A stretch of 64,000 nucleotides of DNA from Amphirosellinia nigrospora (lineage: Eukaryota > Ascomycota > Sordariomycetes > Xylariales > Xylariaceae). The position numbers and the translations under genes were made by a program. The notes under the pieces were generated by a model. That model made no database searches, was not told the DNA's origin, and worked only from the letters and a program-made list of their open reading frames with translations. The stretch lies in NCBI GenBank assembly GCA_004123355.1, contig SCHM01000002.1, forward strand, positions 806,001 to 870,000, given 5' to 3'. Of this stretch, positions 1-64,000 are shown in pieces (the first letter of the stretch is position 1; each line of letters starts with the position of its first letter).

Positions 1-374
1 TTAGCAACTAGGTTGGATTTTGGGTGGTCTCATACATATTCGTCTATTATACCCAAGCGCTTTTGACAGTCAGGGCGGATTCAGCGGTTTATCATTGAGG
101 GGAGGGTGTGTGCGCAGGAAAGGAAACCAGAATGGGAAAACCTGCCGCTTCTACAATGTGGCGTACGATTACGACGTGAACGCTTTGTAATGCGACATTG
201 ATAGAGAGATATATAAAATCAACATCGCCGTGTGATTCATCACGATGAAGCAGACCTCTTCTCTGATTACATGATGAAAATAATAGGTTCTTAAGCGTAC
301 CTAGGTACATTAGGGGTATCCACGAATCAAAATAACACACCAAAGAATAGGTTCTATTGGGCACAAGCCAGCAT
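1..374. other. Intergenic stretch at the window edge
   Basis: No coding signal is seen on either strand. It lies downstream of the polymerase gene and probably holds its 3' UTR and terminator. One palindromic ACCTAGGT octamer, a type of sequence that recurs in the intergenic DNA of this window, lies at about 299-306. Confidence 0.5.
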
Positions 375-2446
375 TCATTCATCCATGGCATGGAATCGCT
401 CATGTGCTGACACGGCGAAGGTAGGGAGCATGTGTCCGCAAATGTGACATCGCTGCGAGTCCGACTCCTCTTGTTCATCCCAGATGTCATCGTCATCTCC
501 TTCGTCCACAAGCGGGCTGTTGTGCTTCACCGCGACTTCATCGTCATATTCCATATCCTCCTCTTTCATAACGAGATCGCGATGTACATCTTCACCAACC
601 CAATCCCCCACCCCATCATCGACGGTAGGAATTTCTGGTGCGGGTATCGGGGACGTATCGTACACAGTCCACTCACGCAACTTGTCTTCCTGTGTCCGAA
701 ACATCCGTCCAATGTCTCGTCCGGGCGCCGGTACGCTGGACGCCTCGTTGGCGACTATGACCATGTTCGTCACGCAGATATTCAGCAGCGCCAGGTTCCA
801 CCCGCCGTTTCGCTCGGGGTGGAGACGCCGGAAGAGAGGGAGGAGGGATTCCGTCACCAGACGCTCGGCAAGTTCTTCACAGGAGGGTGGGAATTGGAAG
901 ACGAAACCGGGCAACGCCACGCTGCGCGATGAACGGCTGAAGTTGGGAACTTCCATTGCGCTGCTACTTGTGCCGGATGGAGGCAAGGTTGATTTGGGTT
1001 TTGTTCGTGTGGAGAGACGCAATGTTTTTGGATATGCGAGCCAGCGCGGTGCGGCAGTCGAGGCTTGTGGATCTGCTGCAGTAGACATAGCTCTCTGAGC
1101 GGCGGCACCACTCGCGGCGCTAAGATCGGCCTCCGTGAGATCGACGCGCATGCGCCGAATCAGCGAGGTCGCGAGAGTGCCTAGCTCGCGCACGACTTCC
1201 GCCGGTGTCTGTAGCGGTCGAGACATGTACGTGTCCTCGATGGAGATCTGCGTCGGCACGTCGCTCGCCTCCTTCACCTCGGAGGGATCCACGCCGTGCA
1301 GGAAGTTCCAGACCTTCTCGCTGCTGCCGCGCTCTGCGCCCGGCCGGTCGAGGATCTGCTCTAGGAGATCGGCCGACATGCCTGGGTACGTCCTGGCTTC
1401 GCCGACTGTCAGGTTGGTGCTCTCGCGATCGCGGCGCACGGTCGGTCGTGAGAGGATATACTCTTCTATCAACTGCGCGATCCGCGAGCCGATCCCGGGG
1501 ACCTTGCGGTGTGGGCATCCATGAAAGCCCGAACCGCATCATCACCCTTTGTTACGAGGAGCGTCGTTTGGTTGTTGGGCTTGTTGACGCTGCCGGCGAG
1601 CTTCGCAAGGAGCTTGTTCGTTGAAACCCCGCCACTCGAGGTATATCCAAAATCCTCGTCGAGTTTGTGACGGAGGTATCCGGCGAGGTGGGAAGCGAGC
1701 ATCAGACGGACGCAAAGCGGATTACTGACGTCTACTTCGATAACCTTGTTCGGCGACTGCACGCAGCCCGAGAACCCCGACCCGTCGAACGCGAACCCTT
1801 TCACCGGGTCGCTACGATCGAGGTGGAAGAACGAGTCGCCGAGCGCGTGCGTGTTCAGCGTCTCCTGGTTATACGCCACGACGTCGGTGACGTCGAGGAA
1901 GACCTCGTCGAGCCCCAGCCGTTCGACGCGGTGGTTCCACGAGTGCGCGCGCAAGAACGCCCATAGCTTCTTCGAGACGTCGCGGAACCGGGTGAGGTCT
2001 TCGCCGTTCATGAGGATCAGGTCCGGACAGATCCGCTGCGCCTCGGATATTAGCATCAGTTTTTTCACGCCGCGCGCGCGCGCCACGTAGTTGCATGTTG
2101 CGAGGATGCTCTTCTTTTATCCCCAGCGGCTGGGATTTCAGAGATGGGTTCTCGTTCTCAAAGACGCTTGCATAGAAGCAGTCGTAGTCCTAATAAGTTT
2201 GAATGTGTTATTATTTTGTAGTTAATTATGGTAGTATCAAGTATGTAGATATCTGAACAGGCGTGATAGACGAAAATAAAATAAACATTGGAATTTGCGA
2301 CACAAGGGATGATGCAGGGGGAATGTTTTCATCCACGCCGTCAAAGAGACTGTGCCACGTACAAAATGCAAGATAACGCGTTCATCGTTTCGTGTTGGAA
2401 TCTTGATGGATTTCGCAATGCCGGGTGTCAAGCTTGCAGTCTTCAT
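375..2446 (-). CDS. Y-family translesion DNA polymerase, Pol iota-like
   Basis: This is a nuclear error-prone polymerase that copies past damaged bases. Exon 1 (2363-2446) ends in RVILHF and exon 2 (375-2189) opens with DYDCFYASV, the first catalytic carboxylate motif. The intron (2190-2362) begins GTACGT and ends TTATTAG. Further on are NYVARARGVKK and the second catalytic motif LGLDEVFLDVTD, then a helix-hairpin-helix-like PGIGSRIAQLI. The C-terminus (about residues 610-632) has a CHICG...H...H pattern, a UBZ-type ubiquitin-binding zinc finger known from Pol eta/iota proteins. Two frame breaks are visible: an apparent extra A in the A-run near 2115-2118 and a one-base loss near 1510. Together they cancel and give about 632 aa. 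The N-terminal sequence resembles fungal Pol iota more than Pol eta or DinB, but the paralogue assignment is by memory of the family. A transposable element lies 208 bp upstream of the start. Confidence 0.85.
2190..2362 (-). other. Intron 1 of the Y-family polymerase gene
   Basis: The donor GTACGT directly follows codon HF of exon 1 and the acceptor TTATTAG directly precedes the catalytic DYD codons. The junction is in phase 0. The intron is 173 nt, longer than most introns in this window. Confidence 0.75.
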
Positions 2447-2654
2447 CTTGTTCCATGATCATGATGCAAAAATAGCCGATCGCAGTAGGTGGACCAGCCC
2501 ACCGAACGATGCCGCTTCAAGCAAGCCAAACGTTCCAGAATCCTAAAAATTGCTTCTTCATTCCTCTTATTACTGTTCTAGCTCGTGGTTGAGCGATTGC
2601 GCGTCGTATGATGAGGGTGACGATCTCGGAAGTCCCGATTAAGGACAGTGTATA

Positions 2655-2738
2655 CACTAGTTTCCAATCGAAATGTCGCGCCCCACCCACACTTTCTGTG
2701 GTGTGTGTGTCATTTTGGGAAACACATCGACAATAGCA
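2655..2738 (+). repeat. Left terminal inverted repeat
   Basis: It matches the reverse complement of 4131-4216 almost base for base, including CACTAGTTTCCAATCG at the outer end and CAATAGC at the inner end. Differences are a shorter GT run and a few substitutions near the inner end. Confidence 0.95.
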
Positions 2739-2795
2739 TTTTTTTTTGTAAATCAACACAATTAGTATTTAATCATTTAAAAATACGTTTTCTAG

Positions 2796-2925
2796 CTCGG
2801 AATAGCGATTCTTGTATATCTAGAACTTTTATAGCCCTCGAAAACAGCGTTTTTGGTACTTATACCCTCGAAACAGCGTATTTTATGCTAACAGCCTCAA
2901 AACAGCGTTTCTACGCCCTCAGAGC
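2796..2925 (+). repeat. Degenerate subterminal repeats, core AACAGCGTTT
   Basis: CTCGAAAACAGCG starts at 2837, CTCGAAACAGCG at 2867 and CTCAAAACAGCG at 2896, a period of about 30 bp. A weaker copy, CTCGGAATAGCG, lies at 2796. The core resembles the inner edge of the terminal repeat (CAATAGCG followed by T). Subterminal repeats of this kind often bind transposase in DNA transposons; that role here is inference. Confidence 0.6.
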
Positions 2926-2970
2926 CTACGAAGCCCTTGAACACGCGTTTTACGTGCCTTCGTAGCCCTT

Positions 2971-3545
2971 ACAGACCTACGAACACACACGCAGACCTCT
3001 ACAGACCTACGAACACGCGCGCAGACCTACGCAGACCTACGAACACCTACGCAGACTTCTACAGACCTCCGAACACGCGCGCAAACCTACGCAGACCTAC
3101 GCGCACAGAGTGGCAGAGGGTCTGGCGAAGGGGCTGTTGATCTAGCCACATAGGCCTACGCGTACGGGGTGGCAGAGGGTCTGGCGAAGGGTCTGGCGAT
3201 CTAGCCACACAGACCTACGCAGACCTACGCAGACCTACGCAGACCTACGCAGACCTCTACAGACCTACGAACACACACGCAGACCTCTATAGACCTACGA
3301 GTGCCTACGCAGACCTACGCAGACCTACGCGTACAGAGTGGCAGAGGGTCTGGCGAAGGGTCTGGCGATCTAGCTACACAGACCTACGCAGACCTACGCA
3401 GACCTCTACAGACCTACGAACACACACGCAGACCTCTACAGACCTACGAGTGCCTACGCAGACCTACGTAGACCTACGAAGACCTACGCAGACCTCTACA
3501 GACCTACGAACACACGCGGAGACCTCTACAGACCTACGCGTACGA
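2971..3545 (+). repeat. Left internal array of 10-bp units, core GCAGACCTAC
   Basis: Runs of ACGCAGACCT alternate with variant units such as ACAGACCTACGAACAC. A longer composite block containing GTGGCAGAGGGTCTGGCG and GATCTAGCCACA recurs about three times (near 3110, 3165 and 3338). Open reading through this region gives only RPTNTRADL-like low-complexity peptides, which I do not call as protein. Confidence 0.9.
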
Positions 3546-3554
3546 GGCTGTCAA

Positions 3555-3639
3555 CCTAGCCCCGCGTAAACCCCGCGCACGGGCCAATACGCACAGACCA
3601 GTCCTTTTTTAGTACGCATAGGGTCTACGCGGGGCTAGG
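3555..3639. repeat. Central inverted repeat of the fold-back element
   Basis: CCTAGCCCCGCGTA at 3555-3568 is the exact reverse complement of TACGCGGGGCTAGG at 3626-3639, with a 57-bp loop between. It marks the point where the flanking array switches orientation. Confidence 0.9.
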
Positions 3640-3967
3640 TCTGCGTAGGCGCTCGTAGGTCTGCGTAGGTCTACGTAGGTCTGCGCGCGTGTTCGGAGGT
3701 CTATAGAGGTCTGCGCGCGTGTTCGGAGGTCTGTAGAGGTCTGCGCGTATGTTCGTAGGTCTGTAGAGGTCTGCGTAGGTCTGCGTAGGTCTGTGTGGCT
3801 AGACCGCCAGACCCTTCGCCAGACCTTCTGCCACTCTGTACGCGTAGGTCTGCGTAGGTTTGCGTGGGCGCTCGTAGGTCTATAGAAGTTTGCGTAGGTG
3901 TTCGTAGGTCTACGTAGGTCTGCGCGCGTGTTCGTAGGTCTGTAGAGGTCTGCGCGTATGTTCGTAA
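3638..3967 (-). repeat. Right internal array, same unit in reverse orientation
   Basis: The unit here reads GTAGGTCTGC on the plus strand, the reverse complement of the left array. The composite block reappears inverted at about 3789-3845 (TGTGGCTAGACCGCCAGACC and following). The array is shorter than its partner, so the arms are not perfectly matched in length. Confidence 0.9.
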
Positions 3968-4130
3968 GTTTATATATATACGTTTAAAATAACGTAATAT
4001 AGTAATTTATTCTTCGAATATAATATATATAAAATAAAACTTATTTCTTTAAATAGGTAGTAAAAAGAGCTTTATTTTAATATATTATATTTGTTTTTAG
4101 GATTATTATTTGTTCAATAATGTTAAAAAA

Positions 4131-4216
4131 CGCTATTGTCGTTATGTTTCCTAAAATGACACACACACACCACAGAAAGTGTGGGTGGGGCGCGACATTT
4201 CGATTGGAAACTAGTG
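4131..4216 (-). repeat. Right terminal inverted repeat
   Basis: It is the reverse complement of the left terminal repeat. The outer end is GGAAACTAGTG, followed by the TA duplication. Confidence 0.95.
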
Positions 4217-4218
4217 TA

Positions 4219-5612
4219 ATAATGGGCACTGTGGGGTGCTTTACTCTACAGGTTTATTTTTATCCCATTTATGATTAAGGCAGCTAAGGTTAGTACTGTT
4301 CCCGCTCCGCATCGTGAATTCCTTTTAGGCCTATGCTTTTTGCCCTTCAGAGTTAGCGACGACATTGGTAAGGCAACGAAGATTGTTTGCATTATACCAC
4401 TGAATTTAGCTTCGGTTTTGCCAGGTTTGTTTACAAGTGCGTGGAACAATGAGTCTGCGGTATTACGCCGAGCCGGGCGTTGTTGGTGCTGAGACTGAGA
4501 CCTTTCTACATGCCGGCAGGCAAGGGAAGGGAGCTGGCAAGTTTGCCAAGCTACTAACAATCAATCATCTACATAGTGGACTGAAACGTCTTCGAGCTGA
4601 GAAGAACACCAATATAGTAGTAGAGCTACCATCTCAATACGTGTAAAATTGAATCCCTCGTTCCGCTTGTCAGACTGCTAACATTCCATCGTGTCATTTT
4701 CGCCCAGGCTAGGAACCGAATCGGCTCCGAGTCAGCCGCTTTTCGCTGAGGCGAACAGCTGAGAGGTCAGCCGGCCAGTCATGGAATTGGATGGATATGA
4801 TCCGTAATAGCCTCTCGATTGATACCAACATGTCCGGGTCAATATCCGCTTACACAAGGTGTTCCTTAGCTTGTCGTAGCTTACGGTGAAGCACCAACGC
4901 CTAACCGCTTTTCTTGAGTGCGGGGAATCTGGGAGGAATAGACGCCATAAGAGCGAGCCTTGAAGAACATACACATACACACGCGGTCGGGCATGTTGGC
5001 CGACGTCGCCATACCCACCATTGGCTGCGATGGACCAGGGGTTGCGCATCATGGCCAGGATCAGTCGGCGCTTGCGCCTTTCAGTCGCATCCCTTCTACG
5101 CCGCTGTCACCTTTTTATAGCCAACCAACATTTGGCCCACTCCCACGGCTTCGCTGTATACATCTCTCAAGTTCTTAATCCCCCATGTTTTTGTCTCAGT
5201 ACTCGAAGCCAGCCCAATCCCAGGCGGCGTTCCCAATATTTCCTTCCTTTTTTCTACTAGATGCTCTCTGCTCCTCACACCCACGGTTTGCATTAGCGCT
5301 ATCCCCCCAAGCGCTCGACTCACTTAAGACTTGCTCTCCCCTCGTTATTCATCGTCACATCGCTCATCGTCTGAATAATATTATATACCCACCTCCTCCT
5401 TTTACCAACGGTTGTTCGTTCCTGCCTTACTATAATTGCGTTTTCGCCTTGAGTCCCCGGTCTTAGTTGGCTGGGAGCTTACTTGGGTCTTGGTCCGTTT
5501 GGTGGTACGGAATAGGCGGATTCTCAAACTATACCAGCGTTCTATACGCAAATCGACCCCCGATTGTCTTTTAGCCCGTCAATACTCACAAGGTGGTTAC
5601 CAAATCGGCAAC
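4219..5612. other. Intergenic and 5' leader region
   Basis: No convincing gene. Short open frames on both strands lack family resemblance. Pyrimidine-rich tracts at about 5190-5420 look like the leader and promoter of the downstream gene, and a TTATATA lies near 5381. Confidence 0.4.
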
Positions 5613-7016
5613 ATGCCAGGGCCGATCAACTCAAGGAGACCTAGGTTGTCTCTTCAGACGAAGCCCATACATCACGGACAAGGCATCCGATCTAGAAGCT
5701 TCTTTGACCATGCGGATCCAAAGTCACCTACGGCGTTCAATACGCTGTCAAATGTCTATACTACCGCTATCGAGAGATCGACTCCTACTCAAAGTACTCC
5801 TCTCACGGCGATAAAACTACATCACCCTCTTAAGCTTCAAACTGATGTGAAGACACTTCGAGGTCATGAACAAAAGGCCCAAATATCATTCGCTACTCTA
5901 CCAGATAGTCCCTTAACTCCAACCGTAGCCTCTCCAACTCGGCCAATAGAAATCGTGTATCCGAGCACGATGACGCCGACTCCGCCGTTATCAGCTGGGG
6001 CGGTCGACCCGGGCCGAACCATGTTTACCTTCAATCCCATGGATATGGATCGCCAGGCGGCACCATTGTCACCAATCCAGAATCGCCGCCGTGTCAGTTT
6101 TGCCGACGTTAATCCTTCCACCAAAGCACCATATAGCCGCAACAGGTCACTTCATAGCATACTGCGCAATTCTCCCTTACAGTTATCAAGCGCAATGTCT
6201 CCCAGCTCGCCAAAGAGACTATCAGCCCGGCGTCAAAAGAAAACAGCAAGACGAGTAGGATACGAGTCGCCATTGACGAGAACTATTACCACTGAAAAGT
6301 ATACCAAGTCGCACATCGACTTGCTGGCCGAGGACGCTTCACCATACACGCCATCTCCGATACCGGAAGATATTGACATCGATCTCGCTCTGGCTTATTC
6401 TGGAGATGAAATTAAGGATGGTGGCCAAACCCCGGGTCCATTCGAAGAAATGAGGAGACAAATGACGGGCCTTGCTACAGAGACACTCATCTCCACCCCA
6501 AGACCAAATGGAATCCGTAAGCGAAAAACCAAGGAAAAGAAGCGGAACTGGGTTTGGACAATTGGGAAAGAGGATGACGAGAGTGAGGGTGGAGCACTCG
6601 CAGCTCTCCGTGCTGCGGCTGGAGAGCCATCTACTCCCAAAGTTACTACTACTTCAACACCATCCGAGCTTATCCAGTGGAACATGGCAAATATGGCAGA
6701 GCCTATGACGGCTATCGAGGCCGGCGTGGAACGAGATGAATCTGAATCGGAGACACTAGTAGGAAGCGACCAAGATGACATGGACATTGATATGTCGCAA
6801 ACTAGCAACTTTCACTCGGCTAGGGCCGCAACCCCATATAACGTAGATATTGACCCGAGCACACCGACGGCAACCCCTGACTCAGTGTCGACAGAGTCAA
6901 CTCCAGCTAAGAGACAGCATCTCGACTTTAAAAACATAACTCAGTCCGAGAATAACACTCGGGGAGATACGCCTATTCCGCCGGATCTTGTCGAGGATTC
7001 GTACGAAACACAATGA
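5613..7016 (+). CDS. Disordered Ser/Thr-Pro-rich fungal protein with RVSF motif
   Basis: The protein is 467 aa from the ATG at 5613. An upstream in-frame ATG at 5436 would add 59 residues unlike the rest. I do not recognise a domain. It is rich in Ser, Thr and Pro, with many TP and SP sites of proline-directed kinase type. Near residue 165 it has RRRVSFADVNP, whose basic-RVSF pattern fits the docking motif for protein phosphatase 1. Other blocks that look conserved are YSRNRSLHSILRNSP, the basic RRQKKTARRVGY, TITTEKYTKSHIDLL and NWVWTIGKED (about residues 315-325). The C-terminal half is acidic. It is intact in one exon. Its upstream region is shared with the divergent polymerase gene and contains the fold-back element. 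A phosphatase-linked regulatory role is inference only. Confidence 0.7.
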   Translation: MPGPINSRRPRLSLQTKPIHHGQGIRSRSFFDHADPKSPTAFNTLSNVYTTAIERSTPTQSTPLTAIKLHHPLKLQTDVKTLRGHEQKAQISFATLPDSPLTPTVASPTRPIEIVYPSTMTPTPPLSAGAVDPGRTMFTFNPMDMDRQAAPLSPIQNRRRVSFADVNPSTKAPYSRNRSLHSILRNSPLQLSSAMSPSSPKRLSARRQKKTARRVGYESPLTRTITTEKYTKSHIDLLAEDASPYTPSPIPEDIDIDLALAYSGDEIKDGGQTPGPFEEMRRQMTGLATETLISTPRPNGIRKRKTKEKKRNWVWTIGKEDDESEGGALAALRAAAGEPSTPKVTTTSTPSELIQWNMANMAEPMTAIEAGVERDESESETLVGSDQDDMDIDMSQTSNFHSARAATPYNVDIDPSTPTATPDSVSTESTPAKRQHLDFKNITQSENNTRGDTPIPPDLVEDSYETQ

Positions 7017-8603
7017 CACAATCACGGCCGATTGCATATGCCGTCGTACCGTACACAGCACAGAGCGTAGAACTCAGTACCATGGGCAAGGGAGTTCAGC
7101 GTTGTGGGTTTTACACATATATCGGCCTCAAGGCCGAAAAGAATAGGCTACATTGCCATTGCCATTGCCATTGTAAGTTGGTTTTTTGTAGTGAGATTTT
7201 AATCTGGCAAGGGACGGGCGCCTCTAGGCCGAATCCCGTTGCGATTAATGCCGGGCATTGATTTTTAACACATGTATTTTTTTTCGGAGATTTCTATCGC
7301 TGTTTTATCTAGTATATGTTTGAATGAGATCACGATGAATATGAACAGGTTTTATTTTTTGGAAAATTCTGTGTTCAATATAGATTATTCGTGTTATGAG
7401 GAAAGGGGCTGTACCTGTCAATCGTCCCGCATTGTACCTATGCAGCTTGACAGCAGCCAAAGATACTTTCTCGGCCAATTACTTCCAGCATGGCATCTTG
7501 GCACGAGAGACCGACATATTTAGCTTTATAAGATTCCCCATATTAACTTTAAAAAACCAGGACCCCCTCAGAACTCTTGAACTGCTATTAGTCCAGACAA
7601 GATAAAGGAGGTCGAACGAAATCACAAGCTTGCGGGAAAATCCGATTAGCGAAGGATGCCAAGGATTATGATATCGACTATGCGGTGGAAGATCAAGGCG
7701 TGAAAGTATACTAAACAATGGGAAGTAGTGCAACCAGACACAAAGCTGAAAAGTACCTAGTTATTTCGTAGATCTCGATGACGCAAGTGATTCTGGGACA
7801 GCTCCCCTCTTCTCAACATCCTAAGAACACAAAACAGGACTAAAAAAACTTAGAAATAAATAAAAAATACAGCTCGCCGGTCAGTAAATTTACAGAAAAT
7901 TATATTTCTAACCATTTGGATATCAAAGCAATTACCATCTTCAGATCTTTACTGTAGTAATCCTACCAACAGGCCCCTCCAGAGGTATTGAAATAAGTGT
8001 TGCATGCAGTGTACAAGGGGTAGGAAAGACCCCCCTGGAATGTTCAAACCCCACCACCCTTAGCTAGGTTCTTTCAATTCGGTGCCACTGACGTCATGGA
8101 CACATAAAGTCATACCATCCATCCGCAAGCTATCGTGACACGCTTCCTACTTTATAACGCCTGGACCATGCACAAAGACGAAAATCATTCAGCTATGATG
8201 CAAGGCTGTCCCGAACCAAGTGTGATACTAGTCCAATAGTCTCGCTTATCTATCCCTCGAATAACAGGTTAAGGTAGGACCGCATCATAACCTCACCATT
8301 AGACTACTACCTATCTAGTGCCCAGGTGTAGACCCAGATACCGAGATACCGTACCTAGAAATTGAATAAACCTGACATCTCCCCCCCCTTACATCTCTTT
8401 TATCATCTCTCGATTCGAGTCTTGGGATATCTGACATTGTCCAGCGTGGACATTACCGATACATCTAACAAATCCCATAAGGACGGGCTGCCAGAGGTCT
8501 CATAAATACATACTCTTCCTCTGAACTCAGCAATTCCCGATCATCTCGCCTGAGCTATCGGACCGCTTGAATTAATTATACATATGAGCTCATACTTTTA
8601 GCC
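7017..8603. other. Intergenic region
   Basis: No gene recognised. It contains three ATTGCC hexamers in tandem at about 7152-7170 in the 3' region of the preceding gene. The rest is AT-rich DNA with TACCTAG-type short motifs, leading into the promoter of the SMP/C2 gene. Confidence 0.4.
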
Positions 8604-11600
8604 ATGTCGGCCGAGACAGATCATGTGCACCCGGGAGGGGGTCACTACTCCGGGCGCAATCGCATCCCAAACATCAAAGAGTTCGCTGCTTCACTCGACC
8701 GGGACAAGAGACAGCGCGATGCCAAGATCGACACAGAGTCGAAATCGAACAAGAAGAATGGCGGAATTAAAGAGCACCAGAACGAAAATTACCTTGCCGG
8801 CCATGGCAGAGTTGTTACTGATCCTGTGACAGGTAAACAGGTCCAGATAGATGATGAGAAACTTGATTTCAAGACAGCTGTTGAGAATCCACACGTATGT
8901 TTATTGTCCCCCGAAGTCTACACCACGTTATTGACCATGGGCTTTCATAGTTGTCAATACCAAATGCGAACTTGGGCAAAGATACCACTGTCAAGACCGA
9001 GGCAACCCAGTCGGGCGAGGAGTACAGGAAGAATCAAGATATCACGGCGCCCCCCGATCCCATAGCCACAGGTTCTACCTCCGACGTCCCCATTCACGGC
9101 GAAAAGACCAATGTCTTGTTTCACCCGACTCCATCCGTCAGCTACGAACCCATGTTCAAAATCATCGAGCAGCGCGCTACCATATTATGTGGTGTCGTAT
9201 TCTTTTCGATCATCTTCGTGGGGAAGTTCTTCGGAGGTAGGCTTCTCGGCCTTATACCATTAGCTATGTGCATTGGTTCCGGGATCTTCCTCTGGATGAA
9301 GGATCTAGTTCGTCGAGGTCGCGACATAGAATGGTCGAGCGAGCAAAAGCGAGGCGAAACTGCTGTCGTGAATCTTATCCCCGAATCCGTCGAATGGATG
9401 AATTCTTTGCTTGGTATTGTTTGGGGTTTAGTAAATCCCGAGATGTTTGCCGCGGTAGCCGATACACTTGAGGTATGTCGCGTATAAGTTGGATTTCTGG
9501 CTCCATTACTAATAAGGATAGGATGTCATGCAAGCTTCAGTTCCCGGCGTAATTGAGAACGTGAAAGTCGCCGATATCAACCAAGGAAACAACCCGCTTC
9601 GTATTTTGAGTCTGCGGGCTCTCCCGGATGGACATATGCAAGAGGTCAAAGACGAGATGCACAAGCAGAACGAGAAAATTAAAGATCCGCAAGAAGTTGC
9701 CGCTGACGAAGAAGGTGGTGACTATTATAATCTCGAAGCATCGTTCGCCTATCACGCTAAACCAACTTCACAATCCGTGTCCGCTAAGGCCGCCAACATG
9801 GGTATGCAGTTAGTTTTCTATCTGGGAATCAAAGGGCTCTTCGGAGTTCCACTACCCATATGTAAGTGAGCATGGTTCTTGCGTACAATACCAATCTAAC
9901 AAGCGCTAGGGGTGGAACTCAATGGTCTTGTCGGTACCGTGAGAATCAGACTACAGATGTCTCCCCAGCCACCATTTTTAAAAGCCGTCACCTTCACTTT
10001 GATGGGAGTTCCTAAAGTCGAAGCTAGTTGCACACCTATGATCGAGCGGGGTGTTAACATCCTAAACTTACCCCTGATCTCTAATTTTGTTAACTGGGCG
10101 ATTAAAACTGCCTGTAGTATGTATGTGGCGCCCAAGAGCATGACGCTTGATCTTGGCAAGATGCTTCAGGGTGACGACATCCAAAAGGAGACCAACGCTA
10201 TAGGAATTCTTTTCATTCGCATTCACAAAGCTGTCGGCCTATCGAAGCAGGACCGACGCGGTTCCCAAGGTGGCGGCTCAGATCCTTACATCACCGTCAG
10301 CTACTCTAAATTTGGCAAGCCTATGTACTGCACACGTGTCATCCAAGATAACTTGAACCCCGTCTTCGAGGAAAGTTGCGCTCTGATGGTTACTTCCGAC
10401 CTCATTAAGGCTGATGAGCAACTATCTATGGAACTTTGGGACAGCGACCGCTCAAGTGCTGACGATGTTGTTGGCAAAGTTGAACTTTCACTACAAAAGC
10501 TGATCCAACACCCAGGCAAGATGTACCAACAGATATCTAAGCTTCGGGCGTCAAGGCCGGAAGTGAAATGCCCGGTGAGCTACACTGGGAAGTCGGCTTC
10601 TTTGGCAAGACCCAGTTCCGAGCTGCCATGCGCACTGATGGCAAGGATCACAGTTTGCCTAAGGAACTACGAGATAAAAAAGAGCTGCAGGATGACAAGG
10701 GTGCTATTGAAAACTCCCAAGAAGATGCGGTCACGCATACTCCTCCGGACCCTTTATGGCCGTCAGGAATTTTGAGCGTTGTGATACACCAAATTGTTAG
10801 TTTGGAACTAGCCCAGGTCAAGGGTTCTGAGGGTGGCAAGCGCAAGGGTGGCAAAGAGTATGAGCCGGCAAGAGACGCTGGTGAGATCAAAGAGGAAACC
10901 GCCAAAAGCTTACCGAGTGCTTATTGCACCATCTGCCTAAACGATGAATTGGTATGCAAAGACAAGCTCATCCAGGAATGAAACTTGCTGACAACAGATA
11001 CAGGCCTACAAAACGAGAACTAAGGTGGTCTCTTCTAAGCCAATCTTCAACGCTGGCACAGAGCGATTCGTGCGAGACTGGCGGTCTACTATTGTCACCG
11101 TCACTGTTCGTGATTCTAGGAACAGGCAACATGATCCAATTATTGGCGTTGTTCCCCTGAAGCTCTCGGATATTTTACAAACCAGCAGCCAGGTGAGTTA
11201 GACAAGTGCAACATACCGCAACCAAACTAACTTGTGTGTTCAGTCGACACGATGGTATCCTCTAGATGGCGGCATTGGTTATGGCCGGATTCGCATTTCT
11301 CTCTTGTTCCGATCTGTCGAACTGAAACTACCGCCACACAGCTTGGATGGGATGTTGGCACCTTCGAATTCCTGTCTGACGATCTCACTTCAACCTTCAC
11401 TGGTACCGACAAAGGTAAAATCAAGCTTAGAATGAGGACTGGTGGCAGCTCTGCAACAGTTAAGCGCGATCAGTGCAATGCTGAAGGGGATACCGTACGA
11501 TGGGATATTAGCGGAATCACAAACAACCCCAGACCCCGACTACCAGTGAGATACCGCTATCGCTCACCCATTTTCATCGAATTCCATGTGCCTGGAAAGC

Positions 11601-12489
11601 GTCATGCAGATCATTTCGCTGTCGTATGGTTGCAAGGACTGGTTGACAACCAGGAACAAGACTTTGATATTCCCGTTTGGAAATGTGATAACGCCACACG
11701 ACTATCTCAGAACTATATCACCGAAGAGAACTGTCGAAGCATCCCCGACATCAAGATCGAAGAGGTCGGCCGCCTGCGCTTCCGAGGCAGATACAAGGCG
11801 GGCACAGACCTCGACCACCTCCGATTCGTCAGCGACAACAATTCGCGCGAGACAATTGAGACCTGGGAAGCCTGCTTCGCAGAGGGTGTTCGGCAGGAAG
11901 AAGTCACCAACGAATTGCCTCCCCTTATCCAGAAGCTACACGACGAATCTCTAACTCACGGTCGCGACGTGCTGCGCACTGTATCGCCCGAGGAGAAGAG
12001 AAAGTGGCTCGCAAAAGACGGCACAGACTGGTCGGGCGCATTTGGTAAAGACCCAGCTGAAATAATTGGTGGGCAGCAAGGGAGCGGCGAGGCGTCTGAA
12101 AACGAGTACGAGTCCGACAGCGACTCTGACGGACCTTCGCAAGGCATGAAGCATGAAGCCACAGACTTGGGCGTCAAAGACGCCACGACAGATGGTGCAG
12201 CGCACGAGGACGCTGTCGGGCGGGCCAGGACAAACTCCACCGGTACAGGCCGCGAGAGCTCCGACTCGGGTGTCTCAGTGCAGAGTAGTAATAGCAAGAA
12301 TCCCGTCGTGCAGTACAAGGACTACAAGAGCCGTAGCCGCGACCTCCATCGCCAGCATCGGGTCTTATGCAATGGCGGCCCATGCGCAACGTCCAGTTTG
12401 TCAAGGACGAGGCTAAGTTTGCTGTCCGTCGATTGACAAAGGTCGGCTCGCTAAGTGGACGCCAACCGGATGTTGAGACGGAAATCTAG
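8604..12489 (+). CDS. SMP/C2-domain lipid-transfer protein, Mug190/tricalbin type
   Basis: There are six exons: 8604-8894, 8951-9472, 9522-9861, 9910-10951, 11004-11192 and 11244-12489, about 1,210 aa. A hydrophobic hairpin (ILCGVVFFSIIFVG and LIPLAMCIGSGIFLW, about residues 160-200) is followed by an SMP lipid-binding domain (ESVEWMNSLLGIVWG onward). Then come C2 domains; the first has GGSDPYITVSYSKFG and WDSDRSSADDVVG with the acidic calcium-loop pattern. Proteins of this layout tether the ER to the plasma membrane and move lipids; the fission yeast relative is Mug190. The acidic C-terminal tail is disordered and ends DVETEI. Three one-base losses interrupt the frame, at GGG 10546-10548, near 11340 and at GGG 12360-12362. 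Restoring them makes every exon phase fit. No stop is otherwise present. Confidence 0.85.
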
Positions 12490-13643
12490 ATATAGGGGTT
12501 ATGACCTTCATAATAAGAGAGGAGGGAGAAAATATGTAAATGATTCACGAGCATACGGCGTGTTTGGTTGGGCTGGGTCGGTTTAGGATTTCCTTTTAGT
12601 TGTATTTGTATCACTAAATTTGCATACGGCACAATGAGTCATGAAATAAATATAATCAGTGTTAACTCATCAATTTCATTCAGCTTGCTGGTGTCAATAA
12701 ACTGACCCCTTCCTTCCATATATTCATAGTATAAAACACGAGTCGAGCTAGCTGTAGTCGCTCAGCCCCTTCTCATTCGCACATACGATATCACTTGTAT
12801 CATACTCGATTATACTACTAACTTAATTTACAATTTACCTAGATTAATCAATAGTCCGTACATATATAGAATGTCGACCTCAAGAAAAGTTCAGATGAAA
12901 CGACGGTAGCGCAAACGTAATCTGGAACTCCTCTCCTGGTCAAAAACACAGATGGACCTACGTTTTCGAAGAATACTCTTTTACTTTTCCTTGACTGAAA
13001 ATTGAAATAGGCCATAGAGAAATTTGCTGGCCTATCTCAGAGTGTTGCAAGGGGTGGTTTGGCTTGGTCTACTGGACCTGCCGATATGTCGAGTGTATGC
13101 ATGTGGAGTTGAGGGGTTTGGGCTTGAGTTGGACGTTTGTTGAATTGGGGGATAAGGTCACAAATGAGAAAGAGTAGAGGGTTTCATCACATAATAAGGC
13201 ATGAGTTATAGGTACAGAGTCCTGTTCACCTTGTCAGTCAACTGAGATGCATATTTCTAAGTCGGAAAGGAAAGGAAAGGAAATGTCGAACATACCTGAA
13301 TTTGCATGGAGCTGAGTGCGACACCACAGATTGCGGCCTACGCACTCACGAAGGAGTAGAAGGGTTGCTTCCTCTTTGGAGGTTTTGCCAAGTTTCTTCC
13401 CCGGCGGTGATATTTAATTCATGCGCAGGACCACGTAGATAGTGGGTTCTAATACCCTCACCTCCCACGTCGCCCCTGTTCTACACAATACAAGTATATG
13501 TACAGTCAAGCGTTGTCATATCGCTTCCCTCCCAGGGTAGCTTGTTCGTCCTCGTAGATCCATGTTTGCGTGTTATTTCATACAACCATTCGCTGTATCA
13601 TGGCTTTTTTTTTGTTGTCTTTTTTCTTTATTTCTTTATTTCT
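12490..13643. other. Intergenic region between convergent genes
   Basis: No coding signal. It is the shared 3' region of the SMP/C2 gene and the small minus-strand gene, with A/T runs near 13597-13645. Confidence 0.4.
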
Positions 13644-14041
13644 TTACTGGTTGGCAGCCCTGATGGCCTCGGCCTCTTGCTTAGCGATCTCCAGCACGCG
13701 CTCACTGTGGCGCTTGTCGTCGAGATATTTCTTGACGATGGCGCGATCTACGGCACCACGCTCGATGCGTTCCTCGACCTGGCGCATCTCGACCTCCTCG
13801 TCGGGGTGGGGTGGATGAGGGTGGCGCCCGTCTTGGCTAGAAACTCGGTGAGGATGGCGTCCGAGTGCACGTTCTTCATGTCGATGGTCACAACCCTCTC
13901 ACCTTCCTCGGGTGGGGGCGCCGGGTGCTCGTTCGCCGTGCTCGAGTGCGGCTGCTGGGCCAAGGGCAGCATGTTCCGCACCGCTTCTGTCATCGACGCC
14001 CGGGTCTGTGAGGAGGATGTTTGTCGAAAGTAGATGGACAT
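13644..14041 (-). CDS. Small conserved fungal protein, possibly mitochondrial ribosomal
   Basis: About 132 aa from the ATG at 14041; an in-frame ATG at 14083 is an alternative. The core reads VVTIDMKNVHSDAILTEF followed by AKTGATLIHPTP, and then a charged C-terminus with EERIERGAVDR, KKYLDDKRHSERV and ending EAIRAANQ. I recognise the pattern as a conserved small filamentous-fungal protein that is sometimes labelled a mitochondrial ribosomal protein, but I cannot confirm that label, and no clear presequence is visible. The frame breaks once, with one base missing in the run GGGG at 13803-13806 (CCCC on the coding strand). Allowing for it, the C-terminus continues to the stop at 13644. Confidence 0.6.
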
Positions 14042-15228
14042 GATGGCCGGGCCGGATTGGTCTTGTGATCGGTTCACCAGCATCGGGATTGCTGGATTCC
14101 AGTATTTAAGACGTGATAGACATGTTTTCCAGAATTTCCTAACGAATAGACGTATGTCAGGCGCTATTTCAGCAGCGAGATGAGGTCCCTAGAATTGAGA
14201 ACATCGACCACCCCAAATATTCGCTAGTGACATACCTGGAGCCCAGATGTCCGTTATTCCATTTCTGCGCAAAGTCTAGATGTATCCTCGTTACCTCAGG
14301 TGGCAGTATCGCAGCGCCAGGGCCATGCCGCAATGCCAGAAGCTATGGAGTTGCTCTCGTCAGAAGATCTCTTCTCCTACACATGAAAAAGTTGGCTGCG
14401 ATGATGCTGGCTCGGTGGGTGTCATGTACCTTCTAATTGCATGTTAGCCAGTTGACGAGACGGCACGAGACACAATATTGTTGTGCGGGCTGGACGGCTC
14501 ACGGCTTGTAATATGTGCATGCGCTTTCCTGGGTTCACCATATTGACGGGCCACGAGCCTCTACGCTCGGTATTTCGTCCAAGAGGAGGTACTACTGGGT
14601 CCGTCGAAATTGAGGCCGTCTTCGCAAATCCATGTAGGTCGAAGGTCCCCATGCTTTGATAAATTTCTGGTGGACCCTGCTTCATTGGCGGCCCGACTGC
14701 TGCCGCCGAACCTCTGGCCCACTTAATCAGATGTCAGTAGGTACCTCCTACCTACCCACATATTGGTGTCTTATATGGACTGAAAGAGACCTTGATTAAC
14801 ACATGGCGTGAGAATCGCATGTATGATAACCAATATATTCTTATGGAACAATTTATTCTACTAATGTTCGCCTCTATCCTCTACCCATGTCTCGATCTAA
14901 ACCTACTCCTCATGACCGCATCAGACGCCGTAATGTATTACCGCCTAGTAGGCGTCGATAATACGGTCGAGATCTGATATAGGCATCAAGTGTACGGCTG
15001 GCTGATGTAACTCGCTTTTGACATGCGGCTCCAATTGTGCAATCTTGTATCTGAAGTGGAGCAGCCTCATGAGCTCACGTTGACCCTCCATCCCATCTCA
15101 GCAATGACCTGGACATCTGTGGTCAAAATCGAGGTATCGATGCTATTGTTTGTGACAGGTTCTGCATCTTGAGCATAGAATACTGCGAACCAATGTTGAG
15201 CCTTGGGAAACATATCGGAGACTTCGTC
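14042..15228. other. Intergenic region
   Basis: No supported gene. Several short open frames are present without family resemblance. TACCTACC-type motifs occur near 14740-14760. Confidence 0.4.
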
Positions 15229-16003
15229 CTACAAAGAGCTCATCATATGCTGTGAAGGCACTACGTAGCCCGTGAGCTGTCCGCTTGTTTCTCGATTGAT
15301 ACTTGTAAAATAGCAGACTTTCCGGATACTTTCTAAGAGTCCATTGTCCTCTTCTAAAGAATCGGTACTATAGAACGAGACTCCCCGTATGATGCGTGAG
15401 TGGTAGTCTGTGAGTAAACCGTCGATGTCGGGCCAAAAGAACCCCGGGCAAAAGGTGTCATATTCGGGACTTAGCACCAGAAGAGCTATCTTAGTCAAAA
15501 TTCTAAAGGGCATCTAGGTACGACACTTACCTTAAATAAATTGTGCCTAGACACTCACCCACCCTAACACCGCGATCGAACTTGTTCATTCGTTCCGAGC
15601 ACTGTGGCTTCACTATCTCCGGCGATAACTCGGACGGTAACATAGGCGATGGCTGAAGGGATACCGAGTACTGTAGTGTTGGAACAATCGGCACCCTTCT
15701 TTGCACCCAGAACACAGATTCTTTGTGATGGTAGACACGCATGGCCCGCCTACGACTTTCGTAGCAGATTTGCATAAGCGACGAAACAAGAACCTTCGTA
15801 GCAATTATCGTATAAGTTCGTATGTCGACAAGGACCATTCGATTCTTCGCCTCGTTGAGCAAGGCTTTGTCCCAAATCGTATCGCGTACTGCTCGGGGCA
15901 GGTTGTCGAACTTGGGGAAGACAGCTGGATCGGGTGCAGACATCGTATAGAGAGCTTTGTCGAGCTTAAGGGACGCAACTGAATCGGATGCGAGCATAGA
16001 CAT
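15229..16003 (-). CDS. 2EXR-domain protein
   Basis: FPKFDNLPRAVRDTIWDKAL followed by a RMVLVD strand and LMQICYESRRRAMRVY matches the 2EXR domain, a fungal family of F-box-like appearance with unknown function. Exon 1 is 15563-16003 and exon 2 is 15229-15513, about 241 aa. The ATG at 16003 gives a short N-terminal extension, and MSAPDPAVFPKF is a second possible start. The intron is my best fit: a GTGGGT donor at 15562 and a CCTAG acceptor at 15514 (49 nt) keep the frame. A stronger-looking GTGAGT donor four bases further on does not keep it. A one-base assembly error could also explain this. Such genes are often multicopy and lineage-specific. Confidence 0.7.
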
Positions 16004-17068
16004 CGTGTAGTGAACCCTGTCGAGAATAAAGGCTGGTGGATGAATGAAGATTGATGGGAATAATAAAGAAGAGGCTATGTTACGATATAGTAGCTACAAC
16101 AATAGTAGCTGTGCGTCTTGATTGTTTTGGCGATACAACTAATCATAACTTTGTTGCTTGGGCAAATGAGACCCTTCGTTTGAAGCGTTGGATGTCTTTA
16201 TGTTAGAGCTCTCGCAATGACCCCTGATGACGACTCACTGAGGCTTTTAGGTTCCACCTTCCATCGGAAATGCTTTTGTGAGATATTATTTAGAAGTAAC
16301 TCGGTAGAAAAGCCACCAGTGGTTAGTCATACTTAGGTACTGGTATTATCATATCTCGCCTCATCGCTCTTCCCATGACACACTCGCGCTTTGCCTCCGT
16401 CTGTCCTGCACCAGCTTGATGACGTAGCAACCCCTGCGCCTCGGTTTCTCTTACTTTTTATGTATGAAGAGAGGGCAAAAGTAACGGCAACTACCTAGAT
16501 ATCTCATTAAACTTTTTCTACTATTCCGATAGATTAAGTGAGAGACATACCGCAATTGTACGGCTCGCTTGCTATGTGCTTAGAGTCACTCGTATTTGGT
16601 AGAATTTTGTTCTTTTAGGTTCTTTTTATTATTAAAGTTGAACACTTACCGTAAATACACGGCTTCGCTTAAAAAATAGTTCGTAATAAAATAGTAGCAC
16701 AGACTTCGCACTCAACCCCTTAAATTTAAGCCGTATATATGTGGTTAGTATACTGCTACTCGTACTGGGCAAGCCCCCGTCTGGAGGCCTCCACGGCTTC
16801 CGGTATTCATTAACCCAATCATTCAAATGATTCAACGGGCTAATAGTTGTCCTCGCGTGGCATTGATTCACAATCATGTTGTACCATTACCTTGGGAAGG
16901 GACAGGAACCTTGCAAGATAGACAAGGAGGACTTATATCCACAATGAGCGCACATGGTTGGTAACACATCTAATTGCCGGCCTGGCTTAGGACCTTTATG
17001 CTACATCGCGTGATTGATCCTGTTTCTCTTATTGCTAAAATGCTCGTTCCTCAGTTTTGATATACATC
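16004..17068. other. Intergenic region with a short degenerate direct repeat
   Basis: No gene recognised. Two similar stretches about 100 bp apart, TACCGCAATTGTACGGCT near 16550 and TACCGTAAATACACGGCT near 16649, suggest an old repeat or a decayed element. Confidence 0.35.
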
Positions 17069-17615
17069 CTAAGCATCGAGCTTGACGGGGAAGTTTCCAG
17101 ATTCTGCAATAGTGTCTGTTAATCCTGAATCATCCATACAATGGCTGCCAACTGGCTTGTGGGTGATGTGCTTGTACGAACCTCGCTGGTCGTCCCATCG
17201 CTGGTACCATCCACTTGGGCATAGGGATCGGTAGGCGAGGAAGAACTGGCGGCAAGGAGCAAAGTCCTCGCCCTTGGCGTTGATGCACTTGTGGTAATCG
17301 ACGTAGTTCTGCCAGCAGTGCTTGGTCTGGTTCATGTTGGGGAACCGGGCATCGACACCTGAAAGACTTGGGATCAGAGTTGTTCTCGTCGAAACAGTAG
17401 GGGAATACGGATATCGATAATTCGGCAGGTCGCTTGGTCGCATCTTCGTTTCACGGGGCCATTCCAGTTGAGCGGGGAAGGGACTTCTTACCAGCTAGAT
17501 ACGAAGTAGTCAGCATCAAATCATCCTCGGCTAACATCTATCATGGGTAAATTGGGCCAGTCAACTTACCGGTGACGAACTTGAAGGGCTTGGTCTCGCG
17601 CTCGTCGTCAGACAT
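17069..17615 (-). CDS. COX12: Cytochrome c oxidase subunit 6B (Cox12)
   Basis: A small subunit of respiratory complex IV in the intermembrane space. The core has TKHCWQNYVDYHKC and DFAPCRQFFLAYRSLCPSGW, giving the CX9C/CX10C cysteine pairs of the family. The gene has four exons: 17570-17615 (MSDDERETKPFKFVT), a 3-nt exon CTG at 17492-17494, 17182-17358 (GVDARFPNMNQ onward) and 17069-17103 (ending GNFPVKLDA). Exon lengths sum to 261 nt, giving 86 aa. The micro-exon turns T-G-V into T-A-G-V, matching the TAGVDARFPN spacing I recall for fungal Cox12. The last intron uses a GTTCGT donor. No frame break is present. It is divergent from the MLRQ gene 463 bp away. Confidence 0.95.
17492..17494 (-). 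other. COX12: 3-nt internal micro-exon (CTG) of COX12
   Basis: On the coding strand TATCTAG, then CTG, then GTAAGAAG. The upstream intron (17495-17569, 75 nt) has donor GTAAGT and branch point GCTGAC 10 nt before the TATCTAG that holds the acceptor. The downstream intron (17359-17491, 133 nt) has donor GTAAGA and acceptor TTTCAG. Phase works as ACC G, CTG, GT GTC, giving Thr-Ala-Gly-Val. Confidence 0.8.
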
Positions 17616-18078
17616 TTTGAGTGGTTATTCAGGACGGCGGTAGTAAAATAGGAAGAGGGCGGCGGGACTCTCGGCGGCTGATGATTGCGAGAGCGATGAT
17701 AATGATGAAGTCGAAGAGCAGGAAGACGTCCGTGGCAGCTCTCAGGCAATTGTCGAATCACTACAGAGCCGTTTTGGCCTGGTGGCCTGACAAATTCGGG
17801 ATAGCTGGCTGGAGTGCCCCACCTTTTGTTAAAGGCTGCCCGCTGAGTGGCTGCAATGGTTAACCCCACTCCCACTCCCACGGACCACTGGAAACAACTA
17901 CTGCGGTTGCAGTTGCTTCTAAGTGGCATGCCTTGCTAGCGTCAAATCGGGTCATCTCCTCCAACCAACCCCCAATTGCAACAGGCTTCCTTGAGCGGCT
18001 CAAGTTTAAGCTTCATTACACACCACAAATCAGCAACACGTCGATTTTCAGTGACAATCTCCCCTCAATTCCGCCAAA
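17616..18078. promoter_or_regulatory. Divergent promoter between COX12 and the MLRQ gene
   Basis: The 463-bp gap separates the start codons of two nuclear respiratory-chain subunits. A CCAAT pentamer at about 17972-17976 lies some 100 bp before the MLRQ start. CCAAT is the target of the HAP complex, which controls respiratory genes in fungi. Actual binding is inference. Confidence 0.5.
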
Positions 18079-18603
18079 ATGTACGCCACTCGAGCTCTCC
18101 GCATGGTGCCCACAAAGCGCATGATGCGTCTTCCCGTCAGTCTTCCCATAGTTCCTTTTGTGCCGTTTGATGACGTTACTAACGGCCCATATAGAAGGAG
18201 GACCAGAGCGGTACGTCGATGCTTATCTTTTAGCTATTGAGCTTCGGGAAATATCGACTCGATTGCCCGATCGCCCGATCGCATACTAACCGAAGAGATG
18301 AGAACGCATTACGAAGGGTGACTGACGTTGCCGGTATAATATAGGGCACACCGTTTCCCAGCGTCTGCGAAAGCTCCGACAGATCCCTGCTGAATTGATT
18401 CCCCTCGGTCAGTCTACAACCTAGCAAACACAAATGTCTAGGCCATTGCGTCCAAAAACTGATTGTGAGGGCGCAATATAGGTGTCGTCGTTGGTTTCGC
18501 CGTCTTCGCTGCTGGCTACTCCACCATCCGCAAATTCTTCGTCGACAAGAACCTCCGTCTCGCCCGCCAAAACCGCCAGGCCGATCCTGTCGAGCATCAC
18601 TAA
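18079..18603 (+). CDS. B12D/MLRQ (NDUFA4-like) respiratory-chain subunit
   Basis: An 85-aa inner-membrane protein of the B12D family, annotated in fungi as the complex I MLRQ subunit; the mammalian homologue NDUFA4 associates with complex IV. Four exons: 18079-18135, 18195-18210 (16 nt), 18345-18407 and 18482-18603. It starts MYATRALRMVPTKRM, a basic N-terminus fitting mitochondrial import. The single membrane span is GVVVGFAVFAAGYSTI and the tail ends QADPVEHH. Two of its introns use the uncommon donor GTCAGT. The reading frame is intact and each short exon has consistent phase. It faces COX12 across a shared promoter. Confidence 0.88.
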
Positions 18604-18890
18604 AAGGGCTAGCATCGTATGAGGAGGAGCATGGGTGAGGCACTGACATGCCGGTGTGACACAAAATATTCCCTTTTGTCAAGACAGCACTTCATTGTAA
18701 ATGATATGAACTCGCGAGGCTAGCGAGGGGAAATCTTGAATGTGTGGTATAGACTGCAGTCTTAAAGATCCTATATGTTTTTTATTATTGCCCTGTGCCT
18801 GTAAGGGCCCGTCAACCGTCCATAACGCCAACGCTATGCGAGAGAGTACATGTCCTCCAGGTGAGTTGCAAGTAAAAGTAAAAACCCCCT

Positions 18891-19412
18891 TTATGCGGGC
18901 TTAGGCCCTGCTACATCGAGCCCCTCAAGGCCCTGCATAGGGTCATCCAGTCTATCATCCTGAGCTACCTTGTCGCCGCCGGGCGTCGTCAGACGATCCT
19001 CCTCACTGACGGCATGTTTCGCAAGCCATCCCTCCTATTGGAATCGTAAACATATTAGTGATGAAACATCATGAATGAACCAAAATCCTCACCTGTTCCC
19101 AAACTGCTGTTTTACTTCCCAAGCCCTCATCGGCACTCTTGGGGGCTTGGCGGCCGATACTTTCAATACACGACCAAAGAACTCAGACTGGTCCATATTG
19201 TCGATGGCCTCTTTAGCGTCTTCGGCATCCTCATACTCAACGTATGCAAACCCTCGGTGAGGCTCTGTGGCGTTGGGCGCATCATTCTTAGGTAGTGATA
19301 TATCGGCAATCTCACCAAACGGGATGAAGGCGTCGTGAAGATTTGTTGTGGTGGCCAGCGAGGCAAGTCCTCCGACGTAGACGGTGGCCTTCCAACGGGC
19401 TGAGTCGGTCAT
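18891..19412 (-). CDS. Small RRM protein, cyclophilin-E type RNA-binding domain
   Basis: Exon 1 (19093-19412) encodes one RNA-recognition motif. RNP2 is ATVYVGGL at residues 9-16, and RNP1 is RGFAYVEY after a PKNDAPN loop. Then AIDNMDQSEFFGRVLKVSAAKP follows in pieces typical of PPIE-like RRMs. The intron is 19035-19092 and exon 2 (18891-19034) gives EGWLAKHAVSEED and the tail DPMQGLEGLDVAGPKPA, about 154 aa. The RRM resembles that of cyclophilin E, a spliceosome component, but no isomerase domain is attached here, so the role in splicing is inference. One base is missing in the CCC run at 19098-19100 just before the intron. Adding it gives an in-phase junction. Confidence 0.8.
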
Positions 19413-20002
19413 TGTTCCGACCCAGGTTGCTTAGACCGTTGGCGAAAAAAAGAATATCTCAAAACTCCTATCGTAACTTGATAGGATGGATCGCAGTAAC
19501 TGAGAAATGTCACGTGGCGCGGGTGTGCAGTGGGGTTGTTCACCACTCACAATCTGCAAGATGGCATGACTCGACTTTGGCGTAGATAGTTATAGCAGCT
19601 GTCCAAGGTGGCTCGTGCCAAAAACCTAGCCCCACAAATGGCAACCTTGGCCGGGACACTGGAATGGCTAGCTGGGATTGGCTGGGGCCAAGCCGTCCAC
19701 GCAGTCCCGCCAAGACCGGGAGGCAGTTCACAATAATAACGGGGCTTTCATCGATCTGCGACTGCGTTATGTGGCATCAACTATCAACTATACCAGAAAC
19801 CTATTCTTGTCTCAATCTCACTGGCCACATCACTCAGCAATATCACCTTTCCCACCAAGTTCTTGAGAATTACCCTAGATCATCCTTAGCTGGCCTGGAG
19901 TGCTCAATGCCAGCTGGCATTCTGGGTAGCCCTCGCTAAAGCCTGCCCCTCCACCATCCTTGGCCACCTCGTCCTTCTTAGATCTATCTACAGCTTCGAA
20001 TC
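19413..20002. promoter_or_regulatory. Divergent promoter between the RRM gene and SEC31
   Basis: The 590-bp intergenic DNA separates two genes read outward. No specific binding site is clear. Pyrimidine-rich DNA at about 19945-20000 precedes the SEC31 start. Confidence 0.4.
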
Positions 20003-23000
20003 ATGGTCAAACTACGCGAGATTGCTCGGACGGCCGCCTTCGCCTGGTCACCAGATGCCGCAAAGCCAATCCTTGCCACGGGAGCGAGAGCTGGCGCTGT
20101 CAACGCTGACTTCTCTGACGAGACCAAGTTGGAACTCTGGGATCTAGATCTCGACAATCAGGACCAAGGACTTGAGCTCCAGCCAATTGCGAGCATCTCT
20201 GTCGACTCGAGGTAGCCCATGCCGTTGTATTCGTTAGTTTGCGATGCTTTACTGACGGACCACGCCCAGATTTTACGACATAGCTTGGGGCCAGCCCTCC
20301 GAGGATTACCCCAATGGCGTCATCGCTGGCGCCCTTGAGAATGGATCGCTCTACCTCTGGGATGCCGAGGAGCTCCTCTCAGGTAAATACGACCCAAGCA
20401 AATCCGAGGCAGGCGATTCCGATTCAGGCGAACCCGATGCCCTAATCCAGAAGACAAAAAAGCACACGGGCCCCGTCAAGTCCCTACAGTTCAATCCTTT
20501 GCGCCCCCAGATTTTAGCAACGGCTGGTGCCCAGGGTGAGATTTTTATCTACGATATAAACGACCCTGACAGCGCTTTCCGGCTTGGTACAGCAGCCGCC
20601 AGGGCTGATGACTTGGAATGTGTAGCCTGGAACAACAAGGTTTCCCATATCCTCGCTACCGGTGGTACCGGCGGTTTCGTAACCGTCTGGGATTTAAAGA
20701 CAAAAAAGGCGTCGTTAACGCTTAACAATAACCGAAAGCCTGTCAGCGCCATCGCTTGGGACCCGAACAACTCAACTAAATTACTGACTGCGACACCTGA
20801 TGACGCTACGCCTGTCATTCTTCTATGGGACCTGCGGAACTCCAACGCCCCTGAGAGGACCCTTCAAGGCCATGAACAAGGCGTACTATCGATTTCATGG
20901 TGTCAGCAAGACGGTGATATCCTAATTTCTTCGGGCAAGGACAATAAGACCTTGATCTGGAACCACAAACAGGGGAACGCTATGGGGAACTGCCCGAGGT
21001 TACAAGTTGGACGTTTCTGACGCGATTCCATCCTAATAGCCCTAACCTCTCGGCTACGGCCGCGTTTGATGGTAAGATTACAATACAGACACTGCAGAAC
21101 ACCAACCCCTCGGCTGTGCAGAATACTACACAGGGCAATCTTGATGGCGAGGATTTCTTTACACAAGCTCAAACCCAACCACAAGGCGCTGCTTTCTCCC
21201 TGGCGAAAGCACCAAAGTGGCTTGAGACACCTGTAGGCGTTTCATTTGGGTTTGGTGGAAAACTCGTAATATTTAATCAGAACCCTTCCCAAGCCGGTCA
21301 AAAGCGTTCATCCAAACTTCAAATCTCGCAGTTTTCTGTGGATTCGGATATCACCTCTGCCACCGATAAATTTGAGGAGTCACTCAGATCTGGAGATCTA
21401 GCAGCCATTTGCGAGTCGCACAAGGAGCAGGCTCATTCAGAGGACGAGAAGGCCGACTGGCGTGTTATCGAAACACTTTTGTCTGGTAACCCACGTAAAG
21501 GAATTGTCGACTATCTAGGATTTAATGAAAAGGACATTACAAACAGCCCTGCGGCCGACGAGGATGAAAAGAAGGAAGAAACCGAGCCGAAAAAGCCCGT
21601 TTCCAAAGTGAAAACACATAAGAAGCGTATTTCGACTTTCTTCGCCGACGGACCAGATGCAGATGAGGAAGATTTCTTGGCCAACTTGTCAGCCACCAAG
21701 GGTGCAAAAACCGACAATCCATTCCAGCTGTTTGGTGAGGGCGAGTCTACCGTCGAGAAGCAGATTACGAAATCTTTGATCCTAGGCAACTTTGAGAAAG
21801 CTACAGAAGTTTGCCTAGACGAGGGTCGTATGGCTGATGCTTTTATTATCGCCAATTGTGGAGGTAAAGACTTGGTCGACAGGGTCCAATCCGCTTATCT
21901 GTCCCAAAAGACCGGCATGCCAAGCTACCTCCGCCTCCTAGGCTCTGTCATTGTTAAGAACCTCTGGGATGTGGTGTACAATGCGGATCTAGCCGATTGG
22001 AAAGAAACCATGGTGACACTATGCACATTCGCAGACCCAGCCGAGTTCGCCGACCTTTGTGAAGCATTGGGTGATCGTATTCTTGAATCAGACTCCCGCA
22101 AAGATGCCTCTTTCTGTTACTTAGTCGGCTCCAAGCTGGAAAAGGTAGTTGATATCTGGGTTGCTGAGCTTGCAGAGGCCGAGAAGGATGGTCTGGCTGA
22201 AAGCAGCGATTCTACCTTCTCCATTCATGCCCGGGCTCTACAACAGTTCATCGAGAAGGTTACAGTCTTCCGTCATGTGGCAAAATTTCAAGACAACGAA
22301 ACCAATCTTACATCCGGTTGGAAACTCGGCTCCTTGTATGACAAATACGTTGAATATGCTGACATCGTTGCGGCCCATGGCCAGTTAGAGGTTGCTCAAA
22401 AATATCTTGACCTCTTGCCTATAAAATACCCTGCTGCTGAATAGCTAGGTCGCGAGTCCAACTAGCTACCAAGAAAGCCCCTGCTCAACCTGCAGCCCGA
22501 CAACCAGCTCAACACCCAGTAGCGCCTGCACGCGTAGCTTCTCGGGTACAGCAGCCAGCTATGGGAGGATATCAACCGGTCCAGTCTATACCCGCAAATC
22601 CAAGCAACCCCTACGGACCATCCACTGCCCAAATTCCCACTGCTAATCCGTACGCTCCGTCTCCCGGCGCAACTCCTGTTCCTTCTGTGTCCAATCCATA
22701 CGCCCCTATTGTAGCGAATCCTTACGCTCCACAGGGATTTCAAGCACCTCTTGGCCAAGCCTCACAGATCCCTCCACCAGTCTCGGGATATGGTGCCCCT
22801 CCACCTCCGTCATTTGGGCCTCCTCGATCTTCAACACCATCCTCGAGGCCTCCCCGCCTAAGAATGCAGACGTAGGCAACTGGAACGATGTGCCAGTGGT
22901 AACAAGAGCCCCTCCACGGAGGCATACGCCAAGCATACAGCCTATCACATCGTCTTTCATGAATCAGCCAAATCAACCAGCGCCGCCCCGCAGAGCCCGT

Positions 23001-23938
23001 ATGGTGGCCACCGAACTACAGGAACGCCACCTCCGCCGCCCAAGGGTCCCCAACGGCCCGTATAATGTCTCCTTTGGGCGGCCCTCCACAACCCGGTCAA
23101 CTCCCACCACCCCTCGCCCTGGGTCTTCCGCGTCAAATGCATACGCACCGCCGGCGGTATACCAACTCCAGGAGGTGGGCCTGGGTTGCCACCTCCACCT
23201 GCGGCAGGGAACTTTGTTGCGAGGACAGCTTCGCCATATAACGCACCTCCTACAGCAGGGCCTCCTTCAAACCGGTACGCTCCAGCTCCCGCACCACAGC
23301 AGTCCAGCCAGCCTCCTCCGCATCCTGGCATGGCACCACCGCCTAGTGTCAACCGTGCTCCGCCAACCCTTACGCGCCCCCACAGCAATCAACCCCATCT
23401 CAAAGCCAGTATGCGCCCTCCCTTACGCGGTACCCCCAGTTCAACAAGGGCCGCCGCCACCCAGCAGCGGAGGACCACCAACAGGACCTCCTGCACCTCC
23501 ACCAGTACAAGCTGCACCCCCGCCGCCAAAGCCCAGGCATCCAGCAGGCGACCGCTCTCATATTCCCCCTAATGCTCAACAATTAGTTGATGCCTTCAGC
23601 CGTGACATGCAGCGAGTTGCGGCAAAAGCCCCAGCTTCATTTGCACCGCAAGTAAAAGATACACAGAAGCGATTAGGCTTGCTCTTCGACCATCTGAACA
23701 ATGGGGAACTCGTAAAACCAGATACTATGGAACTTGACGACGTTGGCCTTGGCCTTGGAGAGCAAGGACTATCCCGAAGCCCAAAGACTTCAAGTGGAAA
23801 TTCAACGAGATAAGACAGAGGAGTGCGGCAACTGGATGGTGAGTCTATCATGCCCCCGCCCATACGTTCACACTGTTTGCTAACGACTGGTAGGTTGGTG
23901 TTAAACGATTGGTGCAAATGAGCAAGGTCACGAACTAA
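20003..23938 (+). CDS. SEC31: COPII outer-coat protein Sec31
   Basis: Scaffold of the outer COPII coat that pairs with Sec13 at ER exit sites. Exons: 20003-20211, 20270-23838, 23894-23938, about 1,275 aa. The N-terminus ([17 protein letters not shown]) opens a WD40 propeller with repeats such as [28 protein letters not shown] and LLWDLRNS. An alpha-solenoid follows ([31 protein letters not shown]). Next is a long Pro-rich region with repeated NPYAP, then a C-terminal helical domain ([17 protein letters not shown]) ending MSKVTN. The frame breaks at least six times: CC 20963, AA 22440, near 22848, twice or more in the Pro-rich segment (22990-23170) and near 23740. The conserved sequence continues uninterrupted in neighbouring frames, so I treat the gene as functional and the breaks as sequence errors. 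Confidence 0.92.
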
Positions 23939-24721
23939 AAAAAAAAGGTGCTATACATCTTCGCTACGTAAACTCAACAACCATTCACAAAGCGTGAGCC
24001 TTGTACGTGATTGAACTGGACAGAGCGTACGACATTATCTACAGAAAACTAGAAATCCTTAGTTTAGATGACCTATGACTCGTAGTTGAAAAATAAGAGG
24101 CAATGTGCCCAGGAAGCTTAAACTTATTACTTAGGTAATATGCGAGTCTCGCACAATGCAACTGTCCCATTGAGCGAAAAGACAGTATGGTCATGATGCG
24201 TAAAGTTGGTCTATCACAGACAAGCAGATCGCGTAAGCATAGAGTGATCTCATAGCTAAGACCCGCTTTCCTGCAAGATCCCGGAAATTACGGTGTTAGT
24301 GAAGGACTTAGGCCGCAGATATGGATTATCTCAATGTGTACCTTCACCTGCATTAGGAATAAGCTACCCGGCCTTTTTTTACTGGCTAGTCTCACCTAAC
24401 TTTATGGAATTTGATCACTTTGAGAATGACAGTGAGAAACGGTACGTATGTCAACTTGCGGGCGCCGCAATTTAACAATTATCTTCCGACATGCGGCGGA
24501 TTTTGGAACAGTCTTGTGGTTCGGCGGACCGATGGGGACGGGAGGCGCACATAGAATAAAGAGCCTCAATTTTGATATAAAGATGTCTGCCTTCTCGTCG
24601 TAATTAGTATTGTTGAAGAATAGGAACAAGAACATAGGCAACTATTTCAGTCAATTGCCCATCGCATCTCACCACTGATCAACAAACTACGTCATACGTC
24701 CGTCCTTACACTACCTATCAG
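23939..24721. other. Intergenic region
   Basis: No gene seen. It holds the SEC31 3' region, with an A-run at 23937-23946, and the promoter of the SDR gene. Confidence 0.4.
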
Positions 24722-25814
24722 ATGGCGGACAACAGCCTTTACACGCTTCCAGCCGATGCGGTCTGGTTCAGTAAGTCTACCCTGATGCCCGGCCGGACGT
24801 AGCCAATATGACACATTTACTAGTACATGAAGCTAACACTCTTCGAAGTCACCGGCTGCTCATCTGGCATCGGCGCAGCCCTGGCTAAGCGGATCTCCGA
24901 GCAGACGGGGAACCGCGTCGTCGCGACGGCACGACGGGTCTCGGCGCTCTCGTACCTCCCGGATGACGCGCCCAATGTTCTCAAGGTTGCGCTTGATGTC
25001 ACTTCGTTGGACGCCATCGATGTAGCCTTTAAGAAGGCAGTCGAGCGCTTTGGACGTGTCGATGTCGTCGTGAATAACGCAGGGTATACTGTAATGGGCG
25101 ATACGGAGGCGTCGACGGCGCAGGAAGGCCGAGATCTGTTTGATACGAACTGTGAGTGTTGAGTTTCATGTCGATATAGGCTCCTACTAAAAAGCCCCCT
25201 ATACCGGGACACCGACTAATCAATAATCTAGTCTGGGGCGCAGTAGACGTAACCAAGCGCGCACTAGGCGTGCTGCGCGACGAGAACCCGAAGACGGGAC
25301 AGCGGGGCGGCGCGATCTTCTTCGTGAGCTCGATGGCGGGTTCATCACGACGCCGGGAGGCGCATACTACCACGCCTCCAAGTTCGCCATGGAAGGGTTC
25401 GCGGAAAGCGTGGCCAAGGAGCTCGACCCGGCGTGGAACATCCACTTCTCGATCCTCGAGCCGGGCGGCGTCACGACCGAGTACCTGGGCACCTCGTTCA
25501 AGAACATGGCGACGCGCCACCCCGCGTACGCGGCGCCCCACATGCCGACGAATGCCATGTTGGGCTTGCTGGATAACGAGGCGCTGCGGAAGAGCTTTAG
25601 TTCTGCCGATGACATGGCTCGTGGGATGTGGGAGCTGCTTACCCGCAGTCAGAAGATCCCCATCCGCGTCCCTCTCGGCGTGGATTCGTGGGGTGCTGTT
25701 TTCGCTGAGACGGAGAATGTCAAGAAGGAACTGGAGGGCCTGAAAGAGTTCAGCACGTCTTTCGGAGGCGCCATGGGTGGTGATGTGAAGACAGCTTTGA
25801 GTAAACACATGTAG
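24722..25814 (+). CDS. Short-chain dehydrogenase/reductase
   Basis: A classical SDR of 311 aa in three exons: 24722-24770, 24849-25151, 25232-25814. The cofactor motif is TGCSSGIG (residues 18-25), the NNAG motif is VVVNNAGY, and the catalytic Ser is in FFVSSMAG, with the catalytic pair in YYHASK. The ILEPGGVTTEY segment fits the substrate side. An Arg-containing ATARR after the second strand suggests a preference for NADP, by family rule. The substrate cannot be read from sequence. One base is missing in GGGTT at 25338-25342, just after the catalytic Ser motif. With it, exon lengths are a multiple of three and TTPGGAYYHASK is in frame. The first exon ends WF, with the A of the next Ile codon split by the intron. 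Confidence 0.88.
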
Positions 25815-28800
25815 CAGGCTTGGTGAGCTTCTGGGGACTCGGTATATAGCATTTTGACGATAGCGCCATTTTACCCATATGTATCATAATCAATCACTTT
25901 CAACCAGAGTTTCGGGAATCAGTGAGGACGAAGGTCATACAATTGCAACCGATGCAGTGGGCGGTGTAACTGTAAACGCCAAGCTTACAGCGGGTCGGTT
26001 GCGGCCCCGGTCGCAACCCCAGTCAATCGGTGCCGAGTGGGGTTGGGTTGTCTCCTCTTTAGACGACATGTCTCGAGACCAGGGTAGCTCAGATTCTACC
26101 TCTCGGAGATATAACTCCTGTAAAGAAGGTTATGTGAAATAAACTTGGGCAGTACATGAATTTTTAAAATAGAGTTCGATGGTGAGTAACGCGGAGATCA
26201 TAATAAATAAACAAACGCGCTCATGTTGATGTCCACGCACTCTTCATGCGGGAACTCGATTTCACGGAGTCATCGAGTTTGTGACAGGAATTGATAAAAT
26301 ATCCCAGGTCCTCCTCTATGATCACATTCAACAAGTTTTCAGAATTGGGTCTTGTAACTCCTTGCAAAAAAAAAAAACCGAACAGTCGATCAGAGCGCAC
26401 CCATGTCATAATTATTTATACCAGTAGTGACGACCGCTAGGGCCGGTCAACACCACCGATGGTGAAGGAAAGCCTAACCTCCCGAAATGCAGTCATAGAA
26501 TATTCTGCGTACGTTTCCTTTTCAATACTCAATTACATTTACATGCAGAATAAATTAGTTTCTGCTGGAAGGTGTTCAACGCAAGATGTATAAGGATATT
26601 AGAATGAATACGCCTTCAACTTGTCGATTGAGGCTACCTCGACTAGTAAAATTGACTAAATGATCATTGCACTAATTGCTTCGTGTCAGCTTTATTTGTT
26701 GTGTTTAATAATGGCGAGTGTTGGGGTAAGTGTTGTGTCTGGGCTGATGAGGCAGTATAGAGCCTCAAGGCTGGTTGGTATTAGATGACATAATTACAAG
26801 GCAAGTAGGTATGCCAGTGGCGATAGTGGCATCCTGTAAAAGTGCTTGAGTGAGCGTGGTGTGGGTATGTAGATGGTTACAGGGCAGAGAAGCGCGGAAG
26901 AAGACGGATGGGGGTACACTTCAGGGCGAAGTGAGCCTACGAGGTACCAGCCGGCAACTCTTAGGGGCACATGGAAACCATATTGCTCCCGTGGGATCTA
27001 TGAGAAGCTATATGTATTAAAATAAAGGCAGGGATTTTAACCAGACCCCGCAAAAAGGACGTATCCCTGGGTGACGTGATGGTATGAACAAACTGCAAAG
27101 GTGTTTGCCGAATGGGAGTGGGAAAACGCGGCGCCCATACTTGACCTCTAGCAAACACTGACCGTGTGGTTTTTCGTAGGACCTCGGGTTCAACACCCAG
27201 TCCGAGCTTTTTTTGCAATTTTTTGGGTTTTATTCTTTTTCAACCACCCGCCCTCCCCCGTTCATTTTTTGGGCAATTGACTTGGATATGATGTTCTGTT
27301 TAGTAACACCTATCATTTACTTGTCTTTTTTACAGTATTCTTGGTTTATTGTTACCTTTTCCTAAAATATGTTGTTGAAGCCTGGTTGTGCGGCATCCAG
27401 CATGTTGCAACCAGAGAAAGAGGGTGGTACCTAGGCACACACAGCTAGCAACACCTTGTCGCCTGAACCCAACCGGAAGAAGGGTATTATAAGCCTCGAG
27501 GTTTGTATATCTAAAGTGAGAAGAGTGAGGTCGCATTCAGGCAATTTAAATATTATAAAAAATGCCACTATTTTCTATTCATGTCGAATTACATACCCGC
27601 AGTTGTGCTCTAGGTAACCCTATCACGCTTGATCGCTTCGTGCCTCCCCATTTTCCAGTTTCGCTATTTCCTTCACAATCGACTAAGTCAATATATCTAT
27701 GCTGACTCAGTACAGAGGATGGATTCAACGTTATGCAAAACAAATCGGGTTACTGATCCAGTTTTCGAGGGCAGCATGACGTACCTAAAGTTTGCCTTCG
27801 AGGACTTCATTTCCCCACGAATGTTAATTCCCAGTGAACCAGGCCGTTTTGTATCATTTTTACACGTCTGCAACGAGACGATCGAAGAAGTAGACGTCGA
27901 CGTGTTTTTCTTGGGTCCCGAATTCAGAATCGGCTCTACTTTTGCCCCTGTCATTCGGAGACATAAACAGAGGCCAGCCATATTCGCACTTCTTGTACCA
28001 AAGCGCATTCGGCAATCCGGAGAAGCCATTCAATTCTAACTCAGGGTGCTGCAGGCGCAAGCAGTGGACGTAGACCAGCGCACCCCATTACGTCAGGATA
28101 TTAACTCGATTACCACCTCAGTATATTTGGCCCGGGAACAAGTCTACCTCGCTTCCGGCAATTGCGCGAGATGACGAGGGGCGAAAACGCGTTTTCCAAG
28201 ATCCTATGATTACTCGCATCCTGCAAGCTCTGTTAAGTAGCATCATAGTTTCATCTCCACTCGGCTAGGCTTTGATGCCCCAGGAGACGAACAGGAAAGA
28301 ATTGATATATATTCGATAGCTGCAGATTTAAGTTAGAGAATATATATAGGAGCAGCAGCGATGGAAAGGATCAGATGTGTGGCAAGAAGGGGGAAGATAT
28401 TGAAAACCCCGTGTATGCGGCTTGAGTGGTGTGACGTGGTCCGGGAGTAGGAGGTGGGTAGCGAAGACGGCACTCATCTTTTGGCTAGAGACTACGAAAC
28501 CAGACGCTACATAGTAGCTACTACACAATTAAAGACTACAAGCAGTCACACGACGCGTTAAAATCGTAAAGAGGGCTTGTGATTAAGGGCTTGGAAGGAT
28601 ATTTAGATTGCAATAGTCATCTAGGGAGTCAGGGGGCTGTGAAAGTCTTATCCCCTTGTTGCTTGAGATGGAAGCTTTCCAATCTGTATATCTCAATAGT
28701 ATGGCTTGTAGCTGCATCCCCTCACTTTTCCTTTCGTTTCGCTCGCTCGATTGCTGAAGTCTTGTATAGAGGCCACATTCGTAGAATAATCTACATGATA

Positions 28801-29538
28801 GGTAGGTCTCAGCATTAGATTCGCGGCCAAGTCCCCCAGTTTGTGTGATGGAATGGATAATGTGGTAGAAGATGGACATTAGGCATTATACAATCAAGTT
28901 TTCCACCGTCGCTTTTGGTATGTTTTAGTCGGTCAGACTATTTGGCACTGCCGATATTACCTAAGGTTGTATACGTATACGGCTATGCGTGAAACTTCTC
29001 AAAGCATCGCTAGATTAAAAAGGGGCACTGTTTAGGTTGTTATCATGGTGGCCTGACAAAATACATCTCGAGGATTTAAGGCTATTAATTCTGCTTGCTA
29101 TTTATACTACCACGCTAATCAAATTTAATTATTTAGCTTGCGGTTTTGTTATACAAGCTGTGGGTATCTTTGAAACGCTTCCCGATGTCCATCGCGCTGA
29201 AACTGTCACACCATTTTCATGGCGTGGGCTCGTTGCTCCAAGAAATCTGATAGATGGCATTGTTATCCGCCTTGTATATCCCGCATCCGCATAGGTACAC
29301 CTTTCTTGTCTTATATCGGCGTGAATGAGGGAATGAAGATTCGTGTTTCAAATGCACGCCATAAAGAATCACGGCTATCCTTATCACTCTATTAGTGATG
29401 ACTTGGGTTCTAGGAATGATTGCCCAGTAGTAGACTGCAAATTTGAAGACTTCCGATCGGATCGACTCTGGCGATCGACTCAAACCACGATGCTGAATGT
29501 TAGTATGAGCTATGCTTGCTCATGGTACATTTGTAGTT
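25815..29538. other. Long gene-poor region (3.7 kb)
   Basis: No recognisable gene on either strand. A 107-aa open frame starting at 27719 (MDSTLCKTNRV) overlaps an equally long antisense frame and has no family resemblance. A GGTTCAACACC followed by a T-run at about 27185-27214 resembles a Pol III B box, but no tRNA fold is formed. The DNA is AT-rich and may hold decayed repeats. Confidence 0.4.
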
Positions 29539-30380
29539 TCACTTGGCGTCGCCTTCCTCGTCCTCATCTGAAGAACTCATGAATTCATCATCGTCATCGA
29601 AGCCGGCAAAAGCACGTGTTGGTGGCTTCTTCGCTGGCGCTTTCGTTGTTGGTGACTTTGATTCTTTGGTTTTGTCTTCGTCTTCGCTTGTAGATTCTTC
29701 ATCAATATCTTCAGTTGATGTGGAGCCGTGAGACGAGCCAAGCAGGTTGTCCTTGTAATTTCCGGCTGTGATTGCAGCGAGAACAGCCGCTCGCGTGCGC
29801 TCGCTAGCCTCCTCCTTATCTTCGACCCATTTACCGCTGACGCGACCCTTGGTGTTGTTCTTGATCTCGTGCTCCCTTTCTTCCGCGGCATCAACAATTT
29901 GCTGCCATCGTTCGCGTCGCTTCTCCTTCTCCTTCTGTTCCATTTCGGGCTTGATGGCCAGGTACTCGGCGAGTGCCTTGGCTTCATTAATGGTCCTTAT
30001 TCTTCGTCCATCGAGGTTTCTGCTGGAACCATTCTCGTCGCCTTGATTCCTCTTCTTCTTTGAAGACATGCGACCTCCGGCCGCTCGGAGCTGCGATCCG
30101 AAACCACCCTTGCCACCACATAGCGGTAATGACAATCGAAGAGAAACGAAGCCATCATTGGCGTTGCAGAGATCGGCAATATGTTGTTTTGAGCCAAGTG
30201 TCAGCTGCTTGTTTGAGATAGTGGTTATGATAAACCTCGCATCGGTTTGTGGCAGCTTGTTCGTGATGTGGTCGCGCAGGTCCGAAGTCGTGGACGTTGA
30301 TGGAAGTGGGAAGGATAGTGTTGGAGGTAGACCCAATCCGGGAATGTCGTCACAAAGACGTTGAGGTTTCTCGTAGCCAT
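29539..30380 (-). CDS. Sde2 splicing and genome-stability factor
   Basis: About 280 aa in one exon. The N-terminal ubiquitin-like Sde2 domain runs from [14 protein letters not shown] to [20 protein letters not shown]. The GGKGG site is where this family is cut after a ubiquitin-like fold to release the mature Lys-start protein, which joins the spliceosome. A central coiled-coil, charged segment follows ([35 protein letters not shown]), then an acidic, Ser-rich tail. The start was chosen at 30380 because MATRNLNVF precedes the domain in register. One base appears missing in the GGG at 30340-30342 (CCC on the coding strand), between TTFP and GLGLPP. It is divergent from RPS10 across about 510 bp. 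Confidence 0.88.
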
Positions 30381-30890
30381 GATCTCGTAGTATCTGAGGG
30401 CAATTTAATTGTGTCGTGGATGATCGTGGGGGTGGTTCTGTCGACTATCTGGACCTTGATGGATGGCTGCGATGAACCGAGTTCGAGGAATGGCGATGGC
30501 GGGAATGATTTGTTGAAAATGTTAACTCCGATGGGGCAATCAATAAACATCCATGTCCTTAAAAATGGGACTCATGTGTGGGGCAAAATGATACCTGAGT
30601 ACATGTATACGTAGTTCTTATCTTATCTACAATAGTTGTCTTATCTCTTATCGCACGGCTTGAACCGGACACCAGCCACACTCCCACCTTCAACCCCACT
30701 CCCTCCACCAAACTTACCTTCTCAAGCCACTCGCGTAGGTTTTTGCACACACCAAAAAATTGAGCGGAACACCCATTCATTGCCATCCCGATCTGATCTT
30801 GAGAGAGTGTGCCAGCGCCAGCCAACTTTTCAATACACCACGCCCATCAACGACCCTCAACATCTTGTCGCCCAACAACGAACCGCCAAG
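30381..30890. promoter_or_regulatory. Divergent promoter between Sde2 and RPS10
   Basis: 510 bp between start codons. The RPS10 side is pyrimidine-rich (about 30655-30735), as is usual for ribosomal protein promoters in filamentous fungi. No single site is certain. Confidence 0.4.
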
Positions 30891-31633
30891 ATGCTGATTC
30901 CGAAGGCTGACCGTAAGAAGATCCACGAGGTTAGCACAATCCCAAAATCCAAAATCCAAAATCTAAATCTAAACCCATCCCGTCTGCGAGGCCCGAATGG
31001 ATGCACTGGCCCCGCGAAGCCGTCATGGATACGGATGCACACATACACACGAAAACACCCCGAATCGCGCACTTAGCTAACGTTCTCTGCCTCTGGTATA
31101 GTACCTCTTCCGTGAGGGCGTGATGGTCGCAAAGAAGGACTACAACCTTCCCAAGCACCCCGACATCGACACCAAGAACCTGTTCGTCGTCAAGGCTGCC
31201 CAGTCGCTCACCTCGCGAGGCTACGTCAAGACCCAGTTCTCCTGGCAATACTACTACTACACCCTGACCCCCGAGGGTCTCGATTACCTCCGCGAGTGGC
31301 TCCACCTCCCTGCCGAGATCGTCCCGGCTACACACATCAAGCAGCAGCGATCGCATGCTCCTCCCCGTGGCATGATGGGCGGCGAGGGTGAGCGTGAGCG
31401 CAGACCATTCGGCCGTGGCCGTGGTGGCGACCGTGGTGACCGTGGCGACCGTGGCGACCGTGAGGGTGGATACCGACGTCGGGATGCTGGCGAGGGTAAG
31501 GAGGTGGCGCTCCTGGTGAATTCAACCCTCAATTGTGAGTTCTACCCCTGAGTTTGTTACCCACGATGGACATACTGACAGGCGTTGTAGCCGTGGTGGA
31601 GCTGGCCGTGGCCGTGGAGCTCCTCCTTCGTAA
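30891..31633 (+). CDS. RPS10: 40S ribosomal protein S10
   Basis: A cytosolic small-subunit protein. Exons: 30891-30929 ([13 protein letters not shown]), 31102-31534 and 31591-31633, 171 aa. The core [20 protein letters not shown] followed by [19 protein letters not shown] is the S10/plectin N-terminal winged-helix domain. The C-terminus is rich in Arg-Gly ([14 protein letters not shown] and [10 protein letters not shown]). The second exon contains a one-base loss at about 31503 (GAGG where GAGGG is needed). Adding it restores [11 protein letters not shown] and the phase of the last intron. Because this is normally a single-copy essential gene, the break is a strong argument for sequence error here. 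Confidence 0.97.
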
Positions 31634-33447
31634 AAAGGAGACCAAGTCTCTTTTCTCTAAATAAATCCTTCGATGCACATGGTAGCCGGTAAATGGACAT
31701 GTACTCTAGGAATGAGCACCTGCATATTCACGCGATTTTGCATGCGTGATGGACATGCGTGGTAGAAAATCGATAGGGCACAACCTCGGATGCACGGGTG
31801 GGAGTTATAAGGAGACCAAATCTCGGTACCGTCTTCTACGAAATTAAGGGTTATGTTTTTGCGCCAAACAAACGATTGATTGCCAAAAAGAGTCATACGC
31901 GTCCTTCGAGCTGTGAAGCCTGTGCCGTGTGTATGGTCATCCTACGAAAGAATAAATGAACCAGCATCGGAATCGATGCAAACTGTATCTGGGGATCTCA
32001 GTAATATCGGGCTAACCTTATCTAGACTTAATTGTTGAAGATTCCAGTTCAGCGAAACAGCTAAAACTCCAATTGTTCTAAGTTGTTTAGCTCGCGAAGT
32101 GCGTGCCTCTGGTATGAAAATACATCATTCCCATCTCTTCATGTCAGCTACGTGACACGGCGGCACCATCCTGGTTTAACTCATGGTTGAGTTCTAAACA
32201 AACCTATGATACTCTTTTTTATGTAAAAAGCGGTCTGGATGATGCAAGTAATACATGTACGGTTGATTGGCCACATTTGCACGCCTTCTCAGCCACTTTG
32301 AATACCTATCAGAGCCAGCGTTACATACGTTACATACGAGACATGCGGCTCTGCCCGAGCCAACAGATATTGCACATGCACAATGAATTGGCCGACATGG
32401 AATCTCGGTTTTGGCACATCCCTGGCAATCTAGATCGACCTGCATATGACAGAGTGCGGCTCAGGGGCTAAAGAAATTATGGGATTACTTTGTGTGTCCT
32501 GATTCTCAATCTGAGGAGGCATATCGCGATGTTATCTTTGAGCTTACATGCAAGGTTTACCTTCCGAGCTCTATGGCCCCCACGCTCACTAATTGAGGCT
32601 TTTATTCCTTGGGGACATCGTAGGATACGTACGTACCCGTGTAGTGGTACCTTCCTTATGGACATTATAGGATTTTGGTAACATCCTGATAAAGAAAGTA
32701 TGTATGATCTTGTATCACATTATAACACATCATTTCCCCGGCAACACCCCTATCTAAGATATAAGTAGGTGGCGTATCATAATCCGAGACGGACAGTGAT
32801 AAGAAATCTGACAGTAATGTCACAGGGAATCGAACGTTGAATTTGACCGCAATCGTTCTTCTTGGGCAGTCTACTATCTGGGTTAATACATCTCATTCTT
32901 AGAATGGCCATACACAATCTCCTCAACGTCGCTATTCCTAGTTCTAAGTCCTAAGTGGGCACTCCCAACAAACCAAGACTGCCTTCTCTAACCGTCGCGC
33001 TGGCCTTTCCACAAGTGTCGGGTTAGCGTATTTTCAACCACCCACTCGGCCTCACGATTCTCGCGCTAGCTCGCCGGATTCACCTGCACAGTGACCACAC
33101 CAGCGGGGCAGAGAGTTGATGTCCCTGGCCACGATTGTTCGCGCGAGAAAATGCCCCTCCTTACTCGCGCGCCCAGCGCCAGCTTGGATGGACGTCATGC
33201 GCTGCAGTTGACTTAGCTGGAATGCCCGCACCTAGATCCAGCTTGGTTCTCCTATCCGTATAATTGGGCTGTCCTATTTGTCCGTTTGGTCGCCGAGAGC
33301 TCGGGTGATACGCTGATCGTATAAATGTTTCGTAGCCTGCGTGGTTGGTCTTCTCTTATCACTCCTCCCACCACTCTTTACGAAGCCCTCTTTTGCGTCT
33401 AGATATTCTCACTCTCCCTCACAAGCGATCAGCTCCTCGACATCACA
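31634..33447. other. Intergenic region
   Basis: No gene recognised. The last 200 bp before the dehydrogenase gene have a GTATAAATG TATA-like site near 33318-33326 and a pyrimidine-rich leader. Confidence 0.4.
33318..33326 (+). promoter_or_regulatory. Likely TATA box of the zinc dehydrogenase gene
   Basis: GTATAAATG lies about 125 bp upstream of the ATG and is followed by a C/T-rich leader. Position and composition fit a core promoter. Confidence 0.4.
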
Positions 33448-34995
33448 ATGGCCAACCTTCCTAAGACGATGAAGGCTCTCAGGTATGTATCTAAACTCGG
33501 TTTAGCGCGCAGTAAAGACTTGAACCCCGTTTGGTCGCCGTTGGGAAGGATATCTGTCTGACCATCTGGCCTTTATAGATATGAGAAGCCAGAGGTGTGG
33601 GGGATCGTCGAAGTCCCTCTTCCTACCCTCCGGCCCGGTGATGTCCTCATCAAGGTCAAGGTAAGTCAATTGCAGACATGTATGCCATTGTCCTTTGCAA
33701 TTCTTCGTAATAACAGCTTGAACCATAGGCCTGCGGTGTCTGCGGTACCGACTTGCATATACACGAGGGAGAGTTCATCGCCGAGTTCCCTCTTATTCCT
33801 GGACACGAGACCATCGGCGAGGTCGTTGGTAAGTAAATAAGGAAAGGCGATCGACCCATTGCTAAACAAGCTCAGCGTTCTCCGACGATGTAAAGGGTTT
33901 CAAGGTTGGCGATCGAGTTGCCGCCGACAATTCTGAACTCTGCGGTCACTGGTGAGTAGTGAGCACTGAAACGATATGCGGTCTCTTGGCTAAATTTTTG
34001 CCCGATAGCTTCTACTGCCGGAGAGGCGAGGAACTACTATGCGAGGACTTCAAGGCCCACGGCGTGCTCGGTCTCGATGGCGGATTTGCCGAATACGTTC
34101 GTCCACCACAACAACCCCACAACGCTTCTGGTTTTTGGCTAACAAACATATAGTGCTCGTATCCCCAAGGCCGCCTATTCACAATCAAAAACCTAAGCGA
34201 TATCGATGCCACGTTGATCGAGCCCGCTTCGTGTGCTATGCACGGCTTGGAGAAGATTGCCCCCAAGCCTGGTTCGCATGCCCTTCTCATAGGCGCTGGC
34301 CCTACCGGCCTTATGATGGCCCAGTTCTTGTAAGTGCTGATGTGATGTTTCCGAGGACAAATTGACTGACAACCAATTCGTCGCAGAAAACAGAGCGGTG
34401 TATCCAGGCTCACCATCGCTGCTCCCGGCGGCCCCAAGATGGAACTTGCCAAGTCCTTAGAGGCTGCCGACTACTACGTCGCCCTCGATCGGTCCGACGC
34501 GACTCCACAGTGGGATCAGATCAAAAAGGATAACCCCTACGGCTTCGATATTGGTATGTGGAACATCTTCCAAGGACGAGGGGCTAGGTCTCGATGCTAA
34601 CGATAGCACAATAGTCGTGGAGGCTAGCGGTAGTTCCAAAGTCCTCGAGGACGCTATCAACTATGTCCGTCGCGGCGGCAAGCTGGTGTGCTACGGCGTG
34701 TACCCCAGCTCGGCTCGCGTGTCGTGGGCCCCATCCAAGATCTTTGGCGACGGTAAGCCAGACATATCCTCGACTTGTGGGCTTGTGAAGTTTGCTAATT
34801 CTGTGTCCAGAAATCACCATCATCGGGTCGTTCTCCGAGACCTTCATGTTCCCGGCCACAGTCGACTACCTCGACAGCGGCAAGGTCAAGACTAAGGGCA
34901 TCGTAAACAAGACGTTCAAGCTCGAGCAATGGGGCGAGGCTCTCGAGAGCATCCGCAACAAGTCCGCCATCAAGGCCGCTATCGTCTTCGACTAG
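33448..34995 (+). CDS. Zinc-dependent polyol/alcohol dehydrogenase (MDR family)
   Basis: 348 aa in nine exons: 33448-33482, 33579-33660, 33729-33828, 33876-33951, 34009-34096, 34154-34329, 34387-34553, 34615-34752, 34811-34995. All phases agree and no break is present. Catalytic zinc ligands are in [10 protein letters not shown] and PGHETIGE. Structural zinc cysteines are in CGHCFYC followed by LLCEDF. The nucleotide-binding Rossmann motif is [14 protein letters not shown]. The overall pattern ([32 protein letters not shown]) fits the fungal arabinitol/sorbitol-type dehydrogenases, which interconvert polyols and ketoses using NAD(P). The exact substrate is inference. The intron after FAEY uses the uncommon donor GTTCGT, as also seen in COX12. 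Confidence 0.9.
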
Positions 34996-37209
34996 ATGGA
35001 CGGATGTTAGATACAACGCTACACCTGACTTTCCCAATACCTAAAAGGGATGCTGGGACATACACTGCGGGCGGGGTTAGACTCACATAGACAAGAAGGT
35101 TTGGTTAGACCTGGGCGTGTAGAAAGGGTAGACACATATCCACATCTATGTCAAGAGCTAAACAGTATATAATAAACAAGTAATCAATTGATAAATTAGA
35201 CTTTATCCTGAGTGATGTTGTTTTTGGAGTGGACAGCTCGGGCCGCAACGACACATGATTCCTGCATGCAGCATGCAGACATTTACACAAAACGGGCCAA
35301 TGGGCGGACAGCAAACCCAACTTCTGGAATAAAAGAGTCGAAACGCGATAACACGATTAGGATCTCTCGATATAACTTAACGAAAGTTGGGATTTATATT
35401 TAGAGCCGTTGGAATATGGGGTAGGTAGGAGGTTCGCCACGCCTCTTATGGGATCCGGCATTTGGGATTTGAGGAATAAGCCCACGACCTTGATGGCATC
35501 CCATGCACGTCTCTCATGCACGTCATAAGTAATTCGCCTTCAGAAGCGGAGGTCGAGCGCGACGAGGTTGTGACGAGTTCAATTGTCTCTTCTACCTTGA
35601 CATCATATATGAGCTGAAGCGAAGTAATATACACGTGTATAGGCGAAACTCAGTTCTACGTAGAGTACCTATTTTAACTAGGTATCTGAGGGAATCGTTC
35701 TGTAACCTATCAATAGGGCTGAATTATTAGGGAGCCGAGGTTTGATCTAAGCGGATAAGTTGTCAGATAATGGCGACAATGACCGACGACAAGGATCCTC
35801 TCACGCGCTAGAATTGGATAGAGGTATATCTTTCGGAAGGAACATGATCCAAATTAATAGACGTTTTCAGTCAAGTTTCATCTCTAAGAGCGGGGAGATG
35901 GAGCAGCTTAAGCCCTATGGTCGCAAAGTTGGGACAGCATAATATGACCGTTACGAGATGGAGGATGCATGCAACTGCCCAATCGGTCTCTTACGTGAGC
36001 AGCAGCGGAGTGCATAATTCAAATTTTGGTGATCTTAGTAAAAAGATTCATGAATGACAGCTAACTATCTTGTTGTGCAATTACCTGGGTACAAAATACT
36101 TACTAATCTAGTGAGTCTACTGAATAGTATCGAAATAAACAACAAAAACTCGCGCTCGGCCGAGTTGGCTTGGTTCACGATAATCCGAGATATCGCAGTG
36201 CAAAGGAGTCCCGACTACCTGGTAAGCCCACGGATTCAGCCTACCGAGCTGTCATTTGAGCTGAGTAGTGAGTATACCAGGGTCACTATTTTAAGCAGTT
36301 CGCAAACAAGTTATACCGCATTTACGAGGGCTATTATTTCGCGAGACAAGCCTCTTATGACCCACTATGCTATAGTAGTTGGACAAGTGGCATGCTAGTA
36401 TGCAGCCCCATGAGCCCATACCCAACTGGAGATCGGGGGCTCGTATCCCCATTCTGCATGACGTTTACTCCGACACTGTGCCGGGAGCGGCCTTACGTAC
36501 GACAGAAAGAAGATAGGACAGAAGACACTTTGTATGAGTATAGAGCGAAGGGAATACGACCGAAAAGAGTCCTCAACCACAGCAGTTGGTGTTCATCTGT
36601 CCTTTTCGAATAATTGACAAGTCATGTTGGCCGATGAGCGAACACTGGCGACTCATTCGTGGCATATAATGGCGTAATTGCGCATCCCTGGCTGGGGATA
36701 GCAAATCCACCGTGAATCAGTCATCCCTATCAGTACTGTGCCCACTGCTACCCTGCAAGTCCTTGGGCGCTCATAATAGGATCATAGAAAATCTGACCAA
36801 CGAAGAGCATAACTTCATTTCTTCTCCCAAATGGACTCGAATCGAACGTGTCGGCGCACATAGTCGCCCTCTTGGACATCGAGCAGCCTGTTTTTTCTCT
36901 CTCAGCCGCAGTCTTCTCAAGGTATCTAGTCTTGCGCTAAACACCATAATACCCCGGCTTAGGGAAAAGCGGATATTGACTATCGACTATTGGGATCAGC
37001 ACTACATAAGCTCATAAGCTCGCTGGCGACACAAAAATCCCTTCACGTAGGCTACTGGGAATTCGATATCAAGGTCACCCCTTTACCAGACGATCATTTC
37101 TTCATTTCCCTTTTCTTTTCAAGGCTAGAAGAGCCAGTTATACATTATACGTTTTACCAACTTTCTCTTTGAATATAGTCTCATTAATCTAGTCACTACT
37201 GTTGCCAAA
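34996..37209. other. Intergenic region
   Basis: No gene recognised in 2.2 kb. Short open frames lack family resemblance. A pyrimidine-rich leader precedes the glycosyltransferase gene near 37090-37170. Confidence 0.4.
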
Positions 37210-38634
37210 ATGGGCCTAAGACCTATGTGGTTAGGAAGTCGGCGGCGGACTTTACTTTCTGTTGGCATCTTCATATTGGTCGTGGGAACATTAAATGTGC
37301 TTCGCCAATCTCCTCACGTCACTGACCATTCAGTGACGATACCATATCTTGGGAAATGGCATCAGGGGAGCCGTTGTGCGTCACTAAAAGGCATCGACGA
37401 TATCTTTGTCATCCTTAGGACGGGCTCAAATGAAGTCGAACAGAAGCTGCCACCGCTTATCAATACCACATTACCTTGCTTTCGACACTATGGGATCTGG
37501 TCCGACACGGAGGAAGAATTTGCCGGTTATCACATCCAGAATGCACTAGATGAGATTGAGCCCACGCTGTTGGAAGAACATTCCGATTTCGAGTACTACC
37601 GCCACTTGCAAAAAAATGGCAAAGAAGTGGCCTCGGAGGCCGCTAGTTGGACCGATGCGCCAAACACCAATTTTGGCCGCGACACGCCCGCCTGGAAGCT
37701 GGACAAGTGGAAGTTCCTCCCGGTAGCGAAGAAAGCGTACGACCAGAACCCCAGGAGTAAGTGTGGTCATCTTCGTCGAGGAGACACTTATATTTTCTGG
37801 GAGGGGGCTCGCTTATCTATCGACCATCGATGCGTCTCGGCCCTACTACATTGGGCGCCAGATGAACATCGGAGACTCGCAGTTCGCCTACGGTGGCGCG
37901 GGAATCATCATCTCCAACTCTGCGATGGCGCGGCTCGTGGAACATTACTCGGGAAATCTCGAGAATTACAACAAGTTCACGATTAGCCAATGGGCTGGCG
38001 ATTTCATCATGGCGCAAGTCATGGCCGATGCGAATGTCACGCTCTCGCCAGTGTGGCCGACTCTCGAGGGCGAGATGCCGGCTGCGTTGAACATGGAGTC
38101 GACATCTGGTAAGGGCCGCCACCTCTGGTGCTACAATGCCGTATCCTACCATCACATGACCCCAAAGATATATACGCATATCATGAATTCGATATGTGGT
38201 GGAATTCACAGGTAAGCTTCCCCTGCACCCTATCTGGGTATCCGAGAAACCGAGGACTCGAGAAGCTGACTTCCCACACCAACTTCTAGAAACAGCAGGG
38301 TCTTCCTCGCCACGGAGATCTTTTCCGTCACATGGTTTTCCCTCATATCAAGGACCAGAAGTCAGACTGGGACAACCTCTCGTCTGACGAGCAAAGTGAG
38401 AACTCCTCATTCGTGGAATGCCAAGAGATCTGCGAGAACCAAGCCGACTGCTTGCAATTCTCCCTCACTGGGGGCACGTGCAAGACGTCGAAAGCAGTCA
38501 GGCTGGGGAAGCAACAGTCCCCGTCGAAAGAAACGGGTGAGCCGACCCATTCCGGTTGGATACGGGATCGTATCAAGCCATTTATGGAGACCATGGAAGC
38601 TTCTTGTAAGGGGGAGGACTGGGTCATGCCGTGA
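37210..38634 (+). CDS. GT31/Fringe-like type II membrane glycosyltransferase
   Basis: About 449 aa, exons 37210-38211 and 38290-38634. A signal-anchor segment (LLSVGIFILVVGTLNVL, about residues 15-31) suggests a Golgi type II protein. The lumenal domain has DDIFVILRTGSNEVEQKLPP, WKLDKWKFLPVAKKAY, an EEDTYIFWEG-like acidic motif corresponding to the metal-binding acidic motif, and YYIGRQMNIGDSQFAYGGAG. These match fungal proteins of the galactosyltransferase/Fringe group. A cysteine-rich tail (FVECQEICENQADCLQFSL) resembles a PAN/apple-like module. Several frame breaks cluster at about 37757-37812, exactly around the acidic motif, and one more lies at about 38189 (AATTCG where AATTTCG is expected). 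I judge them sequence errors, but the cluster means the catalytic motif cannot be read with certainty. Confidence 0.75.
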
Positions 38635-39359
38635 TCTACGAGCGTCGTTTGGGTTTAATCATGCTTTTCTGGTATATATATATATGCATCAAGATACATT
38701 CAGGCGTTGGAGGAAACTTGCAAAATTATGTATCAAAACTAGAGATACTCGGCGATACCACCAGCATTTTCGGGTATTGGGGTCGGCCATCGGGCGATGT
38801 GGAAAATGTATAAAGTATAGTTGCAGGTTCATTGAAGTACAATAAGCAACAACAGCTTATAAAATTGAATAACACACATGTATAATGACCGAGGCCCTAA
38901 GATTTCCTTCGTTTTCCAAATTCACGAGCTATGCTGCTTGAACCTGAGTCGTGGTAGCCAACCTACTGTAGAGTCTTAAGGCCGTTTTTAGCCACCAGAT
39001 GATTTTAGCATTACCAAGAAGACACAACAATAGGGCATAAGGCTTTAATCAAAGGGCCTGGATTGCTGCTTCTTTCGCATCTCCTAAACCATATAACTGA
39101 GCCTTATGTTATGTTACTCCGTGGTACCTAGTGAAGCTATTGCAGACTTGAGACATTTCTTGATGCCGTACAACTCCAGCTATACTGACGTAGAATAGAA
39201 ACGGGCCTCCCCTCTAACATCTAGTTAGTTTTATTCCGATGATAACGGCTTTATAGCAGTGTGTATTTTCCCATAGCTCTTGTGTTGGTAGTGGTGCAAG
39301 CAAATTGTGTTTCTTAGAGATTCCTAGAGGAGTTACACACAGACTAATGTAATACCAAT
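38635..39359. other. Intergenic region
   Basis: No gene. This stretch was searched for the missing N-terminal part of the phosphatidylserine decarboxylase relic downstream, and nothing similar was found. Confidence 0.45.
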
Positions 39360-40113
39360 TCATCAAAGGCTTCGTCGACGCATACGGCATCAACATGGAG
39401 GACTCCGAGCCGTCTCACATCAACGCATACAATAGCTTTGAAGAATTCTTCACGCAGAAACACACAAAGAAGCCACGGCTGATACACAAGAGGATGTATC
39501 CAGCGCAGTAGTGGTAGCGGATTTCCGCGTGATCGTCTATGATTCCGTCGTCAAGACGAAGGAGCTGTGTATCAAGGGTCGGGACTTCAGCATCACGAAC
39601 TTGATGATGGATACGCAGCTCGGCGCGCGGTTCGACAACGCCGCCCTAGCAAGCTTCCGGGTGTCACCCCAGGATTACCACCGCTACCACTCCCCCGTGA
39701 CAGGCAAGGTGATCACTACCAAGTCGACCCCATAGCTCTGCAGAGTCACGTCAACATCATCTCGCACAATACCAGAGATTATGTCGTGATTAATATAGAA
39801 GAGTTCAGTGAGGTAGTATTTGTAGCGATAGGGGCGACAGACGTCGGTTCCGTCGTTCTGTGAAGTGAGTTATACATGACCTATATGAACAGGGTGGGCG
39901 CTAACATAAGTCTCCGTATATTTCATGTAGGAATAGCAAACGCCGGGCAGCGCAATTAAGAAGGGCGATGAGCTGGGCATGTTTCAATTCGGCGGCTCTT
40001 CTATCATCGTCGCCTTTCACGCTAGGCGGCTCGATTTCGATCTGCGCGATCTCAGCATGCAGAGAATCCAAACTACGGTCCAGGTTGGCATGAGCTTGGG
40101 GAGCGCCATCTAA
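39360..40113 (+). pseudogene. Truncated phosphatidylserine decarboxylase relic
   Basis: The segment reads FIKGFVDAYGINMEDSEPS, then VIVYDSVVKTKELCIKG, SFRVSPQDYHRYHSPVTG, DHYQVDPIALQSHV, FVAIGATDVGSV and finally ELGMFQFGGSSIIVAF. The last contains the GSS site where the family self-cleaves to make its pyruvoyl group. The family turns phosphatidylserine into phosphatidylethanolamine. The N-terminal third is absent and no start codon fits. The conserved stretch between PVTG and DHYQVDP, about seven residues including WWKE in relatives, is missing. Frame breaks lie near 39476 and 39707, near the putative intron (about 39864-39930) and near 39953. Some breaks could be sequence errors, but the two missing pieces cannot, so I call it a relic. 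It probably belongs to the short fungal PSD-like group without a C2 domain. Confidence 0.7.
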
Positions 40114-40448
40114 TACTTAATGCAACTTAATGGAAGGCAATTGGGCTTGTGAATCTAGTAGACTAACGTTGCAACCTGCTTTGCTCCTCGCGACACATAA
40201 AAATGATGGTCTGAGGTGACTGGATAGTTGAAATTTGAACAGGTTGTGGAATAATTCGTATTTAGACCTTCGGCCGGAGCCATATGGGTATCTTCCTATT
40301 TAAACTCATCACATGCTTTAATCCCGGCGATTGACACATCCTCACACGACGCACAAGTCAACATCCGTCTGGATCAGCTAACGCATTATCAACCGACTCA
40401 ACCTCGAAAAGCTGCTTCTCTTTTCGTCGCGCCCCTGCGTGTTGGCAT
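40114..40448. other. Intergenic region between convergent genes
   Basis: 335 bp without coding signal, between the decarboxylase relic and the 3' end of the DUF3712 gene. Confidence 0.4.
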
Positions 40449-41545
40449 CTATACCCAGAGCGCTGAATAGCCTATCCACGTTCTGGAGGGGACATCAATG
40501 CCTTTGATAGTCTCATCGCACCAGCCAGCACCTGCGCAGCGCTTTCCCACCAATCTAGCCTCAAGGGGTTGGCTCTTGTTTCTCTCGTTCGTGCGCTTGC
40601 TATCCGTACTCGCAGCCTCGTTCATATCAGCCGCAAATTTGGCCGCAACTGCATTGTTTACATTCCCCTGAAACGTAGCCTCGAAGTTGTTACGGCGGAT
40701 ATCAAGGCGGCCCTTCAGTTCAGCAACGAGCTTGCCTTCGTGGTTCCGGATGTCGAAGAAGCATGTGCCGAAGCTGATCTCAAGAGGGCTCGGGTTAACT
40801 ACGTGTAACACACAACAAACGCGTTTCCGCTGTTGCCCAGCCCGGTAATGCTTGAGATACTCGCGGTCGTGGGGCTGGAGGTGAGAGGCGCTGCGTTACT
40901 CGCCATGAAACTCGCGGATGATCTAGATCCTGACAGTTGAGGATTTTGGAGAACACTTGCTCCGCGTACGCTGACGACTGGCCCCTTCATGCCAGGCAAT
41001 TCCAACTCCTTCTCGTAGATGATCTCCCGGGGTCCAATGCCCAGGGCAGTGATGGAAGTCTGTCCATTGCGCAAGGAGAGAATTACACTGCCACATTTGA
41101 TAATATCTTGAACGAAGGCCTTCAACGCTTCCTCGTCTACAATCTTCACTAGCTGATGGGTCACGACTATGTCGGTGCCGTGTGCCTGCGTTGTTATCGC
41201 GGGTAGCGTCACTTTCCCGAACTGGCCGGCCGGACCACACAGCTCGAGCGTCATCGGTGTGATGGTAGCGGTGGCAGGGCCAGTCTTGGTTATGCGGGCC
41301 TCGAGGGAGACGAGGAAGGAGCTGGAGAGAGTCAGTGCGGTGATCTAGCCTCTAGGAAGAGGTAAGGACGGTGGGAGAGACTGGTCGATAGGTTGGCTCA
41401 AGACTTACTCTTCGGTGACATTGCTGATGCGGAGCAAGGAGATACTCAACTTGCTGTTCCGCACAATGGTGGTAACGAGGCTGCGAAAGGCGAACTCCAT
41501 CTGGGAGTTGTGTTGCTGGACTAGGGCTTGAAAGCTGAAGTCCAT
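40449..41545 (-). CDS. DUF3712-type fungal protein
   Basis: About 336 aa, exon 1 41409-41545 (MDFSFQALVQQHNSQ) and exon 2 40449-41321. The intron has GTAAGT and CTCCAG ends. The sequence FLVSLEARITKTGPATATI, then MTLELCGPAGQFGKVTLPA and GIGPREIIYEKELELPGM fits DUF3712, repeats of beta-rich modules related to LEA/AsmA-like folds found in fungal membrane-linked proteins. A second module follows (VNPSPLEISFGTCFFDI, GKLVAELKGRLDIRRN). Unlike many relatives I see no N-terminal membrane segment, so a 5' exon may be missing. One base is lost near 40811 between VV and LHVVNPS. The function is unknown. Confidence 0.7.
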
Positions 41546-44382
41546 CTTGCTGAGTTGCGGCCTGCACTTGATTAACAGAGCCTTTTCAATTGTTGGTTCG
41601 CGTGGGGGTTAGGAGTCTGCCTGAAAATCGTCGCTTCCTACGTTGACTGAAGATGACGAGGCATGTGCGTGCCAAGATTGAAGTTAATGGGAAGCTGGGA
41701 AGGGGAACTCGGGTGCAATGTCACATTATGAGGCAATCGCAATTTTGGGTATAACTACAGGATTTGTGCATATCTGCGTGGTTTGATCTTCCAAGTTGTT
41801 TAGTCGCCAACAAACAGTGGTAGCACAGGCAGGGCCACCTGACAGGTCTGCTTATTAGCCATCGTTTCTACGACCATAGTATTCGTATAGTTTCCAGGGC
41901 GTCATAAAGCAATCGTTCCCTGTGTTGTACGCACGCAGTCTCAATAACGTAGGCAATAACTGGCTAAGAATTGAAAACACCCTTAGCTGTGGTTGCACGC
42001 TGATGGTTATAGGCAAGTACTAGACAGTACCCACCCTACTCCACGGCATAAAATGAAGGGTTAGGGTATAATTGAGTCGTGAGTTGACAGTTGTTGTTCC
42101 ATTGTTCCTGTGTTTCCCTTAAGCTTGCGATTTTTGTTTGGGGATGTAGTCGGAATATGCTGGGGAGCGCCAAGACATGATCCATGCCAATGCTGTGCGC
42201 ACCACCATGTTTAAGCTGTTGCCTATTAGTTTACTATTGATGTACAATTCACAATACCAGAATGAGCAAGTCTATTAGTGATTACCCTCACGAATGAGAC
42301 TGGTGACATGCGTCACGGGCCTTTTGGTCACGCACTTATTCTTGAAGGGGATGGCTGAAGCCTGGCTTATTCATAAACCTTCGCCGCCTCTTGAGAGAGT
42401 AAGGTTTGCGTTTCCATTTCGCCTATATAATAATCATACTAGTTATCTCGTCACTTAGTTGCGGTGAGCTTTGCTGTCATCCTTGAGCCTACCTACTCAT
42501 AATAGGGCATACTGGGTGTCCTACCATCATAAACACCGACGAATCTTGCTAGGAAAGAGACACGACTACACTCCACAGAAGGGCAATGATGGCTTCCACA
42601 TCTTCGGTCTTGACGTTGAGGTACGGTGTGGTATTCGAGCTGAGGCGACGTCAATCTGAGGCTGGGCGTTAGATGCTACAGTTTGGGATGCTGCTCTCGG
42701 CTGCGGGCTTCCTACTGGCTATCTCAAGTACTCTCTTGCTTAGGGCTGAGAGCAGACACACAGCGAGCGGGGTTGTATATTTTCTTTCGCGGAGTGCTGG
42801 GCAAGCTGGGGAGGGCTGAGGAAAGCTGAGGAGAGTTGAGGAGAGCTGATCAGTTAAGATCTTCCATTATTGTCAGCTACTGCAAGGAACGGATAGCCCT
42901 AGTGGGCCACATCGTTGGTTATTGGTTGAGAGTACGAAAATAGGGAGCCCAATTATGACGACAGTATGTACAGAGCTATTTTAAGGTGCTTTAAGACCTG
43001 CATCATCTTGACATAGTCCGCAGCAAAGTGCGGTTTAGATCCGTCTGGTGCTGTTTGCTTCTTTGGTGTAGCCGCGTCTTCAAGGCATCTTAAGGCTTAC
43101 TTACGTTACAGATGAGAGATCAGAGAAGAGATTGAGCAACGGCGCACAGCCTTACATTGGAGCTGTCATATAGCGGTGTCGTCTTTGCCTTTGCTGACCA
43201 GTCCTTGAGATGTTGGGGCTTATTTGTGAGACCTCAGGTTGGGGAGGGTGGTAATTGGCCAAAGGGATATATGATATATCAACCTCCAAGCTGTTTTGCG
43301 TCTGTTTCATTCCCGTCAAAGGCGACCCGAAAGCGACCCCAAGAGCTGACTGCAGCACGGAGTGTCCAGGATTAGGAGGAGGGCTTCGCATATGCGTACG
43401 TCGCAATGGAGGCTGGCTGGCTGCCGGTAACCGGGAGACATGGTTCTAAACCAGCACAGCTGTAAAAGCTACCTAGGTAAACCAATCTACCTAGCAGCTA
43501 TTCGTCAGCATATACATGCATACCTGTGTATTTAGGTCACTGCTCGGTTCCGTTCAGTAATTCATTGCAAACTGGAATCCTGATCAGTCATGTTGCACCG
43601 CGTGCACACGTGTACATCGCTGATATATATACTGATCAGTAGTGAAATGCTGGGGTACATACCATCACACCTCGGTACCTGGCTACCTCTTACACTACCT
43701 ATTCGGGTCTCGGGCCTGCTCGGGAGTGTATGCTAGCGTCGGATGACCCTAGCATCGTCTCGGTAGCCCAGGGCTAGACTCCACTTACATACCTACATAA
43801 TACTAACTTGCTACCTGATTGTGCATTGCTCCTCCTGCAGTATCTTAGGTTATGGCATGCTGCTTCGACAAAATAAACCCGTTCGCCAAATGCTTTTTGA
43901 CTTTCATACTCTAACGACTTGGTTCCTACTCAACAATTCATTACGCTATACCCTAGCTGTAGCCGCCATACTAAATCTTCCTCTTTGTTCATCTGATGTG
44001 TAAATAGTGAAGCCTGGCTTCGACCCATGCCCTGTCGTCAACCCGAACCCATTTTTGTGCTAGGTTTATAATTTTAAAGCCGTTGTCCTGCGAAACACTT
44101 TCTACGTCATAGCAATTACCTTCGCCGTCCCCGTGGAGGGACTGTCGCTCTATTTTCGGGGCCTCATCTCCCGTCGTGTCTTGCCCTGTCTCCGTGACAC
44201 TCGCCCTCGCCCTCACCTTCTACCTCGACGGCGCCCACAGTAATTACAGTTGGCAGCAGTGACTTTCGTCCAGTCGCGACTTGGGAGACCAACACCACAG
44301 ATGTATAGGTAACCACGACCTGTCATCTCTGGCCGTTCCGTCTTCCAGCTTCCCTCGCGAGTCCAGTGCCCATGCAACTACA
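41546..44382. other. Gene-poor region (2.8 kb)
   Basis: No gene recognised. A short degenerate tandem repeat of GAGAGCTGAG-like units lies at about 42803-42850. Two CTGATCAG palindromes occur near 43580 and 43634. ACCTAGGT-type motifs are present near 43472. Confidence 0.4.
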
Positions 44383-47300
44383 ATGTACGGCCGTACAAAC
44401 CGACCTTCTCTGGTCAATATGACTTCACTTTACGCGATCCCGTCCTCAGCAACCCACCAACGCGATCGAGATCGAACTCGAGATATTTGGAAGTCAACCC
44501 TCCCGTCCATAGCCTCCAGCACATTCAGGAGACTCGAGCAGTTCTGAAGACGACTTTGTCTCGAAACCGAAGCCGAAGCCGTTGAGCAAACACTCGCGGT
44601 CAATGAGCCACCCATTCCCCTCCTTGTTTTCGAGTAAAAAGAAAAAGAATGTCGCGGTAGACAACGAGCTCGGCTATGACGACGATGTTGACGACCGTAG
44701 CTACGGCGCCAAAATGTATTCGAGCTCGTCTCAAGCCGCAAATACGAGTAGGGCAGCCCCTGGGCCAGCCGACTTCGCCACGGGAAACTGTATGACATGT
44801 GCCGGTCTTGTCCGATGGCCTAAGGAGCTTCAAGTCTTCAGATGTACCAAGTGTTTGACGATAAATGATATCAAACCGTCTACACCAACTCCCCGTTCCA
44901 CCATACGGGCTGTCCCTCGTCCTTCCTCACGAGGGCAACCAGCTGGGTCTTCTCCTTTGGGACCACCTACAAACACGCGTTCGTCACTAGAATCTCAACG
45001 TTTTCTGCCAATGCTAACTAATGATGTAGCGAACCTTATTTCCGCTGAGCTTACACGAAATCTGATCAAAACTTGCTTGCGCTTTGCTTTACAGGAATGG
45101 GGCTCAAAGGAATTGAACCAGCAGCAGCCCACTACGCCCGGTCGATCACCGTCCAGGTTCGCAGATGATTATTTCACTCTCCAAGACTACTCAAACAAGC
45201 CTGAAAGCTCCCCTTCTTCCGACAGTACTCCCTCGGCCTCTCGCTTCAATGCGGTATTTGATGACTTTTCGAATCTTGGCTTGGAGCCAAATCCTTTGAA
45301 ATTCGCCTCGCATCATTCAAGGTCTCATTCGACCTCGTATCCTGAAGCTACGAGCTCTTCACATCCTCCAAGACTAAAGCCTGGCGAGAATAACCCCAAT
45401 ACCAGCCCGCAAAAGTCCGCTCTAGATCCAAAGGGTATGTTCAAGAAGGTAGAAGACTACTTGATTGCATGCTTTGGGTCGCATGCATGCGTCAACAATT
45501 CGTTTATCCCTCGCCGTATTAGCGTCAGCACAAGACAACCGCCCGAAGTTGCGAGACGGCCTCCCATTGAGACCAGGAGGGAATCCTCCCGAGACGAGGC
45601 GCCGATTTCGGAACTCGACCCGAAACTTCTTCTCCTCGGTGACTTTGCTGAGAACGGGTCGTGGTGGACTGGTGGCCAGGATGAGGTGAACGTTTCGCGA
45701 ACACCATCCCGACGTTACGAAGATAAACACTCAATTGTGACTTCCCGATCTCCTCGTATCGATTGGGCGCCGCAATGGAATGGTACCACCTTGTAAGCAA
45801 CGCCGCGGAGATTTGGATGCAAGTGTATGAAGAGTTAGTGGAAGCCGATCCCATGCAAGAACTGGAACTTCCATCACTGCAACAATTTGATCAGTTGGTG
45901 CTTGAGGCGCAAGAACATCTCCAGAGAGCTCTATTAAAATGTACTGAGATGATTCTGAAGCGGCCTGGGCGACTAATGGCCGAGCCTCAAGACGTACGTT
46001 TCTTGCTTCTCTTGCTCGCCAATCCTCTCCTGGCTTCAGGATACCAGTCCTATACCGGATATTTCTCACGATCAAACAAAGGAAAAGCCCACTCCAAAAC
46101 ATTCGATACAGAAGAACGGTCATCCGTGGGGCGTCATTCAGGTATACTCAAAAGAATCTTTGGCCTTTTGGCCAACTCCTCGGAAGTTTGCCACCATCAT
46201 TTGATCACATGGTTGTCGAGGCTTCCCGAACATCTACTGCTACAAATCAAAGACATGACTGGTACCTTCGTGACCCATAGATTGACTCGTCAGAACGAGA
46301 GGAAGGTAGAAGCAAAGATAGATGTTACAGACGGCTTGATTCCGCAGATGTCGAATGCGCGGGCGAGCAACACTCCAGCTACCCTCCATGCGGCGCTGGA
46401 GGCTTCTAAATCGCCCAGGAAGCAGAAGCAGCCTATTGAACAAAAGCGCACGACATACACTGATGATTGGCAGATTAAAGCTGCTGCCAGGTTGATGGCT
46501 CTAATCTTCGCAGCAAATCGCTACACCCATGTGCGACGGCGGCATGCGAATGGTGGGCGGATGTATGGGCCTCTCTTTACCACAAGCGATTTTTACAATA
46601 CTCTAGTCGACACCATTGATTTCAAATCCGATTTTGAACTTTGGGAATCGAAGAGGGGCAAGTTCACATTCTGTCAATATCCATTCTTCCTCAGCATTTG
46701 GGCGAAGATCCAGATCTTGGAATTCGATGCCAAGCGGCAGATGGCTGGGAAGGCAAGGGAAGCTTTCTTTGACAGCATTCTAACACATAAAAACTACACG
46801 CAGCATCTTGTGTTTAGTGTCCGGCGGGAATGCCTAGTAGATGACAGCCTTCAGCAAGTAAGCGAGGTTGTCGGAAGCGGTAGCGAAGATATCAAAAAGG
46901 CTTTACGTATCGAATTTCAGGGAGAAGAAGGGGTAGATGGCGGTGGGCTTCGGAAGGAATGGTTCTTGCTCCTCGTGCGAGAGGTGTTCAACCCGGACCA
47001 CGGTATGCATATGTACTCGCTCTATGATGACACGCAAGCTTATCACATTACTTAGGTCTCTTCGTTTATGATGAGGACTCGCAGTTCTGTTACTTCAACC
47101 CCAATACATTCGAAACGTCTGATCAATACTTTCTCGTCGCGTCGTCTTGGGGCTCGCCATCTATAACTCTACAATCCTAGACGTCGCGTTTCCTCCTTTC
47201 GCCTTTCGAAAATTACTCGCCGCTGCGCCTTCCCCAGCGGTTGGTACACCGGGCCACTCGCGCCCAACCATGAACTACACCTTAGATGATCTTACCGAGT

Positions 47301-47975
47301 TTCGCCCTACACTCGCAAGAGGCTTGCGCCACTTATTGAATTTTGACGGCGATGTACAATCAACATTCTGCCTGGATTTTGTTATAGATGTCGAAAGGTA
47401 TGGGACACGCATTCGGGTGCCACTATGCCAGGTGGGGAGACAAAGATGGTCACAAATGCCAATCGCAAGGAATACATCGATCTGTATGTGAGATATCTGC
47501 TTGACACTTCCATCTCGCGTCAATTTGAACCTTTCAAGCGAGGTTTTTCACGGTTTGCGCTGGTAACGCTTTGACACTCTTCAAACCCGAAGAGATCGAG
47601 TTGCTGGTGCGAGGCTCCGATGAACCTCTTGATATAACCTCTTTAAGAGCTGTTGCCGCCTATACAAATTGGCCAAGAGGGAGCAGCCCTAAAACCGAAC
47701 CTACCATCCTCTGGTTTTGGGACACATTCGAGAATGCGACACCTCAAGACCAACGCAAGCTCTTATCCTTCATTACTGGAAGTGACCGGATTCCTGCAAT
47801 GGGCGCGGCATCCTTAGTCATCAAAATAAACTGCCTTGGCGATGACGAAGGTAGGTTTCCCTCAGCTAGGACCTGCTTTAATATCTTGTCACTGTACCGC
47901 TGCCGGTCACGGGAGAGGCTAGAAAATTCTCTCTGGCGAGCAGTGAATGAAAGCGAAGGGTTTGGGCTTAAATAA
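44383..47975 (+). CDS. HECT E3 ubiquitin ligase, Hul4-like
   Basis: Exons 44383-47002 and 47056-47975, about 1,181 aa. The N-terminal region is disordered, with a four-cysteine element NCMTCAGL and RCTKCLTIND (about residue 145-170), as in fungal Hul4-type ligases. The C-terminal HECT domain starts around LRIEFQGEEGVDGGGLRKEW and continues through GNALTLFKPEEIELLVRGSD. It ends PSARTCFNILSLYRC with the catalytic Cys about 35 residues from the end. The start at 44383 (MYGRTN) is uncertain because the frame is broken soon after. I count six one-base losses: about 44400, 44515, 45770, 47139, 47429 and the T-run 47544-47548. Adding six bases makes the total length a multiple of three. Confidence 0.88.
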
Positions 47976-49413
47976 TGATAATGATAACGACGAGAATAAA
48001 CAACGGACCAACTTAGCATGGCATTGCATGGCGTTTCGGGGCTATTGGAGGGTCGTATGTATGATAACATCCCCCATTATCGAGATAGAAGATGGAATAC
48101 CAAGTGCCAGCTATTTATATGTAGTTATGAAAGCAGTTACTGCATCTTTAGGTGCTTTAAAATGCCAAGGGATACGTTCAAGTCGCTCTTAGGTCCCTAA
48201 ATAGTCAGGTAAATAGATAACGATGGATGAAATTCTGTACATACCTATATCCCCAATTCTCAACGGCAACCAATCGAGATCGAACCTCTCGCTTGGTTTT
48301 CAACCTTAGCATAGAACCATCCTCCGGAATTCTAGATTATATATGTGGAAATTTGACACTTCTTTGGCCGAACCTCATATCCCAAGAGCATTTCAGCGAC
48401 CCGGACGTCGGCCCAAAATCTGCATTGGACCTACGTGGAACTCAACCCATTGGAATCAGCATGATGTCGTAGTAGCTTCTTAACAGCAGTTGTGTGCCGG
48501 TACACTATAGCAGTTGCAAGTGGCGTAATATTCGGCGGTGGGAGGTCATCGTGGACTTTGATAGCGCTCTTGAGTCCGATCTGAAACCTCCTTCTTTCCA
48601 CCTGCTCCTGAATAATACTACTCTTAGAGAGGAGAACTTGGCCATGTCTTTGTGATTAGTTTGAAATCGTGGATAGGGTCATGATCATGTTCTTAATTAC
48701 GGTAGGTTCGTACGCAGTTCACGACCTTGCCGAACTTAGGAAAAGTCATCCTCTTCAAGGGGCATGCGGTCTCAGGGTCCTAGTCAGTCGATTCTGATTC
48801 ACGTGATATATATATATATATATATTATATATTTGAAAAGACATTCTCAATAATTATATCAAATCTATTGCTAGCCCGTAGGTGAGAGAGTGAAAGATAT
48901 CTTGTAGACAAGCGGTGTTGGACAATCCGTAAACTTTATTTGACTAAATATAGCATGGTCTGCTTGCGTTTGTGCCTATGCTTCATGATATGGGTTTCCA
49001 TGACGCGCCATCTCAAGAAACCAGGAGCCACACTTACAGGGATGTAATCTGTAAGCAAGATGTGGCAATTACCATACACAGAATCCAATATCGACTGTGT
49101 TAACCCGTCAACCTTGCTAAGACTGACTAAGAAGGCGGAGATCGGCTACAGTACACCTAGGTTTCAATGGGTACCGTCGGACTCCGGCTATTTTGTTATC
49201 AAAGAAGTTACCAATCTATCTTTAAGCGGGGCGTTCCGAAGAGCCGCCCGGACGAAGCCGGTCTGTCTACCCTGGACGCGAGGAGCTGTTCTAGATAAGA
49301 CAAGATACATAAACGGCACCGACCCCCGCATTGATCTAGCAGCAAGACCACAAAATAGCGCCATACTTGGACATAGGAACATCATCCTTTCACGTCGATT
49401 GATCACATTCATC
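47976..49413. other. Intergenic region with a TA microsatellite
   Basis: No gene recognised. A run of TA dinucleotides lies at about 48806-48830. Confidence 0.4.
48806..48830. repeat. TA dinucleotide microsatellite
   Basis: About twelve TA units with one interruption. Its length may vary between strains. Confidence 0.85.
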
Positions 49414-50684
49414 ATGACCTCTAAGATTACCGTGGAACCACTCCGCTTCCTGGAGGAGACCGGAATCAACTTCGGGCTGTGGTATCAAACGTTGATATCG
49501 AGAACCTAGCTGGTAAGAGCATTTAGAACACTATAGTGACACGATGAATCTACTAGTAGGGAGAATACCCGTATAAATCGGTAACCTCCTAGAGTGAGTA
49601 TTCCCTCGAACTCGGCTAGCTGGTCAGCGGGCTGACATCGGTCCATAGATGACGATTTCGCCGTGATCCACGACGCGCTGTTTAGACATCAGGTACTTGT
49701 GTTCAAGAACCAAGGGCACGTCTCGCCAAAGGCGCAATTCAAGCTGACCCAGCGCTTTGACCCCTCGGGCGGCAACTCCTACGGGCACGGCAAGACGACC
49801 GATGCGAAACGGAGCATTCTACATCCTGATTTGAAGACCATCCCACACCAGCCGCAGGTGCAAGTGATCGGTAACGGACGCGTAGCCTCCTACGAGGGAC
49901 TCACCGACTTTCAACTACGACATCCGCATCATAGGACGTTCCACGCTACAGCCATCCCGGATAGCGAAGATCTGGACTTTACGCGATTCTATCGGTGGCA
50001 CATTGACGCTGCATTATACGGCACGCTTGCGCCACCCGTGGTCACGACACTCCTCGCTGTACAGGTACCTGGCGGTCGACGACAGATCTGTCGATACGAT
50101 GACGGAACGGGTGACGAGCTAGACGTTCCACTCGGTACGACAGCTTTCGTGTCGGGGTATACGATGTACGAGGCGCTGTCCGAAGAAGATAAATCATTCG
50201 CCCGCACTACTAAGGTTGAATACGCACCTCACCCGTACGTGTGGATGAGCTCGGCCAAATCGCGGTCTGATGGGCTCGGTCTGCACTCACAGGGCCTAGA
50301 GGTGCCCATTGACGAGCTACCACCTCATACCCGGGGGGGCCAGATCCTGCCGCTCTGTTGGCGTAACTCCGTGACCGGGAACCTGGCACTGCAGATCCAC
50401 CCCTCGCTGTGCGAAAACTTCACCTCGCCGACGGTACCATCATCGACGACCTGGCCGAGGTCCGCGACATTGTGCACCGACTCCAACGTCCCGCCATCGC
50501 ACCGAGGTATGTTTACGCGCACGACTGGCAGCAGGGGGATCTTGTGCTCTTTCATAATCGCGGCGTCCTGCACAGTGTCGTTGGCGCATTCGCCGAAGAC
50601 GAGGTTAGACTGTTCCGACAATGCAATATCGCTGCCAGCCAGTTCCCCGAAGGCCCTTTGCCGGATGCCGCTGTTGGTGCTTGA
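49414..50684 (+). CDS. xanA: Alpha-ketoglutarate-dependent xanthine dioxygenase
   Basis: An Fe(II)/2-oxoglutarate dioxygenase of the TauD family, 378 aa, exons 49414-49512 and 49649-50684. In fungi XanA hydroxylates xanthine to uric acid without molybdenum cofactor. Matching segments are VFKNQGHVSPKAQFKLTQRF, the metal-binding HID in YRWHIDAALYGTLAPP, CRYDDGTGDELDVPLGTTAF, YAPHPYVWMSSAKSRSDGLG and the second iron His in LVLFHNRGVLHSVVGAF, followed by EVRLFRQCN with the cosubstrate Arg. The intron has a GCTGAC branch point about 13 nt before its CATAG acceptor. Two one-base losses, at GGG 49474-49476 and at G 50406, break the frame. Restoring both gives full length. Confidence 0.9.
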
Positions 50685-51392
50685 GCAGGCTGGTTTGGAA
50701 CCTGTGCTAAAAGAGGAGGCTCTATCAGACAATGAATCTCTTCGGGATAGACCCGGAATGAGGATGCTGGTCTCATGCCATTCTGCAAGTCCATGAGACT
50801 ACAATTTCATGTGCTAGTTTACTTGGGTCTTGTTGGTAATATGTATTGTTACACCGTAATGTGTTTAGATTAGGATGAGGGACATGGCAATTATTACCTG
50901 CGAACGGCGAGGTTGCCGCTTAGCTATTCCCTCGTATACTGTATCCGTACTCCATTCATAGACGCACCTACAGCTCCAGAACAAAAAGCGAGACAGCTTG
51001 CTATGCAATGGACCAATAGACTTAAGCATTAAGACAATTCATCTCCGAATAAGAGGCTAGCTTGGAAGTTTTTCTGCCTATTTATGTTCCAGCCTCGTCC
51101 AATGCGAAAAGTTTGCTGTTGACTGGAGCAAAATAATAATGGCAATGGGAACTGTACAAACTTCATCAGACGTGATTGGCTGATGCGCTCGGCTGGCAAG
51201 GAGAATTTTCCCAAATGAAGCAAATTGCCCCACAATAGCTGATAAGACCTGCTCCGATTGGTAGTTTAGCATTCACCGCCTTGGCCACTGTGGTAATTGG
51301 CAGTACTCGTAACCCACCAGCCCAGCTGGAATTCTGCCGGCAGTAGAGCAAAAAGTTGCCCCACACCGCTTTGCAGGCCCTTCCCCCATGGC

Positions 51393-51399
51393 TATATAA
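51393..51399 (+). promoter_or_regulatory. TATA box of a possible short transcript
   Basis: TATATAA is followed by a C/T-rich stretch ending TTTACACGACAATG at about 51447-51456 and then a donor-like GTGAGT. A possible acceptor, CCCAACAG, ends near 51559. The downstream exon candidates do not match a family I know. Confidence 0.35.
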
Positions 51400-52125
51400 G
51401 GCTGGCCACCCTCCCACTCTTCCTCCTCTTTTTCTTTTCTTCTTTACACGACAATGTGAGTTCAACCCTCCACCCCCAACATTCAGAGCCGCCTCCCACA
51501 GCACTCTGAATGCTGCAATCCAATCAACAACAGTTCACTAATTTCCCCCTCCCAACAGACTTCAGAGAATCATTTCTATAGTATTCGTCCCACTCTGTAT
51601 TCCTTAAAGGAGCCACAGATCCCACCCTGGTTGATGAACGAAATCCCCGTTGCCCTAGAGTGAAAACTTAACTCAATCGGGTCCACCGTCTTCGGACCTG
51701 GTTCCCTTTACTCTCGCCCTGTCCGCAAGGATGGCGGTCGGCGCCTCGCGCGCAGGCTGTATAGAGATGGTGATGATCTCAACCCCGCTTGTCATGGTCT
51801 TGCTTCGGGCGCGTGGCCGGGTGGGCAGCGGTGGAAGTCTGACAGGCTTTTATCCAAATCTTTTTTTCATTGCTATCGTGTGCGTGTCATGCGAGGTGAA
51901 GAAGAAACTTGATTCATACACATTTTGCCAACCTCTTTTGATGCTCGTCCGCTAACTGGTGCGAATCAAAATTGCTCTTGTCTGCCCGTGATATGGCCTT
52001 GCATTGATGTCCTGGTGCGGAGTCTTTGCTACTTGAATTCAGCCATGGGACGTCTCGACGCTTGATACGTGATACGCGTGTTTGGGGCTTAATTCACTAC
52101 GCGTCTTGCTAAAACGACTCTGTAG

Positions 52126-52142
52126 CCCCCCCCCCCCCCCCC
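52126..52142 (+). repeat. Homopolymer of 17 C
   Basis: An uninterrupted C run (G on the other strand). Its true length is doubtful if the assembly has homopolymer errors. Confidence 0.9.
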
Positions 52143-52785
52143 ACAACCAATGTCTGCACTATTCCTTATACTTAGCATATAATTTGACTCCCAAATACTG
52201 AAAAAAATCATATCGCGATGCCACCACGGTTGTGTACGTGATTTCTGCAACTGAACATCGTTAAACCCTCCACGGCCATATGCACTTGTGTAGATACAAC
52301 TCGGTTCTTGTCGTATGGCATCTTTTTAATGCCAATACTTTGCGCATGTGAACGTGGCATTCCGTAGGCGTTGTTGCGGAACCGATCTTGAGTTGACCCA
52401 ACTGCAAGAAAGGTGGTGGTTTTTGTGCCGTCATATGATGCGCAGGTAGATAGAAAACAAAGTCACACGAACGACATAGGTAAAGTTTGTTATATTTAGA
52501 TCTAACTCGGGTTTCTCGCAGACAGACGGAACCGAGACGGACGCAGTTCTTACGAAGCATTAGCATAGCTCGACAAACGACGAAATGACCGCCGACGAAT
52601 TCACAATATATTTTTGATTCATCTCTTTAGAGTTTTGGTCTTTGCGAAGGTGCCCGCACTAGATAGATAGACTAAGTATATATATAACAAACAACTATTT
52701 TGTGTTAACATCATTCTACGTATCGGTAGAAGTTTGTAGATTCATAATCATATCAACCCCCCTTCCGGCCTAGGTATTATATATA

Positions 52786-55284
52786 TCACGAAGGAAACTG
52801 ATTCAAGACGTTCCATATCGTATCCGTGCCAAACTCGCCGCCAAATTGCCATGGAAATTGCTCCTGTGAGACGGACAAGGTGTGAAGGCCAGGCATCCCA
52901 AGACCTCCCGTCATCGCATCTACTGGCGGATTATTCGCCGCAGCGTCGCCTTCGGCCCAACTTGCCGCCAGTCCCGGCACCGTAGGCCCTCCAACAGACG
53001 ATGCGCCCAGGACGCCTGTCAGGTCGTTGTACGCGATGTCGCCCATCGGGTACATGGGCATGATGGCGCTGAAGTCGAAGTCTGTCGGCAGTGTCCACTC
53101 TGGGAGAGGAGGGCGCCGTTATCGGACGGCATACTGGGCGGCGAGGGGCCTGTCCCACCCGAGCCAAGTGGCGTGTTTAGCTCGGTCGCCGGTGTCTGCT
53201 GCGTCGAGCCAGAGAGTGTCACCGAGGCGTCATTGCTAGCGCGGTGCGTGGTAGAAGAGGCGGAGGACGAGGCGTGGGCCTCGGACTGCGAGGTGAGCCA
53301 GCGGGAGGCGGCCTCGGTCTCGGCGCGGGCCGTCTCACTACAATGGCAGGTCAGGAAGCCGTGGCCGACGGCCTTCTTGAAGCGGATCCAGATGGCCTGC
53401 AGGACGCCGAGGGCGGAGCGCGCGAGGTGGTTGCGTTCGGCCATCTTCTCAAATCGGTCCACCGCCCACTGGAAGTGCTGCCGCGCCTGATCGAGCAGCT
53501 CGAGATGCTCGCGCGGGAACAGAATGTAGATGGACGCCACCATGACGACGGCGTCGAAAGTCCCGAAGAACAGGGAGTACGTCCTGTGCTGCGCCGTGTC
53601 GAGCGCCGCGAACTGCTGCCGCTGCGACTCCAGCATCTCCAGGCTCGCCTTCAGCGCCGCGTTCCTGCTCGCGGTCCGCGTGAAGACGTACGGGCGGTGC
53701 AGGGCTAGGATGTTAAAGGCGTGTAGCTGCGGTAGCTGCGCTCGTGCGTAGGGTAACCACCAACACTCGGGCAGATGGTCGAACCGCGTATCCGGGTTTT
53801 CCGAGCGAAAAGGGGGCGGCGTGCGCGCTTTGACGTCAAGTATCTCGGCATGGATCTTTTCGAGCTTGGAGAAGTCCTTGGGGAAAGCTCCTTCTTTTTC
53901 CAGGTCTTGAATCTCTCGTAAAGTCTTCATGATCTGCCAAGACCAAATTGACCTCGTCAGAGGTGTCGGCGGATCGTCGTCGGTGCGTGGTACCAGAGGT
54001 ACTCGTTTCGCATTTTTAGGAATAATCGCATCAATGGGAAAGCTTCGACTGATGAGACGGTGGTCAATACTTGTAGGGCGGCCCAACACGGCCCCTGTAT
54101 GTAAATCCCATCCCATCAGAATGAGCCAGACCATCCGACGATGTTGTGCCCTCCACATTTTCTCCATGGCTTCTTCTCCGTCGTCATCCGCCGTCGGTTG
54201 AGGGTCTGATTGATCACGGTGCAAACCTATCCCTTGAGCATCCCGTATGCACGTTCCAACCTGATGCCACTGTAATGAGGTCAGAATAGATAGAGCAAAG
54301 CCAGTCCGAAATGCGCAAAACTTACAGCTTCAGTCACCATGCCGCTAAACTTGAGAAGAGATGCTCTACACCAGCCTGCCAACACAGTAATGATAGACAT
54401 TTGCCGCTTGCCTAGCAGGTTTAATATGGCCATACCAGCGTCGCTATACTCGACCGATAGGTCGTCAAAGGTCATATTGGTAGTATACTTCAGGCATTCA
54501 AAGCTCTTCTCGGTATCCTGCGGGAGATACAGCAGCGAGCAAGCCATCATCTGGAATAGCAACGCAGGCAGTGCTCTCAACATAGGGTCCAGGGCCAGAG
54601 GACCAGAGTTCGACAAGACATTGAAAGGTAGGCTATACCACTTGTTCATCAGACTCCTCGTGAGCGGCTCGTCGATACCGAAGTACTGCCAATTCACGTC
54701 GTGGAAGTAGATATCGATGAGCTTCTCCACGTACGTGCGCGCCGGCAACTGGCGAATCAGCGACTTGTAGCGCTCGCGCATGTCGTAGCTCTCCTCGGCG
54801 GGGATCTCGCTGGGCATGCCGGCGAGGGGCGCGCCGGCGGCATTCTCGATCTTGCGCAGGAATCCCAACGTCGAGCCGGCGCTGGCTGAGTAGCCGAAGT
54901 CGGCGGCGGGCGTAGATTTCGAAGTGTTTTCGAGCGGCTCGGGCGGCCTGTCGTCGTTGGAGGAGGACGCTGCTTTCGGGTCGGCCTTGGCGATGGGCGT
55001 GCCGGTCTCGTAGCGGCAGGACGACTCTTTGTTCCGCGACTGGCAGTTCGTACACGGCAGCTTCCGGTCGCACTGCGATGAAGCGAGAGCTTAGCATGGG
55101 GGTTCGTCAAGGGACGCGATCGTCGGGGCGGGCGTGTTCCAACCTTCTGCTTGCGCCGATGGCACTCGGTGCAGCTGATGACAATCCGTCTACGTTTGCG
55201 CGGCGGCGGTTTTGAGCTTTCGGGCTCTGGGCTTTGTCGGTCTTCACCGCCCGAGACGGGCTCAGCTAGCTCAGCATCGCCCAT
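52786..55284 (-). CDS. Zn2Cys6 transcription factor with fungal-specific TF domain
   Basis: 790 aa, exons 55144-55284, 54326-55072 and 52786-54269. A basic Pro-rich start (KPPPRKRRRIVISC) leads into the zinc cluster CTECHRRKQK, CDRKLPCTNCQSRNKESSC. Its six cysteines have spacing 2-6-5-2-8, and an intron splits the cluster after the third Lys-rich block. The middle homology region has WCRASLLKFSGMVTEA, then WHQVGTCIRDAQGIGLHRD and MWRAQHRRMVWLILMGWD. The C-terminus is Ser/Thr-rich and then Gly/Pro-rich, a likely activation domain, ending WNVLNQFPS. One base is missing at the GGG 53102-53104, near the junction with the last segment. Target genes cannot be told from sequence. Confidence 0.88.
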
Positions 55285-56464
55285 CTTTATCGTATCGTGA
55301 TGGTGCGCTGCGACTCTACGGGCAGTAGTCGATCGAGGAGGCGGAGTAATAGCCTGAGGAGGTGGAGGGAGTCGATTGAACAGAGACGTAGCTAGAGAAA
55401 TTCAACACTGTAGAACAGTTCCAAATAAAAGCGCATGGCTGCCGCCAACTGGTAGCTCCTCTGCGTATGCTAGGTATGAATCCTGTTCTTAACAGACGGC
55501 AATAGTAGTGGGGAGAGGTCGCCGTGGGTCGCCGTGGGTCTTCGTGGTAGAGGTGACGATTGATTAATTACCTACACTCGCAATAAACGGTGTACATTTA
55601 CTTGCCATATGATTGATTGTCAGACAGCAGTCAATCCTCGATTCTGCGTAATCACATCGATCGATATGAGCTAAGAGCGGTGTTGAATGCTCGTCCTTGT
55701 TCGTGTCTCGTTACAGTACCAAATCTGACCAAGCTTAGCTCAGGTTTGTGCTTGTCTAATTTAGCCCCCCCGCTCAATTAAGGCACCTTAGGTACTCAAT
55801 CAGCCAGTTTTATCATCCCCGGCACAGACCCGGATCCCCCTCCCGGGTTTTGTGGCACCTAAACACCGTTGTCTCCGAAATAAAGACGGACCCAGGTCGT
55901 GGATGGGTAATACTATGTAGATACTTACTTAGATAATACCTTGATTTAGGTACAGACAGACGATCGTGGTTAAAGTCAGCAAACTGGTCTGGCCTGCTTT
56001 GGTATTTTGAGTTCCAGAACAGCACCCAAATAGAACACAGCAGTATACTCGTTGCCCTGCTCTATTATATTTACTTAACGTAGCGGGGTTGCTATTTATC
56101 TTGTGGTTGACGCTGACTGATAGAAAAACCCGGCACACTTGGTTTCTACTGTCGCCAGGGCCCTTGGTCATATATCAAGTTACCCATCCGGCCCCTCTCG
56201 AGATGCTAGTATAAGCTTAACTATTCCTCTAGCAATACCATTTTCCTTCCATATGTCTTCTTTTTTTCATAAAAGGATCCATGCTCGTCCTTGTACCATT
56301 TTGTGCACAATTCTTAATGCCTATCGACGTTTTTCCTTTTCGAAATTTAAAACTATTTCGAAGATACCAACTCCAGGCTCCGAAAATGCTAAACACCTCT
56401 TCCTGAACACTACTCAGGGCATGTCACTAAAGCTTCATTATGGCATTTCCACTAAATCCCCCGT
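55285..56464. other. Intergenic region
   Basis: No gene. A short imperfect direct repeat GTCGCCGTGG occurs twice at about 55518-55537, in the 5' region of the zinc-cluster gene. Confidence 0.4.
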
Positions 56465-57602
56465 CTACCTCGATGCCTGCTGTCCTGTCCGTGCCAAGTA
56501 TGCCTTCCACGCTCGTCTTCGGTATCGCTCGGCCTCCGCTCGTGGGGCTCCCGCCTTGAGAATGCCTCGCCCGACGATGATGATGTCACTTCCGTCCTCG
56601 CCGATCAGTTTCGTGGGCGTGTTGTACTGCTGACCTAGCCCGTCCCCCTATCGTTTGCTCTTCGGTGCCTTCCGGGGGTAACTGAACTCCCGGCGTCATG
56701 GAGATAAAATCGTCGTCGGCTTCCGTGTTCAGGGTTCTTTGGGCGATGAAACCCATGACAAAGTCTTTGTTCTCGCGGGCGGCTTCTTGGCATGCCCGCG
56801 TGTAATCGGGCGTCATATAATTGCCTGCGCTTGACATTTGTGCTAATATCAAAAGCCCACGCTCCCATGGGGGTTCTTCGATCCCTGCGTATACCAGTTC
56901 ATCTCCTTCGGCGATGGTGTTTGCGAAGCGTGGCGAATCGACGGGCTCAAAAGATTGCGTCACGGTGGTGATGGAAACGATGCTACCCTTTCTGCCGGCG
57001 TTAGAGTCATTGTGTTGTGCCGGTGGAGGTAGAGGATGCATCGCTCCTACCGTATCCGCTTCCTCACTCTCGTCGTCATCGTTGAATGAATCCGAGACCG
57101 GGGTACCGACTGTGACAGAAGTGTTGACCTCATAATTGACACGCGACCGCCAGTGTTTGGCAGCGTCAGCAAGCGCCTTGACGGCAGCCTTTCCCGGAAT
57201 CATATTTATTTTACAATATGGGCCCAGTCAATAATGCGTGCAGTACCTGCTGTATACTGCATCTGAACGGTGTGGCCTATGTCACCGAACTTTCGGTCCT
57301 CGAAGATGAGGAAGCCATGTTTTCTCGCCAGCGCACCAAGTTTAGCACCAGTGCCGGTCTTAGGATGATAATCCCAACCTGCAACTAAGTCGTAGTGAGT
57401 CTTGAACACGACAATAGAGGGGCCAATGGCATCGGCTAAACCAAGCAATTCGCGGGTGTTGGTGACGTCGGCGCTCAAGCATAGGTTGGATTGTTTCAGC
57501 TCCATTAAGCGCAAGAGGTAACTGGCGAGAGGGTGAGTGGCCTTTGCGGCCCTGGGCGAAGGTAGCCCTGACGGTCGGGTGGTGTTCCTGGGAAGCGCAC
57601 AT
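56465..57602 (-). CDS. URA3: Orotidine 5'-phosphate decarboxylase
   Basis: The last step of UMP synthesis. About 378 aa in one exon from the ATG at 57602, where [11 protein letters not shown] begins. The active-site motif is [19 protein letters not shown]. Other blocks are [36 protein letters not shown] and, near the end, [12 protein letters not shown]. The long acidic and Ser-rich insertion between about residues 170 and 245 ([24 protein letters not shown]) is typical of filamentous ascomycete enzymes, known as Pyr4/PyrG. Three frame breaks occur: an apparent extra base near 57549, a missing A in the run at 57209-57212 and an extra base in the C-run at 56644-56648. With them resolved the length is a whole number of codons. 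Confidence 0.95.
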
Positions 57603-60600
57603 GACGGCTAAAGTTTGCTAATAGCTCGGGTCAATGCAAGCAGTGAGGGAGGGCAGGAGATCTCATGAGCTTCGAGTCGAGTCAAGGTTGCGCGACTAAA
57701 GCCGTACGGGGGTGGAGGAGGATGGAGGGGCCAAGGTTATAGTAGTGCGGGACGTCAAACTAACTGTTAACGATGTTTGGGGTTTGAATCGTCGCTCTCT
57801 GTACAAACAGACGGCCTTATTGATTAGTTGTCAGGATGGAGGTATCCTGTGACCTGGGGACTGTCAGGTTCAGACCTGTCGGATCTGAATGAGTTTTCGT
57901 TGGGATACCTACTGCTGCAGGTCCTGGCCTTGGTAGGTCTTGGTAGGTCCGGTAGGGCTGGCTACCTGTACTTAGAGTCTGCTTAGAGGACAAACACGGC
58001 GGTGGTGATCGGCAATCCTGGGTGCTGTGGAGCTGCAATGATGTCAGTTCTAGTTTCACTCTCGATCAACTTCGCATGATTCCCCGGCTCTGCCCAGCTT
58101 CCTCTGCATCCTAAATCATCAATTCGAGGGAAGAAGGATTGAATCGAATCGGCACACGCCCACATTTATTGTGGTTCCGTGGGGGAGATGCATGGGCAAC
58201 CATTCTCGACTGTGACACAGTAGACCGGATGAAAGATAGTAGATGGAGGCAGGAATGTAGGTACCGTAAGCTTGGAAGGGGGTTTCGGGCCTTTCTGATA
58301 AGGGTTCGGGGCGGTGGTCTCGAGGGAAACCAATGGGAGGGCGAAGTGATGCGGTCTTGCCGGTGTCACGGCATGTGTCACCTGCTTGTCAACGGCAACT
58401 CCGTCGAATGAAGTCGATCTCCGAAAGGGGAAGATGATAGCCTGCAGGAGATCCGATCTCAATGCTGGCTGAATTAATTGTTTGATAAGATGAGAACGAG
58501 AACAGGGTGTGCGTGAGTAAGTACGGTGAGTATGGTATGGGAAGGGAAAGAAAGGAGGCGATAAATACTTTGCTACTCGAGGAATGAAGGAAGAAATTGG
58601 ATGTTGGGCTGGCTGGCTCTGCAGGTACTGCGCTTTCAATGGAGGGGCACTTAGACAGCACCTGCATGGGCGTGTTTGTTGTCCTAATTATTTTTAAACT
58701 TTTTAAGCCTGCCGCAAACCGGCATGTGACCGTAACATAAGGATCCTTCCTTCATTTACAACTCCTTCTAAGATAACCAACACATATGCTCCAAGTATAT
58801 AATATGACTATGAAAAATATTGACTGCAGTAATTTCGAAAATAAGTAGCACATTTGTGAAGGATAGTTTCTTAGGATAAGCAAGAAGATCTAACAGCAGA
58901 CCAGTGTACCAATGCTTATTTTTGATATTAAACATACTGTGGGTCTTTGTTTCCAGGTATGTGGGGATGTGGTATGAAATAGTCCGACAGGGTGGCAGGA
59001 GTATACGGCCTCCGTACGGCCTACCTCTTCACCACAGCCTCCCTCATCTCCACATTCTATTAAACAACTACTCTGGGCAGACTCTCGGTCTACCTATCGT
59101 CGTACATCTTCTGCGATATGTCTTAGCCAATACCTAGGTAGGTAGGTGGTAGGTTGTATTTGCCTAGGTAGTTCGAATGCATACTTACTACGGGGCACAC
59201 AGAAGAATGGCACAAATGGTATAGTCGATTTAGGGTATAGGAAGAACTTTTCCTATATCGCCTCTGTATTATAAAAGCCCAGGGCCTAGATTATTCGATA
59301 TCCGCTCGATCGATCTTCATACTATTTGAGTCTTTGACCTCTTCGCCCTTGCCACTCCTCATCTTGATTTCAATTGGGGCACATTAAAATGAAAGAGAAA
59401 TTCTCATTGCCTCAACATAGTGAATTCGCTTCTGAAGCGCGAACCAATGCATGCATGCTCAGGTTTAGGGCCCCAACCGGATGCGATGTGCAACTCTAAT
59501 CTAGGTACAGACGGACGTAGTGCAGATCAAACTGTTCGATATAGCAACCCCCATGTCTATACCGCACGGTCTAGACTGTAACGAACAGGTATCATGTCTC
59601 GGCCACATCTATCGTCGAAGTGCCAATGCCGCCAAACACATCGGACGGCTATGATAGGTCAGATTAGAATGGGAAAGCAAACCACTTCCCCGAGAGGTAG
59701 GCAGGCGATTCTTAGGCCGAAATATCACATAATACAGGGTCTCAAACTCCGACTTTTAAAGGTGACAAAGGTGACCCCCATTCATATAAATCCGAGTCCG
59801 AGATAGCTTGACTCGTGTAAGCACCTTGCATCCATTAGTTGACGATCTAGACAGGGTCGGCATGGAGCCGACAGTAACGGCGTGGCACAGGTATAGTCTA
59901 GTGCGACGAAGTTAAGAACATAGTGTACACTACTGAGGGCATGGAAGTGGTGCGCATATTTGTTATTGGGTGCTGCGCTTCGCCTCGAGAGACGCCAGCG
60001 CTGGTCGATTAGGGCTGTGTTGGTCTACGGTTGCCTCGTGCATACTGTAGTATTGTAGTAATGCAGTATTGTGATCCAATTCTCCAAGTCATAGTGGTGA
60101 CTTGTCATTGATGGGCGATGGGCAGCATCTGCAGGCCGGGCTCGGAACCTTGTTATGCATGATGCGACCTGGACGCAGGCACCCTTACCAACACTACCTC
60201 ACCTCCTGAGACATTATACACTTAGGTATAGGACCGTAGGTGCGTAATGCGAACTATGTTGACATCCTACTGGTTGATGATTCCTGGTTGGTACTGTTTC
60301 TGTTACGCAGTTATGAGTGTGTGACATGGCTGCTACTACCTTCATAGACAAATAGAAATAGGGCTTCGTCCAGAACCTCTCTTTCTCTCTCCTTGGCGCG
60401 CGCGCGCTCAGAAGTACCCATAAGCTAGATCGGGGACGTACACCGCATAAAGAAGAGGAAAAAAACTAAGGGGTCAGAGACAAAAACAAACAGTTTGGAG
60501 AGTAAAGAAAAGGAGAAAGACCAACCAATTTTGCCCATCTATCTGAGGATGAAGTATAGACTAATCCTCCATCTGTAGGCACTATAAAAAGGACGCGTGC

Positions 60601-61253
60601 CAAGCCGCATCCTATGGTACTAAAGTAGGTACTTAATAGGTAGATCAGATTGATACCGTGGTAGCGGCACCGTTCCGTTCCAAGTTCAGGGCAGAATTTC
60701 CCTTATCTTATCTACTTACTTGCTGGATAGGTACCAGTAAAGAAAAAGCTAGATGTTGCCTACGTACCTGTAATTTAGGCATGCTGTAATTACAAGGCAG
60801 GCACCTGAGGCCGCAAAGCATGCTGTACACCTGTAGCCTTGTGACATATACTAGAAGCAGACAGAGAGCATCTGCTGTTCAATGCCATCTACCTCTATCC
60901 ATCATCAAAGACGGTGATCGCGTTGCGTAGCACTCACACACACACATAAACACAAGGTACCACGTCAATCTAATCCCACTTTTGATTGCTGACACCGGAC
61001 CAATTTCTCCATCCACGTCGGCCTCCTTTATTAATCTCAGCCTTCGAAACCCTGATTGCGCACGCCCCAAACCTAATTAGTTGGTTGCGGAGGTATGCTG
61101 TACCTACAAAACGTCGTCATCCCGCCTTCGTAGCCTGATCCAGATCCAACTATCGAAATCGTCTTCGCTTTGATACCGATACCTCCGAATACTACTTCAT
61201 CCCCTCGTCTCGCACACACAAAGCGCCAAGCACATTGAAAACGAAGCGTCGCC
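57603..61253. other. Long gene-poor region (3.65 kb)
   Basis: No gene recognised. Short TAGGTAGG-type runs occur at about 57930-57955 and 59135-59172, including ACCTAGGTAGGTAGGT. A CT-rich tract and a GCGCGCGCGC run lie near 60380-60410. The last few hundred bases should hold the phosphatidylinositol synthase promoter. Confidence 0.4.
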
Positions 61254-62311
61254 ATGTCAGAGAGAAAAACCCTACGGCAGGCTGCTCTAGCGGCAGCAAA
61301 TGAGTTGCCTGACAAGTCTAACGGGCATAGCGACACGGCCATGAATGGGGGTAGTGATGCTCGCGTCTCGACCACATCTAAGACAACCGCCGGTCCTACC
61401 GAGAACATATTTTTGTTCTGGCCAAACTTGATCGGTCGGTGCCCCGCATCTTTTCACCACTCTACGAGTTGGACAGACGGCTAACATCATCCGTACTTCA
61501 GGGTATTTCCGTATCGTGCTAGCCATTGCGTCGCTGTATTACATGCCACTGCATCCGAGAACATGCTCCATACTCTACAGTATTTCATGTCTGCTCGATG
61601 CCCTTGACGGATATGCCGCGCGATACTTCCATCAGTCCACGAGATTTGGCGCCGTGCTGGACATGGTCACCGATCGATGTACCACTTCATGTCTACTTGT
61701 GTTCCTCTCTTCAGCCTTCCCCAGGTGGGCCATCGTGTTTCAGGGGCTCATCTCGTTGGACTTCGCGAGCCACTACATCCACATGTACGCAACCCTCGCC
61801 ATGGGCGGCTCGGCCGAGAGCCACAAGAATGTGGATAAGACACGAAGCTGGCTCCTCAATCTTTACTACACTAATAAGGTTTGTCTGCCGCTCTCTGAGA
61901 TTGCTATTCATTGAAGCTTACTCTAGCCAGACCGTTCTATTCCTCACATGTGCCTTGAACGAGCTCTTCTTTATCGCCCTCTACCTCCTATCCTTCTCGT
62001 CGCCTTTGCTCTCGCCGAAACTTCTTCAAACAGTGGGTGAGTCAAAGGCTGCCGCCATCCAGAGCGGGGCCCAGGTCAATAGCTCCATCATCCGCCAGCT
62101 ATTCACCAATCCCTACAGCGCCGCAGCGTTGGAGATGGCCCGCGCCAACAAGATGGATTCTACCTGGCCTTGGATCCTAGCAGGTATCAGCGCGCCTGTC
62201 ATGGTCATCAAGAATATTCTCAATATCGTCCAACTGGTCAAGGCAAGCAAATGGCTAGCCGAAGGTGACGTTGAGGCGAGAAGAACCGCTGCCTTAGAAA
62301 AAGCGAAGTAA
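61254..62311 (+). CDS. PIS1: CDP-diacylglycerol-inositol 3-phosphatidyltransferase
   Basis: Phosphatidylinositol synthase, an ER membrane enzyme joining CDP-diacylglycerol and inositol. 312 aa, exons 61254-61434, 61502-61878 and 61931-62311, no frame break. The N-terminal 50 residues are hydrophilic. The CDP-alcohol phosphotransferase signature reads DALDGYAARYFHQST, then RFGAVLDMVTDR, with all four expected acidic residues. Hydrophobic stretches follow (CTTSCLLVFLSS, FLTCALNELFFIALYLLSF, WILAGISAPVMVI). The motif HMYATLAMGGSAESHKNVD is typical of the fungal enzyme. The first intron uses the unusual donor GTCGGT and the second GTTTGT. It is essential in yeasts. Confidence 0.95.
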
Positions 62312-64000
62312 GTATGAAAGGGCAGCTAGCAGACACGGACACCCCACGTAAGGGGAAATCTTGGAAGTGTGTCAACAGTTTTGACAAAAAGGAGCTCGTC
62401 TCACTCTATGTGCAGTAGTCTGTGTTATTATCGGTGGGATGTGTGCATCCCCCCCTTTTTCCTCCTTTAGCATTTGGGCAGGCGTGATAGCATAAGAGTG
62501 GCTCCGGTAGGTAGTATATGTGGGAGCGGTCCCCATTTCTGATTTCAATGGTTGTTGGGGGGTCTACTATAACTGGAAACCAATGGGGTTCAACGTAAAT
62601 GGATCGTACTTGTCCATATCATATATAACACAACTTAAAATTTAATACTTGTACCACGTATGTGTACGGACCGTAAATCCTTCAGTGCTAAAAGAACATG
62701 GTAGTAGTATAATGTCAGTCTGTTTGATGTTTCAAACTAAACACGATTCATACACAATATCAAGTTAAGACTCTTTGAAGAGCTTTTGAAACTCGGATAC
62801 GTCAACGATCAAAGTGGCTCGAGGACAAGAAGAGCTTCAACAGACGCTAAAGATCCCAGGGTTGTCTTAGCGGGAGGTGTTATTCCCTACCTACCTATCC
62901 ATAACCTAGCCTACGGCGTGATGTATATAAAAAGTAACTACAGTGTTCAGTCTCTTCACAAGATTAAGTACCTACGTACATACATACCTCTCTCTTAAAG
63001 TTCTAAAGCTTTCGCAGACGCCTATTATCATGTTAAGCTAGCTCACAAGACACGACGCGATATAACAGCAACGCCTTCGCTCGTTTTTCATCTTCACTAG
63101 GGAATACTATACAACACGCGACGCGCCGATCCCTGCAAGTATCAGGCTTGGTCGCACAAGCAAAACGCTACGATGACACTTACTACCTACCTATTCTTCT
63201 TGAGTGGTTTCCTCTTTCTATAATCCATGGCGAAGCGATTTTGTAGCTGCAGGTTTCCTACTGTTTAGGAGAGTAGACACGGATGAGTGTCTCAATACCA
63301 CGAGCCCAGAACAAGTATTAGCCCCTGTCAGTCAGAAATCAAATCACATTTCGAAGTAAAATCCACCCGTCAGCTCATTATGCGTGAGATAATTCTCACA
63401 TCATTCATTTTATCATATATAACATGCTCTGCTGCAATTCTCAAATCGTCTCATATTAACTAGTCGCCAACTGGTCGCCCATCGCAGAAGCAGTAATTGA
63501 CAATACAACCTTATCCAGTCTCATTGGTGTATAAAGCAGCACCTATCTGTGAAACTTTTGGCCTTGTCTGGGCTGGCTACCGTAAGCTCTCCTCCCCTGG
63601 GCTTTCTTGTCCCTACTCATACTGGCACCTAATGTGAGATCAATCCGTGGGGGAACAGCAAATCCAAATGACTTAGCGACTTTGGCGAGGTCAAGTTTAT
63701 TTACGTCACTGAATTAAGAGAATTAGCAGCTGATTCGGAAGACAAGTAGCCGCAAGTCGCGTGTTACTTCCTACGAGAATAATATTTTGAAAGGAGAAAT
63801 AGAAAATACTTACAAGACCGTTCTTAAAGAATGTGAAGCGTAAGCGTGAAGGTAAGCTCGATACCCCTCTAATCATAATTGTCAATGCTAAATCTGTAGT
63901 GGCCATCGATCAGGATATATACCTTTGGCGCTCTGGTTTAGGTAGTAGTTGCTGTTTATGAGTTTCTCTAATTGGCTTTGTATGTTCAATATCTTCTTCG
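62312..64000. other. Intergenic region at the window edge
   Basis: No gene recognised in 1.7 kb. It includes the 3' region of the phosphatidylinositol synthase gene. Confidence 0.4.

Follow-up and report, generated by a model that had tools for sequence, protein, structure and literature searches.

Near the left edge of the window – the 64,000 nucleotides of DNA analysed here – lies a 1.56-kb segment, W, whose interior consists largely of short tandem units running in one direction to the left, and in the opposite direction to the right, of a small inverted repeat. What kind of entity is this, and what, if anything, do its arrays do? To the first question we offer an answer that, taken as a full account, we consider probable: W is a non-autonomous transposon of the IS630/Tc1/mariner type, with a fold-back architecture, that is moved by the transposase of longer relatives. 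The genome searched was the window's own assembly (48.1 Mb in 11 contigs). Some of the ten window open frames that were scanned match eukaryotic domains (MUG190-type and Sec16, for example), which fits a fungus.

An element of opposed arrays

The sequence-only reading of this locus proposed a TA-flanked element of 1.56 kb with 85-bp terminal inverted repeats, and in this it was right: W occupies positions 2655-4216 with ends that are exact to the base and TA on both sides, and its terminal repeats, which start CACTAGTTTCC, are ~86 bp long and 93% identical (right versus left, over 88 alignment columns). Between them stand two opposed arrays of CAGACCTACG (Table 1). Together with the 59-bp motifs the array arms make up 908 of the 1388 bp of the interior, about two thirds, rather than almost all of it as had been claimed; the rest includes the left subterminal region and an AT-rich region on the right. 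The inverted repeat at the centre, earlier given as 14 bp, is 15 bp in length. Every open frame within W is shorter than 250 aa. Just outside it ACAGTG (window 2645-2650) and CACTGT (4227-4232) form a short inverted match, possibly by chance.

Table 1. Parts of W, in window coordinates.
Feature	Position	Strand	Evidence
TA, left end, presumed copy of the target site	2653..2654	.	TA on both sides in 13/13 complete elements, unrelated flanks
Left terminal inverted repeat, starts CACTAGTTTCC	2655..2740	+	106-base query beginning with the repeat: at least 40 genome matches
Left subterminal region, ~29-bp repeats, common to the transposase-bearing element L035	2741..2969	+	TRF row 2829-2910, period 29
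Left array, outer block (CAGACCTACG, 30/60-bp higher order)	2970..3102	+	TRF, AGACCT spacing
Two 59-bp motif copies (with GTGGCAGAGGGTCTGGCGAAGGG and GATCTAGCCACA)	3103..3209	+	TRF row 3092-3220, period 59, 2.2 copies
Left array, middle block	3210..3329	+	TRF, AGACCT spacing
Third 59-bp motif copy	3330..3377	+	Motif query versus element positions 659-735, 91%
Left array, inner block	3378..3538	+	TRF, AGACCT spacing
Conserved centre with 15-bp inverted repeat 3554-3568 / 3626-3640	3539..3640	.	Centre query matches; both orientations among copies
Right array, inner block, inverted relative to 3378-3538	3636..3795	-	TRF, arm alignment, site spacing
Inverted 59-bp motif copy	3796..3845	-	Motif query versus element positions 1205-1129, 90%
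Right array, outer block	3846..3974	-	TRF, arm alignment, site spacing
AT-rich right subterminal region	3975..4128	+	All 8 remaining complete array copies have it (79-98% identity)
Right terminal inverted repeat	4129..4216	-	93% to left repeat, 88 columns
TA, right end	4217..4218	.	TA on both sides in 13/13 complete elements

That the arrays are opposed and built on a unit of ~10 bp, also part of the earlier reading, is borne out in four ways. TRF returns periods of 10, 30 and 59/60 bp at 2970-3538 and 3636-3966. AGACCT occurs 31 times in W and AGGTCT 18 times, at spacings of 10, 20 or 30 bp inside blocks and 59 or 118 bp across them (one of the 31 AGACCT sits 291 bp off, in the opposite arm). 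In the left arm the autocorrelation (lags 2-129) peaks at lag 30, with 0.656, and is next best at lag 10, with 0.621; the highest value in 500 base shuffles is 0.388. Finally, the arms align as collinear inverted repeats (3218-3536 with 3636-3954) of 319 nt, 83% complementary. Folded in silico as a single DNA strand, 3218-3954 is predicted to reach -341 kcal/mol, compared with -137 +/- 5 for 20 shuffles (z -39); the inverted arms and this predicted fold bear out the description of W as a fold-back element.

One argument once attached to the periodicity is weak. A unit of about one helical turn had been thought to place sequence features on the same face of the helix. The DNA helix makes a turn in ~10.5 bp and the spacing within arrays is 10.0 bp, so that sites drift round the helix within a block; each 59-bp motif, moreover, moves the array register by 1 bp. 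In-register spacing is equally expected from slippage or unequal exchange.

Copies and insertion sites

Dispersal between TA dinucleotides had been anticipated, and is evident. The 106-base end query has at least 40 matches in the genome (40 of 46 candidates scored), and W is thus not a single-copy curiosity; the outcome that would have refuted the earlier reading, a lone copy whose ends have no relatives, is not what the genome shows. A query of the centre (3538-3640) gives 16 matches at no fewer than 15 places, at 83-100% identity, with the whole query present at 10 of the 15 and part of it at the rest. Nine of these places fall in complete array copies (W, L031, L032, L033, L034, L037, L040, L044 and L047), which lie at unrelated sites on four contigs and range from 875 to 1908 bp. 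Array lengths vary, as had been expected, the differences being often, not always, multiples of 10 bp. The GC content of these nine copies is 45-52%; repeat-borne open frames of ~95-175 aa occur in L032, L037 and L044, and L037, the single complete array copy searched for a transposase match, has none. Four further elements with W-type ends are long (L035, L036, L041 and L050; 4364-5155 bp).

All 13 of these elements – the count covers those with both ends in the fetched stretches, one-ended or damaged end matches being left out – have TA on both sides, and none shows a 3-bp duplication. Their 300-base flanks bear no likeness to each other. An empty site for W was sought in its own genome and none was found, each flank matching only itself; TA may have been duplicated when W inserted.

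These copies bear on two other readings of the locus. Short tandem units are prone to assembly error, and W might be supposed to be a local minisatellite, or a misassembly of one. A layout common to nine complete copies at unrelated sites on four contigs cannot be explained in this way, and rules the proposal out as having next to no probability; the exact number of units in W is open to assembly error. The other reading has W as a CACTA (En/Spm) element. Subterminal repeats are typical of that superfamily, and most of the element ends examined begin CACTA. Both target site and transposase contradict the assignment – TA flanks throughout, a 3-bp duplication nowhere, and a partner that encodes DDE_3/HTH_23 – and we give it virtually no credence.

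Long relatives and the transposase

A central issue is what moves W. An autonomous partner with a DDE transposase had been predicted, and the prediction stands in part. L035 (C9:118020-122383) has the same ends, 95% and 91% identical to the left end of W, and shares its left subterminal region (83% over 142 nt and 78% over 127 nt). Two of its frames, which overlap, match the Pfam model DDE_3 above cut-off (1.6e-7 and 2.6e-19), and HTH_23 is likewise matched above cut-off (2.1e-7); the match to the IS630 family model, at 3.3e-18, is below that model's cut-off. Autonomy is the part in doubt: with DDE_3 split between the two frames, and NPIG standing where a third acidic residue would be expected, this copy is probably no longer functional. 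L035 thus has G at the third acidic position, and most of the AT-rich copies that could be aligned have K there. No THAP match was found at E 0.01 in nine L035 frames, and one transposase frame had no match at E 0.1 among solved structures. Compared with viral contigs, the L035-type transposase gave five pattern matches, two of which are weak partial relatives (36-37%); the exact 21-mer of the array was absent from such contigs.

No intact transposase was seen among the long relatives or the 20 transposase matches in the genome. Five of these matches, on C9, contain two TAA and one TAG in all. The other 15, off C9, hold 241 stops with overlapping matches counted (54 TAG, 185 TAA and 2 TGA). 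On C9, a contig of 1.33 Mb, the five matches with few or no stops lie at 118450, 532460-532736 and 661063-661672. L058 and L039 are without much of the transposase gene (the missing part is ~1108-1550 of the L035 element), and it may be that a deleted form has been spreading in its own right on C9. Two more stretches, both with stops, match DDE_3 above the Pfam cut-off, at C1:10914201-10914422 and C7:77841-78086; the former has NPIE and is 33% identical to the L035 frame, which marks it as another family.

L036, L041 and L050 are AT-rich wrecks (GC 18-19%). Their composition, together with the stop-rich transposase matches, resembles the outcome of repeat-induced point mutation (RIP). Among the array copies a light effect of similar kind appears to be visible in two only. 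The 15 substitutions between W and L031 are all transitions, and among substitutions present in one of five close copies C-to-T changes number 3 of 4 in W, 8 of 8 in L031, 8 of 17 in L032 and 5 of 21 in L034; L033 has no such substitution.

The long relatives have repeats of their own. On the transposase side of L036 (482-1253) are subterminal arrays with periods of 29, 59 and 117, close to the 59/118-bp spacing in W, and L050 (4461-4888) has subterminal arrays on that side with periods of about 29, 50 and 99 bp. The AT-rich right region of W has no match at E 1e-5 in any of the four long elements; at E 1e-4 there are only short AT-rich matches, in the AT-rich long copies. The second half of L035 (L035:1744-4420, that is, C9:119463-122139) has open frames on both strands, the longest two (221 and 192 aa) on the minus strand. 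None of the seven frames taken from it matches Pfam at E 0.01, and part of it is 85% alike in L058 and ~65% alike in the AT-rich L036; it may be an accessory second gene.

Class and mode of movement

Terminal inverted repeats, and a DDE_3-type transposase in the relative L035, are features of the IS630/Tc1/mariner group; long inverted arms composed largely of direct repeats, and a predicted single-strand fold-back, are those of fold-back elements. With MITEs W has in common inverted ends, non-autonomy and the lack of a transposase gene: it has no frame as long as 250 aa, and its array segments are without a match in L035. A MITE is expected to be a few hundred bp in length and high in copy number, whereas the complete array copies are 875-1908 bp and the centre is found at 15 or more places. 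Membership of the P superfamily, to which Galileo belongs, was considered and rejected, given a DDE_3/HTH_23 partner and the nine L035 frames without a THAP match.

How might such an element move? A transposase from the longer relatives would recognise the ~86-bp ends, and perhaps the subterminal repeats too, excise W and insert it at TA, acting in trans. In an ancestor common to the array copies, short repeats may have been duplicated as a block, in inverted orientation, around a centre of ~100 bp; later, slippage or unequal exchange would have lengthened and shortened the blocks, partly by whole units, and in some lineages the centre would have been flipped by recombination between the arms. 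By analogy with Galileo, the arrays themselves may have grown from subterminal repeats, possibly protein-binding sites. In this regard an alignment of the 30-bp unit to the subterminal repeat of L035, through ACAGACCTACGAACACGCG-type sequence, scores 26, a value reached by 17 of 2000 shuffles of the unit (maximum 33), and two of 13 interior control segments score 22. CAGACCT is absent from the L035 element, in which AGACC/GGTCT occurs nine times. The likeness is suggestive, lending modest support to derivation of the array unit from the L035 subterminal repeat.

How the interior has changed

Five close copies, 94.3-98.9% identical pairwise, differ by 45 gaps of at least 5 nt, of which 18 are exact multiples of 10 and 26 fall within one base of such a multiple, while 19 are further off (22, 53, 56, 138, 143, 233, 306 and 366, for example); the pairs behind these counts are not independent and alignment within arrays is ambiguous. 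Change by whole units seems likely, alongside changes of other kinds. L033 and L034 also have single-base indels within their array units.

Identity between the two arms of W is 88.4%. Compared with L031, its right arm is 99.6% and its left arm 95.4% identical, and since like arms resemble each other more closely than do the two arms of W, the palindrome predates the split between these copies. Across the nine complete copies own-arm identity spans 79.6-94.4%, the upper value being that of L033. In L037 the arms are 90.7% alike, as against 79.2% and 86.0% to the corresponding arms of W. This departs from what independent descent would lead one to expect and hints that the arms of L037 have exchanged sequence.

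The central ~100 bp is found in both orientations. Among 11 copies with the centre and an AT-rich part, it stands as in W relative to the AT-rich side in seven (W, L031, L032, L033, L034, L037 and L076) and reversed in four (L040, L044, L047 and L072); the count leaves out L077 (which has the centre and no AT-rich match), L048, L053 and C5:6348475. L040 and L047 each contain, in addition, a short stretch of centre sequence that points the opposite way (35 nt in the former, 20 nt in the latter). Recombination between inverted arms would be the simplest cause of the two orientations, judged from end states only.

The same unit in a second type of element

Array queries have 57 matches in the genome, some of them outside complete copies, and nine such stretches were read. 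Three (L072, L076 and L077) are damaged members of the W family. In the other six (L073, L074, L075, L078, L079 and L080) CAGACC(T) is clustered at irregular spacings (10, 14, 16 and 18 bp, and others), and the sequence flanking these stretches recurs ~1 kb apart. Two fuller stretches have direct repeats ~1.0 kb apart around a short interior, of 273 bp in L087 and 226 bp in L088. By their direct terminal repeats these ~1-kb elements appear TRIM-like, and of two related kinds. Three such repeats are consecutive on C6 near 5,047,585-5,050,011.

Is this the same unit, or a short site arrived at twice? Genome-wide, the 21-mer of the array with up to three mismatches has 244 occurrences (121 + 123), against 1 for a reversed control. 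The five TRIM-like stretches tested, out of the six, contain between 20 and 114 of the ten-mers that are repeated in W, against no more than 6 in 200 dinucleotide shuffles of each; L080 has no repeated 10-mer in common with W. Two unit variants, ACGCAGACCT and TCTACAGACC, are repeated both in W and in L073 and L075, which favours common descent of the units over convergence on a short site. A host-wide role for CAGACCT was considered; in the window outside W there is no sign of one, with 5 occurrences on both strands and 7.6 expected. Two different types of element thus carry one repeat unit.

What do the arrays do?

One possibility is that the arrays are passive: any short repeats close to the ends of a DNA transposon lengthen by slippage, and they are bound by nothing. 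The single-base indels in array units, the differences in length between copies, and the lack of any common host site in the window outside W all sit well with such a process, to which we would give almost, if not quite, an even chance. Slippage alone does not predict that clusters of the same unit should occur in a second type of element. A possibility we hold more tentatively is that the arrays have amplified a site at which the transposase, or an accessory protein, binds. Many sites would give binding specificity and might help a short element to compete for the enzyme. In Galileo, the tandem repeats at the ends are where binding sites of the transposase THAP domain were identified (PMC3688188), the long relatives L036 and L050 carry their subterminal arrays on the transposase side, and the 30-bp unit aligns with a subterminal repeat of L035. 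That alignment is weak when set against shuffles, and L035 is without CAGACCT.

Two further proposals deserve consideration. If the arms were transcribed by read-through, the resulting long hairpin could give double-stranded RNA and hence small RNAs, as the very stable fold predicted with DNA parameters would allow; the arrays are unmatched in the four complete long relatives, so array small RNAs would miss those elements, and we judge this role quite unlikely. More speculative than the binding-site reading, and doubtful, is the idea of CAGACCTACG as a portable module on which a protein of the host or of a transposon would dock, and which different mobile elements of this genome would have acquired and multiplied. 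Were it true, two classes of parasite would be using a common cis-element to exploit a single factor, the element being presented in phased, opposed arrays in the fold-back family and in irregular clusters in the TRIM-like elements.

Comparison with known systems

Elements of comparable design are known from Drosophila. FB elements have inverted repeats composed of short direct repeats with a base unit of ~10 bp; their target duplication is longer and they belong to another superfamily.

Galileo, of the P superfamily in Drosophila, is described as having long inverted repeats with internal tandem repeats that change in number, its first known copies consisting of long inverted repeats only (PMC3573991). 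In these respects it is like W. It differs in its P-type transposase and ~210-bp repeats; the unit in the W family is 10 bp, TA flanks the elements and the partner is of DDE_3/HTH_23 type. Tetris (with DAIBAM) of Drosophila virilis is reported as an apparently non-autonomous fold-back element with internal tandem repeats, whose ends are shared with another element, both likely being moved by one autonomous element (PMC4079207). Here, too, the likeness to W extends to architecture, apparent non-autonomy and ends common to a second element; the differences, as far as that description goes, are that the Tetris unit is ~220 bp and found also in kb-size satellite arrays, whereas that of W is 10 bp, and that the genome of W itself contains a relative with a transposase gene.

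Closer in superfamily are miDNA4 of Xenopus tropicalis, a Tc1/mariner-type non-autonomous element with a satellite motif, the available description of which makes no mention of opposed arrays around a centre such as those of W (PMC9659126), and the Tc1/mariner elements of Cochliobolus heterostrophus. The latter have ends of 27-70 bp, TA and a DDE transposase, and MITEs and TRIMs are reported alongside; fold-back arrays of the W kind do not figure in that description (PMC4112212). The open-access literature, represented mostly by titles and abstracts, yields elements with fold-back or tandem-repeat structure from Drosophila and elsewhere and no fungal equivalent, and the fold-back elements with transposase-binding tandem repeats that it contains are Drosophila P-type. 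A DDE_3 (IS630/Tc1/mariner) family with a fold-back design in a fungus-like genome, whose assembly also contains a coding relative, would mean that this architecture has arisen in a further superfamily. That relative also allows the purpose of the arrays to be asked. The part that specialists are likely to find surprising is the 10-bp module common to cut-and-paste and TRIM-like elements.
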